This document shows positions 1-64,000 of a stretch of 64,000 nt of DNA, piece by piece (position 1 is the first letter of the stretch; each line of letters opens with the position of its first letter). The translations under genes and the position numbers were made by a program. The notes under the pieces were generated by a model, which saw only the letters and a program-made list of their open reading frames with translations, was not told the origin of the DNA and ran no database searches. Source of the stretch: Kluyveromyces lactis (lineage: Eukaryota > Ascomycota > Saccharomycetes > Saccharomycetales > Saccharomycetaceae); NCBI RefSeq assembly GCF_000002515.2, contig NC_006037.1, positions 682,001 to 746,000 on the forward strand, written 5' to 3'.

Positions 1-56
1 TGGTAGCGGTAATAGACACTAGTGAGAGGTGAACACGGATACACGTTTGATTAACC

Positions 57-1001
57 ATGTCTCAGCTGCTAGAACCTTTACTTTCGGCAGTATTCCTATT
101 CTTTGCGACATTAGGAACGGGGCTTATCCCGGTGATGTACATGAGTAAGCTAGCTGAGAAGGGAGACTCTGGCATGGGGTACTTGAAGTATGTGTCTGAT
201 TTCGGTATTGGTATGTTGTTAGGTACTTCTTGTTTACTAGTGATACCGGAAGGTGTCGAGAAATTCGGTGATAAGGGTGGCCGTGGGTTTGGGATCAGTT
301 TGTTATTGGGATTCATGATTCTATATGGACTAGATAGGTTCTTACATGCACTGCAAGCTGGTCACATCTTAAGTGGTTCGTTTGATGCTTCTGCTGCGCC
401 TGATCCTCTTGAGAGGAATATCGATTTGATCAATCCAAGGAAGACGGTGCCATTTATCTTAACGAACAATATCGTATTCGCGTTGGTAATCCATGCATTC
501 TCTGATGGACTGGCGTTGGGGATTGCCGAATCCTACGATTCGTTGAAATTCGTGATGTTGATCGCCATTATTATACATAAAATTCCTGCGACGCTTTCCT
601 TGACGGGGATTATGATTTCGAAACAGAGATTACCCAAACTACAAGTAATCTCTAATCTTATTGCATTCAGTATATCCACACCGTTCGGGTTGCTATTCGT
701 GATCCTGATGAGATTCGTCAGCAAGGACCTAATCGAGAAAATGAGCGATGGGCTATTGGTTCTGAGCGGTAGTAGTTTATTGTATGCTTCATTGCTTGCG
801 TTGATCTCACCAAGTAAGGACCAGGAACAACAGTTACAGAATGATGGCCCGATCCCAGTGTCGGGTTCTGTTTTAGAGATGGGCGAAGGTGTTACCACTG
901 AAGAGAAAATAGAACAAGAATCACTTCCAGATGTCAGATTGTTACTCTTGGGTATCTTTATCCCGTTAATGATCTCTTTCTTCGCTCCTCATGATAGCTA
1001 A
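57..1001 (+). CDS. ATX2: Golgi manganese transporter of the ZIP family (ATX2-like)
   Basis: The 314-residue product has about eight hydrophobic segments, starting within the first 30 residues. Between them are the histidine- and glycine-bearing helices of ZIP carriers (HAFSDGLALG near residue 147, HKIPATLSL near 173). S. cerevisiae Atx2 (YOR079C) has nearly the same length and acts in Golgi membranes in Mn2+ homeostasis. The start is the first ATG of the frame. It converges with the BUD21 gene, leaving 110 bp for both 3' ends, and the same pair is convergent on S. cerevisiae chr XV. Identification rests on sequence plus synteny; metal specificity is inferred from the family. Confidence 0.93.
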   Translation: MSQLLEPLLSAVFLFFATLGTGLIPVMYMSKLAEKGDSGMGYLKYVSDFGIGMLLGTSCLLVIPEGVEKFGDKGGRGFGISLLLGFMILYGLDRFLHALQAGHILSGSFDASAAPDPLERNIDLINPRKTVPFILTNNIVFALVIHAFSDGLALGIAESYDSLKFVMLIAIIIHKIPATLSLTGIMISKQRLPKLQVISNLIAFSISTPFGLLFVILMRFVSKDLIEKMSDGLLVLSGSSLLYASLLALISPSKDQEQQLQNDGPIPVSGSVLEMGEGVTTEEKIEQESLPDVRLLLLGIFIPLMISFFAPHDS

Positions 1002-1111
1002 AGCCAATCAGGAAACTCCTCTTTTAGATAATACATTATACACGAGACAAATCACATGTATAAAGACCTGTATATTTGAATAGATAGGTACATGTGGGCA
1101 CAAATCCTCTT

Positions 1112-1864
1112 CTATTTACGTTTGAGACTTCTTCTTTTCAACCATTTATCCTTTGATTTCATGACACTGGTTTCCTTTTTTGGAGCCAGTGTCTTAGATA
1201 CCTTCATCGACGATAGCAAGTTCACAGTGACAGGTCCTTTCTGTATTTGGGTCTTTCTCAATTCCCTTAGTGATCTCTTCTTTTGTTTCCGTAATTCTTC
1301 TTTTAGGGCCTGTTCTTCTTCTCTTTGCGCTTCTGCCGAGAAAGTAATATGTTTCGGCGTAGCCTTTGCGAAGGAAGATGCAGATCCACTTTCTAGCTCA
1401 TCAAAGAACTCTTGTGGTAACTCTTCCGGCTCATCATTATCCGAACCCTGCTGCGCTACTAATTGTCGTTCAAACTCTAACATCTTTTCTCTCTGTTTCT
1501 CCTCCTCAGACTCGAGCAGCTTCTTCTTCTTCTCTAGCTGCTGTTGCTTGAACACTTTCTCGTTCTTTCGTCTCTTCTCTCTAGCTGCCTCTTCTTGTAA
1601 CCTTGCAGCCTCTTCTCTTTCCTGAATCCTTTTCTCTATAGCATCTTTCCCACTACTCAAGCCTTCTTCTTCTGGCGCATCGCTATCACTCTCACTCTCA
1701 CTTTCACTTTCACCATTCGCTTCTGCTTTTGTTGGTTTGAGAGCATCTAGGGTAGAGTTGCCCTCATCAGCTGTATGGAATGAATCATCCGCATCATCAT
1801 CGAACTTCAAGTGTCTCTTCGCTACCAGTGCAGCACCAGAACCTAGAACTTTCTTCAAACCCAT
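1112..1864 (-). CDS. BUD21: U3 snoRNP/SSU processome component Bud21 (Utp16)
   Basis: The 250-residue protein is highly charged. It has a serine/glutamate/aspartate-rich N-terminal third (a Ser-Glu run near residue 50), a long lysine/glutamate coiled coil (about residues 80-140) and a basic C-terminus (KDKWLKRRSLKRK). Such low-complexity nucleolar proteins are hard to recognise alone, but position between ATX2 and RTS2 matches BUD21 (YOR078W), a small-subunit processome protein needed for 18S rRNA maturation. Its promoter carries a PAC element next to an RRPE-like box, the usual pair for ribosome biogenesis genes, which supports the call. The yeast orthologue is slightly shorter (214 residues, from memory). 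Confidence 0.85.
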   Translation of the reverse strand: MGLKKVLGSGAALVAKRHLKFDDDADDSFHTADEGNSTLDALKPTKAEANGESESESESDSDAPEEEGLSSGKDAIEKRIQEREEAARLQEEAAREKRRKNEKVFKQQQLEKKKKLLESEEEKQREKMLEFERQLVAQQGSDNDEPEELPQEFFDELESGSASSFAKATPKHITFSAEAQREEEQALKEELRKQKKRSLRELRKTQIQKGPVTVNLLSSMKVSKTLAPKKETSVMKSKDKWLKRRSLKRK

Positions 1865-1970
1865 TGTTATATTTCTCAGTAAACTCTTGCCACTTGTCTA
1901 ATCCAATGCACAATTGAACAGAAACACTGACAGAACGGTAACACGACCTGCTTCATGGACTAGTTCCAGT

Positions 1971-2049
1971 GGTTCATCTCATCTCATCTCATCGCTTTGT
2001 CCAAATTTTTCACTTCGAAAAGAAATGATACGTAAATAGAGGTCACGTG
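1971..2049 (-). promoter_or_regulatory. PAC + RRPE + Cbf1 sites in the BUD21 promoter
   Basis: Read towards BUD21, GCGATGAG (1988-1995) is the PAC core and runs into further GATGA pentamers back to 1975. TGAAAAATTT (2003-2012) is RRPE-like, and CACGTG at 2044-2049 is a Cbf1 E-box. PAC and RRPE act together in ribosome biogenesis promoters (known for Dot6/Tod6 and Stb3). All lie within 190 bp of the BUD21 ATG. The rest of 1865-2222 shows no other feature. Confidence 0.7.
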
Positions 2050-2222
2050 CTGAAGATTTTGTTCCTGACACTGGACTACGAGTAGAATGCTCATCACCCG
2101 TTAACGGACTGTGCTGTGTATTGGCTGGTTCTGGTGCTATTTGTTGGTTAGATTATATCAATTTATATCAACTTTATTGCTATGCTAATGGTATTTAATG
2201 TGTAGCTTGCAGTACTGAAACA

Positions 2223-3041
2223 TCATGACACTTTAAACTCAATATCACAGAACTGGGTACCAAAAAGCATTCTTGCCACGTCTGTACCCATTATCCAGCA
2301 TATACATGCCTTTATAATAACCAAGAGATATGATCTACCAGTTCCTGTTACTAAAGAATATATTATCCCAATGACACAGATGGTGATTAGGATATAAGTT
2401 ATGATGACAGGATATCTTGCGTATAGCATTTGCAAGAACCGACTTAACGGACTGGTAAATGGTGATTCCCTGGATGGGGGAATTGAGGGTGACTGCACGG
2501 GGTCGCCTGAACATGGCTGATCGCTTGATGGTGGTGGTATTGGAATTGGCAACGAGGGTGTTGACCAGCAATGTATCTGTGCAGTGGGGTTGGACTCTGG
2601 GGAAATTGTTTGGTATGTTGTCAAATCAGGCAACTGTGATTCTAGTAGCGGTGACGATTCCTCCGCGACGCCGATATGACCCTTTTCTAAATCGCTGGCA
2701 TTATATACCAAAGAGTCACTAACATTTCCATCAGGTAATGGTCCTACTATTATCCTAGTTGGTGTGCTGATTGGAACAGACTCCGGATGTGGTGAAGATT
2801 CCACAATGCGGACAGATTTATTCTCATGTTCGTGCGTGCCATCAACAGGTCTTAATATAGACTTGATTGGTATGGGAGTGCTGCTTTTCTGGCTACTGCT
2901 CTCACCGGATTGCATTGGTGGGTCCAGTTGTTTGGGTTTAGGTTTGGGTTTGGGTTTAGGTTTCGCTGCTGAAGCTGGTGCGTAAGTGATTGGTTTATTT
3001 CGACGTTTAGGCGAAAACCGCTTATTCAATAAGCTCTTCAT
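2223..3041 (-). CDS. Unassigned proline-rich protein with C-terminal membrane segments
   Basis: This 272-residue ORF starts with ATG and is not a shadow of another gene. The N-terminus is basic, followed by a KPKPKPKPK tract near residue 27. A long Ser/Pro-rich linker spans about 40-205. Two hydrophobic stretches (about 211-233, YPVIITYILITICVIGIIYS, and 238-258) suggest a tail-anchored or hairpin membrane protein facing the cytosol. I recognise no family and know no S. cerevisiae orthologue between BUD21 and TVP38, so it may be Kluyveromyces-specific or a gene lost after genome duplication. The complementary strand of the KP tract reads GGTTTAGG-like, an effect of codon choice. Confidence 0.6.
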   Translation of the reverse strand: MKSLLNKRFSPKRRNKPITYAPASAAKPKPKPKPKPKQLDPPMQSGESSSQKSSTPIPIKSILRPVDGTHEHENKSVRIVESSPHPESVPISTPTRIIVGPLPDGNVSDSLVYNASDLEKGHIGVAEESSPLLESQLPDLTTYQTISPESNPTAQIHCWSTPSLPIPIPPPSSDQPCSGDPVQSPSIPPSRESPFTSPLSRFLQMLYARYPVIITYILITICVIGIIYSLVTGTGRSYLLVIIKACICWIMGTDVARMLFGTQFCDIEFKVS

Positions 3042-3695
3042 ATGATTTAGCTCTGTACAGTAGAAGCTGACGTTCTCTCTAAATATCTAGATTCAGATCT
3101 CGACCTTGAACGGTTGGAGAACGTCTTATGTCGTGTTCTCTATTAAAACGTTTGTGGCTGGGATCTAAATTCAGTTCAATTTGACGTCTGGAAAACTGAC
3201 ACAAGGAATTACCGGCGATTGAACAGCCGTGTCACTTCAAAATCGGGGGTTTAGTAGGGTGTAACCATCTGTAACAACAGGACAGCTATCTTGGAGAGCC
3301 CGTGCTTCTAAGTGCATCGCTCTGTGTTTTCTCTTGTGAGGTGGTATCATTTATTGCAATATAGGATGAATATCACGTGACCATAAGGTCTCCGGTTAAA
3401 GGTGATCTAGATATATTGACCGTCAATATGATCACACAGGTTGTAACACCAGTTCCGTGCATTCTTCTGCTCTAACTAAGAAAGGTTGTAGTTCACTTCA
3501 GGGACGGTTAGAAACCAACTCTTTCCATCGTATCCTTCATTATTCACAACTCCGCCACTATATTACAAAACATTTAATTAATTCATCAAAGAGATTAACA
3601 CTTTGAACACTGTATATCTGGAAATCAGAGAAACATATGCTGTTGTCAAGCCTCTTAGTGTCGGTAAAGACTCAAGGTCAATTGATACTAGTATA
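3042..3695. promoter_or_regulatory. Divergent promoter region with Cbf1 site (TVP38 side)
   Basis: This 654-bp region separates two divergent genes. CACGTG at 3374-3379 (TATCACGTGACC) is a good Cbf1 E-box. The frame of TVP38 stays open upstream to about 3603 but has no earlier in-frame ATG. I see no RNA gene, repeat or further ORF. Confidence 0.5.
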
Positions 3696-4613
3696 ATGGC
3701 TGATCTTTACGAGGCTAGAGTTAGTTCTGGCGGTTTGTCGAGGCCTTCAGACACGGATTTTTTGGATAGTAACGACAACTTTGATGATTTGGACGATGAC
3801 TTCCTTGACATATACAACTTGAGCTGGAGGCAACGTATTGTTCAACATGGGAAACGGCATTTAAGAAATGGCAAGGATAAGTTTAATGCGTTGAGCAGAC
3901 GAAAGAAGGCTCTTGTGGTGTTTTTAGGGGTCCTTGAAATCATATTAATCTTTATCACAGTAGTTAAAAGGGAAGCGATAATGAAAGGGTTGGTGGATGC
4001 CTCTAATGATCTGAGACAGAAATGGTACACACCTCTAGTTCTAATGCTACTTATATTAGCGGTTTCGTTCCCGCCATTGATCGGATACTCATTTTTATCT
4101 CTCTCTACAGGTTTGATCTATGGGCTTTCCTTCAAGGGTTGGTTCATTCTTGCCATGTCCACTGTGATTGGATCAGTTCTCTCATTCACAGTATTCCAGA
4201 GATTGTTGCATTCCCATGCTGAGAGATTGATCAGAATGAATCCCAAATTAGAAGCTGTATCATCGGTATTACAAGGTAATGACAGCTATTGGATGATTGC
4301 TCTTATTAGACTTTGTCCGTTCCCATATTCTTTCATTAACGGTGCGATAGCTGGTATTTATGGAATCTCAATCAAGAACTTTGCCATTGCTAACATCATC
4401 ACCACACCAAAAGCGGTTATTTATCTCTTCGTTGGTGAAAGGCTCAAAAACATGGGAGAAACAGACTCGGGTTCTACAAGGTTAATCAATTTCATCTCTA
4501 TTCTATTGGCTAATGGATTTTTAATATTAACAACGTGGTTCCTCTATTACAGATTCAAAAAGAGATACTTAGAACTACAATCTGAACAGCAAAACTCTTT
4601 TGACATCTTTTAG
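3696..4613 (+). CDS. TVP38: Golgi membrane protein Tvp38 (DedA/VTT family)
   Basis: The product is 305 residues from the ATG at 3696 (MADLYEARV). The frame is open further upstream, but only non-ATG codons precede it. After an acidic N-terminus (DFLDSNDNFDDLDDDF) come several hydrophobic helices and the VTT/DedA core, with LSTGLIYG and the FPYSFINGAIAGIYGIS re-entrant motif near residue 210. S. cerevisiae Tvp38 (YKR088C) is found with Tlg2-containing late Golgi vesicles; the family is linked to lipid scrambling. It is convergent with RTS2 (124 bp apart). Family certain; orthology supported by neighbouring OMA1 and PRP16. Confidence 0.92.
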   Translation: MADLYEARVSSGGLSRPSDTDFLDSNDNFDDLDDDFLDIYNLSWRQRIVQHGKRHLRNGKDKFNALSRRKKALVVFLGVLEIILIFITVVKREAIMKGLVDASNDLRQKWYTPLVLMLLILAVSFPPLIGYSFLSLSTGLIYGLSFKGWFILAMSTVIGSVLSFTVFQRLLHSHAERLIRMNPKLEAVSSVLQGNDSYWMIALIRLCPFPYSFINGAIAGIYGISIKNFAIANIITTPKAVIYLFVGERLKNMGETDSGSTRLINFISILLANGFLILTTWFLYYRFKKRYLELQSEQQNSFDIF

Positions 4614-4737
4614 AAAGAACGGCCCAAACGTGAGTTATATCTTGTATTATTCGCAAACAAAGTTGCAATGCTACGTGTGTAGCGCGGTATATACTTCAAT
4701 GAACGGTCCCCATTAATATTACATATATATAAGTGCC

Positions 4738-5457
4738 TCATTTCGTTGGCTTGAAAACATTTTTGAGCTTCTTTTTCGGTTTCTTCTTAGTCACCTTCGA
4801 TGTGGATACTGTTAGATTTATAGGTCCATCTCTTATATTGGCTTTTATTTCCTCTTCTTCTTCTTCTTCTTCCTTTTGACCCGATTTGACTTCTTCAGCG
4901 TTGGCCTTCTCGATTTGTTTCTCCAAGAGCCTTAGCTTAATCTCTTGGTCACTACGTTCGGCTTGTTTCAATGACTCTATTTGTTTCTTCCGTATCATAT
5001 TTGGTGAAGACGAGTCGATATAACTTATCATAAACCGTCCTGGGTCTGTATCGCTAGTAAGCTCATCTATTCCATGGATCCGTACTTTCCCCCCCTGGCT
5101 TAAATGTTGTATAAATCGCGTCAATGATGTGAATCTCGTAGCGTTCATATGGACATGGTCTTTGTCCTGAATAAACTCATTGTAGAACTTATTAGCTTCC
5201 ACTTTCTTCTCACCGTGCATAAGCCGTAGCAATCGAAGGAAATCCTTCTCAAACTGAACCGTATACTCTTCAATATCCTTATGAGTCACTTTACTAAGCT
5301 TCTGCAAGTGAGATGGCGACTTAGAATGCGATTTGAACCCATTCTCGTCTCGACATTGTTTCTGACATATCTGACAATAGAATCGAAGCTTCTGCAAACC
5401 TCTCATCTTCATCTGCTTGTTCAAAAACGAAGCACTACCAACATCTCCGGATACCAT
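4738..5457 (-). CDS. RTS2: KIN17-like zinc-finger protein Rts2
   Basis: The 239-residue protein has near its start the KIN17 signature: GLQKLRFYCQICQKQCRDENGF, cut here to its core YCQICQKQC, with CxxC and HxxxxxxH ligands (HSKSPSH) of a C2H2-type finger. A winged-helix-like KIN17 core follows (FYNEFIQDKDHVHMNAT, FTSLTRFIQHL). The C-terminus has an acidic run (EEEEEEEEI) and basic tail. KIN17 proteins bind DNA and RNA and associate with replication and splicing; yeast Rts2 (YOR077W) is barely characterised. The chosen start adds only 18 residues before the family core. A PAC element lies about 100 bp upstream. Confidence 0.9.
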   Translation of the reverse strand: MVSGDVGSASFLNKQMKMRGLQKLRFYCQICQKQCRDENGFKSHSKSPSHLQKLSKVTHKDIEEYTVQFEKDFLRLLRLMHGEKKVEANKFYNEFIQDKDHVHMNATRFTSLTRFIQHLSQGGKVRIHGIDELTSDTDPGRFMISYIDSSSPNMIRKKQIESLKQAERSDQEIKLRLLEKQIEKANAEEVKSGQKEEEEEEEEIKANIRDGPINLTVSTSKVTKKKPKKKLKNVFKPTK

Positions 5458-5545
5458 GGTGTCTGGCTTACGATCTTACTATAGTCTGATATTCCCTAAA
5501 CACCTCTATGCTTCTAGGATTCTAGAATCTTTGCGTCTTGTATTT

Positions 5546-5561
5546 CATCTCATCTCATCGC
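5546..5561 (-). promoter_or_regulatory. PAC element extended by GATGA units (RTS2 promoter)
   Basis: Towards RTS2 the strand reads GCGATGAGATGAGATGA, a PAC core followed by two more GATGA pentamers. It lies about 90-105 bp before the RTS2 ATG, suggesting co-regulation with ribosome biogenesis genes. It is similar to the repeat upstream of BUD21. Confidence 0.6.
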
Positions 5562-5734
5562 ATGGACTGAAGATATGTATCTGCATTTTAAAGCTTTGAG
5601 GACTTTACTAACTCCAACCTTTAGACAATTTATAAAATAAAAAGATGGATAAGTAACATATATAGTACCCTGATTAAACCTCCAACCTTGTGGTATCTGA
5701 TTACTGTTGGTACAATTCATAATAGTTTCAACTG

Positions 5735-6772
5735 ATGTTCAAGAACGTTTTCAGCCGTCTTTTAAGACCTCAGGCTAGATTTTACAATACTCCGATTCCA
5801 AGAGTCACTTATAAAAGATTCAATGGCCGCACAGGAAACTCATTCACACAGCTGTTATTCGACAAAACCTCGAGGAAATACCTCGCTATAGTGTTTGGTA
5901 CCGGATCGTTATTCTATTTGACTCATTTAGAAGAGGCTCCTGTTACCGCGAGAACAAGGTTTATCTGGTTGCCAAGGTCACTTGAACTCAAGATTGGCCA
6001 ATACACTTACAACTCGGTTCTTAGTGAGACTAAGGGGAAAATCCTACCGGAATCGCATCCATTAACGAGGAAAGTGACCAAGATTTTCCACCGGATTGTG
6101 GAGGCTGCTGAGCACGATCCAAGTGTGGATCAAAGCCTGTTGAAAGATGTTCAATGGAAAATTCATATTGTCAATGATCCAAGAGCACCACCTAATGCAT
6201 TTGTGCTTCCAGGTGGTAAAGTGTTTGTCTTCAGCAACATCTTACCGATATGTCAGAATGAGGATGGGTTAGCTACGGTCTTATCTCATGAATTTGCTCA
6301 TCAGCTTGCCAGACACACAGCAGAAAACCTTTCAAAGGCCCCGGCCTACTCTATTCTGGGAGCATTGATATATGCAGTCACCGGATTAGATGGGATCAAC
6401 AGACTTCTAGTAGATGGGTTGGTCAGAATGCCAGCTTCGAGGGAAATGGAAACTGAGGCTGATTATATTGGATTGATGGTTATGTCTCGTGCATGTTTCC
6501 ATCCAGAAGAGTCCCTTAAAGTATGGCAACGTATGGCAGCCATGGAGGAACAACAAAAGCGTCGCGGTATGGTGAATGTGGAATTCTTATCCACTCATCC
6601 AGCAACCACAAGAAGAATTGAGAACATGGCCAAATGGTTGCCAAAGTCTCAAGAGTTGTACTCTCAAGCCAACTGTGGCAATTTCGGAGGATTTTACAAC
6701 TCGTTCCAAGATGCTTTTGGGTACGGTAACTCTGTCTCCCCTGAACCCAGAATCACTGTTTGGGGTATCTGA
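5735..6772 (+). CDS. OMA1: Mitochondrial inner-membrane metalloprotease Oma1
   Basis: The 345-residue product opens with a basic presequence (MFKNVFSRLLRPQARF), then a membrane segment around residues 47-62 (YLAIVFGTGSLFYLTHL). The M48 zinc protease core follows: HEFAH near residue 186 (HExxH) and the downstream glutamate in EMETEADYIGL. Oma1 (YKR087C) degrades damaged inner-membrane proteins and overlaps with the m-AAA protease in quality control. All catalytic residues appear intact and the length equals the yeast orthologue (345). Divergent from RTS2 and convergent with PRP16 (83 bp between stops). Confidence 0.96.
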   Translation: MFKNVFSRLLRPQARFYNTPIPRVTYKRFNGRTGNSFTQLLFDKTSRKYLAIVFGTGSLFYLTHLEEAPVTARTRFIWLPRSLELKIGQYTYNSVLSETKGKILPESHPLTRKVTKIFHRIVEAAEHDPSVDQSLLKDVQWKIHIVNDPRAPPNAFVLPGGKVFVFSNILPICQNEDGLATVLSHEFAHQLARHTAENLSKAPAYSILGALIYAVTGLDGINRLLVDGLVRMPASREMETEADYIGLMVMSRACFHPEESLKVWQRMAAMEEQQKRRGMVNVEFLSTHPATTRRIENMAKWLPKSQELYSQANCGNFGGFYNSFQDAFGYGNSVSPEPRITVWGI

Positions 6773-6855
6773 TATGCTTTAAAGTTCAACAACTGTTCAA
6801 TTACATGTACAAAGATGTATATATTCGTCGGTCGGTCAATTATTAATATATACTA

Positions 6856-9800
6856 CTAGAAAGGTCTTCTTCTTTTTATTCCAATCCTAACCGCAGGCTG
6901 TTCCTGACGTTCATTGGTTGTCCTTCTCATTTCTATACTGTTCGTCTTATTTAAAGCAGCAGAAGATTTGTCGGTTTCTAGACGTTCCAATTTATCCTTT
7001 GCATTAAGCCTTAGTTTCTCAATTTGAAGATCAATTTTGTCCTGGTGGTCCTGATCATCGTTATTCAGAGAAGAGTTTAGTCCGAACTGATAGGATTGTT
7101 CTTTTCGTCTCTTTATATGATAGAAAATACCACTGTATTCCATCAACCATAATGGGTCGACAGCTGTCACGACATTTATATATTCCTTTGTAGTCATCAA
7201 AAGTTCATGATAGACGACATACGCTGGAAGGTCACCAAGACCAAATAAAGCACTTGTTGGATGTACTTTGAGATCCATCCCTGTTTTTAAATGAACATAT
7301 TTGCCTAACCCTGATAGTTTGGCAGTCTGTTGGATGTAACCGGTGCATAGACATTTTCTTATTGGAGCCCAGTCTGACCCAGAAGAAGCCATCGGTAAAT
7401 TCAATTTTCTTATCACATAGAGTAACTGTTCTCGAATGTCTTTAGCTCTTTGGAGAGATCTGAATTGTAAGAAGCGTGAATTACACCAATGGGCAGAATA
7501 TCTGTTGGCTTTCCATTGAGCATACACGTTAAGTAGGGTCAAATGATCTGATTCAGGGATGAAAAACCGGCTTCTGGCTTGGTCAGATTCTTCTTCACGT
7601 TCCTTCGGCCTATAGAAGACAGACGGAACCGAAAGCATAGATACAATCGTTAACATCTCTTCGGTACAGCCATATTGTGATGCACTTATTAGTACCCTGG
7701 AAAGAAAGGGCTGTAAAGGGAAGGCACCCATCAGTCTGCCTAATTTAGTTAGATGACCGAAGTTGTCCAAAGCTTCTAAGGCCCAAAGATCGTACAACGA
7801 TGTCATTAGATTCTGCGATGGCGGTGGATCAATGAAAGGGAATTTCGATAAGTTGTTGATATTCAACGATTTCAACTGCAAGAGTGTATTTGCCAAATTT
7901 GTCCTTTGAATTTCTGGGATGGCCTGAGGATACATATCTTCCATCGCTGAATCATGAGTGAAAAGTCTATATGCGATACCAGGGCCCGTACGACCAGCCC
8001 TTCCTGACCGTTGATTAGCATTTGCAAGTGAGATGGGTGTGATTCGCAAACTATCAAGGCCGATTTTCGGATTATACACCTTCAATTTGGAGTACCCACA
8101 ATCTATGACATATTTAATACCGTCAACTGTCAATGATGTTTCAGCAATATTTGTGGCAACAACAATCTTTCTAACGTTTTGTTCTTGTCTTTGAAATATC
8201 CTTCCTTGTACATCTGCAGGTAACGACGAGTAAATTGGAAGAACTTGAACATCCGCTAATTGCTCCTCATAATTTGCCCCGTATTTTTTAGTATAGATCT
8301 CAGTTAAGCGTTCGATGATGGTAGAACAAGTTGCTTCAATATCTTCTTGACCAGTCATAAATATCAAGATATCTCCATTTGAAATTGGTGTAGATAAATG
8401 TATATCTAAAGCTTTTTGAACAGCAGATTCAACGTAATCAGGTACTGGATGGTTAGTGTAAATGATTTCGACGGGGAAAGTTTTTCCCGGTATGAAATAT
8501 TGTGGCGCATTACCAAAGAATTGGGAGAACTTATCTGCATTCATTGTTGCCGATGTCACGACAAGTTTTAAATCGTGTCTTCGAGCTAATAATGTTTTGA
8601 AGATCCCTAGGAGCACATCGGTGTTCAAAGATCGTTCATGAGCTTCGTCCATTATAATACATGAATATTTCTCAAGCAACGGATCTATCATTGCCTCCCT
8701 AAGGAGTATACCGTCGGTCATAAACTTGATTTTTGTTGAATCCGAAGTCTGATCTTCGAATCTGATTGAGTATCCAACTTTAACACCAATTGGGGTATCC
8801 ATTTCTTTGGAAACTCTTTCAGCAACCGATACAGCTGCTACTCTTCTTGGCTGTGTACATCCAATCATTCTACCATTTGCAGTGAAACCGTCTTCGTAGA
8901 GGAATTGTGCTAATTGTGTTGTTTTACCTGAACCCGTTTCACCAATAACCACAGTAATCTGGTTATCTCTAATATGGCGCATTAAGTCGTGTCGTACTTT
9001 ATAAGCGGGTAAAGACCTTCTCACTGCTTGTATTTCTTCAAAGCTCTGCTCTTTTTCTTTTATAGCAATGGGCTGATTAGGTTGCTTAGTTTGCGCGTCA
9101 GTTGAACTATCTTGTTTTACTCCTAGAACTTTACCTAAGGCGCTACCTTTTAGCTCGGTAGCGTTCTGAGATTTAGATTTTCTATCTCTATGAATCCTCC
9201 TCATCGCTACAAGCTTGCTGCCTCTCCTTGCATTAATAGAAAAGTCGCTCTCAGGGTTTCTTATCGGATCTGCTATTCCCTTATTTGCATTTGAAGACAT
9301 ATCCAAAGCACCCACTATCGCAAGCTCTCCTGACTGGTCATGGAAATCAAGTAAAAACGGAGGAATAATGGTTTTACGCTCATTCAACGATAAGGAAGTT
9401 AATTGGATTTCAGGTTCATTCAAGTCAAGCTCTCTGTCGCCGCCTTCGTACGGATCTTGCTGAGCTGGTATATATTCATCATCGTGAATGACGTTATCAA
9501 AATCATCATCATTATCGTACCAATTTCTATCTTGTGCAGTAAAATCCTTGGCGTCCTTTATATCTTCCACATCACTACCTTCTGCATCGATAAGTGTGCC
9601 TTTGGTCGCTTCTTCTTTTTTTACCATGACCACTGGTTCAGTGTTTTCTGAAAACTCATTCAATTTTGCTGCAGTTTGCTTCGTAATACGTTTCAAAGTC
9701 AAAGGCTTGTTGAATTTTGGTTTCACTTGTACCTTCACAGTAGAAAGCTCATCTTCATCGTCGTCTTCCTTGTCATCCAACGGAAGTTTAACCACAAATT

Positions 9801-10050
9801 TTTTCCTTATGGTTCTTGCTGGAACAGCCGCTGATTCTGGCTTTGGAGACTGCTTATGTGCCTGTAATTTTTCAAAAAGTTGCTTCAAAAACTCATCTTT
9901 GCCCTTAAATTTCCCCAAAGCCTTAGCACCCCCGATGAACTTGTTTACATCCTTATGAATACGTGCAATCTGCCTTAAAGTCTCAACAAACTTCTCTGTC
10001 ACTCTTGATTCCGTATTCTGTTGAATCCATTCTTGAAGTTCTGCATTCAT
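6856..10050 (-). CDS. PRP16: DEAH-box spliceosomal ATPase Prp16
   Basis: The 1064-residue product matches Prp16 (YKR086W, about 1071) in length and order of parts. A divergent N-terminal region of about 340 residues rich in acidic and basic stretches precedes the helicase. Motifs seen: GETGSGKTT (motif I, near 369), DEAHER (II, near 467), TSATMNADKF (III) and QRSGRAGRTGPG (VI), then winged-helix, ratchet and OB regions. Prp16 remodels the spliceosome after the first catalytic step and proofreads branch-point use. That role is relevant to the two intron-containing genes in this window. No truncation is visible. Confidence 0.97.
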   Translation of the reverse strand: MNAELQEWIQQNTESRVTEKFVETLRQIARIHKDVNKFIGGAKALGKFKGKDEFLKQLFEKLQAHKQSPKPESAAVPARTIRKKFVVKLPLDDKEDDDEDELSTVKVQVKPKFNKPLTLKRITKQTAAKLNEFSENTEPVVMVKKEEATKGTLIDAEGSDVEDIKDAKDFTAQDRNWYDNDDDFDNVIHDDEYIPAQQDPYEGGDRELDLNEPEIQLTSLSLNERKTIIPPFLLDFHDQSGELAIVGALDMSSNANKGIADPIRNPESDFSINARRGSKLVAMRRIHRDRKSKSQNATELKGSALGKVLGVKQDSSTDAQTKQPNQPIAIKEKEQSFEEIQAVRRSLPAYKVRHDLMRHIRDNQITVVIGETGSGKTTQLAQFLYEDGFTANGRMIGCTQPRRVAAVSVAERVSKEMDTPIGVKVGYSIRFEDQTSDSTKIKFMTDGILLREAMIDPLLEKYSCIIMDEAHERSLNTDVLLGIFKTLLARRHDLKLVVTSATMNADKFSQFFGNAPQYFIPGKTFPVEIIYTNHPVPDYVESAVQKALDIHLSTPISNGDILIFMTGQEDIEATCSTIIERLTEIYTKKYGANYEEQLADVQVLPIYSSLPADVQGRIFQRQEQNVRKIVVATNIAETSLTVDGIKYVIDCGYSKLKVYNPKIGLDSLRITPISLANANQRSGRAGRTGPGIAYRLFTHDSAMEDMYPQAIPEIQRTNLANTLLQLKSLNINNLSKFPFIDPPPSQNLMTSLYDLWALEALDNFGHLTKLGRLMGAFPLQPFLSRVLISASQYGCTEEMLTIVSMLSVPSVFYRPKEREEESDQARSRFFIPESDHLTLLNVYAQWKANRYSAHWCNSRFLQFRSLQRAKDIREQLLYVIRKLNLPMASSGSDWAPIRKCLCTGYIQQTAKLSGLGKYVHLKTGMDLKVHPTSALFGLGDLPAYVVYHELLMTTKEYINVVTAVDPLWLMEYSGIFYHIKRRKEQSYQFGLNSSLNNDDQDHQDKIDLQIEKLRLNAKDKLERLETDKSSAALNKTNSIEMRRTTNERQEQPAVRIGIKRRRPF

Positions 10051-10216
10051 CTAATTCTGTTGCTTGGTAAACCTACCACCTGGCGTAAAACCTGATGAGA
10101 CAGAGCTGCTAATGAAGTATCACAAGGACTGTTTATGCCATTATTCTTGTCCCATCTCATAGCCTTTCAGCTCTTCCTGTTGTGAATAGGAACGACATTT
10201 GATGTTGATGTTGGGA

Positions 10217-10234
10217 TTACCCGGCTTTCACGTG
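10217..10234. promoter_or_regulatory. Adjacent Reb1 and Cbf1 sites between PRP16 and MRPL20
   Basis: TTACCCG (10217-10223) is followed after 5 bp by CACGTG (10229-10234). These are recognition sites of the general regulatory factors Reb1 and Cbf1. The site sits in the middle of the 555-bp divergent region 10051-10605, where I see nothing else. Confidence 0.65.
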
Positions 10235-10605
10235 ACAAAAGATACAGAATAGTCCAAATTGGCACTTCTAAAAGCTGCATAATATCGCCAATATAAGCCC
10301 TATTTTAACAGGTCAGCTCACACTCATTCATAGTACTAATCGATATTATATAGAAGCATCTTCAGGTAGGTATATCCACTAGAATAATCCTATATTTCTC
10401 GAAATAAACTGTTTTCCCATACTAATCCTGTCTGTCTCATCAGGATTTCTATCTGAAAAATTTGAAAGCATCAAACTGAAAGATTTAGAGTCTGCAGTGC
10501 GAAACATGGTGATTGATAGTTTAAATAACAAGTTTTAGACCCTTACACCAGGCTTATAATCCCCAATTACGCTGTAGAAATTACATTTGACATATTCGCT
10601 ACAGT

Positions 10606-11199
10606 ATGGTGAGACTATTTTCGACCAGCGCCCGTGCGGCCAAGGATCTTTCAAAGATAATTGATAAATCAGGTAAGTTACCTAAGATCGTTGGACCAGC
10701 TACCATTTACAATCCAAAATCATCTGCCTCCAATTACAAAGGTTATTTGAAAGCCAAGATTCCAGCAGGTCTATATTACGATCCAGCTCCATCCTCTATC
10801 CATGGTTCTACTAACTCAGAAACGATTCCAAAATCTTTCTTACCGGCCACTGATCCAAGGCACGACATTATAGATGACCTAACGCAAGGTAACGCAGAGA
10901 TATCGAGGGTAGCGCCAGTGTTACATGAGAAGGGTGAGAAGACCTACCATTTGAAGCCTGAAGACATCGCTGAGATTAGAAGACTAAGACTGGAGGACCC
11001 GGTGAAAAACTCTAGAAAAGCTTTAGCAAAGAAGTTCAACTGTTCTCCGTTGTTCATCTCTATTGTTTCTGAACCACCCAAGGAAAGAAAGACAGAAATG
11101 AATCAAGTTCTTGAGACGATAAAGAGCCAATGGCATCCTAAGAGAGCATTGGCCAGAGCCGAAAGAAAAAAGAGAAAGGAACTCTGGTACAGAGCATGA
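10606..11199 (+). CDS. MRPL20: Mitochondrial large-subunit ribosomal protein mL58 (MrpL20)
   Basis: The 197-residue protein starts with a mitochondrial presequence (MVRLFSTSARAAKDL). It carries the conserved Mrp-L20 blocks YNPKSSASNYKGYL and GLYYDPAPSS, then a C-terminal helical region (EIRRLRLEDPVKNSRKALAKK) with a very basic tail (RALARAERKKRKELW). It is a fungal-specific subunit of the mitochondrial 54S particle (YKR085C, 195 residues). Position between PRP16 and HBS1 agrees with synteny. Confidence 0.94.
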   Translation: MVRLFSTSARAAKDLSKIIDKSGKLPKIVGPATIYNPKSSASNYKGYLKAKIPAGLYYDPAPSSIHGSTNSETIPKSFLPATDPRHDIIDDLTQGNAEISRVAPVLHEKGEKTYHLKPEDIAEIRRLRLEDPVKNSRKALAKKFNCSPLFISIVSEPPKERKTEMNQVLETIKSQWHPKRALARAERKKRKELWYRA

Positions 11200-11422
11200 G
11201 AAAAGGTAAAAGAAAACAACATACTGTATATCTGTAAATAGTAATAAGATAACCATCGACCTTATGTTTCAATCGTTAGTCATCAACTCTATTAAATGGC
11301 TTATAACATCTATATATATGCATGTAATATAATACAATGGAAGACGTGCAAAAATTAGTGTCTATCTCAATAAGTTACAGCTGGGGTCATTATCGTTAGG
11401 AAAAAATGATACATTAGTACCA

Positions 11423-11911
11423 CTAATACCCATCGTACATCTCTTGGAAAATTTCGTACTCATCTCGGATTCTCAGGATTATATCTTCGAATAACTGCAT
11501 CTGATACGCATCTTTTATTTGTAGTTCCAATGCAATCTGATGCCTATGCTGTCCCTCGCACAACATTGCTATCTGATACCATTTCTCCCTCCGCTGCAAT
11601 ACCGTATGCAGCTCCTTCAGATTCGATATCACCTGCGTCTCACAGAACAACCTCTCGTCGCTGTTTATATCCTCTTTATCAACTCCGTCCTCTTTATCCG
11701 AAACGAATCGAAACCTGTACAGCGACGGTTGCATCATCGTCGACTGATTGGACCCATCCAAATGCAAAAGCTCGTCTACTATAAGCTTCCCCTTCCATAG
11801 CAAATGCTGGGGTTCCCACGCTCTTGCAATGCTTCGCGGTACGATATTATACAAAACACAACTCTGTATCACTCGTTGATGCGTTGTCAGCACATTCTCC
11901 GGAACTGTCAT
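11423..11911 (-). CDS. Unassigned 162-residue protein with C-terminal coiled-coil
   Basis: The ORF has an ATG start and a stop before MRPL20, and its composition is not that of a shadow ORF. The N-terminal half is mixed (TTHQRVIQSCVLYNIVPRS). The C-terminal half is rich in Leu, Gln and charged residues (SNLKELHTVLQRREKWYQI, LQIKDAYQMQLFEDIILRI), predicting helices or a coiled coil, and ends in EIFQEMYDGY. Many small subunits of nuclear complexes look like this. I cannot match it to a family and know no gene at this place in S. cerevisiae. It shares its divergent promoter with HBS1/SKI7. Confidence 0.65.
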   Translation of the reverse strand: MTVPENVLTTHQRVIQSCVLYNIVPRSIARAWEPQHLLWKGKLIVDELLHLDGSNQSTMMQPSLYRFRFVSDKEDGVDKEDINSDERLFCETQVISNLKELHTVLQRREKWYQIAMLCEGQHRHQIALELQIKDAYQMQLFEDIILRIRDEYEIFQEMYDGY

Positions 11912-12307
11912 CCGAAAACGTATCGGCTATATCACTTCTGTTCTCTTCAAAATATTACCTAGGAAATTCAACTCGTTCACCTGTTAAATCACCTACCGGG
12001 AATTACCTTCTTGACCAAAAAAAGAATGTACTAATGGACAAACTGCACTGTTTACAACTCACTTCATGCTATCGATAACAACTCATCTCATCTCATCGAT
12101 AAAGAGATTGCATGTCGACGCAGCAACTGATAAAGAAATTTTTAAAGTCACGTGACAAGTATCAACAGTTTCTGAAAAAATCTGAAAATCTCAATTACAA
12201 AAGGTTTCTAATCGCAAGCAATTCTCTTGTTATTCGGTTCAACCTGCATTTAAACTCGAATTATACCGTCTATTGCCTGATTCTCTGACTAAGCGAAGCA
12301 GTTTATT
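11912..12307. promoter_or_regulatory. Divergent promoter with GATGA repeat and Cbf1 site
   Basis: On the minus strand TCGATGAGATGAGATGAG (about 12083-12099) is a near-PAC element with pentamer extension. CACGTG occurs at 12149-12154 (GTCACGTGAC). It serves the unassigned minus-strand gene and HBS1/SKI7. No other feature seen in the 396 bp. Confidence 0.55.
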
Positions 12308-15112
12308 ATGTCTAAGTTTTATGACGATGATGACGCTGTGGATTATGACGACGATGTACCTGATTTCCAGGACGAGGATGAATTTGACGATTATTTAAAC
12401 GATGAAGAATTTGAATTGATGAACCAGTTGTTTCCCCTGGCGAAGGAGCAATTAGCTGATTATCAGGGTTGGGATAACTTGGCCGTGAAAGTTGCGATTT
12501 TTGATCACAATTTCGAGTTAGAACCTGCATTGGTCGATTTAAAGAGAAGATTCAAGAAAAAGGGTATGTATAATTGGCATTGGACGTGGCGGTGTTTTAT
12601 ATTTTTACGTGTTTTCAGTTATGATTTCTTGTTGGTTCTTCCATGGTAAACAAAATTGGTACTAGGGGGGTCTGCCTATCTTGTATTTTATCTTCTTTGT
12701 GGACGGGAAGAGGGTTATGATATATTGTACTAACGGAGCTGGACATGTCGATTGATCATGATGGTCGTGAACGTGGTGCTTATTTGTGTTTCGGACGGGC
12801 AGCAGAAGAAAAAACAATTGACTTGATTGAACAGCGTGTATTGTATTGCATCTCTAATGAGCTATATGACTAACTAAGTATCATTTATTTGTTTGTTTGC
12901 AGAACAGAAAGTGGAAAAGAAACTATCGGCCTTAGAATTACTGGCTAGGAAACGTGCAGAAGCAAGGAATAAGGCTTCAACAATGGCACCTGCAACAACT
13001 AAGGTTTCTCTTCTGGACAAACTCAAGAACGGAGGTGGTAATGGACAAAATGGTAATCCTGTAAAAACAACTGTATCCGTAGCTAGTCGATTGCAATCAC
13101 TTAAAAGGGGACCCATTACTACTGACAATAACAGTAACGGCGCTGCAACTGCATCCTTTTCACAACCGAAAACTCACACATTGGCATCAAAATTGGCATC
13201 ACTCAGGAAAAGTAAACCTGAGGGACAGATTATAGAGAAACCCGAAGCGGAAGAAACGAACGTAGAGGTGGTCATCGAAGAAAATAAGATAGATCATGAA
13301 AAGAAAGATAAGGATGACCCATGGGTCATACTTAACCAATTGAAAGATTCAGCATATGTCAGTAATATAAACGAAATTCTGGCAATCAACAAGGTACCGT
13401 TATATTCTGGCATCTTGGAGAAACTAGAGTTTAATTCAACAACCACGAAAAGGAAACACGAAGAACTGTTTTCAGTCTATTATCCAAATACTAACAATAG
13501 AGTAGTTAAAAAACAAGCAATTGCTAACTTTAGCAAGCCATCTCCGGATGATGTCGTAATAAACCAACAAAAGGCAGCATTCGAGGTGGATAAAATTAAA
13601 GAAAAGGTCGCTGATTTATCTATACAAGATAAACAAAGTTCAAAAACTGTTGAAAAAGAAGAGGATATCAATGACGATGACGATGATGATGAGAAGTTAC
13701 CTTTTGAAGAGCCTGTTGTGAAGACTTACAAGAAGGTGAGTGTTCCTACAAAACCTAAAAATGCAATCAATATTTCTTCCTACCTCGACAACAAGAAACC
13801 TCATTTGAATTTTGTAGTTCTAGGTCACGTTGATGCAGGAAAATCCACATTGATGGGACGTCTACTATACGACGTTGGTGCTGTTGATACAAAATTGATT
13901 CGTAAGTTGCAAAAGGAAAGTGAAATGATTGGCAAGTCCTCATTCCATCTTGCTTGGGTCATGGATCAAACTTCAGAGGAAAGAAATAGGGGTGTTACCG
14001 TTGACATTTGTACTAGTGATTTTGCCACTACTAAAAGTTCGTTCACCATTGTTGATGCTCCTGGTCATAGAGATTTTGTTCCAAATGCAATTGTTGGGAT
14101 TTCACAGGCTGATGTCGCTGTTCTTTCAGTAGACTGTGGAACCGATGCATTTGAATCAGGTTTTAACCTTGATGGTCAGACTAAAGAACACGCATTGCTA
14201 GCCAGAAGTCTCGGAATTAAACATATCGTTGTTGCCATGAATAAAATGGACTCTGTATCGTGGTACGAAGGTAGATTTAACGACATTAGATCAGAATTGG
14301 CTGTTTTCTTCGAAGAAATCGGTTTCAAAGGTAACGATGTAAGCTGGGTTCCATGCAGCGGGTTAAGTGGTGAGGGTATCTTCAAAACCCCATATCCGCC
14401 ATCTCAAACTTGGTATCAGGGACCAAGTCTCGTTGGGGAACTTGAAAATGTTGCTTTGAAGCTAGCATGTGTTGATGAAAGTGTTACCAAAGAGCCTTTC
14501 CTCTTCAACATTTTGGATGTCACTCCAACTTCCAAAAATACATCCGCCATTATATCTGGTAAAGTAGAATCAGGTACTATTCAACCGGGCGAAACTATCA
14601 CAATATATCCATCTGAGCAGAGTTGCGTTGTTGATTCAATATTATGCGGCAATGACTCTCAAAAAGTGGATATTGCATTACATGGAGACTTTGTCCAATT
14701 GAAGTTGCATAACGCCTTCCCTGAAGATATTCAAGGTGGTGATTTGGCATCTATCGTTGGATTTGATATCCCAAGCTCCCAAGAATTTACCTCAAGACTC
14801 TTGACTTTCAGGCTGGATAGACCGTTATTACCTGGTACCTCGCTCATGCTCTTTAGAGGTGCTACAGAACAACCTTGTAGAATCAAAAAATTGTGTTGTA
14901 CTGTCGATAAAAGTAATCCATCTAAGGTTTTAAAAAAGAAAGTGAAGCATTTGGGTTCTCAACAAGCTGCCATAGTTGAGATCGAGCTGGTGGAGAAAAA
15001 AAGAAGAATCCCAATGCTAACATTCGAGCAAAATAAGAAGTTAGGAAGGGTGGTTCTAAGAAAGGAGGGAAGAACAATCGGAGCTGCGTTGATCAAATCT
15101 TTAGATTATTAA
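12308..15112 (+). CDS. HBS1/SKI7: HBS1/SKI7 translational GTPase, intron-containing, predicted alternative 3' splice sites
   Basis: Exon 1 (12308-12563) encodes the acidic N-terminus and helical Hbs1_N domain. The intron starts GTATGT (12564). With the near acceptor (GACTAAC 12868-12874, TTTGCAG ending 12902) exon 2 runs 12903-15112 and gives 821 residues. With the far acceptor (TACTAAC 13489-13495, TAG ending 13505) the frame is kept and the product is 620 residues, close to S. cerevisiae Hbs1 (611). The 201-residue cassette has short repeated motifs (SLLDKLK, ASRLQSLK, LASKLASLRK) and resembles a Ski7-specific N-terminal region. The GTPase core is intact: GHVDAGKST, DAPGHRDF, NKMD. Hbs1 rescues stalled ribosomes with Dom34; Ski7 bridges the exosome and Ski complex. 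YKR084C and YOR076C are the duplicated descendants. Confidence 0.9.
12564..12902 (+). other. Spliceosomal intron, near-acceptor form (339 nt)
   Basis: The donor is GTATGT at 12564-12569. The branch sequence is GACTAAC at 12868-12874, followed 28 nt after its branch A by a pyrimidine-rich TTTGTTTGTTTGCAG ending at 12902. The join is phase 1 (G|AA gives Glu). Retaining the intron leads to a stop 26 codons downstream. Confidence 0.9.
12564..13505 (+). other. Predicted alternative intron, far-acceptor form (942 nt)
   Basis: It has the same donor as the short form. A perfect TACTAAC lies at 13489-13495 inside what is otherwise coding sequence, followed by AATAGAGTAG. The TAG ending at 13505 is 11 nt after the branch A and keeps phase 1 (G|TT gives Val). 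The GAG ending at 13502 would also be in frame. The junction peptide KKKVKKQAIA resembles the KKKKTPKKPIA of S. cerevisiae Hbs1 as I remember it. Confidence 0.7.
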
Positions 15113-15188
15113 AAACTTACCGTACATATATACACCATTACGTATCACCGTGTAGTAAGCAATTGCAACAGAGAGAAACGAATTAACC

Positions 15189-16178
15189 TTAATTTATGTA
15201 ATCGAAGAATAACAATAGCAGTCCACAAATTATAGCAAACCACATGACCATGTTAGCGAGCCTATCTCCTTTCCTGTTGGCCTGTTTCAACTGTCTGTTA
15301 CCTTTTTCCATTTCCATCTCCACGTCAGTCTGATTATCGAGCAATGTATTAATATTTTGTGTTTGAACCTGCAAATGTGTAGCCAATTCACTCTGTAGCG
15401 ATGCAATATCTACTGCGGTTCTCCGTAGTGCCTCTGCTTTTTGTAATTCTTCGTTCTTCAAATTAAGAAGTTCTTCATGCTCTGTGGCCAAGATTTGTAA
15501 TTGTTCTGAAGAGAGTTTGGACATCGTTTCCTCGTACTGTTTGATTTCTTCAACAGTTGTCGTTATCATAGGAGACTGTGATACAGAAATTTCTTCAGGT
15601 AAGTGTAATTGAGCATTGAAATCAATGGCTTCGATATGTCTTTGTCTGGATAATCGTGTCTGCTGAATGGTTGACAACCTATCTGAAATCTTCATGAGCC
15701 ACATATTCAATGACTGTAATATACCCATACGAAATTGATTATTCACCTTGTGGAAACTGGATACATCGTCAATTGATCTAGAGAAAAATGGTACGGTTGC
15801 GGACCATTTCTCTAACTTTTCTTTCATCATTTCTTGTCTCTGTCTTTCATACGATTCCAATTGCTTATATTTCTCGAAATATTGCTGTAATTGAAGTTTG
15901 CTCTCTGTATCAAAATCATCTTTCTCCTGATCAGTCATGTCAGTAGCACTTTCGTACCTGGGAGTCAATTGCCTTATCACTATCTGGAATTCCATAATAT
16001 GTTTCATCAACTGCTTACTTTCTTTTACAAAAGTATCCTTTACACTAAACTTTTCCTTCACCTTTTCTCTATCCTCTCTCGCTTTCGTATTATTCAATTC
16101 GTTCCTAGCATCATCAATTCCCTGAGTCTCTGCAATCACTTGCATGTACTTTTTGAAGAGCTCAGTTCTATTACTCAT
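15189..16178 (-). CDS. UFE1: ER t-SNARE Ufe1 (syntaxin 18 class)
   Basis: The 329-residue protein has a Ufe1 N-terminal domain (LFKKYMQVIAE, IEFQ-type helices), a SNARE heptad region around residues 235-295 ending in LLDNQTDVEMEMEKGNRQL, and a single C-terminal membrane anchor (MVMWFAIICGLLLLFFDYI). Ufe1 (YOR075W, 346 residues) is the syntaxin for retrograde Golgi-to-ER fusion with Sec20, Use1 and Sec22. It converges with HBS1/SKI7 (76 bp), the same order as SKI7-UFE1 on S. cerevisiae chr XV. Confidence 0.94.
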   Translation of the reverse strand: MSNRTELFKKYMQVIAETQGIDDARNELNNTKAREDREKVKEKFSVKDTFVKESKQLMKHIMEFQIVIRQLTPRYESATDMTDQEKDDFDTESKLQLQQYFEKYKQLESYERQRQEMMKEKLEKWSATVPFFSRSIDDVSSFHKVNNQFRMGILQSLNMWLMKISDRLSTIQQTRLSRQRHIEAIDFNAQLHLPEEISVSQSPMITTTVEEIKQYEETMSKLSSEQLQILATEHEELLNLKNEELQKAEALRRTAVDIASLQSELATHLQVQTQNINTLLDNQTDVEMEMEKGNRQLKQANRKGDRLANMVMWFAIICGLLLLFFDYIN

Positions 16179-16348
16179 ATTAAGGTAGTCACTTTCTTTG
16201 TATATATTCTTTTTGACACTTACTCAACATAGAAAAGCTTGAACAAGGAACGCTTATAGTCCCAGATTAGATAGGGTAAACACACACGATAGTTGCCTCT
16301 AATTGGACAGTTAATAGACAGTATAATTACCAGTAGAACGGTACCTCC

Positions 16349-16372
16349 TTAACCAAAGTAACCTTTGGTTAA
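16349..16372. repeat. Perfect inverted repeat, 10-bp arms, 4-nt loop
   Basis: TTAACCAAAG (16349-16358), loop TAAC, CTTTGGTTAA (16363-16372). It lies between UFE1 and CDC21, in promoter DNA, and could fold as a small hairpin or hold a dimeric factor site. Confidence 0.8.
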
Positions 16373-16436
16373 ATTTGATTCGCATTCGTTTGCCAGACCA
16401 AAGCTTCATCGAGGATGGAATTAAGAATTTAGGTAG

Positions 16437-16500
16437 CACGTGACATTGTTTCACCATCATTACCCGGCCATTGAAAAATTCCCACAACACGAAAACGCGT
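16437..16500 (+). promoter_or_regulatory. Cbf1, Reb1 and MCB sites upstream of CDC21
   Basis: CACGTG lies at 16437-16442, TTACCCG at 16460-16466 and ACGCGT at 16495-16500. ACGCGT is the MluI cell-cycle box bound by MBF (Mbp1-Swi6) and drives late-G1 expression of CDC21 in S. cerevisiae. Here it is 126-131 bp before the ATG. The whole UFE1-CDC21 gap is 447 bp. Confidence 0.75.
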
Positions 16501-16544
16501 TAAGAATCAGACTACGGCTTTTAAGAGTTAAAGGCCATCTCTAG

Positions 16545-17564
<1,020 letters not shown>

Positions 17565-17724
17565 GGATCATGGATAATTGGTATCATTTGTCTATCTAAT
17601 GTATGTACTTAATATTATCTATATCATGCTCAAATACCGGAAAAAAAAAAAGATTCATATGATATGTGCCATATGCTGGTATCGAATGTTGGTATGGGAC
17701 GGGTTGAATGCTGAGGTAGTTCTA

Positions 17725-19509
17725 TCATATGCTTATTTCGTCATTATGAATTCTTTTACGTTTTTTGTTCATGTCTTCTTTTGCTCTGACACGATGTGTC
17801 CTGGATACATGTTTCAGAGAAATTCCATCTATAATTTCAAATGCTGCTAGATCTGAAGTAGCCTGTTTAGTTCTTGTCGGTTTCACGTTGCTATTTTCAT
17901 TTTCATCAGATACATTTGGATCGGACGAGTTGTTTTCAATAGCTTGTTGCTTTGTGGGCAATGTGTTGAACTTGACATCTTTAAGCACTCGCGATTTAGT
18001 GTGGCTTATTGCTTTTACGGCAGTAGATGTTTTAACTTTTCTGTTGATAGCGTTAGCTGATAATTCTTTCAGAGCGATTTTAGGTTTAACGTTTTGTGCA
18101 AGGTGAATCTCATGTAATGGTAAAGCCGGTGGTTCCTTTCTGTTCTCTTCTTCCACTGTTGCAATGACGACATTTGTGTCAGGTACGCCAGCAGGCACTA
18201 AGAGTTCTTCCTGATCATCGTCATCAGACGGTATTCCCTGTTGTTGGTTATTTCTACGTTTCACTTGTAAATCATGAATATCGGTGACAGTTGTGGCATC
18301 CACCAATTTTTCAGTGGGTCTACGCATCTTAGCACGTAGTGATGGGAGTTTATAGTTGACAGCTTTGCCTCTAGTCCTTCTTTCTCGTTTTTCATCATCT
18401 TTATCGTAATCTGTGTGGGGCATAATATCATCTTGGCCACCTTTCAGTTTCGTCCTAGGATGTTTCATGGAATGTTTAATTTTCGATTGTGATGGGATTG
18501 TGCACTGGACGATATTCATTGAGTCATCAGCCTCATTGTTGTTTGTCTCTTCTCTGTCGTTGTATACATCAATTTTCGATTTCGACGTTTCCAGTAGGAT
18601 ATGTGAATGCTCGTGAGTTGAAGTTTCCTCTGGAATGGAATATTCAATGACTGATGTAGTGAAATTGTAAGAATCATCTTCGGCAAGTGCAGTTTCCATT
18701 TCTGTAGTATTATTTTTATTGGTATTGCTACATTCAGTGCCTGTGTTAGTAACAGATGGAAGGACCGGTACCAAAGGTATCGTAGAGACATTCTCTTTTC
18801 CCTCGTCTTCACGCTCTTCTTTTGTATGCTTGTTCTCCTGAGACTCTTCCTCAGGTACTGAGGTGGCTGCAGTACTAGGCGGCGGTTCATCCTCAGTTAT
18901 CGGCAGTTGATTCAGTTCTAGTTCCGGGTCCTCATCGTTAAACTCGAAATCTGCAGGAATGAACAACGACTCTCTCCGTGAACTCTTACGCCTCCTCTTT
19001 CTCAGAGGTCGTACCTCATCATCATTCAGCTCGAGACTATTCCCGCTATTTTCATGGTTATCTTCCGCAATTGGATCCTCAAACCCAACTGGTTTCGTTG
19101 TGGTATTTGCACCAGTAAACTCCACTTTCTTCGCAGATCTCGGGCTTATACCATTCGAGCCTCTCAAAATCGGTTTAAGAGGGTTATCATGAATACCTGA
19201 TTCTAAACCCTGGCTCTCCCGTACTGTGGTCAACAATTGGTTCATTTGCAAGAATTTTTCTACAATTCCGTCCTCTAACGTCTGGAAAACAGTATTGAGC
19301 TTCTCACGATAGCGCAATTCACCCATAGAAAGCCGCGACCGTAAGGAAACATTCTCTTGCACCAATTCACTCACTTTAGTCTCCATATCAGTGATTTTCA
19401 TCATAAGACTGGAATTATATTTCGCAAGCTGACTGTTCTGCTGTAAATAAATTCCCTTTTGTTGCTCAAGCATAGCTTGAAATTCATCGTACTGCGAAGA
19501 AGCGCTCAT
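17725..19509 (-). CDS. SGO1: Shugoshin Sgo1, centromeric cohesin protector and tension sensor
   Basis: The 594-residue protein (S. cerevisiae Sgo1, YOR073W, 590) has an N-terminal coiled coil (about 5-90: LEQQKGIYLQQNSQLAKYNS, LVQENVSLRSRLSM) where PP2A-B' binds. A long acidic, low-complexity middle follows. The basic SGO C-box lies near 390 (NYKLPSLRAKMRRPTEKL), which recognises histone H2A phosphorylated by Bub1. It recruits PP2A-Rts1 and condensin to pericentromeres. The family is poorly conserved, so the two end motifs plus position next to CDC21 carry the call. Confidence 0.93.
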   Translation of the reverse strand: MSASSQYDEFQAMLEQQKGIYLQQNSQLAKYNSSLMMKITDMETKVSELVQENVSLRSRLSMGELRYREKLNTVFQTLEDGIVEKFLQMNQLLTTVRESQGLESGIHDNPLKPILRGSNGISPRSAKKVEFTGANTTTKPVGFEDPIAEDNHENSGNSLELNDDEVRPLRKRRRKSSRRESLFIPADFEFNDEDPELELNQLPITEDEPPPSTAATSVPEEESQENKHTKEEREDEGKENVSTIPLVPVLPSVTNTGTECSNTNKNNTTEMETALAEDDSYNFTTSVIEYSIPEETSTHEHSHILLETSKSKIDVYNDREETNNNEADDSMNIVQCTIPSQSKIKHSMKHPRTKLKGGQDDIMPHTDYDKDDEKRERRTRGKAVNYKLPSLRAKMRRPTEKLVDATTVTDIHDLQVKRRNNQQQGIPSDDDDQEELLVPAGVPDTNVVIATVEEENRKEPPALPLHEIHLAQNVKPKIALKELSANAINRKVKTSTAVKAISHTKSRVLKDVKFNTLPTKQQAIENNSSDPNVSDENENSNVKPTRTKQATSDLAAFEIIDGISLKHVSRTHRVRAKEDMNKKRKRIHNDEISI

Positions 19510-20045
19510 GTTGCACTCTCACAAAACTTAGTAACACTATCCGCCGTCAATTCGGGTCCCTATAGACTTAGGAATCGCTCTTCTTTCAGTCAATGAACAG
19601 GTTATTTAAACGCTGAATGAGATCTAAAGCTTTGAATGTTTTCATTGTTTACGTTTTGTTCTACGATGTAAACACAAAAAAACAAGATTACCCGGATCAT
19701 ATTTAGTACTACATTTAATTCAAATGAGGTAAGTTGGACATGTAATGGGCAATTTGATGTTATCCAACCCTTCGTTCATTCTAAATAGCGGTGTTAATGC
19801 TTAGCGTAGCTTGTATAGATCAATCTCCCCTGATACAAGTCGGTTTTCTCGAGTTTTCTTCCTTTATTTCAATATCGGAATAATATGAAATCACGACTTT
19901 GAACTAATCTCTACAATGTGAATTCTTTCAAAGACTAGAAGAACCAAGAATTATCAGCTAAGATAGACACTTCTCGGAGCGAGTTGGATGATATATTCTA
20001 GCTGAAGAGTAAGAGGTTTGGGTCACCTGAAAAAAAGTTGTCAGT
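19510..20045. promoter_or_regulatory. SGO1-DAD2 divergent promoter with Reb1 site
   Basis: TTACCCG lies at 19688-19694. Two forkhead-like words (TGTTTAC near 19647 and GTAAACA near 19669) face each other, which would suit a mitotic gene pair, but that is inference. No gene or RNA seen in the 536 bp. Confidence 0.45.
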
Positions 20046-20444
20046 ATGGCATTTGAAACCGAGATCGAGACTAAGAGAAGAGAATTGAATTATTTGAAGC
20101 ATGTTTCTGCATTGACACAGAAATTAAAGGCTCAATTGGACGAGCTGAGCGTTCAGGTAGCGCAGATGAATAGCAATGCTGTGACTGTTAAAGACGTAAT
20201 GGCTAATTGGGACTCGGTTCTTCGGTCTATCTCTCAGGCTTCGATATCTTTACTTCAGTATACAGAAAACGACTATGAGACTGGGAAATGGGCCAGTAAA
20301 GAGGAACATAGAAACCAACAGGGCGCTGAAGATGAAAGTGCTGCGTCAGAAAGTTCAGAAGATAACCAGCAGCGGCAACAGGATCAATTACCTCCGCTTC
20401 CGGAAACTTTGGTACGGGTGAAAGTTGCAGATGACGTTGAATAA
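20046..20444 (+). CDS. DAD2: DASH/Dam1 complex subunit Dad2
   Basis: The 132-residue protein (yeast 133) begins with a coiled coil ([33 protein letters not shown]) and the Dad2 core [19 protein letters not shown]. An acidic, glutamine-rich linker follows, ending in [13 protein letters not shown], which resembles the yeast C-terminus. It is one of ten subunits of the microtubule ring that couples kinetochores to spindle ends. It sits divergent to SGO1, another chromosome-segregation gene. Confidence 0.93.
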
Positions 20445-20532
20445 CGTTTTTATTGAATATATACATATGGTGTATAAACAGGTTTTATACTATGTACAAT
20501 TAATTGGTGTGGCACCTTCTTCTATTATTGAA

Positions 20533-23500
20533 TTAGAAAGATGTGGGACTTGTCTCGATTGTGTTAGTTGCGTAATTGATGACACATTGGTTACCGGTTT
20601 CCTCGTTGATTTCTCCAATGATGGATTGTAACATCGTAACGTCCAAATTCGAATTAGCGAAAAGAGCAACCTCTCGTTTGACGTCGCTAGCTAATTTATT
20701 AAGATCGGTTAGTCCATGGTACATGCCATCCAGGTATGAGTCAGTGATCAATTTCTCATTGGCCAAGTTGTCGATGATTGGAAGTTCGATACTTTGATGG
20801 TAGAACTGCTGCTTGAAAAAGACCCTTAAAGTTTGTCTAACCGCATTTTCATCGGATAAGAGACACCTTCTCCAGATCTGGTACTCGCAGTACTTTTTTA
20901 CTTCAGTGGGTAACGTGTGATCAATGGCAAGGATACTCAATGCAAATCCATAAGAAGTATCTTGATTTAATAGTGTGAATAATTCTATCATATGCGGCAC
21001 TGAGAGAGATTCTCTCCTCTTCACAGCATCGCTCAAATATTTGAACAAAGTTCGATAGGTGGTAAAGTCTTTGAATAGTGGGTTGAGAGTTGATTCTTGT
21101 AGTTCTTGGGATAGAAGAATTTGCCCATCGATGAGATCTAATTCGGTTTGAATTTCGTTTAGCTTTTCAAGATCTTGAACTTCCGCGGCAAGAGCTGTTA
21201 ATTTGGCAATACTCAATTGTGCCTGTCTTTGTTTCAAATCTTGACCCAGCGATTGAGTTCCAGTAGAAATACTCAACAAAGTTGTAGTTGCTTCGTCGTA
21301 TTTATGGCAATATATGTTTCCAATCCATTTAACTTTGCCATACTCGGGACATTCTCCTAAGAACTGGTCCAAATATTCTGAATGGGTTTCACCAAACGAT
21401 TCGTAAAGATCATCCCATAGCCCTTCCTTGATATAGTAGGAAAATAAGGATTTTGCAAAGTCGTATCCGTATTTCTGGAAGAATTCATCGTATAGAGAGA
21501 ATGCGGTAATTTTTGGCAGAGATTGCAAAGTTTCAACTAAGCCTTCAAAGTCTTGGTAAAAATCTGTGATTAGAATTGAATCCTGAGACCTGTTAACATC
21601 CCTAAGGACCCTATTCCAAAGTAAATGATTTTCTTCGAAAAACTGTTTATAACTAGAATCAGTAATGGCATTTGCATCAATCCACATGGTTATTTGCCTG
21701 ACCATATAAAATAGAGACTTAACCAATAGCAGTAATTCCTCTACAAATTCTGACACAACGGCAAGATCTTCAGAGGCATGCCTTAACAAGAAGAAGATGT
21801 CATTAAGATTTTCTATTATGCTATTTGTTGTGAACCAAGGGATATTTTTTGATACATCATCTGGGCTCATCTGGAAAAGTCCATACCTGTAGCTGTTTTC
21901 ACATTCTTCTAATATGGAATGATAAACTAGTTGATTTATAAGCTTTGCGATCTGAGATTTTAACATAGTTTCATTTGTGGATTTCATTAGGTCTTTCAAA
22001 TGCTTCAAAAAGGCGCCCAATAATTCTGGAATCTTAACAATGCCGTCTGAGATAAAATCAGAATCCGATTGATAGGAACTTTCTGATAGTACTGTCTTCC
22101 AAGCTTGTGAAATAGATGTTGGTTGTTGCGGTAGTAAAGAGTACAAGCTTTCCAAACATTTTATCATTTCAAAATCAGAAATCAAGTCCAGTTTGAATTG
22201 GGAAGATGTTTGATCCAAAAAATTATGAGCAACAAATGTGAGAAGTCTTTCAAAAAGTTCGCTTCTTATTTTTAAGTGTTTCATGGGGTTGTTAGCAACA
22301 GGCGGTATGTGGTTTGATAATGCATATTTAATCTCATCACTGGACATTTGAATATCTGTTTCAATTTCTTGTGGTTGTAGATCTAGATTGTCAGGTAAGT
22401 TGAAGTCTAGTAATGAATCCGTTGATTGTCCTCCAAAATAGACGTATTGATCCACATGAGACTTTATGAATCTAATTTCTTGGAAGTCAGAGTTTTCGTA
22501 TTTTTCAAAAGTCTCCAACTTTAACGCACATGTTCTTCCATCAGTAATGTATAAGGAACTTGAATTACAATCGTACCCAAGAACTTTCATATCTTTGTTA
22601 AACCGTATAATGTCCTCCCATTTCCTTTTAAATGGATAATTAGAGTCCAATTTGGAACTTGTTTGAGTTAGGACAGCAGCATCAGAGAATAAAGTGTAAA
22701 CAGACGTTATCGGTAAATGTTCCTTGGTGTATGCAGTTGGGACTATAAGTCTTGGGGCAAATTCATCTGATAATGGTCGCGTGTATGTGTTTAATCTGTA
22801 AGTAGAGAAGATAGCGAAACTGTTAGTATCTTCATCCACAATGATGGTTGATAGTAAATAGTGCGTTTCGTTACTTTCCGCTAAGAAACTCAAGAACAAG
22901 TATGCATCCGAGTCTCCTGATAAAGGATGACAATCGAGTAGTTTCAGTGTAGATGTTGCCAAGGGGAAATGCTCTAAGACTGCCTGTGAAATTTCAGACT
23001 GTACATTTAAATCGATCTTTTTGTAACAATTCCCAACAGATGAAAGGTTCCACACCTGATATCGCCCGCCCTGGGTTAAAATAGAAACTATTCTTTCTCC
23101 TTTACCGCTGATTTCGCCCAATTTGAGAGATACCACTCTCTTTGATTTGGACATGGATGAAAAGATTCCGACTTGACATTTTATTATGGTTTGTTTTAGC
23201 GATACAAAAGGTTTCCCGTTAGCATCTCTTATAGTACAAAACTCAACACGCCCGTAATTTGTCGAAAGTAATATTCCAGCTGGTTCTGCATTAATCAAAT
23301 TCTCTACATATTCACCGTCACGTAGTTTTAAAACTGATTTATGACGTTTGGTTTGCGTCAAGAAACTTGCCACTTGACTCACAGTATCAACATCTTCATA
23401 GAATTGAATGTCACCGGATCTACTGTTCACTAAAAATAAGCCAGGGCTTGATTTCAAGTCACGTTCGAGCACACTAGGCCACGTAAAGCAACATAATGGA

Positions 23501-23853
23501 GGACGGGACCATGATTCATATTCCTCGTCATGTAATGGAATCCTTACAAAACTAGGGTGTGTTTCAGAAGATAAAAATGGCCAAACGTAAACATTATCAG
23601 TATCGCAGCATAAGGCGTACCCAGATTTTGCATCAACGCTACAACATAATTCCACATTACTGGGCAAAAAACTTAAACTTGGCGCTAACTTCGATACCTT
23701 ATACTTCCCATTCTCTGTGATAACTTGTTCATTCGAAAATTGTACATTGGTGACAGCAGAACCAGTTGTCGTTTCCTCAGCAGAGATTACTGAATCCTCT
23801 GGTGCTGCTGCTGGTACACTAAGCTCTTTCCTGAGCTGAAACAATTGCTTCAT
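20533..23853 (-). CDS. NUP133: Nucleoporin Nup133 (Y-complex)
   Basis: The 1106-residue protein has a low-complexity N-terminus, a beta-propeller-like half (repeated short hydrophobic strands to about 480) and a C-terminal alpha-solenoid. S. cerevisiae Nup133 (YKR082W) has about 1157 residues with the same layout. It is the stem end of the Nup84 subcomplex and binds membranes by an ALPS motif between propeller blades. Orientation and neighbours (DAD2, RPF2) match chr XI. Only 88 bp separate its stop from that of DAD2. Confidence 0.92.
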   Translation of the reverse strand: MKQLFQLRKELSVPAAAPEDSVISAEETTTGSAVTNVQFSNEQVITENGKYKVSKLAPSLSFLPSNVELCCSVDAKSGYALCCDTDNVYVWPFLSSETHPSFVRIPLHDEEYESWSRPPLCCFTWPSVLERDLKSSPGLFLVNSRSGDIQFYEDVDTVSQVASFLTQTKRHKSVLKLRDGEYVENLINAEPAGILLSTNYGRVEFCTIRDANGKPFVSLKQTIIKCQVGIFSSMSKSKRVVSLKLGEISGKGERIVSILTQGGRYQVWNLSSVGNCYKKIDLNVQSEISQAVLEHFPLATSTLKLLDCHPLSGDSDAYLFLSFLAESNETHYLLSTIIVDEDTNSFAIFSTYRLNTYTRPLSDEFAPRLIVPTAYTKEHLPITSVYTLFSDAAVLTQTSSKLDSNYPFKRKWEDIIRFNKDMKVLGYDCNSSSLYITDGRTCALKLETFEKYENSDFQEIRFIKSHVDQYVYFGGQSTDSLLDFNLPDNLDLQPQEIETDIQMSSDEIKYALSNHIPPVANNPMKHLKIRSELFERLLTFVAHNFLDQTSSQFKLDLISDFEMIKCLESLYSLLPQQPTSISQAWKTVLSESSYQSDSDFISDGIVKIPELLGAFLKHLKDLMKSTNETMLKSQIAKLINQLVYHSILEECENSYRYGLFQMSPDDVSKNIPWFTTNSIIENLNDIFFLLRHASEDLAVVSEFVEELLLLVKSLFYMVRQITMWIDANAITDSSYKQFFEENHLLWNRVLRDVNRSQDSILITDFYQDFEGLVETLQSLPKITAFSLYDEFFQKYGYDFAKSLFSYYIKEGLWDDLYESFGETHSEYLDQFLGECPEYGKVKWIGNIYCHKYDEATTTLLSISTGTQSLGQDLKQRQAQLSIAKLTALAAEVQDLEKLNEIQTELDLIDGQILLSQELQESTLNPLFKDFTTYRTLFKYLSDAVKRRESLSVPHMIELFTLLNQDTSYGFALSILAIDHTLPTEVKKYCEYQIWRRCLLSDENAVRQTLRVFFKQQFYHQSIELPIIDNLANEKLITDSYLDGMYHGLTDLNKLASDVKREVALFANSNLDVTMLQSIIGEINEETGNQCVINYATNTIETSPTSF

Positions 23854-24074
23854 CTTGTACTATCTTGACACTGAAAAAAAAAGCCAAAAGAATCACCAAA
23901 TGTAAAACTTTGAAATTCTAATCTCAATTGATCCACTACCTTGTTAGCCGAACCTAGCTTGACCTTGCATTGCTGTAATTATAAAGGTAAATAGACTCTC
24001 TGATGCTCATTGTTTAAAATCTTGGTCAATGTTTCTGTTTTCATTGTCGCCAAAGAAATCGTCATAAGTGATGT

Positions 24075-24192
24075 CACGTGAAACATTTTCCGCCACGTGA
24101 CTTTGGAATAGTTTCTTTTCACTTATCAAGTAACTTGGAAAATTAAATCTTTAAACTGGAACAAATCGATGCGATGAGCTAAATGCGATGAG
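24075..24192 (+). promoter_or_regulatory. Two Cbf1 and two PAC elements upstream of RPF2
   Basis: CACGTG lies at 24075-24080 and 24094-24099. GCGATGAGCTAA occurs twice, 14 bp apart (cores 24171-24178 and 24185-24192). A tandem PAC about 100 bp before the ATG fits a ribosome biogenesis gene. It is in the 435-bp gap 23854-24288; nothing else seen. Confidence 0.75.
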
Positions 24193-24288
24193 CTAAGTTA
24201 CAGTCTACATAGTTCATCTTTTGGCTCAGATTTCTATCCTATAAGGTGTAATTGTTGTGATTTGTATCAAGACACCGTAAACACCAGG

Positions 24289-25323
24289 ATGATCAGAACA
24301 GTAAAGCCTAAGAATGCCCGTGCTAAAAGGGCTTTGGATAAAAAAGAAGCAAAATTGGTTGAGAATGTAAAGCAAGCTTTATTCATTCCTGGTCAAACTT
24401 CTACCAAGTTGTTGCATGATTCAATGGTTGATTTGAGTGCGTTGAAGAAGCCTGATATCAAGAGATTCTCCAAGAAGAACAACATCAGACCTTTTGAAGA
24501 TTATGAACCATTAGAGTTTTTATCTGAAAAGAATGATACATCGCTTATGGTGTTGAGCACACATTCTAAGAAGAGAAGAAACAATTTGACTTTTATTCGT
24601 ACGTTTGGGTATAAGATCTATGATATTATCGAGTTGCAGATTGCAGAAAACTATAAACTTTTGTCTGATTTCAGAAAACAAACTTTTAACGTTGGGTTAA
24701 AGCCAATGTTCAGTTTCCAAGGTGCAGCCTTTGAACAACATCCAGTTTACCAGCATATCAAATCATTGTTCCTTGACTTTTTCAGAGGTCAGAATACCAC
24801 TTTGCAAGATGTTGCAGGTTTGCAACATATCATTTCTATCACTGTCCAAGGTGATTTCCAAGACGGTGAACCATTACCAAATGTTCTATTCAGAGTGTAT
24901 CACTTGAAGACTTACAAGTCCGAACAAGGTGGTAAGAAGTTACCTAGAGTGGAATTGGAAGAGATTGGTCCAAGATTCGATTTCAAGATCGGAAGAATTC
25001 ACACTCCATCTCCAGAAATGGTCAAGGAAGCCCATAAGAAACCTAGACAATTGGAAGTCAGAGTTGCTAAGAACGTTGAGATCGATACTATGGGTGATAA
25101 GATCGGTAGAGTGCATGTGGGTAAGCAAGATTTGGGTCAATTGCAAACTAGAAAGATGAAGGGTTTGAAGGCTAAATACGATCAAGTGGATTCGGATATG
25201 GAAGAGTACCTAGAAGAAGTTGAAGGCGATCTTGATCAAGAAAATGTCGATGACACTTACGGTGAAGAATTCGTAACGGCAACAGATATCGATGCTCCAC
25301 CTGCTAAGAAGCAAAAGAAATAA
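24289..25323 (+). CDS. RPF2: 60S biogenesis factor Rpf2 (Brix domain)
   Basis: From the ATG at 24289 (MIRTVKPKNARAKRAL) the product is 344 residues, the length of yeast Rpf2 (YKR081C). The Brix domain spans about 30-235 (FIPGQTSTKLLHDSM, LSTHSKKRRNNLTFIR, ELEEIGPRFDFKIGR). The C-terminus is acidic, then lysine-rich (PPAKKQKK). With Rrs1 it loads the 5S RNP into pre-60S particles. The frame is open for nine codons before this ATG, but those lack ATG. The tandem PAC upstream supports coordinated ribosome-biogenesis control. Confidence 0.97.
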   Translation: MIRTVKPKNARAKRALDKKEAKLVENVKQALFIPGQTSTKLLHDSMVDLSALKKPDIKRFSKKNNIRPFEDYEPLEFLSEKNDTSLMVLSTHSKKRRNNLTFIRTFGYKIYDIIELQIAENYKLLSDFRKQTFNVGLKPMFSFQGAAFEQHPVYQHIKSLFLDFFRGQNTTLQDVAGLQHIISITVQGDFQDGEPLPNVLFRVYHLKTYKSEQGGKKLPRVELEEIGPRFDFKIGRIHTPSPEMVKEAHKKPRQLEVRVAKNVEIDTMGDKIGRVHVGKQDLGQLQTRKMKGLKAKYDQVDSDMEEYLEEVEGDLDQENVDDTYGEEFVTATDIDAPPAKKQKK

Positions 25324-25460
25324 ATTCCATTGACAATAAAAACTGACTGTATAATATAATTCATATACATATCTAATCATATACATACACATTCGCATAT
25401 ATATGAGATAAAGGTGAAATAGAGTATAATTCTTTTTTTTTTTTTGATCGATCCACTGCC

Positions 25461-26441
25461 TTAATTCGTGGAGGCTGAACGGTTTTGCAATTTTTGTTTG
25501 TTCTCTACTAATCTGAGCATGTTTCTCAACAGCATGGAGATGGTTACTTTACCGGTGCTTGGAACGTATAGCGATGCTTTTGATTTCACAGACTCATCGA
25601 AATTCTTCTCTGAGGAAAAATTGATACAGATAGCGCCTTCTTTAATGTAATCAGTAGGGAACTTGTATTTTTCACCAGGAACACCTGTTATTATCACGTC
25701 AGCATCTTTACAGCATTCCTTCAATAGCTCCTCTGAATATGCACCCAAGTCTTCTACATGATGTTTCGTAAACTTCAAACCTTGCCCACGTGTGAACTTC
25801 TGAATGTTGTTGATATCAACAGAAAACACATCAGCACCATCATTTGCTAACAGAGCAGCTAGAGGTCTACCAACAATTTCAGATCTATTCACTACAACAC
25901 ATTTCTTCCCATAGAGTCTGTTCCCTTCTGGTAACAAATTGTTATAAACTTTCAAATACTCCAAGATTTTCACTACAGCTAATGGAGTGCATGGTAGTAT
26001 CGATTTCAACTGTTTCTGATCATCCAAATATCTAATGTTATGGTACATATTCTGATAATAAACGTGATTCAACCCTTCTACATCTTTTTCCCTTGATACC
26101 ACTTGTTGCAAATACTGATCTTGTGCGTTTCCGAACACAGGGAAATAGATCATGATACCATCAACGGAATCATCTTGGTTAGCATCGATGATAGCTTCTT
26201 CCAAGAAGTCTCTATCTTCAATTCTTCTCAACTCGTAACGGAACCCCATAGACTCGCAAGTCTTTTGAGTCCAGGAAGCGTACATCTCTGCAGCTGGATC
26301 ATTATTGGCCAAAAACCCAACTAATAACGGACCATCTGGTCTAATATTCCTGAGACTTTCCACCTTTCCAGTAATTTCTTGAACGTAAGTTTTAGAAATA
26401 GAAGACGCTAATATGGTACGGCCTGGCTTTTCTGTAGACAT
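25461..26441 (-). CDS. MTD1: NAD-dependent 5,10-methylenetetrahydrofolate dehydrogenase
   Basis: The 326-residue cytosolic enzyme (yeast Mtd1, YKR080W, 320) has the two-domain folate dehydrogenase fold. The catalytic region has YFPVFGNAQDQYLQ and the DVEGLNHVYYQN block. The Rossmann domain has VVNRSEIVGRPLAALLANDG and DVIITGVPG. It converts methylene-THF to methenyl-THF with NAD+ and, unlike bifunctional FolD types, lacks cyclohydrolase activity. It is convergent with RPF2 (137 bp gap). Confidence 0.96.
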   Translation of the reverse strand: MSTEKPGRTILASSISKTYVQEITGKVESLRNIRPDGPLLVGFLANNDPAAEMYASWTQKTCESMGFRYELRRIEDRDFLEEAIIDANQDDSVDGIMIYFPVFGNAQDQYLQQVVSREKDVEGLNHVYYQNMYHNIRYLDDQKQLKSILPCTPLAVVKILEYLKVYNNLLPEGNRLYGKKCVVVNRSEIVGRPLAALLANDGADVFSVDINNIQKFTRGQGLKFTKHHVEDLGAYSEELLKECCKDADVIITGVPGEKYKFPTDYIKEGAICINFSSEKNFDESVKSKASLYVPSTGKVTISMLLRNMLRLVENKQKLQNRSASTN

Positions 26442-27270
26442 GGTAATTTTAACTGCTTTGCGGCGGGTGAGAGGGGGTAGATGTGGTTTGTCTGTTTGTA
26501 CCTTAAAATATGAGTTGACAAAAATAAATAATGTCGGTTCTCGAATGAAATATCCTGATATGTAGTGATTGATTCAGTATTTGTACACTCTTAAACCAGA
26601 ACCGATCTAATACAGATTCAAATATACGTTTTTATATATATATGTATATATGGTATATCTATCTTTCATCTAAATCTACTCATCTCATCTCATTCTATCA
26701 TAATTAAGTGATAATAATAATTGATATTCCAATGGCTCGAATGAGCGCCCTATAGTAACTGTCAATCAGAGTCAAAAAAAAAATGATTGGAACAATATAA
26801 AAAAAAGGAATTTCAATCACGTGATTTAAAATCAGGGCATGTGATAGTCACGTTATCTATTTTATATCCGGGTAATGGATGTTTTGGAATTTCGATGGAA
26901 TCACCGTTTATAGGATATATTGGATTCGAAGCATGCAAAGCTAAGGAAGAGGAAAGTCAAAAGGAAATGGAAAGGAAATTGGAGCGCTACATAGGGTTTA
27001 CTTGTATGACACAGTTAGGTTATATGGATGTCTAGTATTGTCATTAATCAAGGCATATCGTATAAATTTTCTGGTAAAAAATTGGGTGACATTTCATACA
27101 TTTGTTGGTGTATTTTAGGGAGATCATTCACTAGATAAGTATAACAAGGTGTCTTAGGCCCTGATCATAGTTTAAAGAAGAAATAGAGGGCATTTTTTCC
27201 AAGTGTAATAGGGTAGAGTCTTTATATTTTCTTTTCTATCTGTTTTTTTTTCCCATTGTTTTGCTTGCCA
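26442..27270. promoter_or_regulatory. MTD1-GYP1 divergent region with Cbf1, Reb1 and CATCT repeat
   Basis: This 829-bp gap holds three CATCT/CTCAT pentamers (26679-26694), CACGTG at 26818-26823 in ATCACGTGAT, and CGGGTAA at 26869-26875. An 82-codon frame across 26787-27035 begins with a non-ATG codon, has no recognisable content and is not called. Several A-runs and TA-rich stretches occur. Confidence 0.5.
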
Positions 27271-28911
27271 ATGGCTATCCGTTCTTCGTCTAGTAGTAGG
27301 ATAGATCAATCTCCTAGGGAGATGTTTCAAAGGTCTAATTCGAATACTTCATCATCACCTAATATTGTTGGATCGTTGCTAAAATCATGGAAGAAATCTA
27401 CGGATTCATTTACTGATTCAAAGAAGCATTCTTCTAGGAATTCACCGTCAGCACGTCACATGTCTCCATTGAGAGCTCCGTCTCATAACGGGTCTCAGAC
27501 CCATTTGCATCACCATAATCATCATTTACACCATACTACAAGGGATAAATATTTCAAGGACCTAGATGAGGATTGGAGTGCAGTGATAGATGATTATAAT
27601 ATGCCGATACCGATGATTAATAACGGTGGTATAGAAACCACTCTGCGGCCTCCAGCTGTGATACAGGACGATCGAGCCATTGAATCACAGAAATCCTCAA
27701 TGGATTCTTATCAAGGAACTATCCCAAATTTGAATAGGACCATCAGTAATGATTTGAAATTACAGTATCAGATTGAAGTGGAGAAGGATGTGCAAGAGTT
27801 GAATAGTTTGATGGTTAGAATTGAAAAGTTCAAAAAATTGATCAAACCAAAGGATTCCACCACGCAGGTGAACCTACCCGAGATCCGTAAGTTGGCTTGG
27901 AATGGTATCCCCATGGTACATAGACCTGTTGTATGGAAGCTTTTGATTGGATACTTACCGAGTAATTTGAAGAGACAAGAACAGGTATTGAACCGTAAAA
28001 GACTGGAATATAAGCAGGGTGTAGATCATATCTTTTCCGATAACCATGAGAAAGATGTAACAACTTGGCATCAAATTGAAATTGACATACCGAGAACCAA
28101 CCCACATATTCCATTGTACCAATTCGAATCAGTTCATAATTCATTGAAACGGATATTGTATTTTTGGGCCATAAGACATCCTGCCAGTGGTTACGTACAG
28201 GGGATCAACGATCTAGTGACACCTTTTTTCCAAGTGTTTTTGTCCGAATACCTTTCACCATCGGCAAAGGATGACGTTTACAGTTTAGATCCGCTGACGT
28301 ATTTGACTGCAGAGCAGTTGTCTGATGTAGAAGCGGATTGTTTCTGGTGTCTATCCAAACTCTTGGAACAAATCACAGATTATTTCATCCATGGTCAGCC
28401 TGGAATATTGAAACAAGTCAAACACCTCAGTCAGTTGGTGAAAAGAATAGATTGTGATTTATTCAGCCATTTCGAATCTGAGCACGTTGAATTCTTACAA
28501 TTTAGTGTCAGATGGATGAACTGTTTGTTGATGAGAGAGTTCCAAATGTCAATGGTGATACGAATGTGGGATACATACCTCTCCGAGACTTCTTTGGAGA
28601 CAAGCATAGTCTCAGAGGATCTCATGTCTGACGCATCGACTTCTCTGGATAGAAAGTCGAGAACATCGTCATCAGGGCCCTCATCTTCAGACTCCAGACA
28701 AACTACTCTCAGTGAATTTCATGTTTTCGTTTGTGCAGCTTTCCTAGTGAAATGGTCAGACGAATTAATGAAGATGGACTTCCAAGAGATAATTACATTC
28801 TTACAAAATCCACCGACAAAATCGTGGAAGGAATCTGATATAGAAATGTTACTAAGTGAAGCTTACATATGGCAGTCGTTGTACAAAGATGCTACTTCTC
28901 ATTGGAGGTGA
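27271..28911 (+). CDS. GYP1: Rab GTPase-activating protein Gyp1 (TBC domain)
   Basis: From the ATG at 27271 (MAIRSSSSSRID) the product is 546 residues. The first 190 are Ser/His-rich and unstructured (HLHHHNHHLHH). The TBC domain follows, with the arginine finger in IEIDIPRTNP and the glutamine finger in SGYVQGINDLV; both catalytic residues are present. A Ser-rich insertion splits the domain near 455-485. Gyp1 (YOR070C, about 637) acts on Ypt1 at the cis-Golgi. It is the last gene of the chr XV/XI block. Confidence 0.96.
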   Translation: MAIRSSSSSRIDQSPREMFQRSNSNTSSSPNIVGSLLKSWKKSTDSFTDSKKHSSRNSPSARHMSPLRAPSHNGSQTHLHHHNHHLHHTTRDKYFKDLDEDWSAVIDDYNMPIPMINNGGIETTLRPPAVIQDDRAIESQKSSMDSYQGTIPNLNRTISNDLKLQYQIEVEKDVQELNSLMVRIEKFKKLIKPKDSTTQVNLPEIRKLAWNGIPMVHRPVVWKLLIGYLPSNLKRQEQVLNRKRLEYKQGVDHIFSDNHEKDVTTWHQIEIDIPRTNPHIPLYQFESVHNSLKRILYFWAIRHPASGYVQGINDLVTPFFQVFLSEYLSPSAKDDVYSLDPLTYLTAEQLSDVEADCFWCLSKLLEQITDYFIHGQPGILKQVKHLSQLVKRIDCDLFSHFESEHVEFLQFSVRWMNCLLMREFQMSMVIRMWDTYLSETSLETSIVSEDLMSDASTSLDRKSRTSSSGPSSSDSRQTTLSEFHVFVCAAFLVKWSDELMKMDFQEIITFLQNPPTKSWKESDIEMLLSEAYIWQSLYKDATSHWR

Positions 28912-29230
28912 TCTTTGAAGGGAGAATACTAAAATTTAATACTTTCACATATATCTAATATATAATGTAAACTGCCTGATTCAAACAACTGTATTGTGGA
29001 GAATGAATAACTAACAGCCCACCTGCAGGTTCCGTGAATCTTCTAGCATACTTCTCCTCGCATATCTCTTGCTTTTTTTCTCATCAGTAGCATCATTATT
29101 GTTTGCAGTGTCTGAAATTATTGTTAGCAAATAATTAATCAAAACTTAATCTCATCTCATCTCAATGAAGTTGCTGGTAGATAAGGTAGTCTCGACTGGC
29201 GGTTAAGGGGCTATTCCACGAGATATCGAC
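28912..29230. promoter_or_regulatory. GYP1-RAD7 intergenic with CTCAT repeat
   Basis: ATCTCATCTCATCTCAA (29149-29165) is the same pentamer series as at other promoters here, about 65 bp before RAD7. It lacks the GCG of a true PAC core. Nothing else seen. Confidence 0.4.
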
Positions 29231-30958
29231 ATGTATAGAGCAAGGAGTCGTCGGAACAACGATGGTAGTGGCGTAAGAGGACCAAACAGTGCTTTGACCC
29301 AGTTTTTAAAGGAACAAGGTATTAGTGCTGAGAATATTAGAGATAGATGGTTAGAAGCTCAAAAGAAGGAAGCCGAACATCCACAAGAAACTCAGAAGGA
29401 TGATTCTGAAACAGAATCTGATGAAGATCTTAAAGCAGGGGTAGCTGCAAAAAAACGGTCAAGAAAGCCCAGAGCTGTTAAGAAGCAGGAGTCGTCTTCT
29501 TCCGGAGAAAGTGATGATGATGAGGACGACGACGACGAAGATGACGATGACTACAAAGCAGAGGCGAGGCTTCGCCGGTTACGTGGTGCTGACCTAGAAG
29601 ATTCTGATGAGGAAGAAGAAGTATTGCCGGTTTCTGATCGAAAGAAAAGGATGTTGACCTTGACTAATGGTAAGAAAACTTCTCCGCAACTAGCTAAGGC
29701 TCGCCATCAACAGAAGAAAACTAGAAGAAAGAAGGCTGCCAATCTTTTAGACAAGAAGGACTCACTCATTTCATCATTGCAGGATATATGTATTAAAGTT
29801 ATCGGTAAATCTATTGTGGAATATAATGCACAATCGATGGTGGAACATATTAGAGATACTTTAGGTGGTGTATCTTTAGAAAACTTGAACAAACTAGCAC
29901 AAGCTTTGACAAAAAATCGGGCCTTGAATGATGATACTTTACAGTTATTCTTGAACACCAGTTTAACTACTTTGACGTTTTATGACTGTTCAAAGTTGTC
30001 ATATGAAGGCTACAAGAGACTTGCCATCTTTTCGCCGCATTTAGAGTCGCTTTCCTTACAGATGTGTGGACAGTTAAATAATGAAGCTCTCTTGTATCTA
30101 GCCGAAAAGCTACCAAACCTAAAAGAACTATACCTTGATGGACCGTTCTTAATTAATGAGGATACATGGGTTCAATTCTTCGAATTGCTAAAGGGTAGAC
30201 TTACTGCTTTTCATGTTTCCAATACCCATAGATTCAATGATAATGCATTGTCAGCTATGCTTCGAAATTGTGGATCGTCCTTGGAATCTCTAGGTCTAGC
30301 AACTCTAGATACTGTGACAAATTACGCCCTATTACCGCAATATCTTAACTCTCCTAATTTCCACACTTTGATCTTGGAAGAGCCATCTAGAGAAACAGAT
30401 ATTAATGACGAGGTTATTATAAGTTTGTTAGGATCCATAGGCCAGAACCTTAGGAAGTTGTCGCTCAATAGATGCACTGGCTTGACTGATAGCTGTATAA
30501 TTAATGGATTTTTACCATTTTTGTCTAACTCAGGGCAATCAATCCTTACAGACTTGGAATTAGAAGAATTGGATCAGATAACCACCGACGGCATAGTTCT
30601 ATTATTCTCTTCGTTGCAGTTCCCTTTGTTGAAAAGATGTAGCTTGAAAAGATGTTTTGCTTTGGAGGATGCAGCCGTAGTTGAATTATTACTTAACTCC
30701 TCTTCCACCTTAGAAGAGTTGAATCTAAATGGTCTGAAATCCCTAACATCCAAAACTTTCACCTTCATGGCATGTCCTAACCTCAAGCAGCTAAATATAG
30801 GGTTTGTCCACTGTGTGGATAATGAAATTGTGGAAAAGATATCCAAGGACAATGAAAAGCTCACTATTATTGAAGTTTATGGTGATAATCAAGTCACAGG
30901 CAAATGCTCTCCTCGGAATGGTGTAAGCATTATCGGAAGGCAAAGTGACAGTATATAA
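29231..30958 (+). CDS. RAD7: Nucleotide excision repair protein Rad7 (GGR complex)
   Basis: The 575-residue protein (S. cerevisiae Rad7, YJR052W, 565) begins with the conserved RGPNSALTQFLKEQGIS block. A long acidic stretch (DDDEDDDDEDDDDYK) and a basic zone follow. From about 240 there are leucine-rich repeats (LTFYDCSKLSYEGYKRL, LESLSLQMCGQLNNEAL, LRKLSLNRCTGLTD). With Rad16 and Elc1/Cul3 it acts in global-genome repair of silent DNA. RAD7 opens the chr X/XIII block. Its stop is 60 bp from that of PRP39. Confidence 0.95.
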   Translation: MYRARSRRNNDGSGVRGPNSALTQFLKEQGISAENIRDRWLEAQKKEAEHPQETQKDDSETESDEDLKAGVAAKKRSRKPRAVKKQESSSSGESDDDEDDDDEDDDDYKAEARLRRLRGADLEDSDEEEEVLPVSDRKKRMLTLTNGKKTSPQLAKARHQQKKTRRKKAANLLDKKDSLISSLQDICIKVIGKSIVEYNAQSMVEHIRDTLGGVSLENLNKLAQALTKNRALNDDTLQLFLNTSLTTLTFYDCSKLSYEGYKRLAIFSPHLESLSLQMCGQLNNEALLYLAEKLPNLKELYLDGPFLINEDTWVQFFELLKGRLTAFHVSNTHRFNDNALSAMLRNCGSSLESLGLATLDTVTNYALLPQYLNSPNFHTLILEEPSRETDINDEVIISLLGSIGQNLRKLSLNRCTGLTDSCIINGFLPFLSNSGQSILTDLELEELDQITTDGIVLLFSSLQFPLLKRCSLKRCFALEDAAVVELLLNSSSTLEELNLNGLKSLTSKTFTFMACPNLKQLNIGFVHCVDNEIVEKISKDNEKLTIIEVYGDNQVTGKCSPRNGVSIIGRQSDSI

Positions 30959-31018
30959 ATGATTAAAAAAATTCTAGGATCATGAAAATGCTTGAGTGTG
31001 AGAATGCCCTTTCAGCTA

Positions 31019-32866
31019 CTACTTTAAATAATCTATAGACATGTAATCATCAAATTTAGGTTTCTGATGGATCTTTTCTAAATTTCTAAAAGTAGGCAAA
31101 GGTGCTGGATTGAGCTGCTTCGATGCAAGCGTCTCTATTATAGTATTTTTAATTTGAGGCTTATCAATGAACAATCCAGGATGACCGTTCGATCTATACT
31201 TTTCTGATTTATACCAGTCCTTGGTTAGCTTGGCGTTCGGCCTCCATGTTGGGTTGTTGATTTTGAACCTATTGTGAACTATTGGGTCAAACCCAAAACG
31301 GGATTGCGATAAATTGGTTTCGTACTCGGAATAATCTGCATTGATTAGATAAAACCCTTGGAAATCTCGTACGATATCATTGATAACTTTTGTTGGTAAT
31401 ACGATCTCAGTGCCTAATTGATCGACAAACTTTGTTAATCTGGCGATATTTTTTTGAGTCTTTTCAAACTTGTAGTAAGTCAACCAAAATAAGACTGAAG
31501 TCTTGATCGGATCCAATTTGGCGAAGTATGTAAAGTGTTTCCTGCATTGAATGACGTTCTTCAATACCAGCCAATGCACTTTTATTAGTTCAACTACCAG
31601 TATCGGAAGAGTAGTGTCATTTAGCATGGCAAGCAACTGCTGGGAAATGTCGTGATTTTCCGTATCTGCATTCCCTGATAGGTACGCCTTGATAGTTTTA
31701 TCCAAAAATGTAGCATATTTACTCTGTTGTTCCAAGATCTTTTTGTCTTCATCATTCAAAGATGCTGCAAAATATCTTCTCTTGTGAAACCTTAAATATT
31801 TAATAGTTGAACTTGGATCATGTGGCCATTTAAGCTGGAACGTGTATAGAGCGTCCATATAGTGTTTGGAAGATAATTTATTATATGGATCCATATTACT
31901 TTCCAAATATTTGATGTATTTTTGCTTGAAAGATTTATTATCAGCAGGAAGAGCCCGGAGTGCTCTTTCAAACAAGGGGAACGTACATTCGGGACCAAAA
32001 GTCCTTTCAGTCCAGTCAATATAGGCTCCCCAGAAATATTCGTATCTTAAACATGGAATCAAACATCTCTCAAACGTCGATTTTATTAATTCTGTACTGA
32101 ACTCAGTGTTGTTGATTAAGAAAGATAGATAAGCATCCCAATTCTGAATCTCATTCTCGGGAAGCTCAGGGATATTGAAAAATGGCTGTTTTATTTGTGA
32201 TTCATATGTCCATATTTTGTTCACCTTCTCCTGGTTAGAAATAAATGTGGTATCCAAATGGATGCTTGATTCCCTATTAGCAAACTCTGGGTGATATTCC
32301 AAGAATTCCTTAAAGCTGGTGTAGTATCTTGCATATTGATGCAAAGGTTGCTGCATGACTTGTTTGTACACCTCAAATACGTTTTCCCAGTTCTGTAGTC
32401 TTGTTTCATATGCAATGTGCTTATCCCAAATATCGTGCGAGAGGAAATGAGATCCCACGAGGGATTCGCATTTCCTGAACTGGTTTCGTATCAGTTCACT
32501 ATCATTCTGATTATGTGTTAGATAAACGTTCAACATATCAATCCAAAGATCTATCGACGTAGGGAACGAATGTAAAGATGCCTTTAAAGTAGAAATAGAC
32601 CCTTCTAATCCATCTAGCTGATATTTCACCGCAACGTATCGTTTCCAGTAACCAAAAAATAACGGATACCTTCCCAATAACTCATCAAAAACTTTATATA
32701 TATTGCTCTTCACATGTTCATTGGGATTATTGTATTTCTGTACCAATGCTTCTGTACCAACCACCAGTTTGTCGATAGTAGTTATATCGTTCCAGTCAAC
32801 AGAATTATAACTCTGCACCCATTCATCGTTATTCTTCAGAAAAGTTTGGTCTAATCCTTCAAACAT
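31019..32866 (-). CDS. PRP39: U1 snRNP protein Prp39 (HAT repeats)
   Basis: The 615-residue protein (YML046W, 629) is made of HAT half-repeats with W-x-x-Y and aromatic signatures (YPLFFGYWKRYVAVKY, WENVFEVYKQVM, WGAYIDWTERTF). It ends with a conserved tail (GHPGLFIDKPQIKN). In yeast it pairs with Prp42 to anchor U1 snRNP at the donor site. The paralogue Prp42 is the alternative call, but synteny with RAD7, BFA1 and KCH1 (YML046W-YML047C / YJR052W-YJR054W) favours PRP39. Confidence 0.9.
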   Translation of the reverse strand: MFEGLDQTFLKNNDEWVQSYNSVDWNDITTIDKLVVGTEALVQKYNNPNEHVKSNIYKVFDELLGRYPLFFGYWKRYVAVKYQLDGLEGSISTLKASLHSFPTSIDLWIDMLNVYLTHNQNDSELIRNQFRKCESLVGSHFLSHDIWDKHIAYETRLQNWENVFEVYKQVMQQPLHQYARYYTSFKEFLEYHPEFANRESSIHLDTTFISNQEKVNKIWTYESQIKQPFFNIPELPENEIQNWDAYLSFLINNTEFSTELIKSTFERCLIPCLRYEYFWGAYIDWTERTFGPECTFPLFERALRALPADNKSFKQKYIKYLESNMDPYNKLSSKHYMDALYTFQLKWPHDPSSTIKYLRFHKRRYFAASLNDEDKKILEQQSKYATFLDKTIKAYLSGNADTENHDISQQLLAMLNDTTLPILVVELIKVHWLVLKNVIQCRKHFTYFAKLDPIKTSVLFWLTYYKFEKTQKNIARLTKFVDQLGTEIVLPTKVINDIVRDFQGFYLINADYSEYETNLSQSRFGFDPIVHNRFKINNPTWRPNAKLTKDWYKSEKYRSNGHPGLFIDKPQIKNTIIETLASKQLNPAPLPTFRNLEKIHQKPKFDDYMSIDYLK

Positions 32867-33346
32867 TTCATAAAATCCCTAGTTTCCTTCTTAAATTTGA
32901 TATGCAAACCCCTGCTGCCGACTTCACACTCAAAACGGCTCACGGATAGCAGCTAAAGGCTCTTGTTCTGTTTGGTGGCATCATGCATCTTTAACAGAGA
33001 TTTATCTTAAAGAATTACAATAATACGGTTCTTTGCAATTTTGAATCATTTTGGAAGCATGAAAGAAAAACAAACAGAGATAAACGCGCCTAAATGAGTG
33101 TTTAAAAGGTAATTATTAACTTAGTCGAATTCTGGGAATCTCAGTGTTTTATAGGAGTGCTCGAAATGCAGAATTGGCGTCTCAACAGCGGTTTAAACAG
33201 CAATTAATATAGTATCACGTCTCACGAATATGATTATTTTGTTTAAGGTTAATAGATACATCAATGACGGAAGCATTAAAGGTATGTTCGAGATGTAAAC
33301 AAAGGAATAAACAAGGGAAAAGACCAGGGACAATCTTCGATTATCG
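32867..33346. promoter_or_regulatory. PRP39-BFA1 divergent region with an upstream ORF
   Basis: The 480 bp contain a 56-codon ORF (33264-33434) starting in the BFA1 leader and overlapping its start out of frame. A GTAAACAA forkhead-like word lies near 33295. No RNA gene or repeat seen. Confidence 0.4.
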
Positions 33347-35176
33347 ATGTCTATACGTCCAGTTGTACTGGATGATGTCGGAGAAACATCATTTGAAGAT
33401 GTTGAAAGCACATTTACTTATAAAGATGATATAGAGGTACCGAGATTGGCACCTAATTCAGCTACATCCACAACTACGGAAAATACCACATTCTCTAAGG
33501 ATAAGAGGTATTCATCACACACGGAACTGGCGAGCGATCTTGATGATGATATGAACTATAACAGTGATTTTGAAGAGTACCAAAATGGTACAGACCTACC
33601 TCTTGCTGTGGATAGACGATTTAGGGAAAGTTCGGATCAGGACGAGCTAGCTGATTTGCAAGAACAACTGGAGAAGAAGCTATCATTGAACCTGAGAAAT
33701 TCTAAGACCGGTGGTGGTAGTGGTACTAGAAATGTGGATCAATATATAAACCATGCGGGACTAGTGCGGCCATCGTTGAAGGATTCGGTACGACAGCGTA
33801 GATCGATGGTCGATTTGGCAACCCGTAGTAAAGGTAATATTACAAGCTTGAATTCACAGCAATCGCGTCGAGTACCGAACAGCAGGTCTTATATGAACCT
33901 TAGACCCAGTTCTGGTCGAACTCTCAGTTATAAGTCATCTATGCCATCGTTAATGAGGTTCAACCGTCAAGATGTGTTACTTGAGGACGAAGATGACGAA
34001 GATGACGATGAAGATGAAGATGATGAACCCTATCCATATGTGCCCAGAGTTAGAAGGAGTTACAGGGATCTTGGACCAAGGTTTGGTGAAAGAACTGATG
34101 ACGGTAACGTTGTCCAAGACATTGCTGTTGAGGCTACAGAAATGGCTAATAATGGAGACGACGATGACGATAATTTCGGTAATGATTTTGAAGGAATTGA
34201 CGATAACTTCCAGTTCGCTACTAATAACAACAATAACTTTTCAGCATTTGATCCAACATTACGTTTATCACCCTCAGAGTATGATATCGAACATGATGAC
34301 ACTTTATTAACACCACAGCTGCATAAGAAGCATTATGCGTTCGACGCTCCGTTGGATTCGTATAGGGAAGCTCGTCAACAACGGGGTACGGCAAAACAGG
34401 CCGCTGCTGCTGCTGCTGTTAACAGACGTAATTCTACAAGAGCTCGTGCTCGTTTAAAGACAATAAGACAAGAAATTGATCTCAACACGCCGTTGAAAAG
34501 AGGTAAGATGAAATACAACCCAAGGGAGAAACGATGGGATGGTAATGAGGATATTTTAAGCAGTTTCGATAACATTGAAAATGTCGATCGGAAAGCGTTT
34601 ATCATCAAGAACAAAAGGTCAAAGTCTCCGTTGAAGACTTCGTCCTCTACTCAAATAGCGGCATCAGGGACGAATGCGGCCTCCTCAAATTCTCAGCATG
34701 GGAAGGTCGTGGGAAAAATGAGATTTGATGAAAAGAACCTAAGATGGCTACGAGTTGATGGTACTGAAGAAGATCCGTTTCATGGTATCACAGACTTGAT
34801 GCCAAGATCTCAATCTTCACCTACCAAGAACGTCAAATTCCAATCACAAGGACATTCTGGTAACATTCTTCGATCACAGTCTCAACTGCCGTTCGGAAGA
34901 GATGAGCATGGAAATAGATTTATCTCTTCAGAATCCACACGATTCCACTCTTTGACTACAAACTCAACCACAGATCCTACGTACCAAATTACAAGCAAAC
35001 AATTAGAGAAGTTTTACCATGAAGAGAATAAATGGAGCAGGAAGGTAGGTGGATGGTTCATTCTTGGTGATAAATCTAGAGACACTGGTTCCGCAGACCA
35101 GTCACATACCAGTTTAAATGACAAATCATACATGTACGAAATCAGGAATATGGTTATCTCATCAGCGCGTAACTGA
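33347..35176 (+). CDS. BFA1: Spindle position checkpoint GAP subunit Bfa1
   Basis: The 609-residue protein starts MSIRPVVLDD like yeast Bfa1 (MSIRPL). It shares the blocks SPSEYDIEHDDTLLTP, KTIRQEIDLNTPLKRGKM-type (here RQEIDLNTPLKRG), YNPREKRWDGNED and the C-terminal KSYMYEIRNMVISSA. Acidic runs (EDEDDEDDDEDEDDE near 210) and a six-alanine tract (near 351) are lineage-specific. Bfa1 with Bub2 forms a GAP for Tem1 at spindle poles and restrains mitotic exit. Yeast Bfa1 (YJR053W) has 574 residues. Confidence 0.95.
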   Translation: MSIRPVVLDDVGETSFEDVESTFTYKDDIEVPRLAPNSATSTTTENTTFSKDKRYSSHTELASDLDDDMNYNSDFEEYQNGTDLPLAVDRRFRESSDQDELADLQEQLEKKLSLNLRNSKTGGGSGTRNVDQYINHAGLVRPSLKDSVRQRRSMVDLATRSKGNITSLNSQQSRRVPNSRSYMNLRPSSGRTLSYKSSMPSLMRFNRQDVLLEDEDDEDDDEDEDDEPYPYVPRVRRSYRDLGPRFGERTDDGNVVQDIAVEATEMANNGDDDDDNFGNDFEGIDDNFQFATNNNNNFSAFDPTLRLSPSEYDIEHDDTLLTPQLHKKHYAFDAPLDSYREARQQRGTAKQAAAAAAVNRRNSTRARARLKTIRQEIDLNTPLKRGKMKYNPREKRWDGNEDILSSFDNIENVDRKAFIIKNKRSKSPLKTSSSTQIAASGTNAASSNSQHGKVVGKMRFDEKNLRWLRVDGTEEDPFHGITDLMPRSQSSPTKNVKFQSQGHSGNILRSQSQLPFGRDEHGNRFISSESTRFHSLTTNSTTDPTYQITSKQLEKFYHEENKWSRKVGGWFILGDKSRDTGSADQSHTSLNDKSYMYEIRNMVISSARN

Positions 35177-35702
35177 TTCTGAATCAGTGTCCTGACATGT
35201 GTCACCTACTATAGCATTTAATTTATTCAGAGACAATAACTATACATATAAAAAATCATCTTTTATGATAGAACGGAATAATCTCTCTAACATAACATCT
35301 AGGTCATTCTATGTTACAAAGCCTATCGCACTACATATTCGGCACTGATTTCCTTAATATAGTCCCTTTAAAACCATCGGTTTTTGTTCAGAATTCGATT
35401 ATAGATCACGGTCAAAGAATCTTTTTATAGGAAATCAACATTTCCTTATATAACAACATTAGTTTTAAGATGAAACACGAAAGTAAATAACAACAGTTGG
35501 AGGTTTAGAATAGTCTATTTGGTACTTAAGAGACATTATATTGGTGGTATCATTGTATCCCATATCAGAATCAATTTTGGAGCTCCCAATCAGTATCTTT
35601 TTGTTTTATCTATGGTATATGATTCACTTTGAGATTATTTATAGATACTTGCAAAGACTGATCTGTTTAGTCGAATAACCTGAGTGCATTCCCTCTTCTA
35701 AT
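35177..35702. other. BFA1-KCH1 intergenic, no feature seen
   Basis: This 526-bp AT-rich stretch separates tandem genes. I see no ORF, RNA, repeat or strong factor site in it. Confidence 0.4.
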
Positions 35703-37253
35703 ATGTTTGATAATGATAGAAAGTTGGATCTTAACTCTAAGACCTTTGATGTGCTTGATCTCGAGCTGTTCAAGAACTATAGATTCAAAACTGTGGTGAG
35801 TTATGTGTTCATCTTTTGGGGCTTAACAATTTTAAAAGTGGTACTCTTCGCATCAGACATCTATACATGTATCAAGCTATTAGCTTTCAATTCTTGGTCC
35901 AATAATATTATAAAACCATACCTCTCGTTTAAGATCTCGAAATGGCTGTTCAGCGGTTGTATTCTAGCATCTATCGCTTTAATGTTATGGGAAGTTATCA
36001 ATGGGATACGTATCTATAGAACAAGAAGTATTGCATTAACTTACGTCAACAATTTCTCCAGGATGGTAAATTCAATCACCAACTATAACATATTCTGCGT
36101 ATACAATAAGATCACTCCAAAGGGACGGTTCCAAAAGATATCTTTTTACACATTCTTCGAATTTAAAGACTGTGTTCGACTTCTATTTACGGACACTCCG
36201 AGACAAGTGATTAACGGATTGACCTTATGGTCAGTTTTGGTCACAAACAACAATGGAGCAAACTTAGGACAGTTGGAGAATTTTGATGGGCTCATCACGA
36301 AGATAAAGATCATCGCTGATACTAATCATCAGGAAGCTGTGCTATTGTCGTTTATGCTTTTATCATTTGCTATTTGGACTGTGTTCATGGCTAAACTTAT
36401 CGTGGCAGTCATATTTGCACCATTCGTATACCATACCATTTATTCAAACTACTCTGTACGGGGTCTAAAAGAGCTTGTTTGCACAACAGTGAACAAGAGA
36501 GTCGACGAATTGGTGGAAAAATATAAATGGAAGAAAGATCAAAAAACTGCATTGCAAAAGGGACTAATCGATGGCATAACGGTACCCTCATTTGATGATA
36601 TTGAGAAAAGCACGACTAATGATACTCAGTTTCACTTTGACTATACATCCCGTGGAACATCAAATACTTTGGCAATGTCCAATTATAAACTGGGCAATTC
36701 GTCCACATCGGACCAATTATCCCGGAAATTCGTTCCAGTACCGTTTACCTCAGTCATTAATCAAGATGCGGATAGAAGTACAGAATTTCTTCCGCCACCA
36801 AGAACAGTGTTCCCTTCTCAACTTGGATCTCGTCCAAAACCGAACTCCGAACCCACGTTAGCACCAGCTGTGAATCCTTTCCGTTCTAAACCTTTGAATG
36901 AAACTACAGATTCTTTGGACTCTACTCTTAACGGAAGCAACGTAGAATCAGCTTTCAATTCAAAGAGGACTTTCGTGAAACAGCTGACTCTGGAAAAGAC
37001 TGATTCTGATCCTGATTTTGGTCAAAAGATAAATGATATCGTGGACGATTATGGAGACGATACTGAATCATTGCTTGTTCCCCATAATCCTTTCTCTTCT
37101 TCTAAAAGCCACGTCACCACTCCAGATAGAGTTTACTTTAATGATGATACCCCACTGCCTGCAAGATCTACTAGTATTATGGACCGTAGGTTGAGAATGG
37201 AAACGGAGGATTATGCGGTATATGCAGAACGCTTTAATATGAGTAGACGGTAA
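35703..37253 (+). CDS. KCH1: Low-affinity potassium transporter Kch1/Prm6 family
   Basis: The 516-residue protein has several N-terminal membrane helices (VVSYVFIFWGLTILKVVLFA; WLFSGCILASIALMLWEVI; AVLLSFMLLSFAIWTVFMAK) and a hydrophilic C-terminal half of about 240 residues rich in Ser/Pro. S. cerevisiae has two post-duplication copies, KCH1 (YJR054W) and PRM6 (YML047C), needed for K+ uptake during pheromone response. This single gene is the unduplicated orthologue. The adjacent tRNA-Arg(CCU) strengthens synteny, as I recall tR(CCU)J beside KCH1. Confidence 0.92.
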   Translation: MFDNDRKLDLNSKTFDVLDLELFKNYRFKTVVSYVFIFWGLTILKVVLFASDIYTCIKLLAFNSWSNNIIKPYLSFKISKWLFSGCILASIALMLWEVINGIRIYRTRSIALTYVNNFSRMVNSITNYNIFCVYNKITPKGRFQKISFYTFFEFKDCVRLLFTDTPRQVINGLTLWSVLVTNNNGANLGQLENFDGLITKIKIIADTNHQEAVLLSFMLLSFAIWTVFMAKLIVAVIFAPFVYHTIYSNYSVRGLKELVCTTVNKRVDELVEKYKWKKDQKTALQKGLIDGITVPSFDDIEKSTTNDTQFHFDYTSRGTSNTLAMSNYKLGNSSTSDQLSRKFVPVPFTSVINQDADRSTEFLPPPRTVFPSQLGSRPKPNSEPTLAPAVNPFRSKPLNETTDSLDSTLNGSNVESAFNSKRTFVKQLTLEKTDSDPDFGQKINDIVDDYGDDTESLLVPHNPFSSSKSHVTTPDRVYFNDDTPLPARSTSIMDRRLRMETEDYAVYAERFNMSRR

Positions 37254-37494
37254 GATCGGAAGATTTTACACTTTTTTTTAGATATATAGATATATATATA
37301 TTATTCAAGGATTTCGTTTTAGGTGCCATTACCGTTTGTACACTTGAACCTCATGAGCTGCTAGCGAGTTTATCGGTCTATCGGATCTTAGTCTTAGACT
37401 CACCTTCACTCTTTACTGTTGTTTGATGCTGTCATAACTATGGATCAAAATCGAAGGACTTGGTCTACTGGAAACTGAGCTTGCACTTAAGACG

Positions 37495-37566
37495 GTTCCG
37501 TTGGCGTAATGGTAACGCGTCTCCCTCCTAAGGAGAAGACTGCGGGTTCGAGTCCCGTACGGGACG
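37495..37566 (+). tRNA. tRNA-Arg (anticodon CCU)
   Basis: The 72-nt cloverleaf has acceptor GTTCCGT pairing ACGGGAC with a G discriminator. The anticodon loop is CTCCTAA (CCT) on a TCTCC/GGAGA stem, and the B box is GGTTCGAGTCC. The sequence is nearly identical to S. cerevisiae tR(CCU)J. No intron. A T-run follows at 37570-37577 as Pol III terminator. Confidence 0.97.
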
Positions 37567-37569
37567 AAA

Positions 37570-37577
37570 TTTTTTTT
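37570..37577 (+). terminator. Pol III terminator of tRNA-Arg
   Basis: A run of eight T begins 4 nt after the tRNA 3' end; a second longer T-run follows near 37585. Confidence 0.8.
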
Positions 37578-37824
37578 CTCCGTGTTTTTTTTTTTCACTT
37601 AATGAATGAACAGGAAAAGACAGAAGAAGGAAACTCTTCCATAATGAGTCTAGTTTAGATACTCGAATGCTAGTTGATTCCATTGTTCATGACGGCATGA
37701 ATATGGCTACATAATCATACTTAAGTAGAAATAGATATACATATATATATAAGATGAACGGAATTCAGAAAAGTCTGTCGGAAGAAAATATGAAAGAAAA
37801 ATGCCCAGTGGGTACTGAACAAAC

Positions 37825-38982
37825 TCATTGTTCTTTCTTTTCTTGTTCAGGTAGTGGTTCAGTTTCTGGAGCTGCATCCACCTTCTTTCTCAATTGTACA
37901 AGCTCTGTTAATTCAGGTCCACATTCGAAAAGACCATACTTTCTGAAATTTCTAATCTCTGCGTTGATCTTTGCAACGTCACCGTCACAGGCCTTGATGT
38001 TTTCCTTCAAATCAGTTTCTAATTGTAGGAAATAATCCTCGCTGAGCTTGAACTTACCAGAAGATTTCATAGTTTCAAAAGTATTGTGATTGAATCTGTT
38101 GGACAATTCAGTTTGGAACCCTTCACCGGCAGATAAAGTAACACCAGGGTTAGCAGCTTGTTTCATGATGCCCTTTCTGTATGCATGCAATGGACCACCG
38201 CTCTTATCGATAACGTACTGGTAGTATTTGTCTCTGTAATCGTCGTAAATAGCTCTTCTTGCACCTACCCAACCAATGGTCTGTAAAGTGCTCTTCAATT
38301 CAGAGTTGCCGTTGGAGATTGCGGATTTCTTGTTTAGCAAAGATCTCAATGGGTTGAAAGACACTGGATTTACCAACCCAGTGTAGAAGAATGAAGATAA
38401 TATCACGATCTTGACAATATGGAAAACGAAGAATAACCATTGAGCAGTGACACTAACAGAGTTGATTTCAAGTTCTTCTCTTAATTTTTCAGCTACGAAT
38501 GTTAGACCAGCGTTATCAGCGAGACTAGCAAATCTCTTAGAAAGTTGATTTGTAAGACAGATACCTGGCGTTGGAGAAATACAATCTGGTAAATCAGTGT
38601 ACAACCATACCAGCATTATAGTTACAAAAGTCCAGATTGTTTTCCAGTCCTTCTCCCATTTTGGTAATACTAATTGACCAGGCCACAATTGTTCCCAAAC
38701 GGTTTTCTTTGAAACTTCCAAATCCTCTAAATACTCTGAATCATCTGCAGAGTAATCGAACAATAAACATCCATTCTCAGTTAAGAAACCAGGATGCATG
38801 GATTTCCTGAAACCAGATGGTTCGTTCTTATAAAAAATTGATGGCTTCAAAACCATAAACCTTGAAAGACCCTTTTCCTTATTAAATATTAAGGCAATTT
38901 TTTGTTCTAAAGTATCATCTTTTTGTACTTGAAACGCATAATCGTACTCTAAATCATCATTCATACGCACGTAAACCTCCAT
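37825..38982 (-). CDS. GSF2: ER membrane protein Gsf2
   Basis: The product is 385 residues from the ATG at 38982 (MEVYVRMNDDLEYDYAF), matching the yeast start MEIYIRLN. The frame continues upstream 14 codons but only to a GTG. Conserved blocks: GFRKSMHPGFL, WPGQLVLPKWEK, IMLVWLYTDLPDCISPTPG and GWVGARRAIYDDY. Two membrane segments flank the luminal part (around 118-135 and 196-212). Gsf2 (YML048W, 403) helps secretion of hexose transporters such as Hxt1, so it belongs with glucose signalling. This is interesting near GAL80, but the order is ancestral. Confidence 0.95.
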   Translation of the reverse strand: MEVYVRMNDDLEYDYAFQVQKDDTLEQKIALIFNKEKGLSRFMVLKPSIFYKNEPSGFRKSMHPGFLTENGCLLFDYSADDSEYLEDLEVSKKTVWEQLWPGQLVLPKWEKDWKTIWTFVTIMLVWLYTDLPDCISPTPGICLTNQLSKRFASLADNAGLTFVAEKLREELEINSVSVTAQWLFFVFHIVKIVILSSFFYTGLVNPVSFNPLRSLLNKKSAISNGNSELKSTLQTIGWVGARRAIYDDYRDKYYQYVIDKSGGPLHAYRKGIMKQAANPGVTLSAGEGFQTELSNRFNHNTFETMKSSGKFKLSEDYFLQLETDLKENIKACDGDVAKINAEIRNFRKYGLFECGPELTELVQLRKKVDAAPETEPLPEQEKKEQ

Positions 38983-40216
38983 TGCGACTAGTTTGCTATT
39001 GGTTATTGATGTTAATTTTCCCACAAAACCGGAAATATTCGCCTTCCTCTCTGATAAATCTTGAAAAAGTACTGAGTATAGTAACTAGCACTGCTTTGTT
39101 GTAATCTGATCTTAACCTTATACCGTCTCTGGTTGGTTCGGATGGCAAATTTGCTTTGGTGTAGTAAATTACACTCTAGAGTTCAGCCTTTTATCCTAGA
39201 AGAAAACATTTCGTACTTACCAAGTTTTAGCATATGTCATGTTTCCGTTATTATATATTATTAAGGTTTTTCCTGGTGAAAAGGAACGGACACACAGAGA
39301 GGAAGAAGAAAAAAATAAACACACACACAGAGCTGATCTGCCAATATGAGTCCACCCGATATCTGTATGCGGCCGATTAATATTTCCCCAGTAACAATGT
39401 ATAAATCAACGTGTAGAGACAGACAAAGAGTTTTCTCATACTTGCTCCTCTGACCAGAAGAGAAAGTCAAAAAAACCAATACAGAGTGTCTACCAGTCAA
39501 GCTATGGCATTTGAATCCTCATACGGTGTTTTTCTTTTCTGAAGAAGAGAAACACCTACTTAGAGTTAGTAGCGTAATACGCCTTGTGCTTTGAACTTGG
39601 TGAACCATATTTACGTTTCTGCACCATCAGGTGCACATTTGTGGGGTTACCAAAACGTGATACCGTTTAACGACACCAGTGCCAGAGCCAGTGCCGGTAA
39701 GGGAACAAGTAGTATCGAATTACATGCTGATCTCGTAATGGATTAAAACAATGACTGTGTGCCTTTCTTTCTCAACGTACAAGCATGCCTGTACGCTCTC
39801 TTCATCGTAAGTTTTTCCGTCCATATGGAGCGATAAACAGCCTTTGCGTATGTTTCTGTGTTTTCTTATTCCGCTTTGAACGAGCACTTCGCTCCTGCTC
39901 CAACAGAAGTTTTTCCGAAACAATGTGGAGTCTCATGTCATTCTGGTCACGTGATCGCATCTTTTCGTGTGACGTGATGTCAGGGTAACATGTTGTTGAC
40001 TTTTTGGGATTTGTTGGTCACGTGTAAGTTTTTGAAATAGTATTTCCTAACTTCTTCATAAGGGCGGCAAAAAACCAAATCTGAAAGTAAACAAAGTAAC
40101 TAACAACAGCGCACTTCTTGAGTGCAAGTTGACGAACAACACTACTGATTACCATCAGTATACACCTCTGATCATCGTCTGAAGCGTGTGTTTAGTTACC
40201 CGCTAACGAAGATCGG
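38983..40216. promoter_or_regulatory. GSF2-RSE1 divergent region with two Cbf1 sites
   Basis: This 1234-bp gap is one of the longest here. CACGTG lies at 39948-39953 and 40019-40024, 193-269 bp before RSE1. Short ORFs in it (39261-39500, 39720-39923, 39785-39988) have no recognisable content. Purine-rich and CA-repeat tracts occur near 39290-39330. I find no snRNA or snoRNA box set. Confidence 0.45.
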
Positions 40217-43200
40217 ATGACTCAGGACTCTGAAGTGTTGCTATGGCACACTGTTTTACAACGACATAGGAACTACGTTCATTCCTGCATCGGTGATTTT
40301 ACTTTGGATAGATCATCATTAGCGACAGCAGAAGCTGATACAACAAGTGTTAAGGGACCGAGGTCATCGAAGAAGCGGAAGGAACTGCAATTATGTCTAG
40401 CTACACAGGATTGTGTCGAATTGTACGATGTTAGCAATGGAACATTGGATGCGTTGGGTAAATGGCCTATAGCAGCTACTATTCTTTCTATGACCAAGTT
40501 GAATATGGATAGATGTTCACATACGATTTTGGTGTTGATAACTGATTCTGGGAATTTAACATTTTGGCAGTTTGAGAGGGATTCCGTGAGCGGGAAAGTG
40601 TACGTGCGTACTTTGGCAAACGAACCGATTTCCAGATCTGGGATCAGAAGGTTTGTACCTCAATATCAAATGGTTTCGGATCCACAGAGTAGATGTGTAT
40701 TTTTCAGTGGGATTGAGCGTTCAAAGATGTGCGTGTTGGCTGACTGGCAACGTGGGAAATTGGTTGTTGGTTCTCCTATAGAGATTCAACGAAGTGATAG
40801 AATCACTTTGGCATCGGCAGCTTGTGATGTAAGTTTTGATAATCCGGTGAATGCTGCCATAGAGGTAGAATCTGGGACAAATGATTACTATTTGTCTTTT
40901 TATACAATGGATTTGGGTCTTAACACGTTGCTACTCCGGAAAGAGCATCTTTTAGAGGATAAATCCATCAATTTCGTTATGCAATGCCCAAATTTACAAC
41001 AGTATAAGATTAAAACTAGACCGAATGATGAAACTGATCAAGATTCGGTAAATCCATTTGTTATTTGTGGTTATGATGGATACTTGACTCTGATAGACTT
41101 AGAAGGCTTTTATGAAGTGTCTGTTCAACTCCCCGTCAGAAAAACTGTTTCGTCAACTAATATCATCAACGGTACTATTCATAAATTGAAGAAAGATTTT
41201 TTCATCCTAATGCAGTCTAACCACGGAGATATGTACAAGGTCGGAATTATCCCTGATGAAGAAACTAAGGCGCCAGTTCTTGAAATTGCATACTTTGATA
41301 CACTCCCCACTTCTGAAGACATCCACATTTTCAAGTCAGGTGCTCTTTTCAACGTATCAGAATTCGGGACCTCTTATTTAACACAGTTCGAAAGTCTTGG
41401 TGAAGATCTAGAAAAAATTACATCTTATACCCCGGGAAGGAGATCATTTATTGAAACAGAGTCCACTTTGAAAAACCTATCCATTCTTGACTCCTTAACT
41501 TCTTTAAATCCCTTGACGTCATTTCATGCATCAAATTCGACACCACTCACGATATTGGCTGCAGCCAATCAAACTGAGAATCTTGTTAAATTGACTTCTG
41601 CGGTTGATTTTGAAGAACTTATATCAACTACATTACCTAGAATACCATCAAAACTTTGGACCGTTAGAATTCCTAAAAACGAAACTCACAGTCTGATATT
41701 TCTTTCTATGGAAACCTCAACGACCATCTTGAAGATCCATGAGGGAACTGTCGAAGATTTTGGTGGAGATTCAAACCCATTTATTTTGAACAAACCATCA
41801 TTGTTTGTTGGCGCTATGGTTCAAAGAAGTATTATTCAAGTTACTCGGGATTGTCTTTTACAAATTATTGAAATGCATGATGGTCCATACACCAAAAAAC
41901 TTGAATGGTATCCACCAGCTGGTGTTGGCATCGTGACAGCATTTTGTAATGAGACACAGTTAGTTGTCGCTTTAACAAATCATGAAATATGCTATTTTGA
42001 AATCATAGAAGATTCGTTAAACGAATTACAGGATCGAGTGGAGATGGATTCTACAGTGAATTCTATTGCATTGCTCGCCGGTCAAAAGTCAGGCTATTGT
42101 GTATTAGGATGTGAAGATTCTAGTCTGCAGATTCTCAACTTACAGAGTAAACATCCAGATTTTTTCACTATCTGTGCTATTCAGTCACTAATATCAAAAC
42201 CGCACTCTCTACTTTTCATGCGGGACACGTCGGATCTTAAGATCCACGTAGGTATGAAAAGTGGTGTTTATCTGTCATCTAAACTCAATATCAATGATGG
42301 CACAGTGTTCGATGTACGTACTAGATTTGTCGGAACGAAGCCCGTCCAGGTAAATCTCTTGGACAATATAGATATCAATCACAAAGATGATGATGATGAT
42401 GAACCTGGAGAAAATGATTCAAAAATAGACGATTTCAAGAAGAAGATTTCGGATTTCACTCCACTAGTGGTATTGAATTCAAGCATATCTTGGGTAACTT
42501 ACGAAATTGATGATAAAATCACATTACGTCCTTTGAAAACAGATGAGGGGATAACCTTGAAACATATAAATGCTTTTATCACGGATGATATCAAGCGCAA
42601 CGGCTGCTGTTCCATAACCAGCAAAGGGCAACTCCTAATCGGCAAATTAGATAACTTTTTGTCCTGGAGTAACTGGTTCAATGAGAAAAAGTATACCCTT
42701 GTTAATGACGAACTTAAAAACGCTGGCAATGAAGAAGAGGATGAAGATGAGGATGAAGATGAGGATGAAGATGCAAGTGAGAAGTACGAAATCGTTGGTT
42801 ATCAATCACAACGGATCCTTTCAGATACAACGGACAATTCGTTATCATATGTTATTTCAAAGACAGCTAATAAAGAAACCAGTCTATCAGCTATTCGCGA
42901 TGATAAGCTATTGGCAACAAACAATGGGAATACGGTCGTGATTATTGCTAAAGAGGTCTTTAATGCTGTCTGTAGTTGCAATTTCGGTACAAATGTTAAA
43001 TATATTGTCATATCTACTGAATCAGGGAAATTTATTGTGATTCAAATTCGAGTGAAGAACAACGTTCTTGAAACCCAATACATTCATGAAACAATGGTGC
43101 ATAGTAAGGTCAATGCCATGGTTTCGTTTGGAGATAAATTGGCATGTTGCATTCTTGGCAATGTTGTCCTATTTGGACTAGGTAAAAAACAATTGTTGAG

Positions 43201-44026
43201 GAAAAGCATCACCGAAATGCCACCATATATTACCCAAGTAACTGCATTAGACCAATGGGATGGAACCATGTTAGCAGTTGGTGATATTAGAGAATCTGTT
43301 ACGATCTTCAAGTATGATATAGATAATAACAGCTTCATTGGAGTAGCAGATGACATTGTGAAAAGGCATGTTACTACAGTCAAGTTCATAGATGTATCGA
43401 GTGTTATCGGTGGGGATAGGTTTGGTAACTGTTGGGTCCTTAGGGTGAACTATGAGAGCGACACTAGAGTCGCATCTAACATTAAAGCTTGCCAATATAC
43501 CTTAGAAACGTTGTGCCATATGTACATGAACGATACTCCGATGAAATTTGAGATTGTGAACCATATGAATATGTCCGATCGACCAGCCATCTTATGGATC
43601 GGACTACAAGGAACCATAGGTTGTTTCGTCCCCTTGATAACAAGAAAGGAGCAACAGTTATACCAATCGTTCCAATCCACATATGCCGAGCTTGATGTTC
43701 TACATTTCCAAGATAACAACAAGCCTGAGGAAGTTGATTTGGAAGAAACAGAAGGCGCGTTAGATGAAGCGTATCACACTACTAAGAATACAGACCACCA
43801 AGATTATGTTGAAGGCGTGATAAGCCGTGTTGGAAGAGACTTTTTGAGTTACCGTAGCAGTTATGCTCCAAGTAAAAACATTATAGACGGTGAAACGTTA
43901 GAACAATTGACAACGTATTTACCAAGCGATCAAAGATGGATAGCCAGTAAGATGAAGCATGCCGATTCCGGCAAACTAGACATTTTCAATAAATATATAA
44001 ACGAGATGCGTACTAACTACGTATAA
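40217..44026 (+). CDS. RSE1: U2 snRNP SF3b subunit Rse1 (SF3B3/SAP130)
   Basis: The 1269-residue protein (yeast Rse1, YML049C, about 1361) has the triple beta-propeller CPSF160/SF3B3 layout with N-terminal MTQDSEVLLWHTVLQRHRNY. C-terminal helices include DGETLEQLTTYLPSDQRW. Two acidic insertions lie at about 722-732 (DDDDDEPGEND) and 838-852 (EDEDEDEDEDEDASE). It is a scaffold of SF3b, which secures the branch-point duplex. The last 10 bp of coding sequence overlap the AIM32 coding sequence on the other strand. Confidence 0.95.
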   Translation: MTQDSEVLLWHTVLQRHRNYVHSCIGDFTLDRSSLATAEADTTSVKGPRSSKKRKELQLCLATQDCVELYDVSNGTLDALGKWPIAATILSMTKLNMDRCSHTILVLITDSGNLTFWQFERDSVSGKVYVRTLANEPISRSGIRRFVPQYQMVSDPQSRCVFFSGIERSKMCVLADWQRGKLVVGSPIEIQRSDRITLASAACDVSFDNPVNAAIEVESGTNDYYLSFYTMDLGLNTLLLRKEHLLEDKSINFVMQCPNLQQYKIKTRPNDETDQDSVNPFVICGYDGYLTLIDLEGFYEVSVQLPVRKTVSSTNIINGTIHKLKKDFFILMQSNHGDMYKVGIIPDEETKAPVLEIAYFDTLPTSEDIHIFKSGALFNVSEFGTSYLTQFESLGEDLEKITSYTPGRRSFIETESTLKNLSILDSLTSLNPLTSFHASNSTPLTILAAANQTENLVKLTSAVDFEELISTTLPRIPSKLWTVRIPKNETHSLIFLSMETSTTILKIHEGTVEDFGGDSNPFILNKPSLFVGAMVQRSIIQVTRDCLLQIIEMHDGPYTKKLEWYPPAGVGIVTAFCNETQLVVALTNHEICYFEIIEDSLNELQDRVEMDSTVNSIALLAGQKSGYCVLGCEDSSLQILNLQSKHPDFFTICAIQSLISKPHSLLFMRDTSDLKIHVGMKSGVYLSSKLNINDGTVFDVRTRFVGTKPVQVNLLDNIDINHKDDDDDEPGENDSKIDDFKKKISDFTPLVVLNSSISWVTYEIDDKITLRPLKTDEGITLKHINAFITDDIKRNGCCSITSKGQLLIGKLDNFLSWSNWFNEKKYTLVNDELKNAGNEEEDEDEDEDEDEDASEKYEIVGYQSQRILSDTTDNSLSYVISKTANKETSLSAIRDDKLLATNNGNTVVIIAKEVFNAVCSCNFGTNVKYIVISTESGKFIVIQIRVKNNVLETQYIHETMVHSKVNAMVSFGDKLACCILGNVVLFGLGKKQLLRKSITEMPPYITQVTALDQWDGTMLAVGDIRESVTIFKYDIDNNSFIGVADDIVKRHVTTVKFIDVSSVIGGDRFGNCWVLRVNYESDTRVASNIKACQYTLETLCHMYMNDTPMKFEIVNHMNMSDRPAILWIGLQGTIGCFVPLITRKEQQLYQSFQSTYAELDVLHFQDNNKPEEVDLEETEGALDEAYHTTKNTDHQDYVEGVISRVGRDFLSYRSSYAPSKNIIDGETLEQLTTYLPSDQRWIASKMKHADSGKLDIFNKYINEMRTNYV
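44017..44026. other. 10-bp convergent coding overlap of RSE1 and AIM32
   Basis: The RSE1 frame ends TAC GTA TAA while AIM32 on the minus strand ends TAT ACG TAG. Both use the palindromic TACGTA. The 3' UTRs must therefore overlap each other's coding sequence. Confidence 0.95.
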
Positions 44027-44985
44027 GCAGCAGTGGACATATGACCTCTGTAGAAATCCTGTAATATTATATCTTTGTCCAAATGTCGGAACACGAATTC
44101 TAAATTCTGGGGTAACAGTTTACTTAGCCATAACCCGTCTATCTTACCTGTTTCGTTATCGTTGTGAATTTTAAGTCCGTTGAATTGGTAATAGATCAAG
44201 TTCCCTGCGAACTTGTGGCCACCGAAATGCGAAACGATCCCAGTTTTCAAGTTTGGTTTGATTGAGTTAAGCTTTGCTATGAGTAAAGGTGCTAATTCAC
44301 CGCATCTTGCATCACGCAGGTAATGTCCGCATACCATTGCTATGTCAGAATGGAACGGTTCGCTCTGAAAGTTTGGTATACTATTAGCTACGCTACCGCT
44401 CGAGTGTATTGCAGTTTGTCCAACGGCATCTGACCCCTTCAAAAAGTCATTGAACGAGAGTTTCTTCCGGGAGTCCTGTTTCCCATCACCTAAGAAGAGG
44501 GCAAAGTCCGATACTCTGTCTCTATGAACTTCATACACTTTCATGTCAGGTATGACAAGAAATTTGAGATGGGTTTCAGACGACGTATATCCATCTAGAG
44601 CCAGCTCGTTGACAAGCACTCCACTTCCATCTCTAGTGTCCTTAAGACTCGATTTCAAAGTACCCACCATGCTATGAGGGTATTCATGAGCCATCTCTAG
44701 TTTCGAAGGCCAGTTTTTCCATCCTTTTGGGTCCTTTGATAACATTAATACATGTTTGTGGTATTCTGGTACTTTATTTGGCAAAGTTAACGAGATATCC
44801 AACTGACTCTTGTCTGGTAACTTTTCATTCAACCTCTTTACGAAGCATTCACATTCAGTGACTAAATTGTTCTTTATATCATCAGGAACCGATTTAAACT
44901 GGTACGGCCTATGGAAAAGACGTTTCAACACCAATGCATTATGCCCAGGGAATTTTATTATTCTTGAATATGAGTACAAGTTCAT
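44017..44985 (-). CDS. AIM32: Mitochondrial thioredoxin-like Fe-S protein Aim32
   Basis: The 322-residue protein (YML050W, 311) starts with a likely presequence (YSYSRIIKFPGHNALVLKRLF). It carries the sucrase/ferredoxin-like fold with MVCGHYLRDARCGELAPL (two cysteines) and SHFGGHKFAGNLIYY near 255, matching the family's Cys/His cluster ligands. Aim32 has been described as a thioredoxin-like [2Fe-2S] protein acting in mitochondrial redox quality control. Its stop lies inside RSE1. GAL80 lies upstream in tandem. Confidence 0.93.
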   Translation of the reverse strand: MNLYSYSRIIKFPGHNALVLKRLFHRPYQFKSVPDDIKNNLVTECECFVKRLNEKLPDKSQLDISLTLPNKVPEYHKHVLMLSKDPKGWKNWPSKLEMAHEYPHSMVGTLKSSLKDTRDGSGVLVNELALDGYTSSETHLKFLVIPDMKVYEVHRDRVSDFALFLGDGKQDSRKKLSFNDFLKGSDAVGQTAIHSSGSVANSIPNFQSEPFHSDIAMVCGHYLRDARCGELAPLLIAKLNSIKPNLKTGIVSHFGGHKFAGNLIYYQFNGLKIHNDNETGKIDGLWLSKLLPQNLEFVFRHLDKDIILQDFYRGHMSTAAYT

Positions 44986-45415
44986 AGCACTCTGAGCCTT
45001 TGGTTGTTGACCTTTTTTGGTTCTTCGATTCGTTCGCCTTAAATGTAATTCAATTGAATTTGAATATAAAGAATGGAAGGTCTATTATATATGACAAGAG
45101 ACCTCGAAGTTGATGCTGGTTTGAGTTTTCATGGGAAGGTTGCTGTGGAAGCTGTCAGGAACTGGATATGGATGAGCTTTTCTTCGAAGTTTAGATGTGC
45201 TCTTTTCCTTCAATTTCCTTATTTGCGAAGCCGTTTCGTACGTAAGCAAGCCATAACGGATTCCCGATTTAAAGATTTAAATGCGCAACAAGTCTTTAAT
45301 TAAAATCAGCAAATGTTGATGATAACAAGATCCTAGTTGTTGTGAAAGAGAGGACATGGCAACATTAAGATCATAAATACGTAGGATGGTATGGATACAT
45401 AGATTTGAAGTTTAT
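44986..45415. other. AIM32-GAL80 intergenic
   Basis: This 430-bp region is the AIM32 promoter and GAL80 3' end. A 76-codon ATG frame (45073-45303, plus strand) has no recognisable content and is probably chance. No factor sites stand out. Confidence 0.4.
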
Positions 45416-46789
45416 TTATATCATTATTTTCGACACGTCAAGAGTCTTTTCCTCTTTGTCGCTTCTGAACACCGCATCTATTAGCCGGTGCAATATGATG
45501 GCATCTTTGAATGTGGGGAATCCTTCGAATCTGAACCCTTGCTTATCAAATTTCGTGCTTGCGAACAAGTCATCGGGACCGCGTGATGATTTGGACTCAG
45601 GTTTCCCAAGGAAATGGTAATCGGCAATGGATTCGTAGATTCGTAGTATGTTTCCAACAACGCTATTATAGTTCCTTAGATGAAACACTTCCATGGTTTG
45701 TTCCTCTTCCGAAGTACCTGTACTTGGAGAAGGTGATTTAGTTACTTTTTCCTTGTCTTTTATGGCAGCAGCTCCATTGTTGTCAGTTCCATTGCTGCTA
45801 CCGTTCCCATTCTTGATACCGTAGAAATAGAGCACAAGGTTCGATATCTCCACAAAACCTGCATCACCCTCGATCTTCAAGTCACCTTTAGTACCGTGTA
45901 TATCTATTACCAGGTTCTTGGTCAATTTCTTCACTGGAGTACCACCTTTAAAGCTGCAAGATACGGGTACCTTCCCATTTTCCAATATTCCCTGGAATAA
46001 AAGATGGTCTGGGCACGTCTTTGAAATTGTTTCCTTGGTCCGTTTCCCATTCTCATCCAATAGGAACTGAGTTGGGATATTGTTTGAGATCATCGCATTG
46101 ATCTTTTGGAAATACGACCCTGTGATGTACTGTAATACATCGATCGTGTGTCCGAACGAATTCGATATCAAATTCACACCGCTCTCGATGTCGTACAAAT
46201 ACTCCGGCGATCTCATTGGACGTTCATACCCATACCAACCACCGTTGCCCGATATCTCGATGGAATTGATGTCTCCGATACAACCTTCGCTGATTAACTC
46301 TTTGGCCCGAACGATGTATGGCGATTTACGTCCTTGGAGACATATGATCGTTTGTAAATTGGCACGCTGCTGAGATATCGAATACAACTCTTCTGCCTGT
46401 TGTACGCTTGCAGCAAGAGCCCATTCCACGTACAAATACCTTAGATTCAGGTTCTGGGACGAATGTTCCAATATATTCTTGACCACCTCGTAATGCTCTG
46501 GCACTTTTACACTAACAACGATCATATCGATATCTTTATACTGAGCAAAAGATTCCAACGAATCAAACCCTGTAGCATGTTTCAATTGCAACTGTTCAAT
46601 GGTCTGAAGACTCGATTTCAAAGTAGGGTTGTACAAGGCCACTATCTGGAACTGTGAACTGAGCTGCTGTATGGCTAAGAAATGCGTCTTGGCAACCCAA
46701 CTTTTACCACTGGTTAACCCAACGAAACCAACACGGATCGGTCTACTCGATGGCACCGTGGATAATTTGGACCGTTTGTTATTGTTCAT
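45416..46789 (-). CDS. GAL80: Galactose regulon repressor Gal80
   Basis: The product is 457 residues from the ATG at 46789 (MNNNKRSKLSTVPS). The frame extends 18 codons further only to a TTG. The Rossmann dinucleotide fold is seen in RVGFVGLTSGKSWVAKTH, then the Gfo/Idh-like C-terminal domain (GNGGWYGYERPMRSPEY). The protein binds the activation domain of Lac9 (KlGal4) and is displaced by KlGal1, since K. lactis has no Gal3. The Ser/Thr-rich loop around 345-375 is where K. lactis Gal80 differs from S. cerevisiae (435 residues). One Lac9 site upstream predicts feedback induction by galactose. The sequence agrees with the K. lactis protein as I remember it. Confidence 0.98.
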   Translation of the reverse strand: MNNNKRSKLSTVPSSRPIRVGFVGLTSGKSWVAKTHFLAIQQLSSQFQIVALYNPTLKSSLQTIEQLQLKHATGFDSLESFAQYKDIDMIVVSVKVPEHYEVVKNILEHSSQNLNLRYLYVEWALAASVQQAEELYSISQQRANLQTIICLQGRKSPYIVRAKELISEGCIGDINSIEISGNGGWYGYERPMRSPEYLYDIESGVNLISNSFGHTIDVLQYITGSYFQKINAMISNNIPTQFLLDENGKRTKETISKTCPDHLLFQGILENGKVPVSCSFKGGTPVKKLTKNLVIDIHGTKGDLKIEGDAGFVEISNLVLYFYGIKNGNGSSNGTDNNGAAAIKDKEKVTKSPSPSTGTSEEEQTMEVFHLRNYNSVVGNILRIYESIADYHFLGKPESKSSRGPDDLFASTKFDKQGFRFEGFPTFKDAIILHRLIDAVFRSDKEEKTLDVSKIMI

Positions 46790-47113
46790 GATGCCGTCCT
46801 GCCGAGATATTGTGTACACTGGATCAAATAATAACACTTTCAAAGTGACTAAATCACAATTGTCCCAAGATATACTATAGCTCTCTGTTTAACCTTTATA
46901 TTGTCAAAAAGGGACAATGAATGAAAGTACAAACACAAACACAAACACAATGGAAGGGAGTGTCCAGGGTGGTGATTCCTGACTGTACTGATTCGACGGA
47001 GTTTTATTTGATTTCGTTGAAGTGGTTAAAGTGAATAATTCTTGAATTGAGAGGAACAAAGAGTGGATAAAATAACGGAATGGAGAGGTCCGAGCGATGA
47101 ATAATGTACGATT

Positions 47114-47130
47114 CGGAAGACTATGAGCCG
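47114..47130. promoter_or_regulatory. Lac9/Gal4 binding site (UAS-G) of GAL80
   Basis: CGG-N11-CCG (CGGAAGACTATGAGCCG) is 325 bp before the GAL80 ATG. It fits the Zn2Cys6 dimer consensus exactly. KlGAL80 is known to be induced by Lac9, closing a negative feedback loop. SUR7 lies on the far side, reading away, so GAL80 is the natural target. The rest of 46790-47439 is repetitive A/G-rich DNA with a CACAAA tract near 46935. Confidence 0.9.
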
Positions 47131-47439
47131 GCTGAACCTGAGGTTATGGACCACTAACGTCCTGGTTGACAAGAGTAGTCATGTAATACAAACGTAAATG
47201 TGATATTTAATAGAATATAAGTAGATATAGTTAAAAAGAAGAAGAAGAATAGAAAGAATAAGGGTATTAGAAATTTAGAGTCATTTTAAACAATTGATAA
47301 CTTGGGTTAAAGCTCGAAGTTTTGTTGATAGTAGTTTTTTTTTTTGTTTTAGTTGGTTTGTTCAATAGTATAAGGTTACAGGGTGCGAGACAAACGTTGT
47401 AACACTTTTCATCTCCCCCCGCTAATCACCTATCACCTC

Positions 47440-48312
47440 TCAAATCGATTCTTCATCAGATTTTTGAGTTCTTCTAATCTTGAAGAACTTGATACCGGTC
47501 TGGTGAGATTCTTGTGGCTGGGGCTCATCGATGGCAGTACCAGCACCGGTAGCTTCCAAATCTTGTTGTTGCTGCTGCTGTTGGAATTGCAACTGCTGTT
47601 GTTGTTGCTCGTAACTCAACGCTTGTTCCTTGTAATTTTGCAATTCGACAAATTCCTTATGAGCCTTGTAAGCCTTTCTGATGAAAGAGGCACCGGTAAT
47701 GAAGAAAAGCATAATGTTCAACGCTACCGTAGTCCAAGAGAACGCCATCAATTTCACACCGATATCCACAGAGACATCGGCGTCTTTGAAAGCGTTTTTG
47801 GCCAACACCGTAGCAGCCGTTTGACACGCACTGGCAGCCATGTTCAATAGAGTACCGATAACAATGGTCACAAACACCGTCTTGGTGAAACTGTAAGAAC
47901 ACCAGGACAAGACGTAAAAGATTAATCCGACACCGATGAAAACTAAAGCAATCAAAAAGAAACAGAATGAGAACCTGGTCAAATAATAGTAGGTGTCTCT
48001 GTTGTTAACGAAATCGGAGGGGAATCCCTCTGTAGTACCGAAATCATCAACTGGTGATAACGGATAAGCTGGTTCCAAAGAAGAACAGTTGACGTTCTTG
48101 TTACCTGAGACACCACAGAGACCCCAGAAAGTCCATCTGGACAGCGCTGGAGCACCGGTAATGTTCGAAGTGTCTGCTTGTAACCAGTAAAACTCATTAA
48201 CTGGACTATGTTCGATACTACCGGATAAAACGATGAATATCAACAACATGGTTGAACCCATTAAAAATAAAAGCGAAACGAATTTCGTCAATATAGACCC
48301 TACTGCGCTCAT
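47440..48312 (-). CDS. SUR7: Eisosome tetraspan protein Sur7
   Basis: The 290-residue protein (YML052W, 302) has four membrane segments (FVSLLFLMGSTMLLIFIVLS; FSFCFFLIALVFIGVGLIFY; a third near 150-172; ALNIMLFFITGASFI). The first extracellular loop has the claudin-like W-GLCG-C-C motif (WTFWGLCGVSGNKNVNC). The cytosolic tail has a polyglutamine run. Sur7 marks eisosomes/MCC patches in the plasma membrane. Paralogues such as Pun1 are possible, but position next to GAL80 (YML051W-YML052W) decides the name. Confidence 0.94.
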   Translation of the reverse strand: MSAVGSILTKFVSLLFLMGSTMLLIFIVLSGSIEHSPVNEFYWLQADTSNITGAPALSRWTFWGLCGVSGNKNVNCSSLEPAYPLSPVDDFGTTEGFPSDFVNNRDTYYYLTRFSFCFFLIALVFIGVGLIFYVLSWCSYSFTKTVFVTIVIGTLLNMAASACQTAATVLAKNAFKDADVSVDIGVKLMAFSWTTVALNIMLFFITGASFIRKAYKAHKEFVELQNYKEQALSYEQQQQQLQFQQQQQQQDLEATGAGTAIDEPQPQESHQTGIKFFKIRRTQKSDEESI

Positions 48313-48646
48313 ATTGGGTGGTGCGTGCTTGCTGAATGTGCTTTGGTATATTAAGAAACAAAAAGCTTATGGAAGGTAATAAACTCCTGGATACAGCTTT
48401 ATGGGCTAAGATATGTGGTATATATCCAATATAAATAGAATTTAGACCCACTAACGCAAGAGCAATGCAGCGGGAAAAGAGAGGGAAACTTCGACTTTGT
48501 TTCTGTTTTTTCTCCTCTAATACTCACTCTGTACCAAACTGGTTCCCTTTTTATTTGTTTTCCTTTTACTTCAAACTGCAAAAACTTTTCACTGTTGCCC
48601 ATTTCCAATGGAAAAGGTAAACAAAGAGGCCAAGCATAGGGGAAGT

Positions 48647-48667
48647 AGTAGCAAATACTTTGCTACT
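48647..48667. repeat. Perfect inverted repeat, 9-bp arms, 3-nt loop
   Basis: AGTAGCAAA, loop TAC, TTTGCTACT. It lies in the SUR7/YML053C-like divergent region and merges into GCTACT repeats (48661-48681). Confidence 0.85.
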
Positions 48668-48679
48668 GCTACTGCTACT

Positions 48680-48708
48680 GCTACCCACTGCCAAGGGCAG
48701 TGGGTAGC
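48680..48708. repeat. Perfect inverted repeat, 13-bp arms, 3-nt loop
   Basis: GCTACCCACTGCC (48680-48692), loop AAG, GGCAGTGGGTAGC (48696-48708). One more T-A pair is possible outside. It follows directly the GCTACT tandem repeat. Confidence 0.95.
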
Positions 48709-48908
48709 AAATATTTTGGGTTTTGGAACCACACACATTTCCCCTACGCTTCGCTGCATGATCCGAAGTGCCCTAACCTTTCCTATTCCGTTGACAAGAG
48801 GTTTCTCGAGACTCGTGATGATGTAATTGGATATAGGTTGGATATTTGACAATGTTACACATTGTCAATACGTCAAAGGGACAGGATGTACTAAGCAAGG
48901 ATGAAACA

Positions 48909-48937
48909 ATGAAGTGGGTCCTTCGGACCCACTTCAT
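48909..48937. repeat. Perfect inverted repeat, 13-bp arms, 3-nt loop
   Basis: ATGAAGTGGGTCC (48909-48921), loop TTC, GGACCCACTTCAT (48925-48937). It lies about 110 bp before the YML053C-like start, so it could sit in the mRNA leader. A TA-rich microsatellite follows (48938-48957). Confidence 0.95.
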
Positions 48938-49044
48938 ATATGTATATATATATATACAGATATAGATACATAGCTCGTACTTACCCATGTCCTCTCCCAT
49001 GCTGCACCTGCCCAACGGCAGATCAGCAACATCAAACACCAACC

Positions 49045-49632
49045 ATGGAACCGCTGCCACCCTACACCCCTTCGTTGCAGATCTCCTTCCTACTGCAAAC
49101 ACAATTCGAACACTCCCACCGCTGGACTCCACACTGTGTCGAAATCAACTCTACCCAACTGTTAATTCGACCTTTGATCCATTCTCATGATGAAAAACTC
49201 ATTAACAAATGGTACTCTAAACTGGACGAATTGGAATACAAACAGTACAAAGCTACTTCAAACCATCAACTCTGTCACGATCAATTGGTTCAATCTACCC
49301 AAGTTCCGAACCAAAGAGACCATATAGTACTATGTACGGCAAAAGGGTTATATTTAGAAAAGGACAAATCGTTAAACTTGATACAATGGAACCGGGATCC
49401 CATCAAGAAGTATTCGTTACAAGATTGTCGCATCGGTCTTAACACAGACATGTCGAGATGTCTTAGAATAAGATGCGAGAGGGAGCAGTTCCTACTGAGA
49501 GTGCCAGATGATGCATCAGTGACATCTTTGTTCGCAAAGATCGCATGTGCTGCGGAACTTGCTGTCCCAATGGACAGCAAGTCCCATGACCCGTTGCCGT
49601 TGAAACTGATGCCCTGGGAAGATGTAATGTGA
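49045..49632 (+). CDS. YML053C-like protein of unknown function
   Basis: From the ATG at 49045 (MEPLPPYTPSLQISFLLQ) the product is 195 residues. The ATG at 48940 in the same frame would prepend 35 residues encoded by a TA microsatellite and is less likely. Conserved-looking parts: HRWTPHCVEINSTQLLIRPL, LYLEKDKSLNLIQWNRDPI and SRCLRIRCEREQFLLRVPD, which could be strands of a PH-like fold (inference). S. cerevisiae YML053C (about 212 residues) is uncharacterised; the call is mainly synteny with SUR7. An 11-bp perfect inverted repeat lies in the coding sequence near the end (49557-49582). Confidence 0.75.
   Translation: MEPLPPYTPSLQISFLLQTQFEHSHRWTPHCVEINSTQLLIRPLIHSHDEKLINKWYSKLDELEYKQYKATSNHQLCHDQLVQSTQVPNQRDHIVLCTAKGLYLEKDKSLNLIQWNRDPIKKYSLQDCRIGLNTDMSRCLRIRCEREQFLLRVPDDASVTSLFAKIACAAELAVPMDSKSHDPLPLKLMPWEDVM
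49557..49582. repeat. Perfect inverted repeat inside coding sequence, 11-bp arms, 4-nt loop
   Basis: ACTTGCTGTCC (49557-49567), loop CAAT, GGACAGCAAGT (49572-49582). It encodes part of ELAVPMDSKSHD near the C-terminus of the YML053C-like protein. Confidence 0.9.
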
Positions 49633-49728
49633 GAGTAGAGGCAGTAGTAGTATAATGGATAAGCTTTGCTCTTGCTATTATTAGATGGTGATGACGTGGG
49701 AACTAAAAGAAATGGGAAGATGAAAACG

Positions 49729-49737
49729 AAAAAAAAA
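49729..49737 (-). terminator. Pol III terminator of tRNA-Tyr
   Basis: A nine-base run (T on the transcribed sense strand) starts 6 nt after the tRNA 3' end. Confidence 0.75.
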
Positions 49738-49743
49738 GATAAG

Positions 49744-49842
49744 TCTCCCGGGGGCGAGTCGAACGCCCGATCTCCAGATTACAAATTGCTTTGTGTTTTC
49801 AAATTACAGTCTGGCGCCTTAAACCAACTTGGCTACCGAGAG
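49744..49842 (-). tRNA. tRNA-Tyr (anticodon GUA) with 24-nt intron
   Basis: Exon 1 is 49842-49804, the intron 49803-49780 and exon 2 49779-49744, giving a 75-nt mature tRNA. The anticodon stem is CCAGA/TCTGG and the loop CTGTAAA, with the intron one base after GTA as in all yeast tRNA introns. Apart from the anticodon-stem pair it equals S. cerevisiae tRNA-Tyr, whose intron is 14 nt. The intron is AT-rich. Confidence 0.97.
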
Positions 49843-50628
49843 GAAGCTTGCGTGTGGAGCGATTTCCCAGTCAACTCGGTGTGCCGTGGGTACCCCGCGT
49901 AAATAAGCCCATAGACCCTGTTTAGACTTATTTACCTATTTGCATTAATGATAGATGATACAAGATACTGTGAGATATGGATTCATCACATACTGAAGGT
50001 TTTGAATTGGTATCACGTGATTTGGATGTCCAGAATCACCAATGAGGAAAAGGAATATTATGCAACTCCGTATAAAGGTTTCAAAGCTTTCCCGGGTTCC
50101 AAGACAAGGCATCGTGTTTATCTAGAAGTAGTGAAGTCAGAGTACTAGTTTGACAGATGGATCTACTGCTTAATTAGACAAATGAAACTAGCGGGGCTAG
50201 GAAATTTTATTCCGAACAAGGACAGTAACTGGTCCACAGAAATTCTGTCCGGAATGGGTTAAACGAACATCATATAGTTCGGAAGATTTTTTTACCACTG
50301 CAGTATTTGAACTATTAACAAAATATGGAGAGAAGCTATCAGTCAAATCAAGGAAGATATGGTTTCATCAGATCCACGGATATTATGGAAAGAAGGGGAC
50401 TAAAATGTACCGCAATTCCTTTGATAGAAAGAGATATCGTGAGACTGATCTAATATTGGATTGTCTAGAACAAATGATAGTAGAAACTTAAGCCACGGTA
50501 TCTTATATACTAAGAAATGAACTGGATCATTACGGGCATGTAAATATACCGACAGCACTGAGAGTAGTCCTCGTGATATGCATTTTAACACCTAGTCCTA
50601 CAGCAAACTGACGCTTCCATGCAATCTC
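49843..50628. other. Intergenic between tRNA-Tyr and tRNA-Gln
   Basis: The 786 bp contain CACGTG at 50014-50019 and only short frames (for example a 66-codon ORF 49948-50148 and a 42-codon one from 50323). None resembles a protein I know. There are no long terminal repeats, so no sign of a tRNA-targeted element. Confidence 0.4.
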
Positions 50629-50700
50629 GGTTGTATAGTGTAGTGGTTATCACTTTCGGTTTTGATCCGAACAACCCCGGTTCGAATCCGGGTACGACCT
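50629..50700 (+). tRNA. tRNA-Gln (anticodon UUG)
   Basis: The 72-nt cloverleaf has acceptor GGTTGTA/TACGACC, anticodon loop TTTTGAT (TTG) and B box GGTTCGAATCC. It differs from S. cerevisiae tRNA-Gln(UUG) by a few bases, including a compensated acceptor pair. No intron. A ten-T terminator follows at 50704-50713. Confidence 0.97.
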
Positions 50701-50703
50701 ACC

Positions 50704-50713
50704 TTTTTTTTTT
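50704..50713 (+). terminator. Pol III terminator of tRNA-Gln
   Basis: Ten T in a row, 3 nt after the tRNA end. Confidence 0.85.
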
Positions 50714-51199
50714 CTCACCGAAAAAAAAGACAAACTGCCAGCCCCTCAGTTAAGCTCAGCTCAATTCTATTTATCCGGGTGTCAAAACCACTGAATCACA
50801 GTCCGTTTTTTTCCGGTTTTCGGTTCTCAAAAAGAAATATGCTATATACACTTCAATCCATCGCCATTGCCATTGCCATTACAGGACTTGCAACTTTACA
50901 TTCAGGACCTGGGAATATGCATCCAGCTTCTAGTAGCGTTTACGTCTGTCCTTTTCATCTCTTGAGTGAAAAAAAATTAAAAAAGCTTTGAATATTTAAA
51001 CATATATATATATATATCAATCCGATATTTATTCACTCACACAACACATGCTCATATATATATATATATATAGATATATATTGGGATATTGCCTGAATTA
51101 GCACAATTATATTACCACTGTAGTTCACAAACGTTATCTGCTTCGTCTCTCGCTCCACATATTTGCAGATAACTAACTTTATCTTTTTCCTAGAAAGTA
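50714..51199. other. tRNA-Gln to NDE gene intergenic, TA microsatellites
   Basis: TA tracts lie near 51002-51017 and 51055-51080. A CCATTG triplet series occurs near 50860-50878 in a chance ORF. No recognised factor site. Confidence 0.4.
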
Positions 51200-53302
51200 A
51201 TGTTTGCTACCGGTATCAGCAAAGGCCTTATAGGAGTGGCTTTGCCCATAAGATCCATTCATGGGTCAATGCGCGGCCCAATTCAAACGGTAAACAAACT
51301 GCCCTTACGGGCAGTTTGTTTGGCCTCTTTTAAGCCAAGTGTCAGAAATTTCCATGTCTCTTCCTGTCTTAGATCTGAAATTGAACAAGAGAAAAGTACC
51401 CCTCCAGTGGGTCTGGTAAAGACCAGTGGATTTACCAGTAAACTGGGCAAACTGGTGAAATGGTCCATTTTCACCGCTGGTATCGTTGCCTCTGGTGTTG
51501 GTGCTATCATTATCGGGTTCTTTATCTACGATTCCACCACTTATAAGTCATGCGGTACTGCCGTTGAGATCAAAGTGCCAAAGTTGGCTCTTAACCCAGA
51601 ACTCGGTGGTCCCGAGAATTTGCCCATCTTACGAGAAACTTTGGACGCGTATGACTCTGAAATGAAGGAATTGACCTCGTATAAGCCAAAATTGGTCGTC
51701 TTGGGGTCCGGTTGGGCAAGTGTTGGTTTGTTGAAGAATTTGAACCCAGGTGATTACGACGTTACCGTTGTGTCCCCTCAAAACTATTTCTTATTCACTC
51801 CGCTTTTACCATCTGCTGCTACAGGTACGTTAGAAGTGAAGTCTTTGATGGCTTCGATCCGTAAGATCGTTAACGACGTCAATGGTCATTATTTGGAAGC
51901 GTATGCTGAAAAGGTGGAATTTGATGAGAAATTGATCAAGGTATCCCAAATTAATACCAAGACCGGTGCCAAGGATTCCTTTTATTTGCCTTACGATAAA
52001 TTGGTCATTGCTGTTGGATCCACTTCAAACACCCACGGTGTCGAAGGTTTGCAATATTGTTCTCGTTTGAAAACTGCAGAAGATGCTATCACTCTAAGAA
52101 AGAAAATTAAAACGTTACTGGAAAGAGCTTGTTTACCTACCACGTCTGATGAAGAGCGCCGTAGGTTGTTAAGTTTCGTCGTTTGTGGTGGTGGCCCCAC
52201 CGGTGTTGAGTTTGCCGCAGAAGTTTTCGATTTGTTGAATGAAGATCTACCAAGTATGTACCCTCGTATCCTAAGGCAACAATTATCCGTCCACGTCATC
52301 CAATCAAGATCCAACATCTTGAACACTTACGATGAAAAAATCTCCGAGTATGCAACACAAAGGTTCAGAAAGGAAACTATCGATGTCTTGACCAATTCTC
52401 GTGTTGAACGTATCTTACCTGATCGTGTCATCTTCAAACAGAAAGATGATAAGACTGGAGAAGTTGAATTGAAGGAAATCCCATTCGGAATCTGTTTATG
52501 GTCTACTGGTGTCTCCCAGAACCCATTGACGAAACAAGTGGTGCATTCTTTGGCTCATTCCCAAAGAAACAAAAGGGCCATTGAAACTGACTCGTACTTA
52601 AGAGTTATCGGTGCCCCTACTGAAGATGTTTATGCTATCGGTGATTGTTCTACCGTGAGAACAGATTTGGCCGACCATACTGCCGATTATATCAGAAGAT
52701 TCATCGTTAACAGACATTTGTCTCTGACAAGAAGTAACGAGATCATTACCGATGAAGATATCAAGCATTTATCCCTTTCTTACAACGAAATTATCGATAT
52801 TGCAAAGCAAGTGGCTCGTAGACATCCACAGACTAGAGAACATTTGATCCATTTGGAAGACGATCTACCGAAATATGATGTTAACAAGTCGGGTCAATTG
52901 AATTTTGATCAAATCTCTACCTTGTTACGTGAAGTTGAGACTAAGGTTACCTCTTTACCAGCAACAGCTCAAAGAGCTCATCAACAAGGTAAATACTTGG
53001 GTAAGAAATTGACTAAGGTTGCTAGATCTGCCAATAAGGACAGCATCCAAGGAATCCACGAAAAGGGTATCGATGAAAAGGTTTATAGACCTTTCAGATA
53101 CGTCCATCTAGGTTCCTTAGCCTACATCGGTAACTCTGCCGTGTTTGACTTGCCTGGTTACTCTTTCGTTGGTGGTTTGATTGCTATGTATTTGTGGAGA
53201 TCCATTTACTTTGCCCAAACCGTTTCTTGGAGAACAAGAGTCCTTTTATTCATGGATTGGTTGAAGAGAGGTATGTTTGGTAGAGATATTCTCAGTGAAT
53301 GA
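51200..53302 (+). CDS. NDE2: External mitochondrial NAD(P)H:ubiquinone dehydrogenase (NDE type, likely KlNDE2)
   Basis: The 700-residue product has a long presequence rich in Arg/Ser (to about 58) and a membrane segment at about 89-110 (WSIFTAGIVASGVGAIIIGF), so the catalytic domain faces the intermembrane space. The FAD site is VVLGSGWASVGLLKN (near 170), the NAD(P)H site VVCGGGPTGVEFAAEV (near 331), and DVYAIGDCST completes the FAD fold. An insertion near 555-570 (YDVNKSGQLNFDQI) resembles an EF-hand loop. S. cerevisiae Nde1/Nde2 are about 560 residues. K. lactis Nde enzymes also oxidise cytosolic NADPH (known), feeding the respiratory chain without complex I. NDE1 versus NDE2 naming rests on recalled chromosome-A location. 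Confidence 0.9.
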   Translation: MFATGISKGLIGVALPIRSIHGSMRGPIQTVNKLPLRAVCLASFKPSVRNFHVSSCLRSEIEQEKSTPPVGLVKTSGFTSKLGKLVKWSIFTAGIVASGVGAIIIGFFIYDSTTYKSCGTAVEIKVPKLALNPELGGPENLPILRETLDAYDSEMKELTSYKPKLVVLGSGWASVGLLKNLNPGDYDVTVVSPQNYFLFTPLLPSAATGTLEVKSLMASIRKIVNDVNGHYLEAYAEKVEFDEKLIKVSQINTKTGAKDSFYLPYDKLVIAVGSTSNTHGVEGLQYCSRLKTAEDAITLRKKIKTLLERACLPTTSDEERRRLLSFVVCGGGPTGVEFAAEVFDLLNEDLPSMYPRILRQQLSVHVIQSRSNILNTYDEKISEYATQRFRKETIDVLTNSRVERILPDRVIFKQKDDKTGEVELKEIPFGICLWSTGVSQNPLTKQVVHSLAHSQRNKRAIETDSYLRVIGAPTEDVYAIGDCSTVRTDLADHTADYIRRFIVNRHLSLTRSNEIITDEDIKHLSLSYNEIIDIAKQVARRHPQTREHLIHLEDDLPKYDVNKSGQLNFDQISTLLREVETKVTSLPATAQRAHQQGKYLGKKLTKVARSANKDSIQGIHEKGIDEKVYRPFRYVHLGSLAYIGNSAVFDLPGYSFVGGLIAMYLWRSIYFAQTVSWRTRVLLFMDWLKRGMFGRDILSE
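51292..51321. repeat. Perfect inverted repeat inside NDE coding sequence, 13-bp arms, 4-nt loop
   Basis: AAACAAACTGCCC (51292-51304), loop TTAC, GGGCAGTTTGTTT (51309-51321). It encodes VNKLPLRAVCLA in the presequence, where constraint is low. In the mRNA it would be a stable hairpin about 95 nt after the AUG. Confidence 0.95.
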
Positions 53303-54460
53303 TTAATGCGTTACATTCAATGAGCCCACTGATGTATTAAACTAATACTTGTAAAACCCCCAATGAAGGAATCATCCAGAGAAGTGGAATAAAAGTTAAA
53401 AGCTACCAAAAAAAAAAAAAAAAAAACAAGAGAAAAATAAAAGATGAAATATCAAGAAAGAGCCAGAGTTACTGGAATTCAATCCCATCTCAACTCCAAC
53501 TACTATTGAAAACTTTAATCCCATAATAATTAACTAATGTCCTGTAACGATTGTCTCATGTTTTCTTTTATTCATAAATGAACAACATGGATGAAATGAA
53601 AATAAAAGAAGAAGAAGAAGAAGAAATAATAATTCTCTTAGAGATTTTAATGAACTATACTATTGATAAATCTGAATTCACTGACGTAACCCTGACATAC
53701 AAAATGTGTTTGGAGTTTGAATCCTTAATCGAAACATGTGTTACGTATTATGCCTATATTCCTTTATAAATGATAAAGATGTTTTATCAATGATGATCAT
53801 AGATATCGATATTTTCCGTCCTATTAGAACTGGTGAAATATCCTGCATGGAATGATAACATAAGTGTGGGGTTGTAAGCATAGCACCATTTTCATGCCGT
53901 CACATTAGCTGCTCATTTTTTTTTTTGTGGTCCTATCCCGTTGTCTCATTGCAAATCAATTTAATCTGACATCTGTCGACGACACAAAAAACTTGACACA
54001 AAGTTGAAAATAAATTCATAAGAGAGAAGTTTACAAAAGCATATAAAGGGTAACTCACACCAGTAAAACATTATTCAATCCTCTAAAGTGGGTGGCTGTT
54101 TCTACTTTGTGATATTTTTTTGTGGTTCTTTTGGATATTTGTCCTATTCATGTGATTCCATTATTTTACATCTTTGAAGGATTAAACCTAGTACAAATAA
54201 TAAGATAGAAGTACGGCAGGAAGGTGTTCTGAACTCTCAGTGACCAAATAATAATTACAAGGAAAGAGACTAGTTGCCAGGTTTTGCTCAACATAAAATT
54301 TTCTGGTTGTACTGTGTACAATATAGAAACTCCGAATACATTTCTGAATCAAGAAAAGATAATAGTTTTCTGTCATTTAGCGAGTGAAAGTTAATCATTG
54401 CAAACCGGACCGTTTTGAACCATTTGCTTATTAGTATTTTCATCTTTCAAGGCAGAGATC
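53303..54460. other. NDE-PES4/MIP6 intergenic, no gene seen
   Basis: This 1158-bp, AT-rich gap holds an A18 tract near 53407 and a GAA-rich 63-codon frame (53578-53769) that I judge spurious. A long leader or promoter of the RRM gene is likely, as it is the only gene reading away from this gap. No snoRNA boxes recognised. Confidence 0.4.
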
Positions 54461-56761
54461 ATGTCATTCGAAGCTGAATCCTCGTTGACGTTAAGTGATA
54501 TTCCTTTGAATATTCAAAGGAATAATAATATACATCATCATGGTAACAGTAAATACTCGCTTGTGAAAGGTTTGATGGGTAAGACTGTTAAGAATGAAAG
54601 GTGTAATTCCAAGAAGGAGGAAGAGAATACCGCTGAACAAAGTGATGATGATGAAGATGACGAAAATAATAACGGTAATAGTAGTAATAATCACCATCAG
54701 CATCACGGCAGAGGTGAGAAATCTTATCAGCATCAAAACCAACTGCATTCAGCAACTGATTCAAGAGGTTCATCCAGTACCGATACCACGTCAACTGGCA
54801 GCGATGTAGTTAATCTTTCAAATTCAAAACATTCCACTCAACAGACTAATACCATGAAATCAGAGAAACAAACTGCATTATTTATTGGAGATTTACCAGG
54901 TAACGTCACTGAAGATATGTTGCATAATATATTTAACAAGTTCAAATCTTTCAATTCAGTCAAGATTTGTGTTGATTCGAATACCAAGAAGTCATTAGGT
55001 TATGGCTACTTGAACTTTGGCGATCCCAAAGATGCAGAAAATGCAGTTGATGAGTATAATTACATGCCGATCTTTGGAAGAGAAATAAGAATGATGCCAT
55101 CATTGAGAAACACTTATTTCAGAAAGAACATTGGTACCAATGTGTTCTTTTCTAATTTGCCCCTAGACAACACAAAATTGACGACAAGAGTATTTTATGA
55201 TGAATTCAAGAAGTTTGGAAAGATATTATCATGTAAATTGGATAGAAGAAAGAACATTGGATTCATTTATTTCGAGAATGATGCTGCAGCCAAGGAGGCA
55301 ATCAAACAGTACAATGGTAAAGAATTCTTTGATTCTACTATCATGTGTGGAGTTCATTTTGATAGAAATGTGAGGAAATCACCGGAATTTGAACAAAAGA
55401 TTAATAGGATCAACAATTTAACCGTCGTCAAAGAGAAATTAGAAATGGAGGATGATAACAATGTTACAACTGATCCTTCTGAAAATGGCAAGAAAGATGT
55501 GGTGGCTGGTAATGATACTGACGATGATGATGATGATAAAGCTGTTGGTAATGCAACGAAGTCTTTGGTAGAAGAAACAAACAAAGAGAGTAAAAACACC
55601 AAATTACCTCATCCCAATGCTATATTCGTTAAGAACTTACCAATTAACCCGAGCCATGATAACTTGTTGAATTTCTTCAGCAAGATTGGGCCTGTTAAAT
55701 CTGTGTACACGTCAGATGTTTCCAAATTCGATTCCTCTTGGGCCTTTATCACTTATAAAAGAATCCAGGATACAAAGACAGCCATTGAGAAGCTAAACGG
55801 CTGTAAATACATGAAAAGAACCATTGAAGTGAAGAAAACAGAAAGACATCATTTAGAAGAAAGTCAATTTGAAAACAATACCAGGCCAAATAATTACAAA
55901 AAGACTGTTTTCCTAACCAATTTAAGCGTAATCTGTAACGAAGAGTTCTTAAACTTCCTTTGTGGTCAAGAAAGAATCAAGACTGAAAGGGTGGTTGTTA
56001 GATACTACGAAGAAAAAACTGACACTTACTCTGGATACGTTAGATGTGCTTCAAGAAATGATGCTCAACGGTTGTTTGAATTGATGGAAAATAAGCTATT
56101 AGGTGATTCTGAAGTAAAGGCTTCTTGGCAACAACCCAAGGATGTTAAATTAATTGAAGTTGAGCCATCTTATCGTAACCATGATAATAATGGTAACACG
56201 TCGAACGATAGAAGAAGTCGTGGTTCTAAACATGGATATGTGTACAGGGCTCCTGCTCCAAACTACAGGCCACCTAAAAATGTCCGGAATTTCAACAAAC
56301 CAAGTGGTTCCAGAGTATCTCAGAATCCACAGATGATATACCATCATCCGAATCCTTATCACCAACTACAGCAACAGCATTATATTGGGAACATTCACCA
56401 ACCTATGGTTCCTAGAGCTGCAGCTGTTATGGGAGACTCTAGCATTAATAAAGGCGTTGGAATCGGTATTAGTATCGAAGAACCATCAAGAAAAGCTTAC
56501 AGTTACGAGGCTAAAAAACAATTGATCACCATGTTAAAGAAGGAGACTAAGAGATGCATTGACTTCTTGCAGCATCCAGTTGCCACTAGGGATGAAAATG
56601 TTTCTACTATTGCTTCCTATATTATGGATGTATACTACAAACCAAATTATGACACTTTGGCACAACTCTTGTTGTTAAAGACGGGCAACAATTATTACGA
56701 AAGAGTTTTCCAAAGCCAAGTGGAACTTGCCATTGAAAAGCTTGGTCTACAAGAAAGATAG
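54461..56761 (+). CDS. PES4/MIP6: RNA-binding protein with four RRMs (PES4/MIP6 family)
   Basis: The 766-residue protein has a His/Asn/acidic N-terminus. Four RRMs follow, with RNP2-like strands at about 136 (ALFIGDLP), 225 (NVFFSNLP), 385 (AIFVKNLP) and 480 (TVFLTNLS), and RNP1 motifs such as LGYGYLNF and NIGFIYFE. A low-complexity linker precedes a helical C-terminus (KKQLITMLKKETKRCIDFL). S. cerevisiae has two copies, PES4 (YFR023W) and MIP6 (YHR015W); Mip6 binds Mex67 and regulates stress and meiotic mRNAs. This is their single ancestor-type gene, adjacent to YSC84 as on both chromosomes. Confidence 0.93.
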   Translation: MSFEAESSLTLSDIPLNIQRNNNIHHHGNSKYSLVKGLMGKTVKNERCNSKKEEENTAEQSDDDEDDENNNGNSSNNHHQHHGRGEKSYQHQNQLHSATDSRGSSSTDTTSTGSDVVNLSNSKHSTQQTNTMKSEKQTALFIGDLPGNVTEDMLHNIFNKFKSFNSVKICVDSNTKKSLGYGYLNFGDPKDAENAVDEYNYMPIFGREIRMMPSLRNTYFRKNIGTNVFFSNLPLDNTKLTTRVFYDEFKKFGKILSCKLDRRKNIGFIYFENDAAAKEAIKQYNGKEFFDSTIMCGVHFDRNVRKSPEFEQKINRINNLTVVKEKLEMEDDNNVTTDPSENGKKDVVAGNDTDDDDDDKAVGNATKSLVEETNKESKNTKLPHPNAIFVKNLPINPSHDNLLNFFSKIGPVKSVYTSDVSKFDSSWAFITYKRIQDTKTAIEKLNGCKYMKRTIEVKKTERHHLEESQFENNTRPNNYKKTVFLTNLSVICNEEFLNFLCGQERIKTERVVVRYYEEKTDTYSGYVRCASRNDAQRLFELMENKLLGDSEVKASWQQPKDVKLIEVEPSYRNHDNNGNTSNDRRSRGSKHGYVYRAPAPNYRPPKNVRNFNKPSGSRVSQNPQMIYHHPNPYHQLQQQHYIGNIHQPMVPRAAAVMGDSSINKGVGIGISIEEPSRKAYSYEAKKQLITMLKKETKRCIDFLQHPVATRDENVSTIASYIMDVYYKPNYDTLAQLLLLKTGNNYYERVFQSQVELAIEKLGLQER
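54499..54524. repeat. 26-bp perfect palindrome inside coding sequence
   Basis: TATTCCTTTGAAT followed at once by its reverse complement ATTCAAAGGAATA (centre 54511/54512). It encodes DIPLNIQRNN near residue 14 of the PES4/MIP6 protein. Confidence 0.95.
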
Positions 56762-57091
56762 AAATAGGTGTCGTCCTGAAACTTAATTCAAGCCACGTAT
56801 AGTAACTATGTAATTTGCTAACTCAGATCTAATCAAAACGAATACTAAGTGCAAAGCTTTCACGTCAATGAGAGGTTTTATTTTATGGACATCTCAGGTT
56901 TTTATACATAAGTTAAGTTATATAAAGGTACGAGGGGTGGGATATTAATATGTTCTATTTCATTTTACGAAACTTTAACGTATTGGTTGCAGTATGATAC
57001 AAAGACAGAACGATCAGTTAATGATATTAATTTTGCGAGTTCATTATCGTAATGGAATAATAAGAAATGAAACGTTTTCAAATTTGTTTAT
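56762..57091. other. Convergent 3' region of PES4/MIP6 and YSC84
   Basis: The 330 AT-rich bases hold both 3' UTRs; nothing else seen. Confidence 0.4.
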
Positions 57092-58764
57092 TTACACCAA
57101 TTCAACATAATTGGCTGGGAAAATACCTTCTTTACCATTGACTCTTCCTGTCCACCAGTCGTCTTGCGATTCAGATTTCTTGATAATTGAGATAACGTCG
57201 CCCTTTCTGAACGGCAAGTCTCCGCTTTCTTCACCTTTGAAAGTGTAAAGAGCTACAGCCTTTGGTGCACCGGAATTTCTAGCTGGAGAGTTAGCAGAAG
57301 AGTTACCTCTTGGGCTACCACGGGAGAACGAACTGGATCCAAAGTCTGGTTTTTCCGATTTTGGTCTTGAAGGACCACCTCTAGCGTTCCTTGTATTGAG
57401 GTTTGTTCTTTCGAATCTATCATTTAAGTCATAAACTTCATCTTCCCAACGAGAGTTAGAAGAGGGTCCTTGTCTCCTAGAATAACGAGATGATGAGTAG
57501 CGTTCTTCATCTTCATCCAGGTAATCATCCGAGTCATCGCTAGTTGTAGATCTGTATGAATTAGCCCTTCTTCTAGTGGATCTAGTGTTAGGTCTTTGAG
57601 AATCCAAATCATCTGAATCGAAGCTAGATGGGATATCGTTATAGTACTCTCCGTCTTCGTCTTCGTCGTAGTCGTCATCATCATCGTAGTTGTCACCTCT
57701 TGGAGATCTATAGTTGAAGGCACGGGACTCTAGAACACGGAATAGAGGGTCTACCGATGGAGGAGGTCTGACACGGCCAGATAGAATCATCTTTGCGGTA
57801 CAATTGTTACCGTAGAACTTTCTGTTTGCCTCTCTTCTTTCAATGATCACCGAACCTTCTAACGAGACACCGGCAAATAAACCTTTAGTCTTAGAATAAG
57901 CGAAGATGGCAGCAACACCGCTAGTGGATGCAGAAGCTGCAGCTTCTGCGTTTCTACCCAATGGACCAGCCGCAACAGAGACGTTACCACCCAAAGTGAT
58001 AGAACCGAACTGTGAAAAAGATTTAACTGCATCCGCAGTGTTCAAGATGAAAACAAAATCGGTCAATTCAAGCCCTACCATACCACCAGCACCAGCACCA
58101 GCCATTGCGATGGCAGAAGGAGCAGACCAGCCACCATCAGGCAATCTAGCCACGATAACACCGGATCCTGCTCTACCACTGAAAAGGAACCCAGCTTTCA
58201 AAACGGTGATAATTGCTAGACCCTTTGCACTTTTCAAAACTTCTGGAGGAATAACATCGTTTGCCGAAAGAACCTGATTGGGTTTAACGAAGGATGCAAG
58301 AACCTTGGCTGCTTTTCTAAACATTAATTCGGGGTGGAAATCATAAAGTTTCAAATCATTATTTCTCAATGATCCTGGGGTCTTAACCCAAAGGACAAAC
58401 CCCTGGCTCATTATTGAAAAATAACAAAGTGGAACAGTGAATACTCAAAGCAGTTAGTAAATTGTACTGGGAGACTATGGTTGAATCTTTCAACAGTGAA
58501 TCATCTCGGGAGCAAGGAATTCAAAGTGTTTACTCTCATTATTCATCTCAGTTTCCCAACTGAGATGAATATAATATAATACACCACAGAGTTCCAAGCC
58601 GAAGGCTTGGAACGATACGGTGTATCATCAGCATATCAAGTAAACCGATCCCTTTGCAACCTGCCACAACTTGAAGGGAAACTAAATCAACCAAAAAAAA
58701 AAAAAGGTCACACATACTTCGTCTCAGATTTAAGAGATCTAGGAATAGGATTGTTGATACCCAT
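57092..58764 (-). CDS. YSC84: Actin-patch SYLF-SH3 protein (YSC84/LSB3 family), spliced
   Basis: Exon 1 (58764-58718, 47 nt) encodes MGINNPIPRSLKSET plus two bases. The intron is 58717-58317, and exon 2 (58316-57092) continues KKAAKVLASFVKPNQVL. The spliced product is 423 residues. The SYLF lipid-binding domain covers about 20-215 (GFLFSGRAGSGVIVARL, AMAGAGAGGMVGLELTDFV). An Arg/Ser/Asp-rich linker and a C-terminal SH3 domain (ALYTFKGEESGDLPFRKGDV, WWTGRVNGKEGIFPANYV) follow. It bundles actin and binds Las17 in endocytosis. The exon-1 peptide is identical to the start of S. cerevisiae Ysc84, which makes the intron secure. YHR016C and YFR024C-A are the duplicated copies. Confidence 0.96.
58540..58571. 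repeat. Perfect inverted repeat in YSC84 intron, 14-bp arms, 4-nt loop
   Basis: TATTCATCTCAGTT (58540-58553), loop TCCC, AACTGAGATGAATA (58558-58571). Confidence 0.95.
58591..58613. repeat. Perfect inverted repeat in YSC84 intron, 10-bp arms, 3-nt loop
   Basis: GTTCCAAGCC, loop GAA, GGCTTGGAAC. The closing C-GAA-G is the classic ultra-stable DNA mini-hairpin loop. Confidence 0.95.
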
Positions 58765-59711
58765 TGTCGCTAATTCAGTCGCTGCTTAGTTAACTCACAT
58801 AAGCCAACTGCTGCAATAGTACAATCTTGCATGGAACTGATGCAATGAATGAAGAAAGTACTAATTGTCATTAATTTCCAACTTTTCATATTTTTCCAAA
58901 AATTGTTCATCGTTTATAATAGGAGAAAATAGGCGCATCGCAGTCCATATGCACAGAGAAATAGACAGAGAGACACCGGTGACTGGAAGAAACGGAGTAC
59001 TATGTGTGTGAATTTGTAATAGATAGGGTCTAAATTTACTTTATAGTAGGAGTATGTATTTGAGGGCTTAAAAAGGGGTCATTGCTTACCATTTGACCTG
59101 GATATCTGGGTATTTACGGTGCATTCTCTTTAATACCGATTGATATAGTAGCACCCGAAAACGGCATTTACTGGCACTGAGTAGAGGGGTGTGAAAGAGT
59201 AGGCTTTTTATGTGCCCTCTGGTAAATGAAGTTCGAAGAGTGAATTGTTATTGATGCGGCGACGGTCATCAGGTATGGAGAGATCTGTACCTGTCGTGTA
59301 GTGTTCGGTGCCTGATCCGGGGCCTTAAGGTTTATGTCGCTCGGAATTGCATCTGGTTACCCGAACAATGACTTGTGTGGACCCTGAATTGCATGTCACG
59401 TGATATATAAGTTGGGGCAAGGGGGCCCGATGGCCCCCTTGTCTGGTCAAGAGTATTAGCAGCTGCGAAGCAGTTGCTTGACAAGAGTATCATCTGCAGC
59501 AGATGTGTGTTTGTAATCCGTCTCCGTCTCTTCCCCTTATCAAATGCCAAAATAAGGATATAATCTCATTGCCAATCTTTAACAAACCAAACTTCTTTTC
59601 AGAAAAACTTATATACAAACCAGTAAACCCTACTGCAAACAGCACCGTACAAGATCTCAGATCACCTCATAAATTGCTGGAATTTCTACTCTACACAGCG
59701 AGCGTATAGAA
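58765..59711. promoter_or_regulatory. YSC84-YSC83 divergent promoter with Reb1 and Cbf1 sites
   Basis: TTACCCG lies at 59357-59363 and CACGTG at 59397-59402 in the 947-bp region. Inverted repeats crowd 59418-59505 (listed separately), about 210-290 bp before YSC83. No RNA gene recognised. Confidence 0.5.
59418..59505. repeat. Cluster of three small inverted repeats
   Basis: (1) CAAGGGGGCC, loop CGAT, GGCCCCCTTG (59418-59441). (2) AGCAGCTGC, loop GAA, GCAGTTGCT with one G-T wobble (59458-59478). (3) CATCTGC-A-GCAGATG (59491-59505). CAAGAGTAT is repeated directly at 59448 and 59482, between them. Confidence 0.85.
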
Positions 59712-60857
59712 ATGTCAGATCAGGTTTTGGATTACTGTTTTGGTGCCTATAAACACACTGTTGACGCTGTCTGTAATTCAGGCAAGAATACCGTTGATCT
59801 AGCCAAGGGACTTGTTAAAAAGACTAAATCATTATATGACAAGTCGTTGAAAGGTCTTTCAGATGAGGAATTGGCCAACTTATACGAAGATCCTGCTATA
59901 CACTCAGAGTCCACATCGAACATGTTCTCTAAGATGGGGAACAGAGTGTGGGCTCATCGGGGTTTACTCCTAGTAGGGGTAGGTTTGACATCTGCGGGAT
60001 TGTTATTGTATTCGTCTACGCATTACTTGATGAATGCTCTGCCAACTCATTTGACGGATGACAATCAAGTACTACTTGTTCTAGGTGATATTAGAGACCC
60101 TGTGGTCAGAAACCAGGTTAATGAGTTGTACAGAAGAAGGTTTATCGTTTTCGTTTGTAAACGGAAATTGAAATATGGTACTGGCGAACCAGAAGATGAT
60201 TTCACCATCGATGACCTGACTTCTGATGATGGTGGGATTTTCTACATCGACGCTGATAGCTCTGGGTTGGCTAGCTTTATCCAATACATGAACGATCATT
60301 CAGAGAAACAATTAAGATCGATCTTGTTCATGCCAAATCTTTCGTATTACCCCTCAGGTAATACTCTTTCCTCGAAACTAGTCACCAATGAAGTGCAGGA
60401 GAATATTTTGAACTATTACGGCGTCCTTGAGAAACTAATACCCCATTTTGCTGGGAATGCCTTTAAGAAATTGCAATTAATCTTCTTTAACCCATCCCTT
60501 TCTAAGAATTTACAACTCAAGCACCATTCCGTAGAACATTTAGTATCGGGACTCATCTCTACGTTCTATGAGACCATGAAAATTGAATACTCTCACCAGT
60601 GTGACGTTTACATGTGCCATATTGGGATCCTCGGAATCGGAGGTAACGCTAGCACTTTCAAGTATTTATCCGTGAAAGGTTCAAACATATCGAAATCGTT
60701 ATGCGAGCCCATTTATCAGTTGATTTTGTCAAGAGACTACATGTGGCTACGCTTGAAAAGATGGCTAAGCGGTAGTATCTTATACTGTGGTAAAGGTAGT
60801 GCTTTGACAAGTTGGCTAGGGTATCTATGTCCACTATGGTTACTTGATTTGTTCTAA
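59712..60857 (+). CDS. YSC83: Mitochondrial DUF1776 protein Ysc83
   Basis: The 381-residue protein (YHR017W, 385) has one clear membrane segment near 80-100 (RGLLLVGVGLTSAGLLLYSS). A DUF1776 region follows, with a strand-helix pattern like a degraded short-chain dehydrogenase fold (VLLVLGDIRDPVVRNQVNELYRR, RSILFMPNLSYYPSG). Yeast Ysc83 is found in mitochondria and its role is unclear. YSC84-YSC83-ARG4-DED81 keep the chr VIII order exactly, which makes orthology firm. Confidence 0.94.
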   Translation: MSDQVLDYCFGAYKHTVDAVCNSGKNTVDLAKGLVKKTKSLYDKSLKGLSDEELANLYEDPAIHSESTSNMFSKMGNRVWAHRGLLLVGVGLTSAGLLLYSSTHYLMNALPTHLTDDNQVLLVLGDIRDPVVRNQVNELYRRRFIVFVCKRKLKYGTGEPEDDFTIDDLTSDDGGIFYIDADSSGLASFIQYMNDHSEKQLRSILFMPNLSYYPSGNTLSSKLVTNEVQENILNYYGVLEKLIPHFAGNAFKKLQLIFFNPSLSKNLQLKHHSVEHLVSGLISTFYETMKIEYSHQCDVYMCHIGILGIGGNASTFKYLSVKGSNISKSLCEPIYQLILSRDYMWLRLKRWLSGSILYCGKGSALTSWLGYLCPLWLLDLF

Positions 60858-61117
60858 AACCCAAAATTCACAAAGCCTAAGATATCGTAGAAACAGAAAC
60901 TGGGATAATACACTTCCCTTGATGGTTGAAGTTCTCTTTTCATGTGTTTCTCTGTTGCGTGCTTGTTGTTGCTTTACCTATGTTTTTCTCTTCTAACATC
61001 ATTATCGGATTATGAGGCAAATATTACCTCTCTATAGGGTCTATATTATAACGCTATTATTGAATAATTATATATTATTTACATATATGTCTATGTCTGC
61101 TTGTTGGTTTTTAGTTG

Positions 61118-61150
<33 letters not shown>

Positions 61151-61191
61151 TTCCTTATTGATGGAATAGGGACCTAAAACTTTCCAAAATC
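60858..61191. other. YSC83-ARG4 convergent 3' region with TA microsatellite
   Basis: A (TA)n tract of about 30 bases spans 61118-61147. No gene seen in the 334 bp. Confidence 0.5.
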
Positions 61192-62577
61192 TCATAATTG
61201 AGATGCTAGATTCTTCAATTGTTTCAAAACAGCAACCTTGGCAGTACCACCAGTGGCATCTCTTCTTTCAACGCTCTTTTCGAAGTTAAACACTTCGAAA
61301 ACATCTTGTTCGAATCTTTCATCAATTGACTTGTACTGTTGCAAGTTGATCTTGTCAATACCAGATACGTTCAAAGATTCAGCAAGGGCAACGGCTTGGC
61401 CGGAGATATGATGGGTTTCTCTGAATGGAACACCTTTTCTGACTAGATAATCTGCAAGGTCTGTAGCTAACATATCCATTGTTAGAGCACCTTCCATTTT
61501 CTCCTTGTGAATTGCCAAAGTGGAAATAACACCAGTGGCAATTAGAATAGAATGTTCCACAGTGGTCAAACAATCGAATAATGGTTCTTTGTCCTCTTGC
61601 ATGTCCTTGTTATACGTGGAAGGGATTGACTTGATAGACATCAAGAAACCAGCCAATTGACCAAAGACTCTACCTGACTTACCTCTCAAAAGTTCCAAAG
61701 AATCTGGGTTCTTCTTCTGTGGCATTAAAGAAGAACCAGTGGAATAAGCATCGGACAATTGGATGAAACCGAATTCCGCTGTGGAGTAAATAATTAGATC
61801 CTCAGCGAAACGGGAAATATGGTTCATGAACAAAGAACCCCAGAACATAATTTCAACAACGAAATCTCTATCAGCAACTGCAGTCAAAGAGTTACCAATG
61901 ACACCATTGAAATTCAAACCTGCAGCCAAAAACTCCCTATCAATGCCGTATGGATGACCAGCAAGGGCACCAGCACCCAATGGAGACACGTTCAATCTTT
62001 CCACGATCTGTTGCAGTCTCTTGTAATCTTCTGTGAAATAAGTCGCATAACAGGACAACCAGTGAGCCCATCTAATTGGTTGAGCTCTTTGCAAATGGGT
62101 GTACCCTGGCATTAGTACATCTATCTCTTCTTCAGCTCTTTGTAAGATAACCTTAATCAAAGACGATAGAGCTGGCAACACAGTACCGTTCAAGATATCA
62201 CGACAGTATATTCTCATGTCAGTAGCCACTTGATCGTTACGAGACCTACCGGTATGGACCTTACCAGCAATTCCGCGACCAATAATCTCACCCAATCTTC
62301 TTTCATTGGCAGTATGGATATCTTCGTCATCCGCTTCTCTAACGAACGAACCATCGCTCCATTCTTGTTCAATTTGCTTCAAACCAGCATGAATCTTACT
62401 CAATTCATCCTCAGTCAACAAGCCAATTTTTTGCAAACCACTGGTGTACACTTTAGTACCTTCTAAATCTGCCTTGTACATCTTATAATCATATGGTAAT
62501 GATGCATTGTATAAATGCATCAATGGATCAGTCTCACCAGTGAATCTACCACCCCACAATTTTTGTTTCTCAGCCAT
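61192..62577 (-). CDS. ARG4: Argininosuccinate lyase
   Basis: The 461-residue enzyme (yeast Arg4, YHR018C, 463) cleaves argininosuccinate to arginine and fumarate, the last step of arginine synthesis, in the cytosol. Fumarase/ASL superfamily motifs are intact: [13 protein letters not shown] at the N-terminus, [15 protein letters not shown] near 107, TPLQRAQP-type [13 protein letters not shown] near 161, and the signature [13 protein letters not shown] near 281 with the catalytic serine. A Gcn4 site upstream predicts general amino-acid control. Confidence 0.98.
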
Positions 62578-62769
62578 TTTTCCGGTTACAGTTATTAGTT
62601 TAGTTGTCCGTCGTCGTCTAGTTGTAAGATGATTTGATCTATCAGCTTACCGATGGTACCACTTAGCAAACACAGAAGTCAATTAAAGTATCACATCTTT
62701 TACTTGAAGCAACATCCTTCAGAGTGATGAAGCCATTTCTGATATCAATATTCAAATCTTATCATACAG

Positions 62770-62819
62770 TGAGTCAGTGAAAAAAAAAAAAAATGAGAGC
62801 GATCATGTCGGATCACGTG
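62770..62819 (-). promoter_or_regulatory. Gcn4 and Cbf1 sites upstream of ARG4
   Basis: TGAGTCA (62770-62776) is a perfect Gcn4 half-site pair, about 195 bp before the ARG4 ATG. CACGTG lies at 62814-62819. Gcn4 control of ARG4 is established in S. cerevisiae. The remaining 62578-63047 (ARG4 promoter and DED81 3' end) shows only an A-run near 62780. Confidence 0.8.
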
Positions 62820-63047
62820 AAATGTGACTAGCTTGTCCTCCCGAAGCATCGCAACATCACATCTATCCTTGCTTGCTCAGTTACTCGTTAACCTGGGACG
62901 TTTATTGCATGGCTTAGATTATGTTATAGCATAAATACTTTTGAATGAGAAGAAGTATAGGTTTTATACAAATATTAATCTATTAACGGTATTTTCTTTC
63001 GGGTCACGTCTATATCGTTCTCTGTTGCAACCCACAGCTCTGTGGCT

Positions 63048-64000
63048 TTATGGCTTACATCTACCAGAGAAACGTGGATATAGGGAACAATCTCTGACGG
63101 TGAATCTGTCACATAACCATGCTAAGATACGTTCAGTACCCAAACCGTAACCACCATGAGGACAAGTACCGTATTTTCTTTGGTCGATGAACCAGTAGTA
63201 TGGAGCAGGGTCGATACCTTCACGCTTGAAACCGGCCATCAATTCTTCAGTGTCGTCGATTCTCATAGAACCACCAGTGATTTCACCGACAGTTGGCATC
63301 AAGACGTCGACAGATTCGGTAACACGTTTGTCGTCGTCACAACGTTTCATGTAGAAAGATTTGATTTCCAATGGGAATCTAGTCAAAAGAATTGGAACAC
63401 CGATGGTGTCAGTCATCTTTCTTTCTGCAGCTTCAGCGATATCGTCACCAAATTGGAACTCTTTATCTTCCTCGTTCTTAATACCGTGTTCTTTTAACCA
63501 TTCGATGGCATCCTTGTACTCCATTCTCTTGAAAGGAAGTTGAGGTGCTTGGAAATTAGGGTTCAATTTCTTGACCAAAGGACCAGCAACCGGGTCTTCT
63601 AGCACGTATTGGATGGTCTTAGTGATGACACGTTCGATGTGTGACAATAAATCGTCAAAGTCCAAGAAACACAATTCCGCTTCGATATGGGTATATTCGG
63701 ACAAATGTCTTCTTGTATGAGACTTCTCAGCTCTGAAGGATTCTTGAATACAGTAAACGTCACCCAATGCAGCCAAACATGTTTCCAAGTACAATTGGGA
63801 GGATTGGGTCAAGAAAGCTTCTTCACCGTAGTAGTCTAGTTTAAACAAAGTGGATCCACCTTCGACTTGAGTCTGCACCATACATGGTGGGTTGACCTCA
63901 GTTAGTCCCTCTTCATCGTATACACGACGAATAGATTTCATCAAAGCAGCACGCACCTTCATTACAGCGGACAGTGTTTCACCTCTCAACATTAGATGTC
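63048..64000 (-). CDS. DED81: Cytosolic asparaginyl-tRNA synthetase, C-terminal part (runs off the window)
   Basis: The 317 codons in the window read without break to the edge (the frame continues past the internal Met at 63992). They hold the class II synthetase catalytic domain: motif 1 region RRVYDEEGLTEVNPPCM, motif 2 FRAEKSHTRRHLSEYTHIE and motif 3 GYGLGTERILAWLCDRF, ending YPRFSGRCKP as in yeast Ded81 (YHR019C, 554 residues). About 237 N-terminal residues, including the anticodon-binding OB domain, lie outside. It attaches Asn to tRNA-Asn. Confidence 0.97.
   Translation of the reverse strand, partial: HLMLRGETLSAVMKVRAALMKSIRRVYDEEGLTEVNPPCMVQTQVEGGSTLFKLDYYGEEAFLTQSSQLYLETCLAALGDVYCIQESFRAEKSHTRRHLSEYTHIEAELCFLDFDDLLSHIERVITKTIQYVLEDPVAGPLVKKLNPNFQAPQLPFKRMEYKDAIEWLKEHGIKNEEDKEFQFGDDIAEAAERKMTDTIGVPILLTRFPLEIKSFYMKRCDDDKRVTESVDVLMPTVGEITGGSMRIDDTEELMAGFKREGIDPAPYYWFIDQRKYGTCPHGGYGLGTERILAWLCDRFTVRDCSLYPRFSGRCKP

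What the first reader, a model, noticed from the sequence alone, without database searches (positions are those of the whole stretch)
12308..13505. One HBS1/SKI7 gene with two in-frame acceptor systems: predicted alternative splicing makes both Ski7 and Hbs1
Seen: a GTATGT donor at 12564; a first branch/acceptor pair (GACTAAC, CAG ending 12902); and a second pair formed by a perfect TACTAAC at 13489-13495 and TAG ending 13505, within sequence that is open coding frame. The distance between acceptors is exactly 603 nt (201 codons), so both products stay in frame. The shorter (620 aa) matches Hbs1 in length and its junction resembles yeast Hbs1; the longer (821 aa) carries extra N-terminal material with repeated LxxxL-type motifs. 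Known: in Lachancea kluyveri a single gene makes Hbs1 and Ski7 by alternative splicing. Inference: the same holds here.
Basis: partly seen in the sequence, partly recalled or inferred. Interest (0 to 1): 0.85.

Follow-up and report, generated by a model that had tools for sequence, protein, structure and literature searches.

The report
Yeast gene spliced into two proteins
This single yeast gene can very probably be spliced in two ways to make two different RNA-surveillance proteins (Hbs1 and Ski7), an arrangement already published for related yeasts and, it appears, already predicted for this very species.

Summary
One GTATGT donor (12564) can join two acceptors 603 nt apart (CAG ending 12902; TAG ending 13505), giving open frames of 821 and 620 aa. 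Exon 1 is the Hbs1 N-domain. The 201 extra codons align with the Ski7 N-terminus. Each part has one full match in the assembly. One TACTAAC is weak evidence: an in-phase arrangement arose in 5% of codon shuffles. Conservation, read through the proteins, is stronger: "TN" lies upstream of PSPDD in 32 of 37 non-redundant long homologues (background 4.6%) and 0 of 6 Saccharomyces Ski7-type proteins.

It is not new. Marshall et al. 2013 (PMC3597508) showed it in L. kluyveri and predicted it in five pre-duplication yeasts, apparently including K. lactis, which this assembly seems to be (recalled from its length). Dietrich et al. 2013 (PMC3737163) gave K. lactis one 3' splice site; the evidence here favours Marshall. 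No RNA data were available. One untested idea: inferred branch-to-AG spacing at the distal site is 11 or 14 nt in 27 of 38 homologues.

The parts
12308..12563 (+). Exon 1, common to both isoforms: Hbs1 N-terminal domain (85 codons plus 1 nt)
   Evidence: Pfam HBS1_N E 8.3e-15; matches yeast Hbs1 residues 5-84
12564..12569 (+). 5' splice site GTATGT, phase 1
12564..12902 (+). Proximal intron (339 nt); its removal gives the long 821-aa Ski7-type form
   Evidence: retention would stop after aa 113
12728..12734 (+). Extra perfect TACTAAC inside the intron; the YAGs between it and the proximal acceptor give stops at aa 108, 107, 92
12868..12874 (+). Proximal branch site GACTAAC, branch A 12873, 29 nt before the acceptor G
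12900..12902 (+). Proximal 3' splice site CAG, after a T-rich tract
12903..13505 (+). Alternative segment (603 nt, 201 codons), only in the long isoform; Ski7-like
12923..12955 (+). LSALELLARKR, aligned with the Ski7 start MSLLEQLARKR (published motif S1 by its position; Figure S1 not seen)
   Evidence: alignment; codons
13304..13591 (+). Stretch matching Ski7 chain 5jea_K (residues 134-229 of the piece starting at 12905), recalled to be the exosome-bound part; the distal acceptor cuts through it
   Evidence: E 1.2e-5
13489..13495 (+). Distal branch site TACTAAC (branch A 13494), read as N-T-N in the long isoform
   Evidence: TN conserved in relatives
13498..13500 (+). TAG 6 nt after the branch A; out of frame, probably too close to be used
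   Evidence: 10-nt minimum in PMC10711555
13503..13505 (+). Distal 3' splice site TAG, 11 nt after the branch A, in frame; gives the 620-aa Hbs1-type form
13506..15112 (+). Common 3' exon: linker and translation-factor GTPase domains, stop included
13526..13552 (+). NFSKPSPDD, conserved just after the distal acceptor (published motif S3 by its position)
13796..14383 (+). GTP_EFTU domain (PF00009), with the histidine of VDAPGHRD kept
   Evidence: translation
14783..15097 (+). GTP-eEF1A_C domain (PF22594)

Best explanation
This is the single SKI7/HBS1 gene of a pre-whole-genome-duplication yeast. One donor (12564) is joined to either of two 3' splice sites. Joining to CAG 12902 (branch GACTAAC, T-rich tract) includes the 201-codon Ski7 segment and makes an 821-aa Ski7-type protein, which by its kinship would link the exosome and Ski complex. 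Joining to TAG 13505 (branch TACTAAC, 11 nt spacing) skips that segment, splits the region matching exosome-bound Ski7, and makes a 620-aa Hbs1-type ribosome-rescue GTPase. Shown here: frames, signals, domain matches, single copy, and conservation of the protein footprint of the distal signals. Inferred: that both RNAs and proteins are made and act as Ski7 and Hbs1.
For: Both frames open. Exon 1 is HBS1_N. The long protein matches Hbs1 3izq and 5m1j in exon 1 and from residue 316 on. The segment from 12905 matches Ski7 chains 8qca, 8qcf, 5g06 and 5jea. No second full match in the assembly for the 3' part, exon 1 or the Ski7-like part. TN upstream of the PSPDD anchor in 32 of 37 non-redundant long homologues (33 of 38 in all) against 4.6% of background windows, and in 0 of 6 (0 of 8) Saccharomyces Ski7-type proteins, whose own background is 10.7%. 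A YAG|-compatible residue pair at the junction column in 30 of 38 against 13% background, and in 1 of 8 Saccharomyces Ski7-type proteins. A protein annotated in Zygosaccharomyces rouxii, P0067, joins the HBS1_N end directly to the conserved stretch before PSPDD. L. kluyveri precedent with RT-PCR, western blot and complementation (PMC3597508).
Against: No RNA or protein evidence for this genome. Dietrich et al. (PMC3737163, section read) state that K. lactis appears to have a single 3' splice site, with an intron of 342 nt (339 here). Five of 38 long homologues lack TN (P0015, P0016, P0018, and the Eremothecium P0027 and P0030). Eight of 38 lack the junction pair, while both Eremothecium proteins keep it although they lack TN, so that pair is not kept by splicing alone. 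Conservation was read from proteins, not DNA, and the homologues are related to one another, so counts are not independent. They come from the best 120 of 3713 hits and the 21 hits.
Confidence: 0.93

Rival explanations
1. Only the proximal 3' splice site is used; the long protein does both jobs and TACTAAC 13489 is ordinary coding sequence (the single-site view of Dietrich et al. 2013).
For: Stated for K. lactis in PMC3737163. A chance in-phase arrangement arises in 5.0% of codon shuffles. Another sense TACTAAC followed by a T-rich stretch and CAG lies in plain coding sequence on the minus strand at 22822.
Against: TN in 32 of 37 non-redundant long homologues and a YAG| compatible column in 30 of 38. 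The eight Saccharomyces Ski7-type proteins keep the flanking FxP and NFx(K/R/N)PSPDD but have no TN, which argues against a purely protein-level reason. In L. kluyveri the long form does not complement hbs1 (PMC3597508).
Confidence: 0.05
2. The Ski7-type protein comes from an internal promoter and start codon, as in Candida albicans, rather than from the proximal splice.
For: C. albicans does this (PMC3597508). An in-frame ATG at 12983 opens a 709-aa ORF.
Against: The exon-2 frame has no ATG between its upstream stop (ending 12877) and LSALELLARKR, so an internal ATG start would leave out that Ski7-like motif. A proximal branch site and acceptor are present.
Confidence: 0.03
3. The proximal branch or the extra intronic TACTAAC (12728) mainly serves a poison splice that switches the gene off, as suggested for Ashbya.
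For: [quoted passage not shown] The three YAGs between 12734 and the proximal acceptor lead to stops at aa 92-108.
Against: No YAG lies within 60 nt of the 12728 branch site, and the proximal acceptor itself gives a full Ski7-like protein.
Confidence: 0.05

Closest known systems
Lachancea kluyveri SKI7/HBS1 (Marshall et al. 2013, PMC3597508; Results parts 1-2 of 3, Discussion part 1 of 2, supplementary legends and some passages read)
   Same: One gene, one donor, two alternative 3' splice sites, long Ski7-type and short Hbs1-type products; Ski7 motifs between the two acceptors
   Different: There shown by RT-PCR, western blot and complementation; here only sequence. Reported sizes 96 and 70 kDa; here 821 and 620 aa
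K. lactis long isoform listed in the legend of Marshall et al. Figure S1 (legend read; figure not seen)
   Same: Probably this very gene. The text says five pre-duplication yeasts each have two potential 3' splice sites, and the legend names five, K. lactis among them; that these are the same five is my inference
   Different: The species identity of this window is recalled from the assembly length, not tested
Ashbya (Eremothecium) gossypii ADR221C (Dietrich et al. 2013, PMC3737163; intron section read)
   Same: Orthologue with an intron said to be at the same position
   Different: Two close 3' sites with a stop codon between them; the Eremothecium proteins P0027 and P0030 lack the TN footprint of the distal branch
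S. cerevisiae SKI7 and HBS1
   Same: The two isoforms correspond to these two separate genes (PMC3597508)
   Different: Both genes lack introns (PMC3597508); Saccharomyces Ski7-type proteins lack the TN footprint (0 of 8)

Membership tests
Alternatively spliced SKI7/HBS1 gene (Marshall et al. 2013) | Single gene in the genome | tested here: met
   One full match for each of the three parts; the other six hits are, by my reading of their ORFs, EF1A, Sup35 and mitochondrial EF-Tu (two copies), plus two weak hits not examined
Alternatively spliced SKI7/HBS1 gene (Marshall et al. 2013) | Exon 1 encodes the Hbs1 N-terminal domain | tested here: met
   HBS1_N E 8.3e-15
Alternatively spliced SKI7/HBS1 gene (Marshall et al. 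2013) | Two potential 3' splice sites, both in frame, distal one just upstream of motif S3 | tested here: met
   NFSKPSPDD starts 20 nt after the distal acceptor
Alternatively spliced SKI7/HBS1 gene (Marshall et al. 2013) | Ski7 motifs S1 and S2 between the acceptors | tested here: inconclusive
   The segment aligns with Ski7 from its first residues, fitting S1; Figure S1 was not available, so S2 was not located
Alternatively spliced SKI7/HBS1 gene (Marshall et al. 2013) | Intact Hbs1-type GTPase with the catalytic His in G3 | tested here: met
   PF00009; VDAPGHRD in the translation
Alternatively spliced SKI7/HBS1 gene (Marshall et al. 2013) | Distal splice signals conserved among relatives that keep the long form | tested here: met
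   Protein footprint only: TN 32 of 37 non-redundant, junction column 30 of 38; many of these proteins carry no species name, and one (P0019) is from Tetrapisispora phaffii
Alternatively spliced SKI7/HBS1 gene (Marshall et al. 2013) | Both spliced RNAs and both proteins are made | not testable with these tools
   No RNA or protein data for this genome on hand
Alternatively spliced SKI7/HBS1 gene (Marshall et al. 2013) | Long form complements ski7 only, short form hbs1 only | not testable with these tools
   Needs yeast genetics

The most novel reading that the evidence does not exclude
The two isoforms differ by design in branch-to-3'-site spacing. The proximal (Ski7) site has 29 nt. The distal (Hbs1) site is held near the lower limit: 11 nt here, with an 11-nt solution available in 14 of 38 long homologues and a 14-nt solution in 13 of 38 (inferred from protein; six more with TN have neither among the solutions printed, and five lack TN). 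If so, Hbs1 splicing may need the second-step factor Slu7 (and perhaps Prp18) less than Ski7 splicing does, making the Ski7/Hbs1 ratio sensitive to second-step splicing activity.
Probability: 0.2. Interest if true: 0.5.

Novelty: already known. Interest (0 to 1): 0.22.

Why it matters
It is a clear example of one gene supplying two RNA-surveillance proteins through alternative splicing, in fungi, where this is uncommon. The value added here is modest: an independent test on homologous proteins that supports the two-site view where two 2013 papers disagree about K. lactis, and a testable idea about short branch-to-acceptor spacing at the Hbs1 site.

Tried and rejected
The conservation test was therefore done on protein sequences.

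The internal-start route was rejected because no ATG precedes the first Ski7-like motif in frame. Intron retention was rejected as a source of a second protein because it stops after aa 113. A poison role for the extra TACTAAC at 12728 was considered and left as a minor possibility.

Rows left out of the counts. One search listed the best 120 of 3713 proteins. In one search, 42 of 141 proteins had no PSPDD-type anchor and were not counted; most of these are about 590-630 aa long with an HBS1_N domain. P0067 (a short isoform) was left out of the long group by hand; P0011 was also named for exclusion but had no anchor. Eleven anchored proteins from P0129-P0140 were placed in no group. The 80% identity filter cut 99 anchored proteins to 90. 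Of the eight proteins called Saccharomyces Ski7-type, six (P0122-P0127) bear Saccharomyces names; P0121 and P0128 are unnamed and were taken by identity (99% and 64% to the query). In other Saccharomycotina (P0079-P0120) TN alone is in 23 of 41 (20 of 36 non-redundant; background 2.9%). Widening to [TA]N over a longer stretch gives 40 of 41 against 6.5% background, but that widening was chosen after seeing the sequences.

Structure prediction and fold search were not run; the PDB sequence matches already settled gene identity. Genome-wide, TACTAAC with a YAG 2-12 nt downstream occurs 144 times forward and 140 reverse, fewer than the reversed-pattern control (321 and 299), so the short pattern proves nothing by itself.

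Full report
What is in the sequence. The window lies at C1:682001-746000 of an assembly of 10,729,447 bases in 7 contigs. From memory this total equals Kluyveromyces lactis NRRL Y-1140 (six chromosomes plus mitochondrial DNA); I did not test it, and the species name rests on that recall together with the fit to the published description. The gene runs from ATG 12308 to the stop ending at 15112. Exon 1 (12308-12563) ends in phase 1 at a GTATGT donor. Joining it to 12903 gives 821 aa, joining it to 13506 gives 620 aa, and the two acceptors are 603 nt apart.

What the parts encode. Exon 1 is HBS1_N (E 8.3e-15) and the 3' part carries GTP_EFTU and GTP-eEF1A_C. The whole protein matches yeast Hbs1 (3izq, 5m1j) in exon 1 and from residue 316 onward, but not in between. 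The piece from 12905 to 13787 matches Superkiller protein 7 chains 8qca and 8qcf (E 1.3e-7 and 2.8e-7), 5g06 (4.6e-6) and 5jea (1.2e-5). The 5jea match covers 13304-13591, so the distal acceptor at 13505 cuts through it and the short form keeps only about its last 30%. That 5jea shows exosome-bound Ski7 is recalled, not from a call.

One gene. Searches of the assembly with the common 3' part, exon 1 and the Ski7-like part found this locus as the only full match. The other six hits with the GTPase part are, by my reading of their ORFs, EF1A (L002), Sup35 (L003) and a mitochondrial EF-Tu in two near-identical copies (L004 read, L005 compared with it), plus two weak hits not examined.

How much the signals say alone. 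TACTAAC occurs 9 times in the window on both strands. In 35 mechanical ORFs of at least 150 aa there are 5 sense copies against a mean of 3.65 in codon shuffles. A TACTAAC whose first usable YAG is in phase arises in 5.0% of codon shuffles of a 282-codon stretch. One sense copy on the minus strand at 22822, in a 1106-aa ORF, is followed by a T-rich stretch and CAG yet lies in plain coding sequence. Genome-wide, TACTAAC with a YAG 2-12 nt downstream is rarer than the reversed pattern. So the single sequence is suggestive only. In its favour, the TAG 6 nt from the branch A is out of frame and would be below the 10-nt minimum stated in PMC10711555 (passages seen), while the in-frame TAG is at 11 nt.

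Conservation test. In the long isoform the branch site must be read through. TACTAAC can be read as xTN or [LIV]LT; the third frame gives a stop. A phase-1 YAG| demands a residue from S,P,T,A,L,I,V followed by one from V,A,D,E,G. Homologues came (best 120 of 3713 listed). Of 141 proteins, 99 had the PSPDD-type anchor. Among the long forms up to P0063, TN lies upstream of the anchor in 33 of 38, or 32 of 37 after filtering at 80% identity; background windows in the same proteins give 4.6%. The junction pair is present at the fixed column in 30 of 38 against 13% background. Saccharomyces Ski7-type proteins have TN in 0 of 8 (0 of 6 non-redundant; background 10.7%) although they keep the flanking FxP and NFx(K/R/N)PSPDD, and the junction pair in 1 of 8; S. 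cerevisiae SKI7 and those of other post-duplication yeasts lack the intron according to PMC3597508. Against: P0015, P0016, P0018 and the two Eremothecium proteins P0027 and P0030 lack TN; eight of 38 lack the junction pair, while both Eremothecium proteins keep it. The lineages are related and many proteins are unnamed, so the binomial figure printed should not be taken at face value, but the contrast is large. A protein annotated in Z. rouxii (P0067) has the HBS1_N end joined directly to the conserved stretch before PSPDD, that is, the short form.

Mechanism. The long form needs the proximal branch GACTAAC (first base off the TACTAAC consensus, 29 nt, T-rich tract, CAG). The short form needs the perfect TACTAAC with short spacing. 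I infer that the choice of branch site sets the ratio. An internal ATG cannot supply the first Ski7-like motif, since the frame has none between its upstream stop and that motif. Intron retention stops after aa 113.

What is known. Marshall et al. 2013 (PMC3597508; [quoted passage not shown] the Figure S1 legend names Z. rouxii, L. waltii, L. thermotolerans, L. kluyveri and K. lactis, which I take to be those five. RT-PCR, western blot and complementation were done for L. kluyveri. Dietrich et al. 2013 (PMC3737163; intron section read) state that K. lactis and others appear to have a single 3' splice site and give 342 for the K. lactis intron; here the proximal intron is 339 nt and I cannot explain the difference. 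An older paper (PMC2613156, passages seen) held that Ski7p is restricted to a subset of Saccharomyces and arose by a separate duplication. Paper searches turned up no RNA data for this gene in K. lactis in the listings and passages I saw; the library leaves out most subscription journals.

Verdict. The one idea I did not meet in what I read is the short spacing at the distal site: an 11-nt solution in 14 of 38 and a 14-nt one in 13 of 38 long homologues, inferred from protein alone, with three solutions at most printed per protein. A lower need for Slu7 would follow only if the rule that short spacing relaxes that need holds here; of the Slu7 paper I saw only its title in a reference list, and the rest is recalled. 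The passage seen gives Prp18 a role in docking sites at 10 nt or more, so independence from Prp18 is the weaker part of the idea.

Noticed in passing
12728-12734: A second perfect TACTAAC inside the proximal intron, with no YAG within 60 nt; later YAGs (12802, 12805, 12834) would give early stops. It recalls the two-branch Ashbya intron.
   Followed up: partly
P0027 and P0030 (Eremothecium sinecaudum and E. gossypii proteins): Both Eremothecium long proteins lack the TN footprint of the distal branch site, though they keep a YAG-compatible junction pair. P0027 has an ILT that could encode TACTAAC further upstream. How this genus makes Hbs1 is unclear.
   Followed up: partly
L004 and L005 (C1 about 408.7 kb and C3 about 467.7 kb of the same assembly): A mitochondrial EF-Tu-like gene lies in two copies, 99.5% identical over 2756 bases, on two contigs: a recent duplication or an assembly matter.
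   Followed up: no
22822, minus strand: A sense TACTAAC followed by a T-rich stretch and CAG inside a 1106-aa ORF (20533-23853); no GTATGT, GTAAGT or GTACGT donor on that strand between it and 24910, so probably chance coding sequence.
   Followed up: yes
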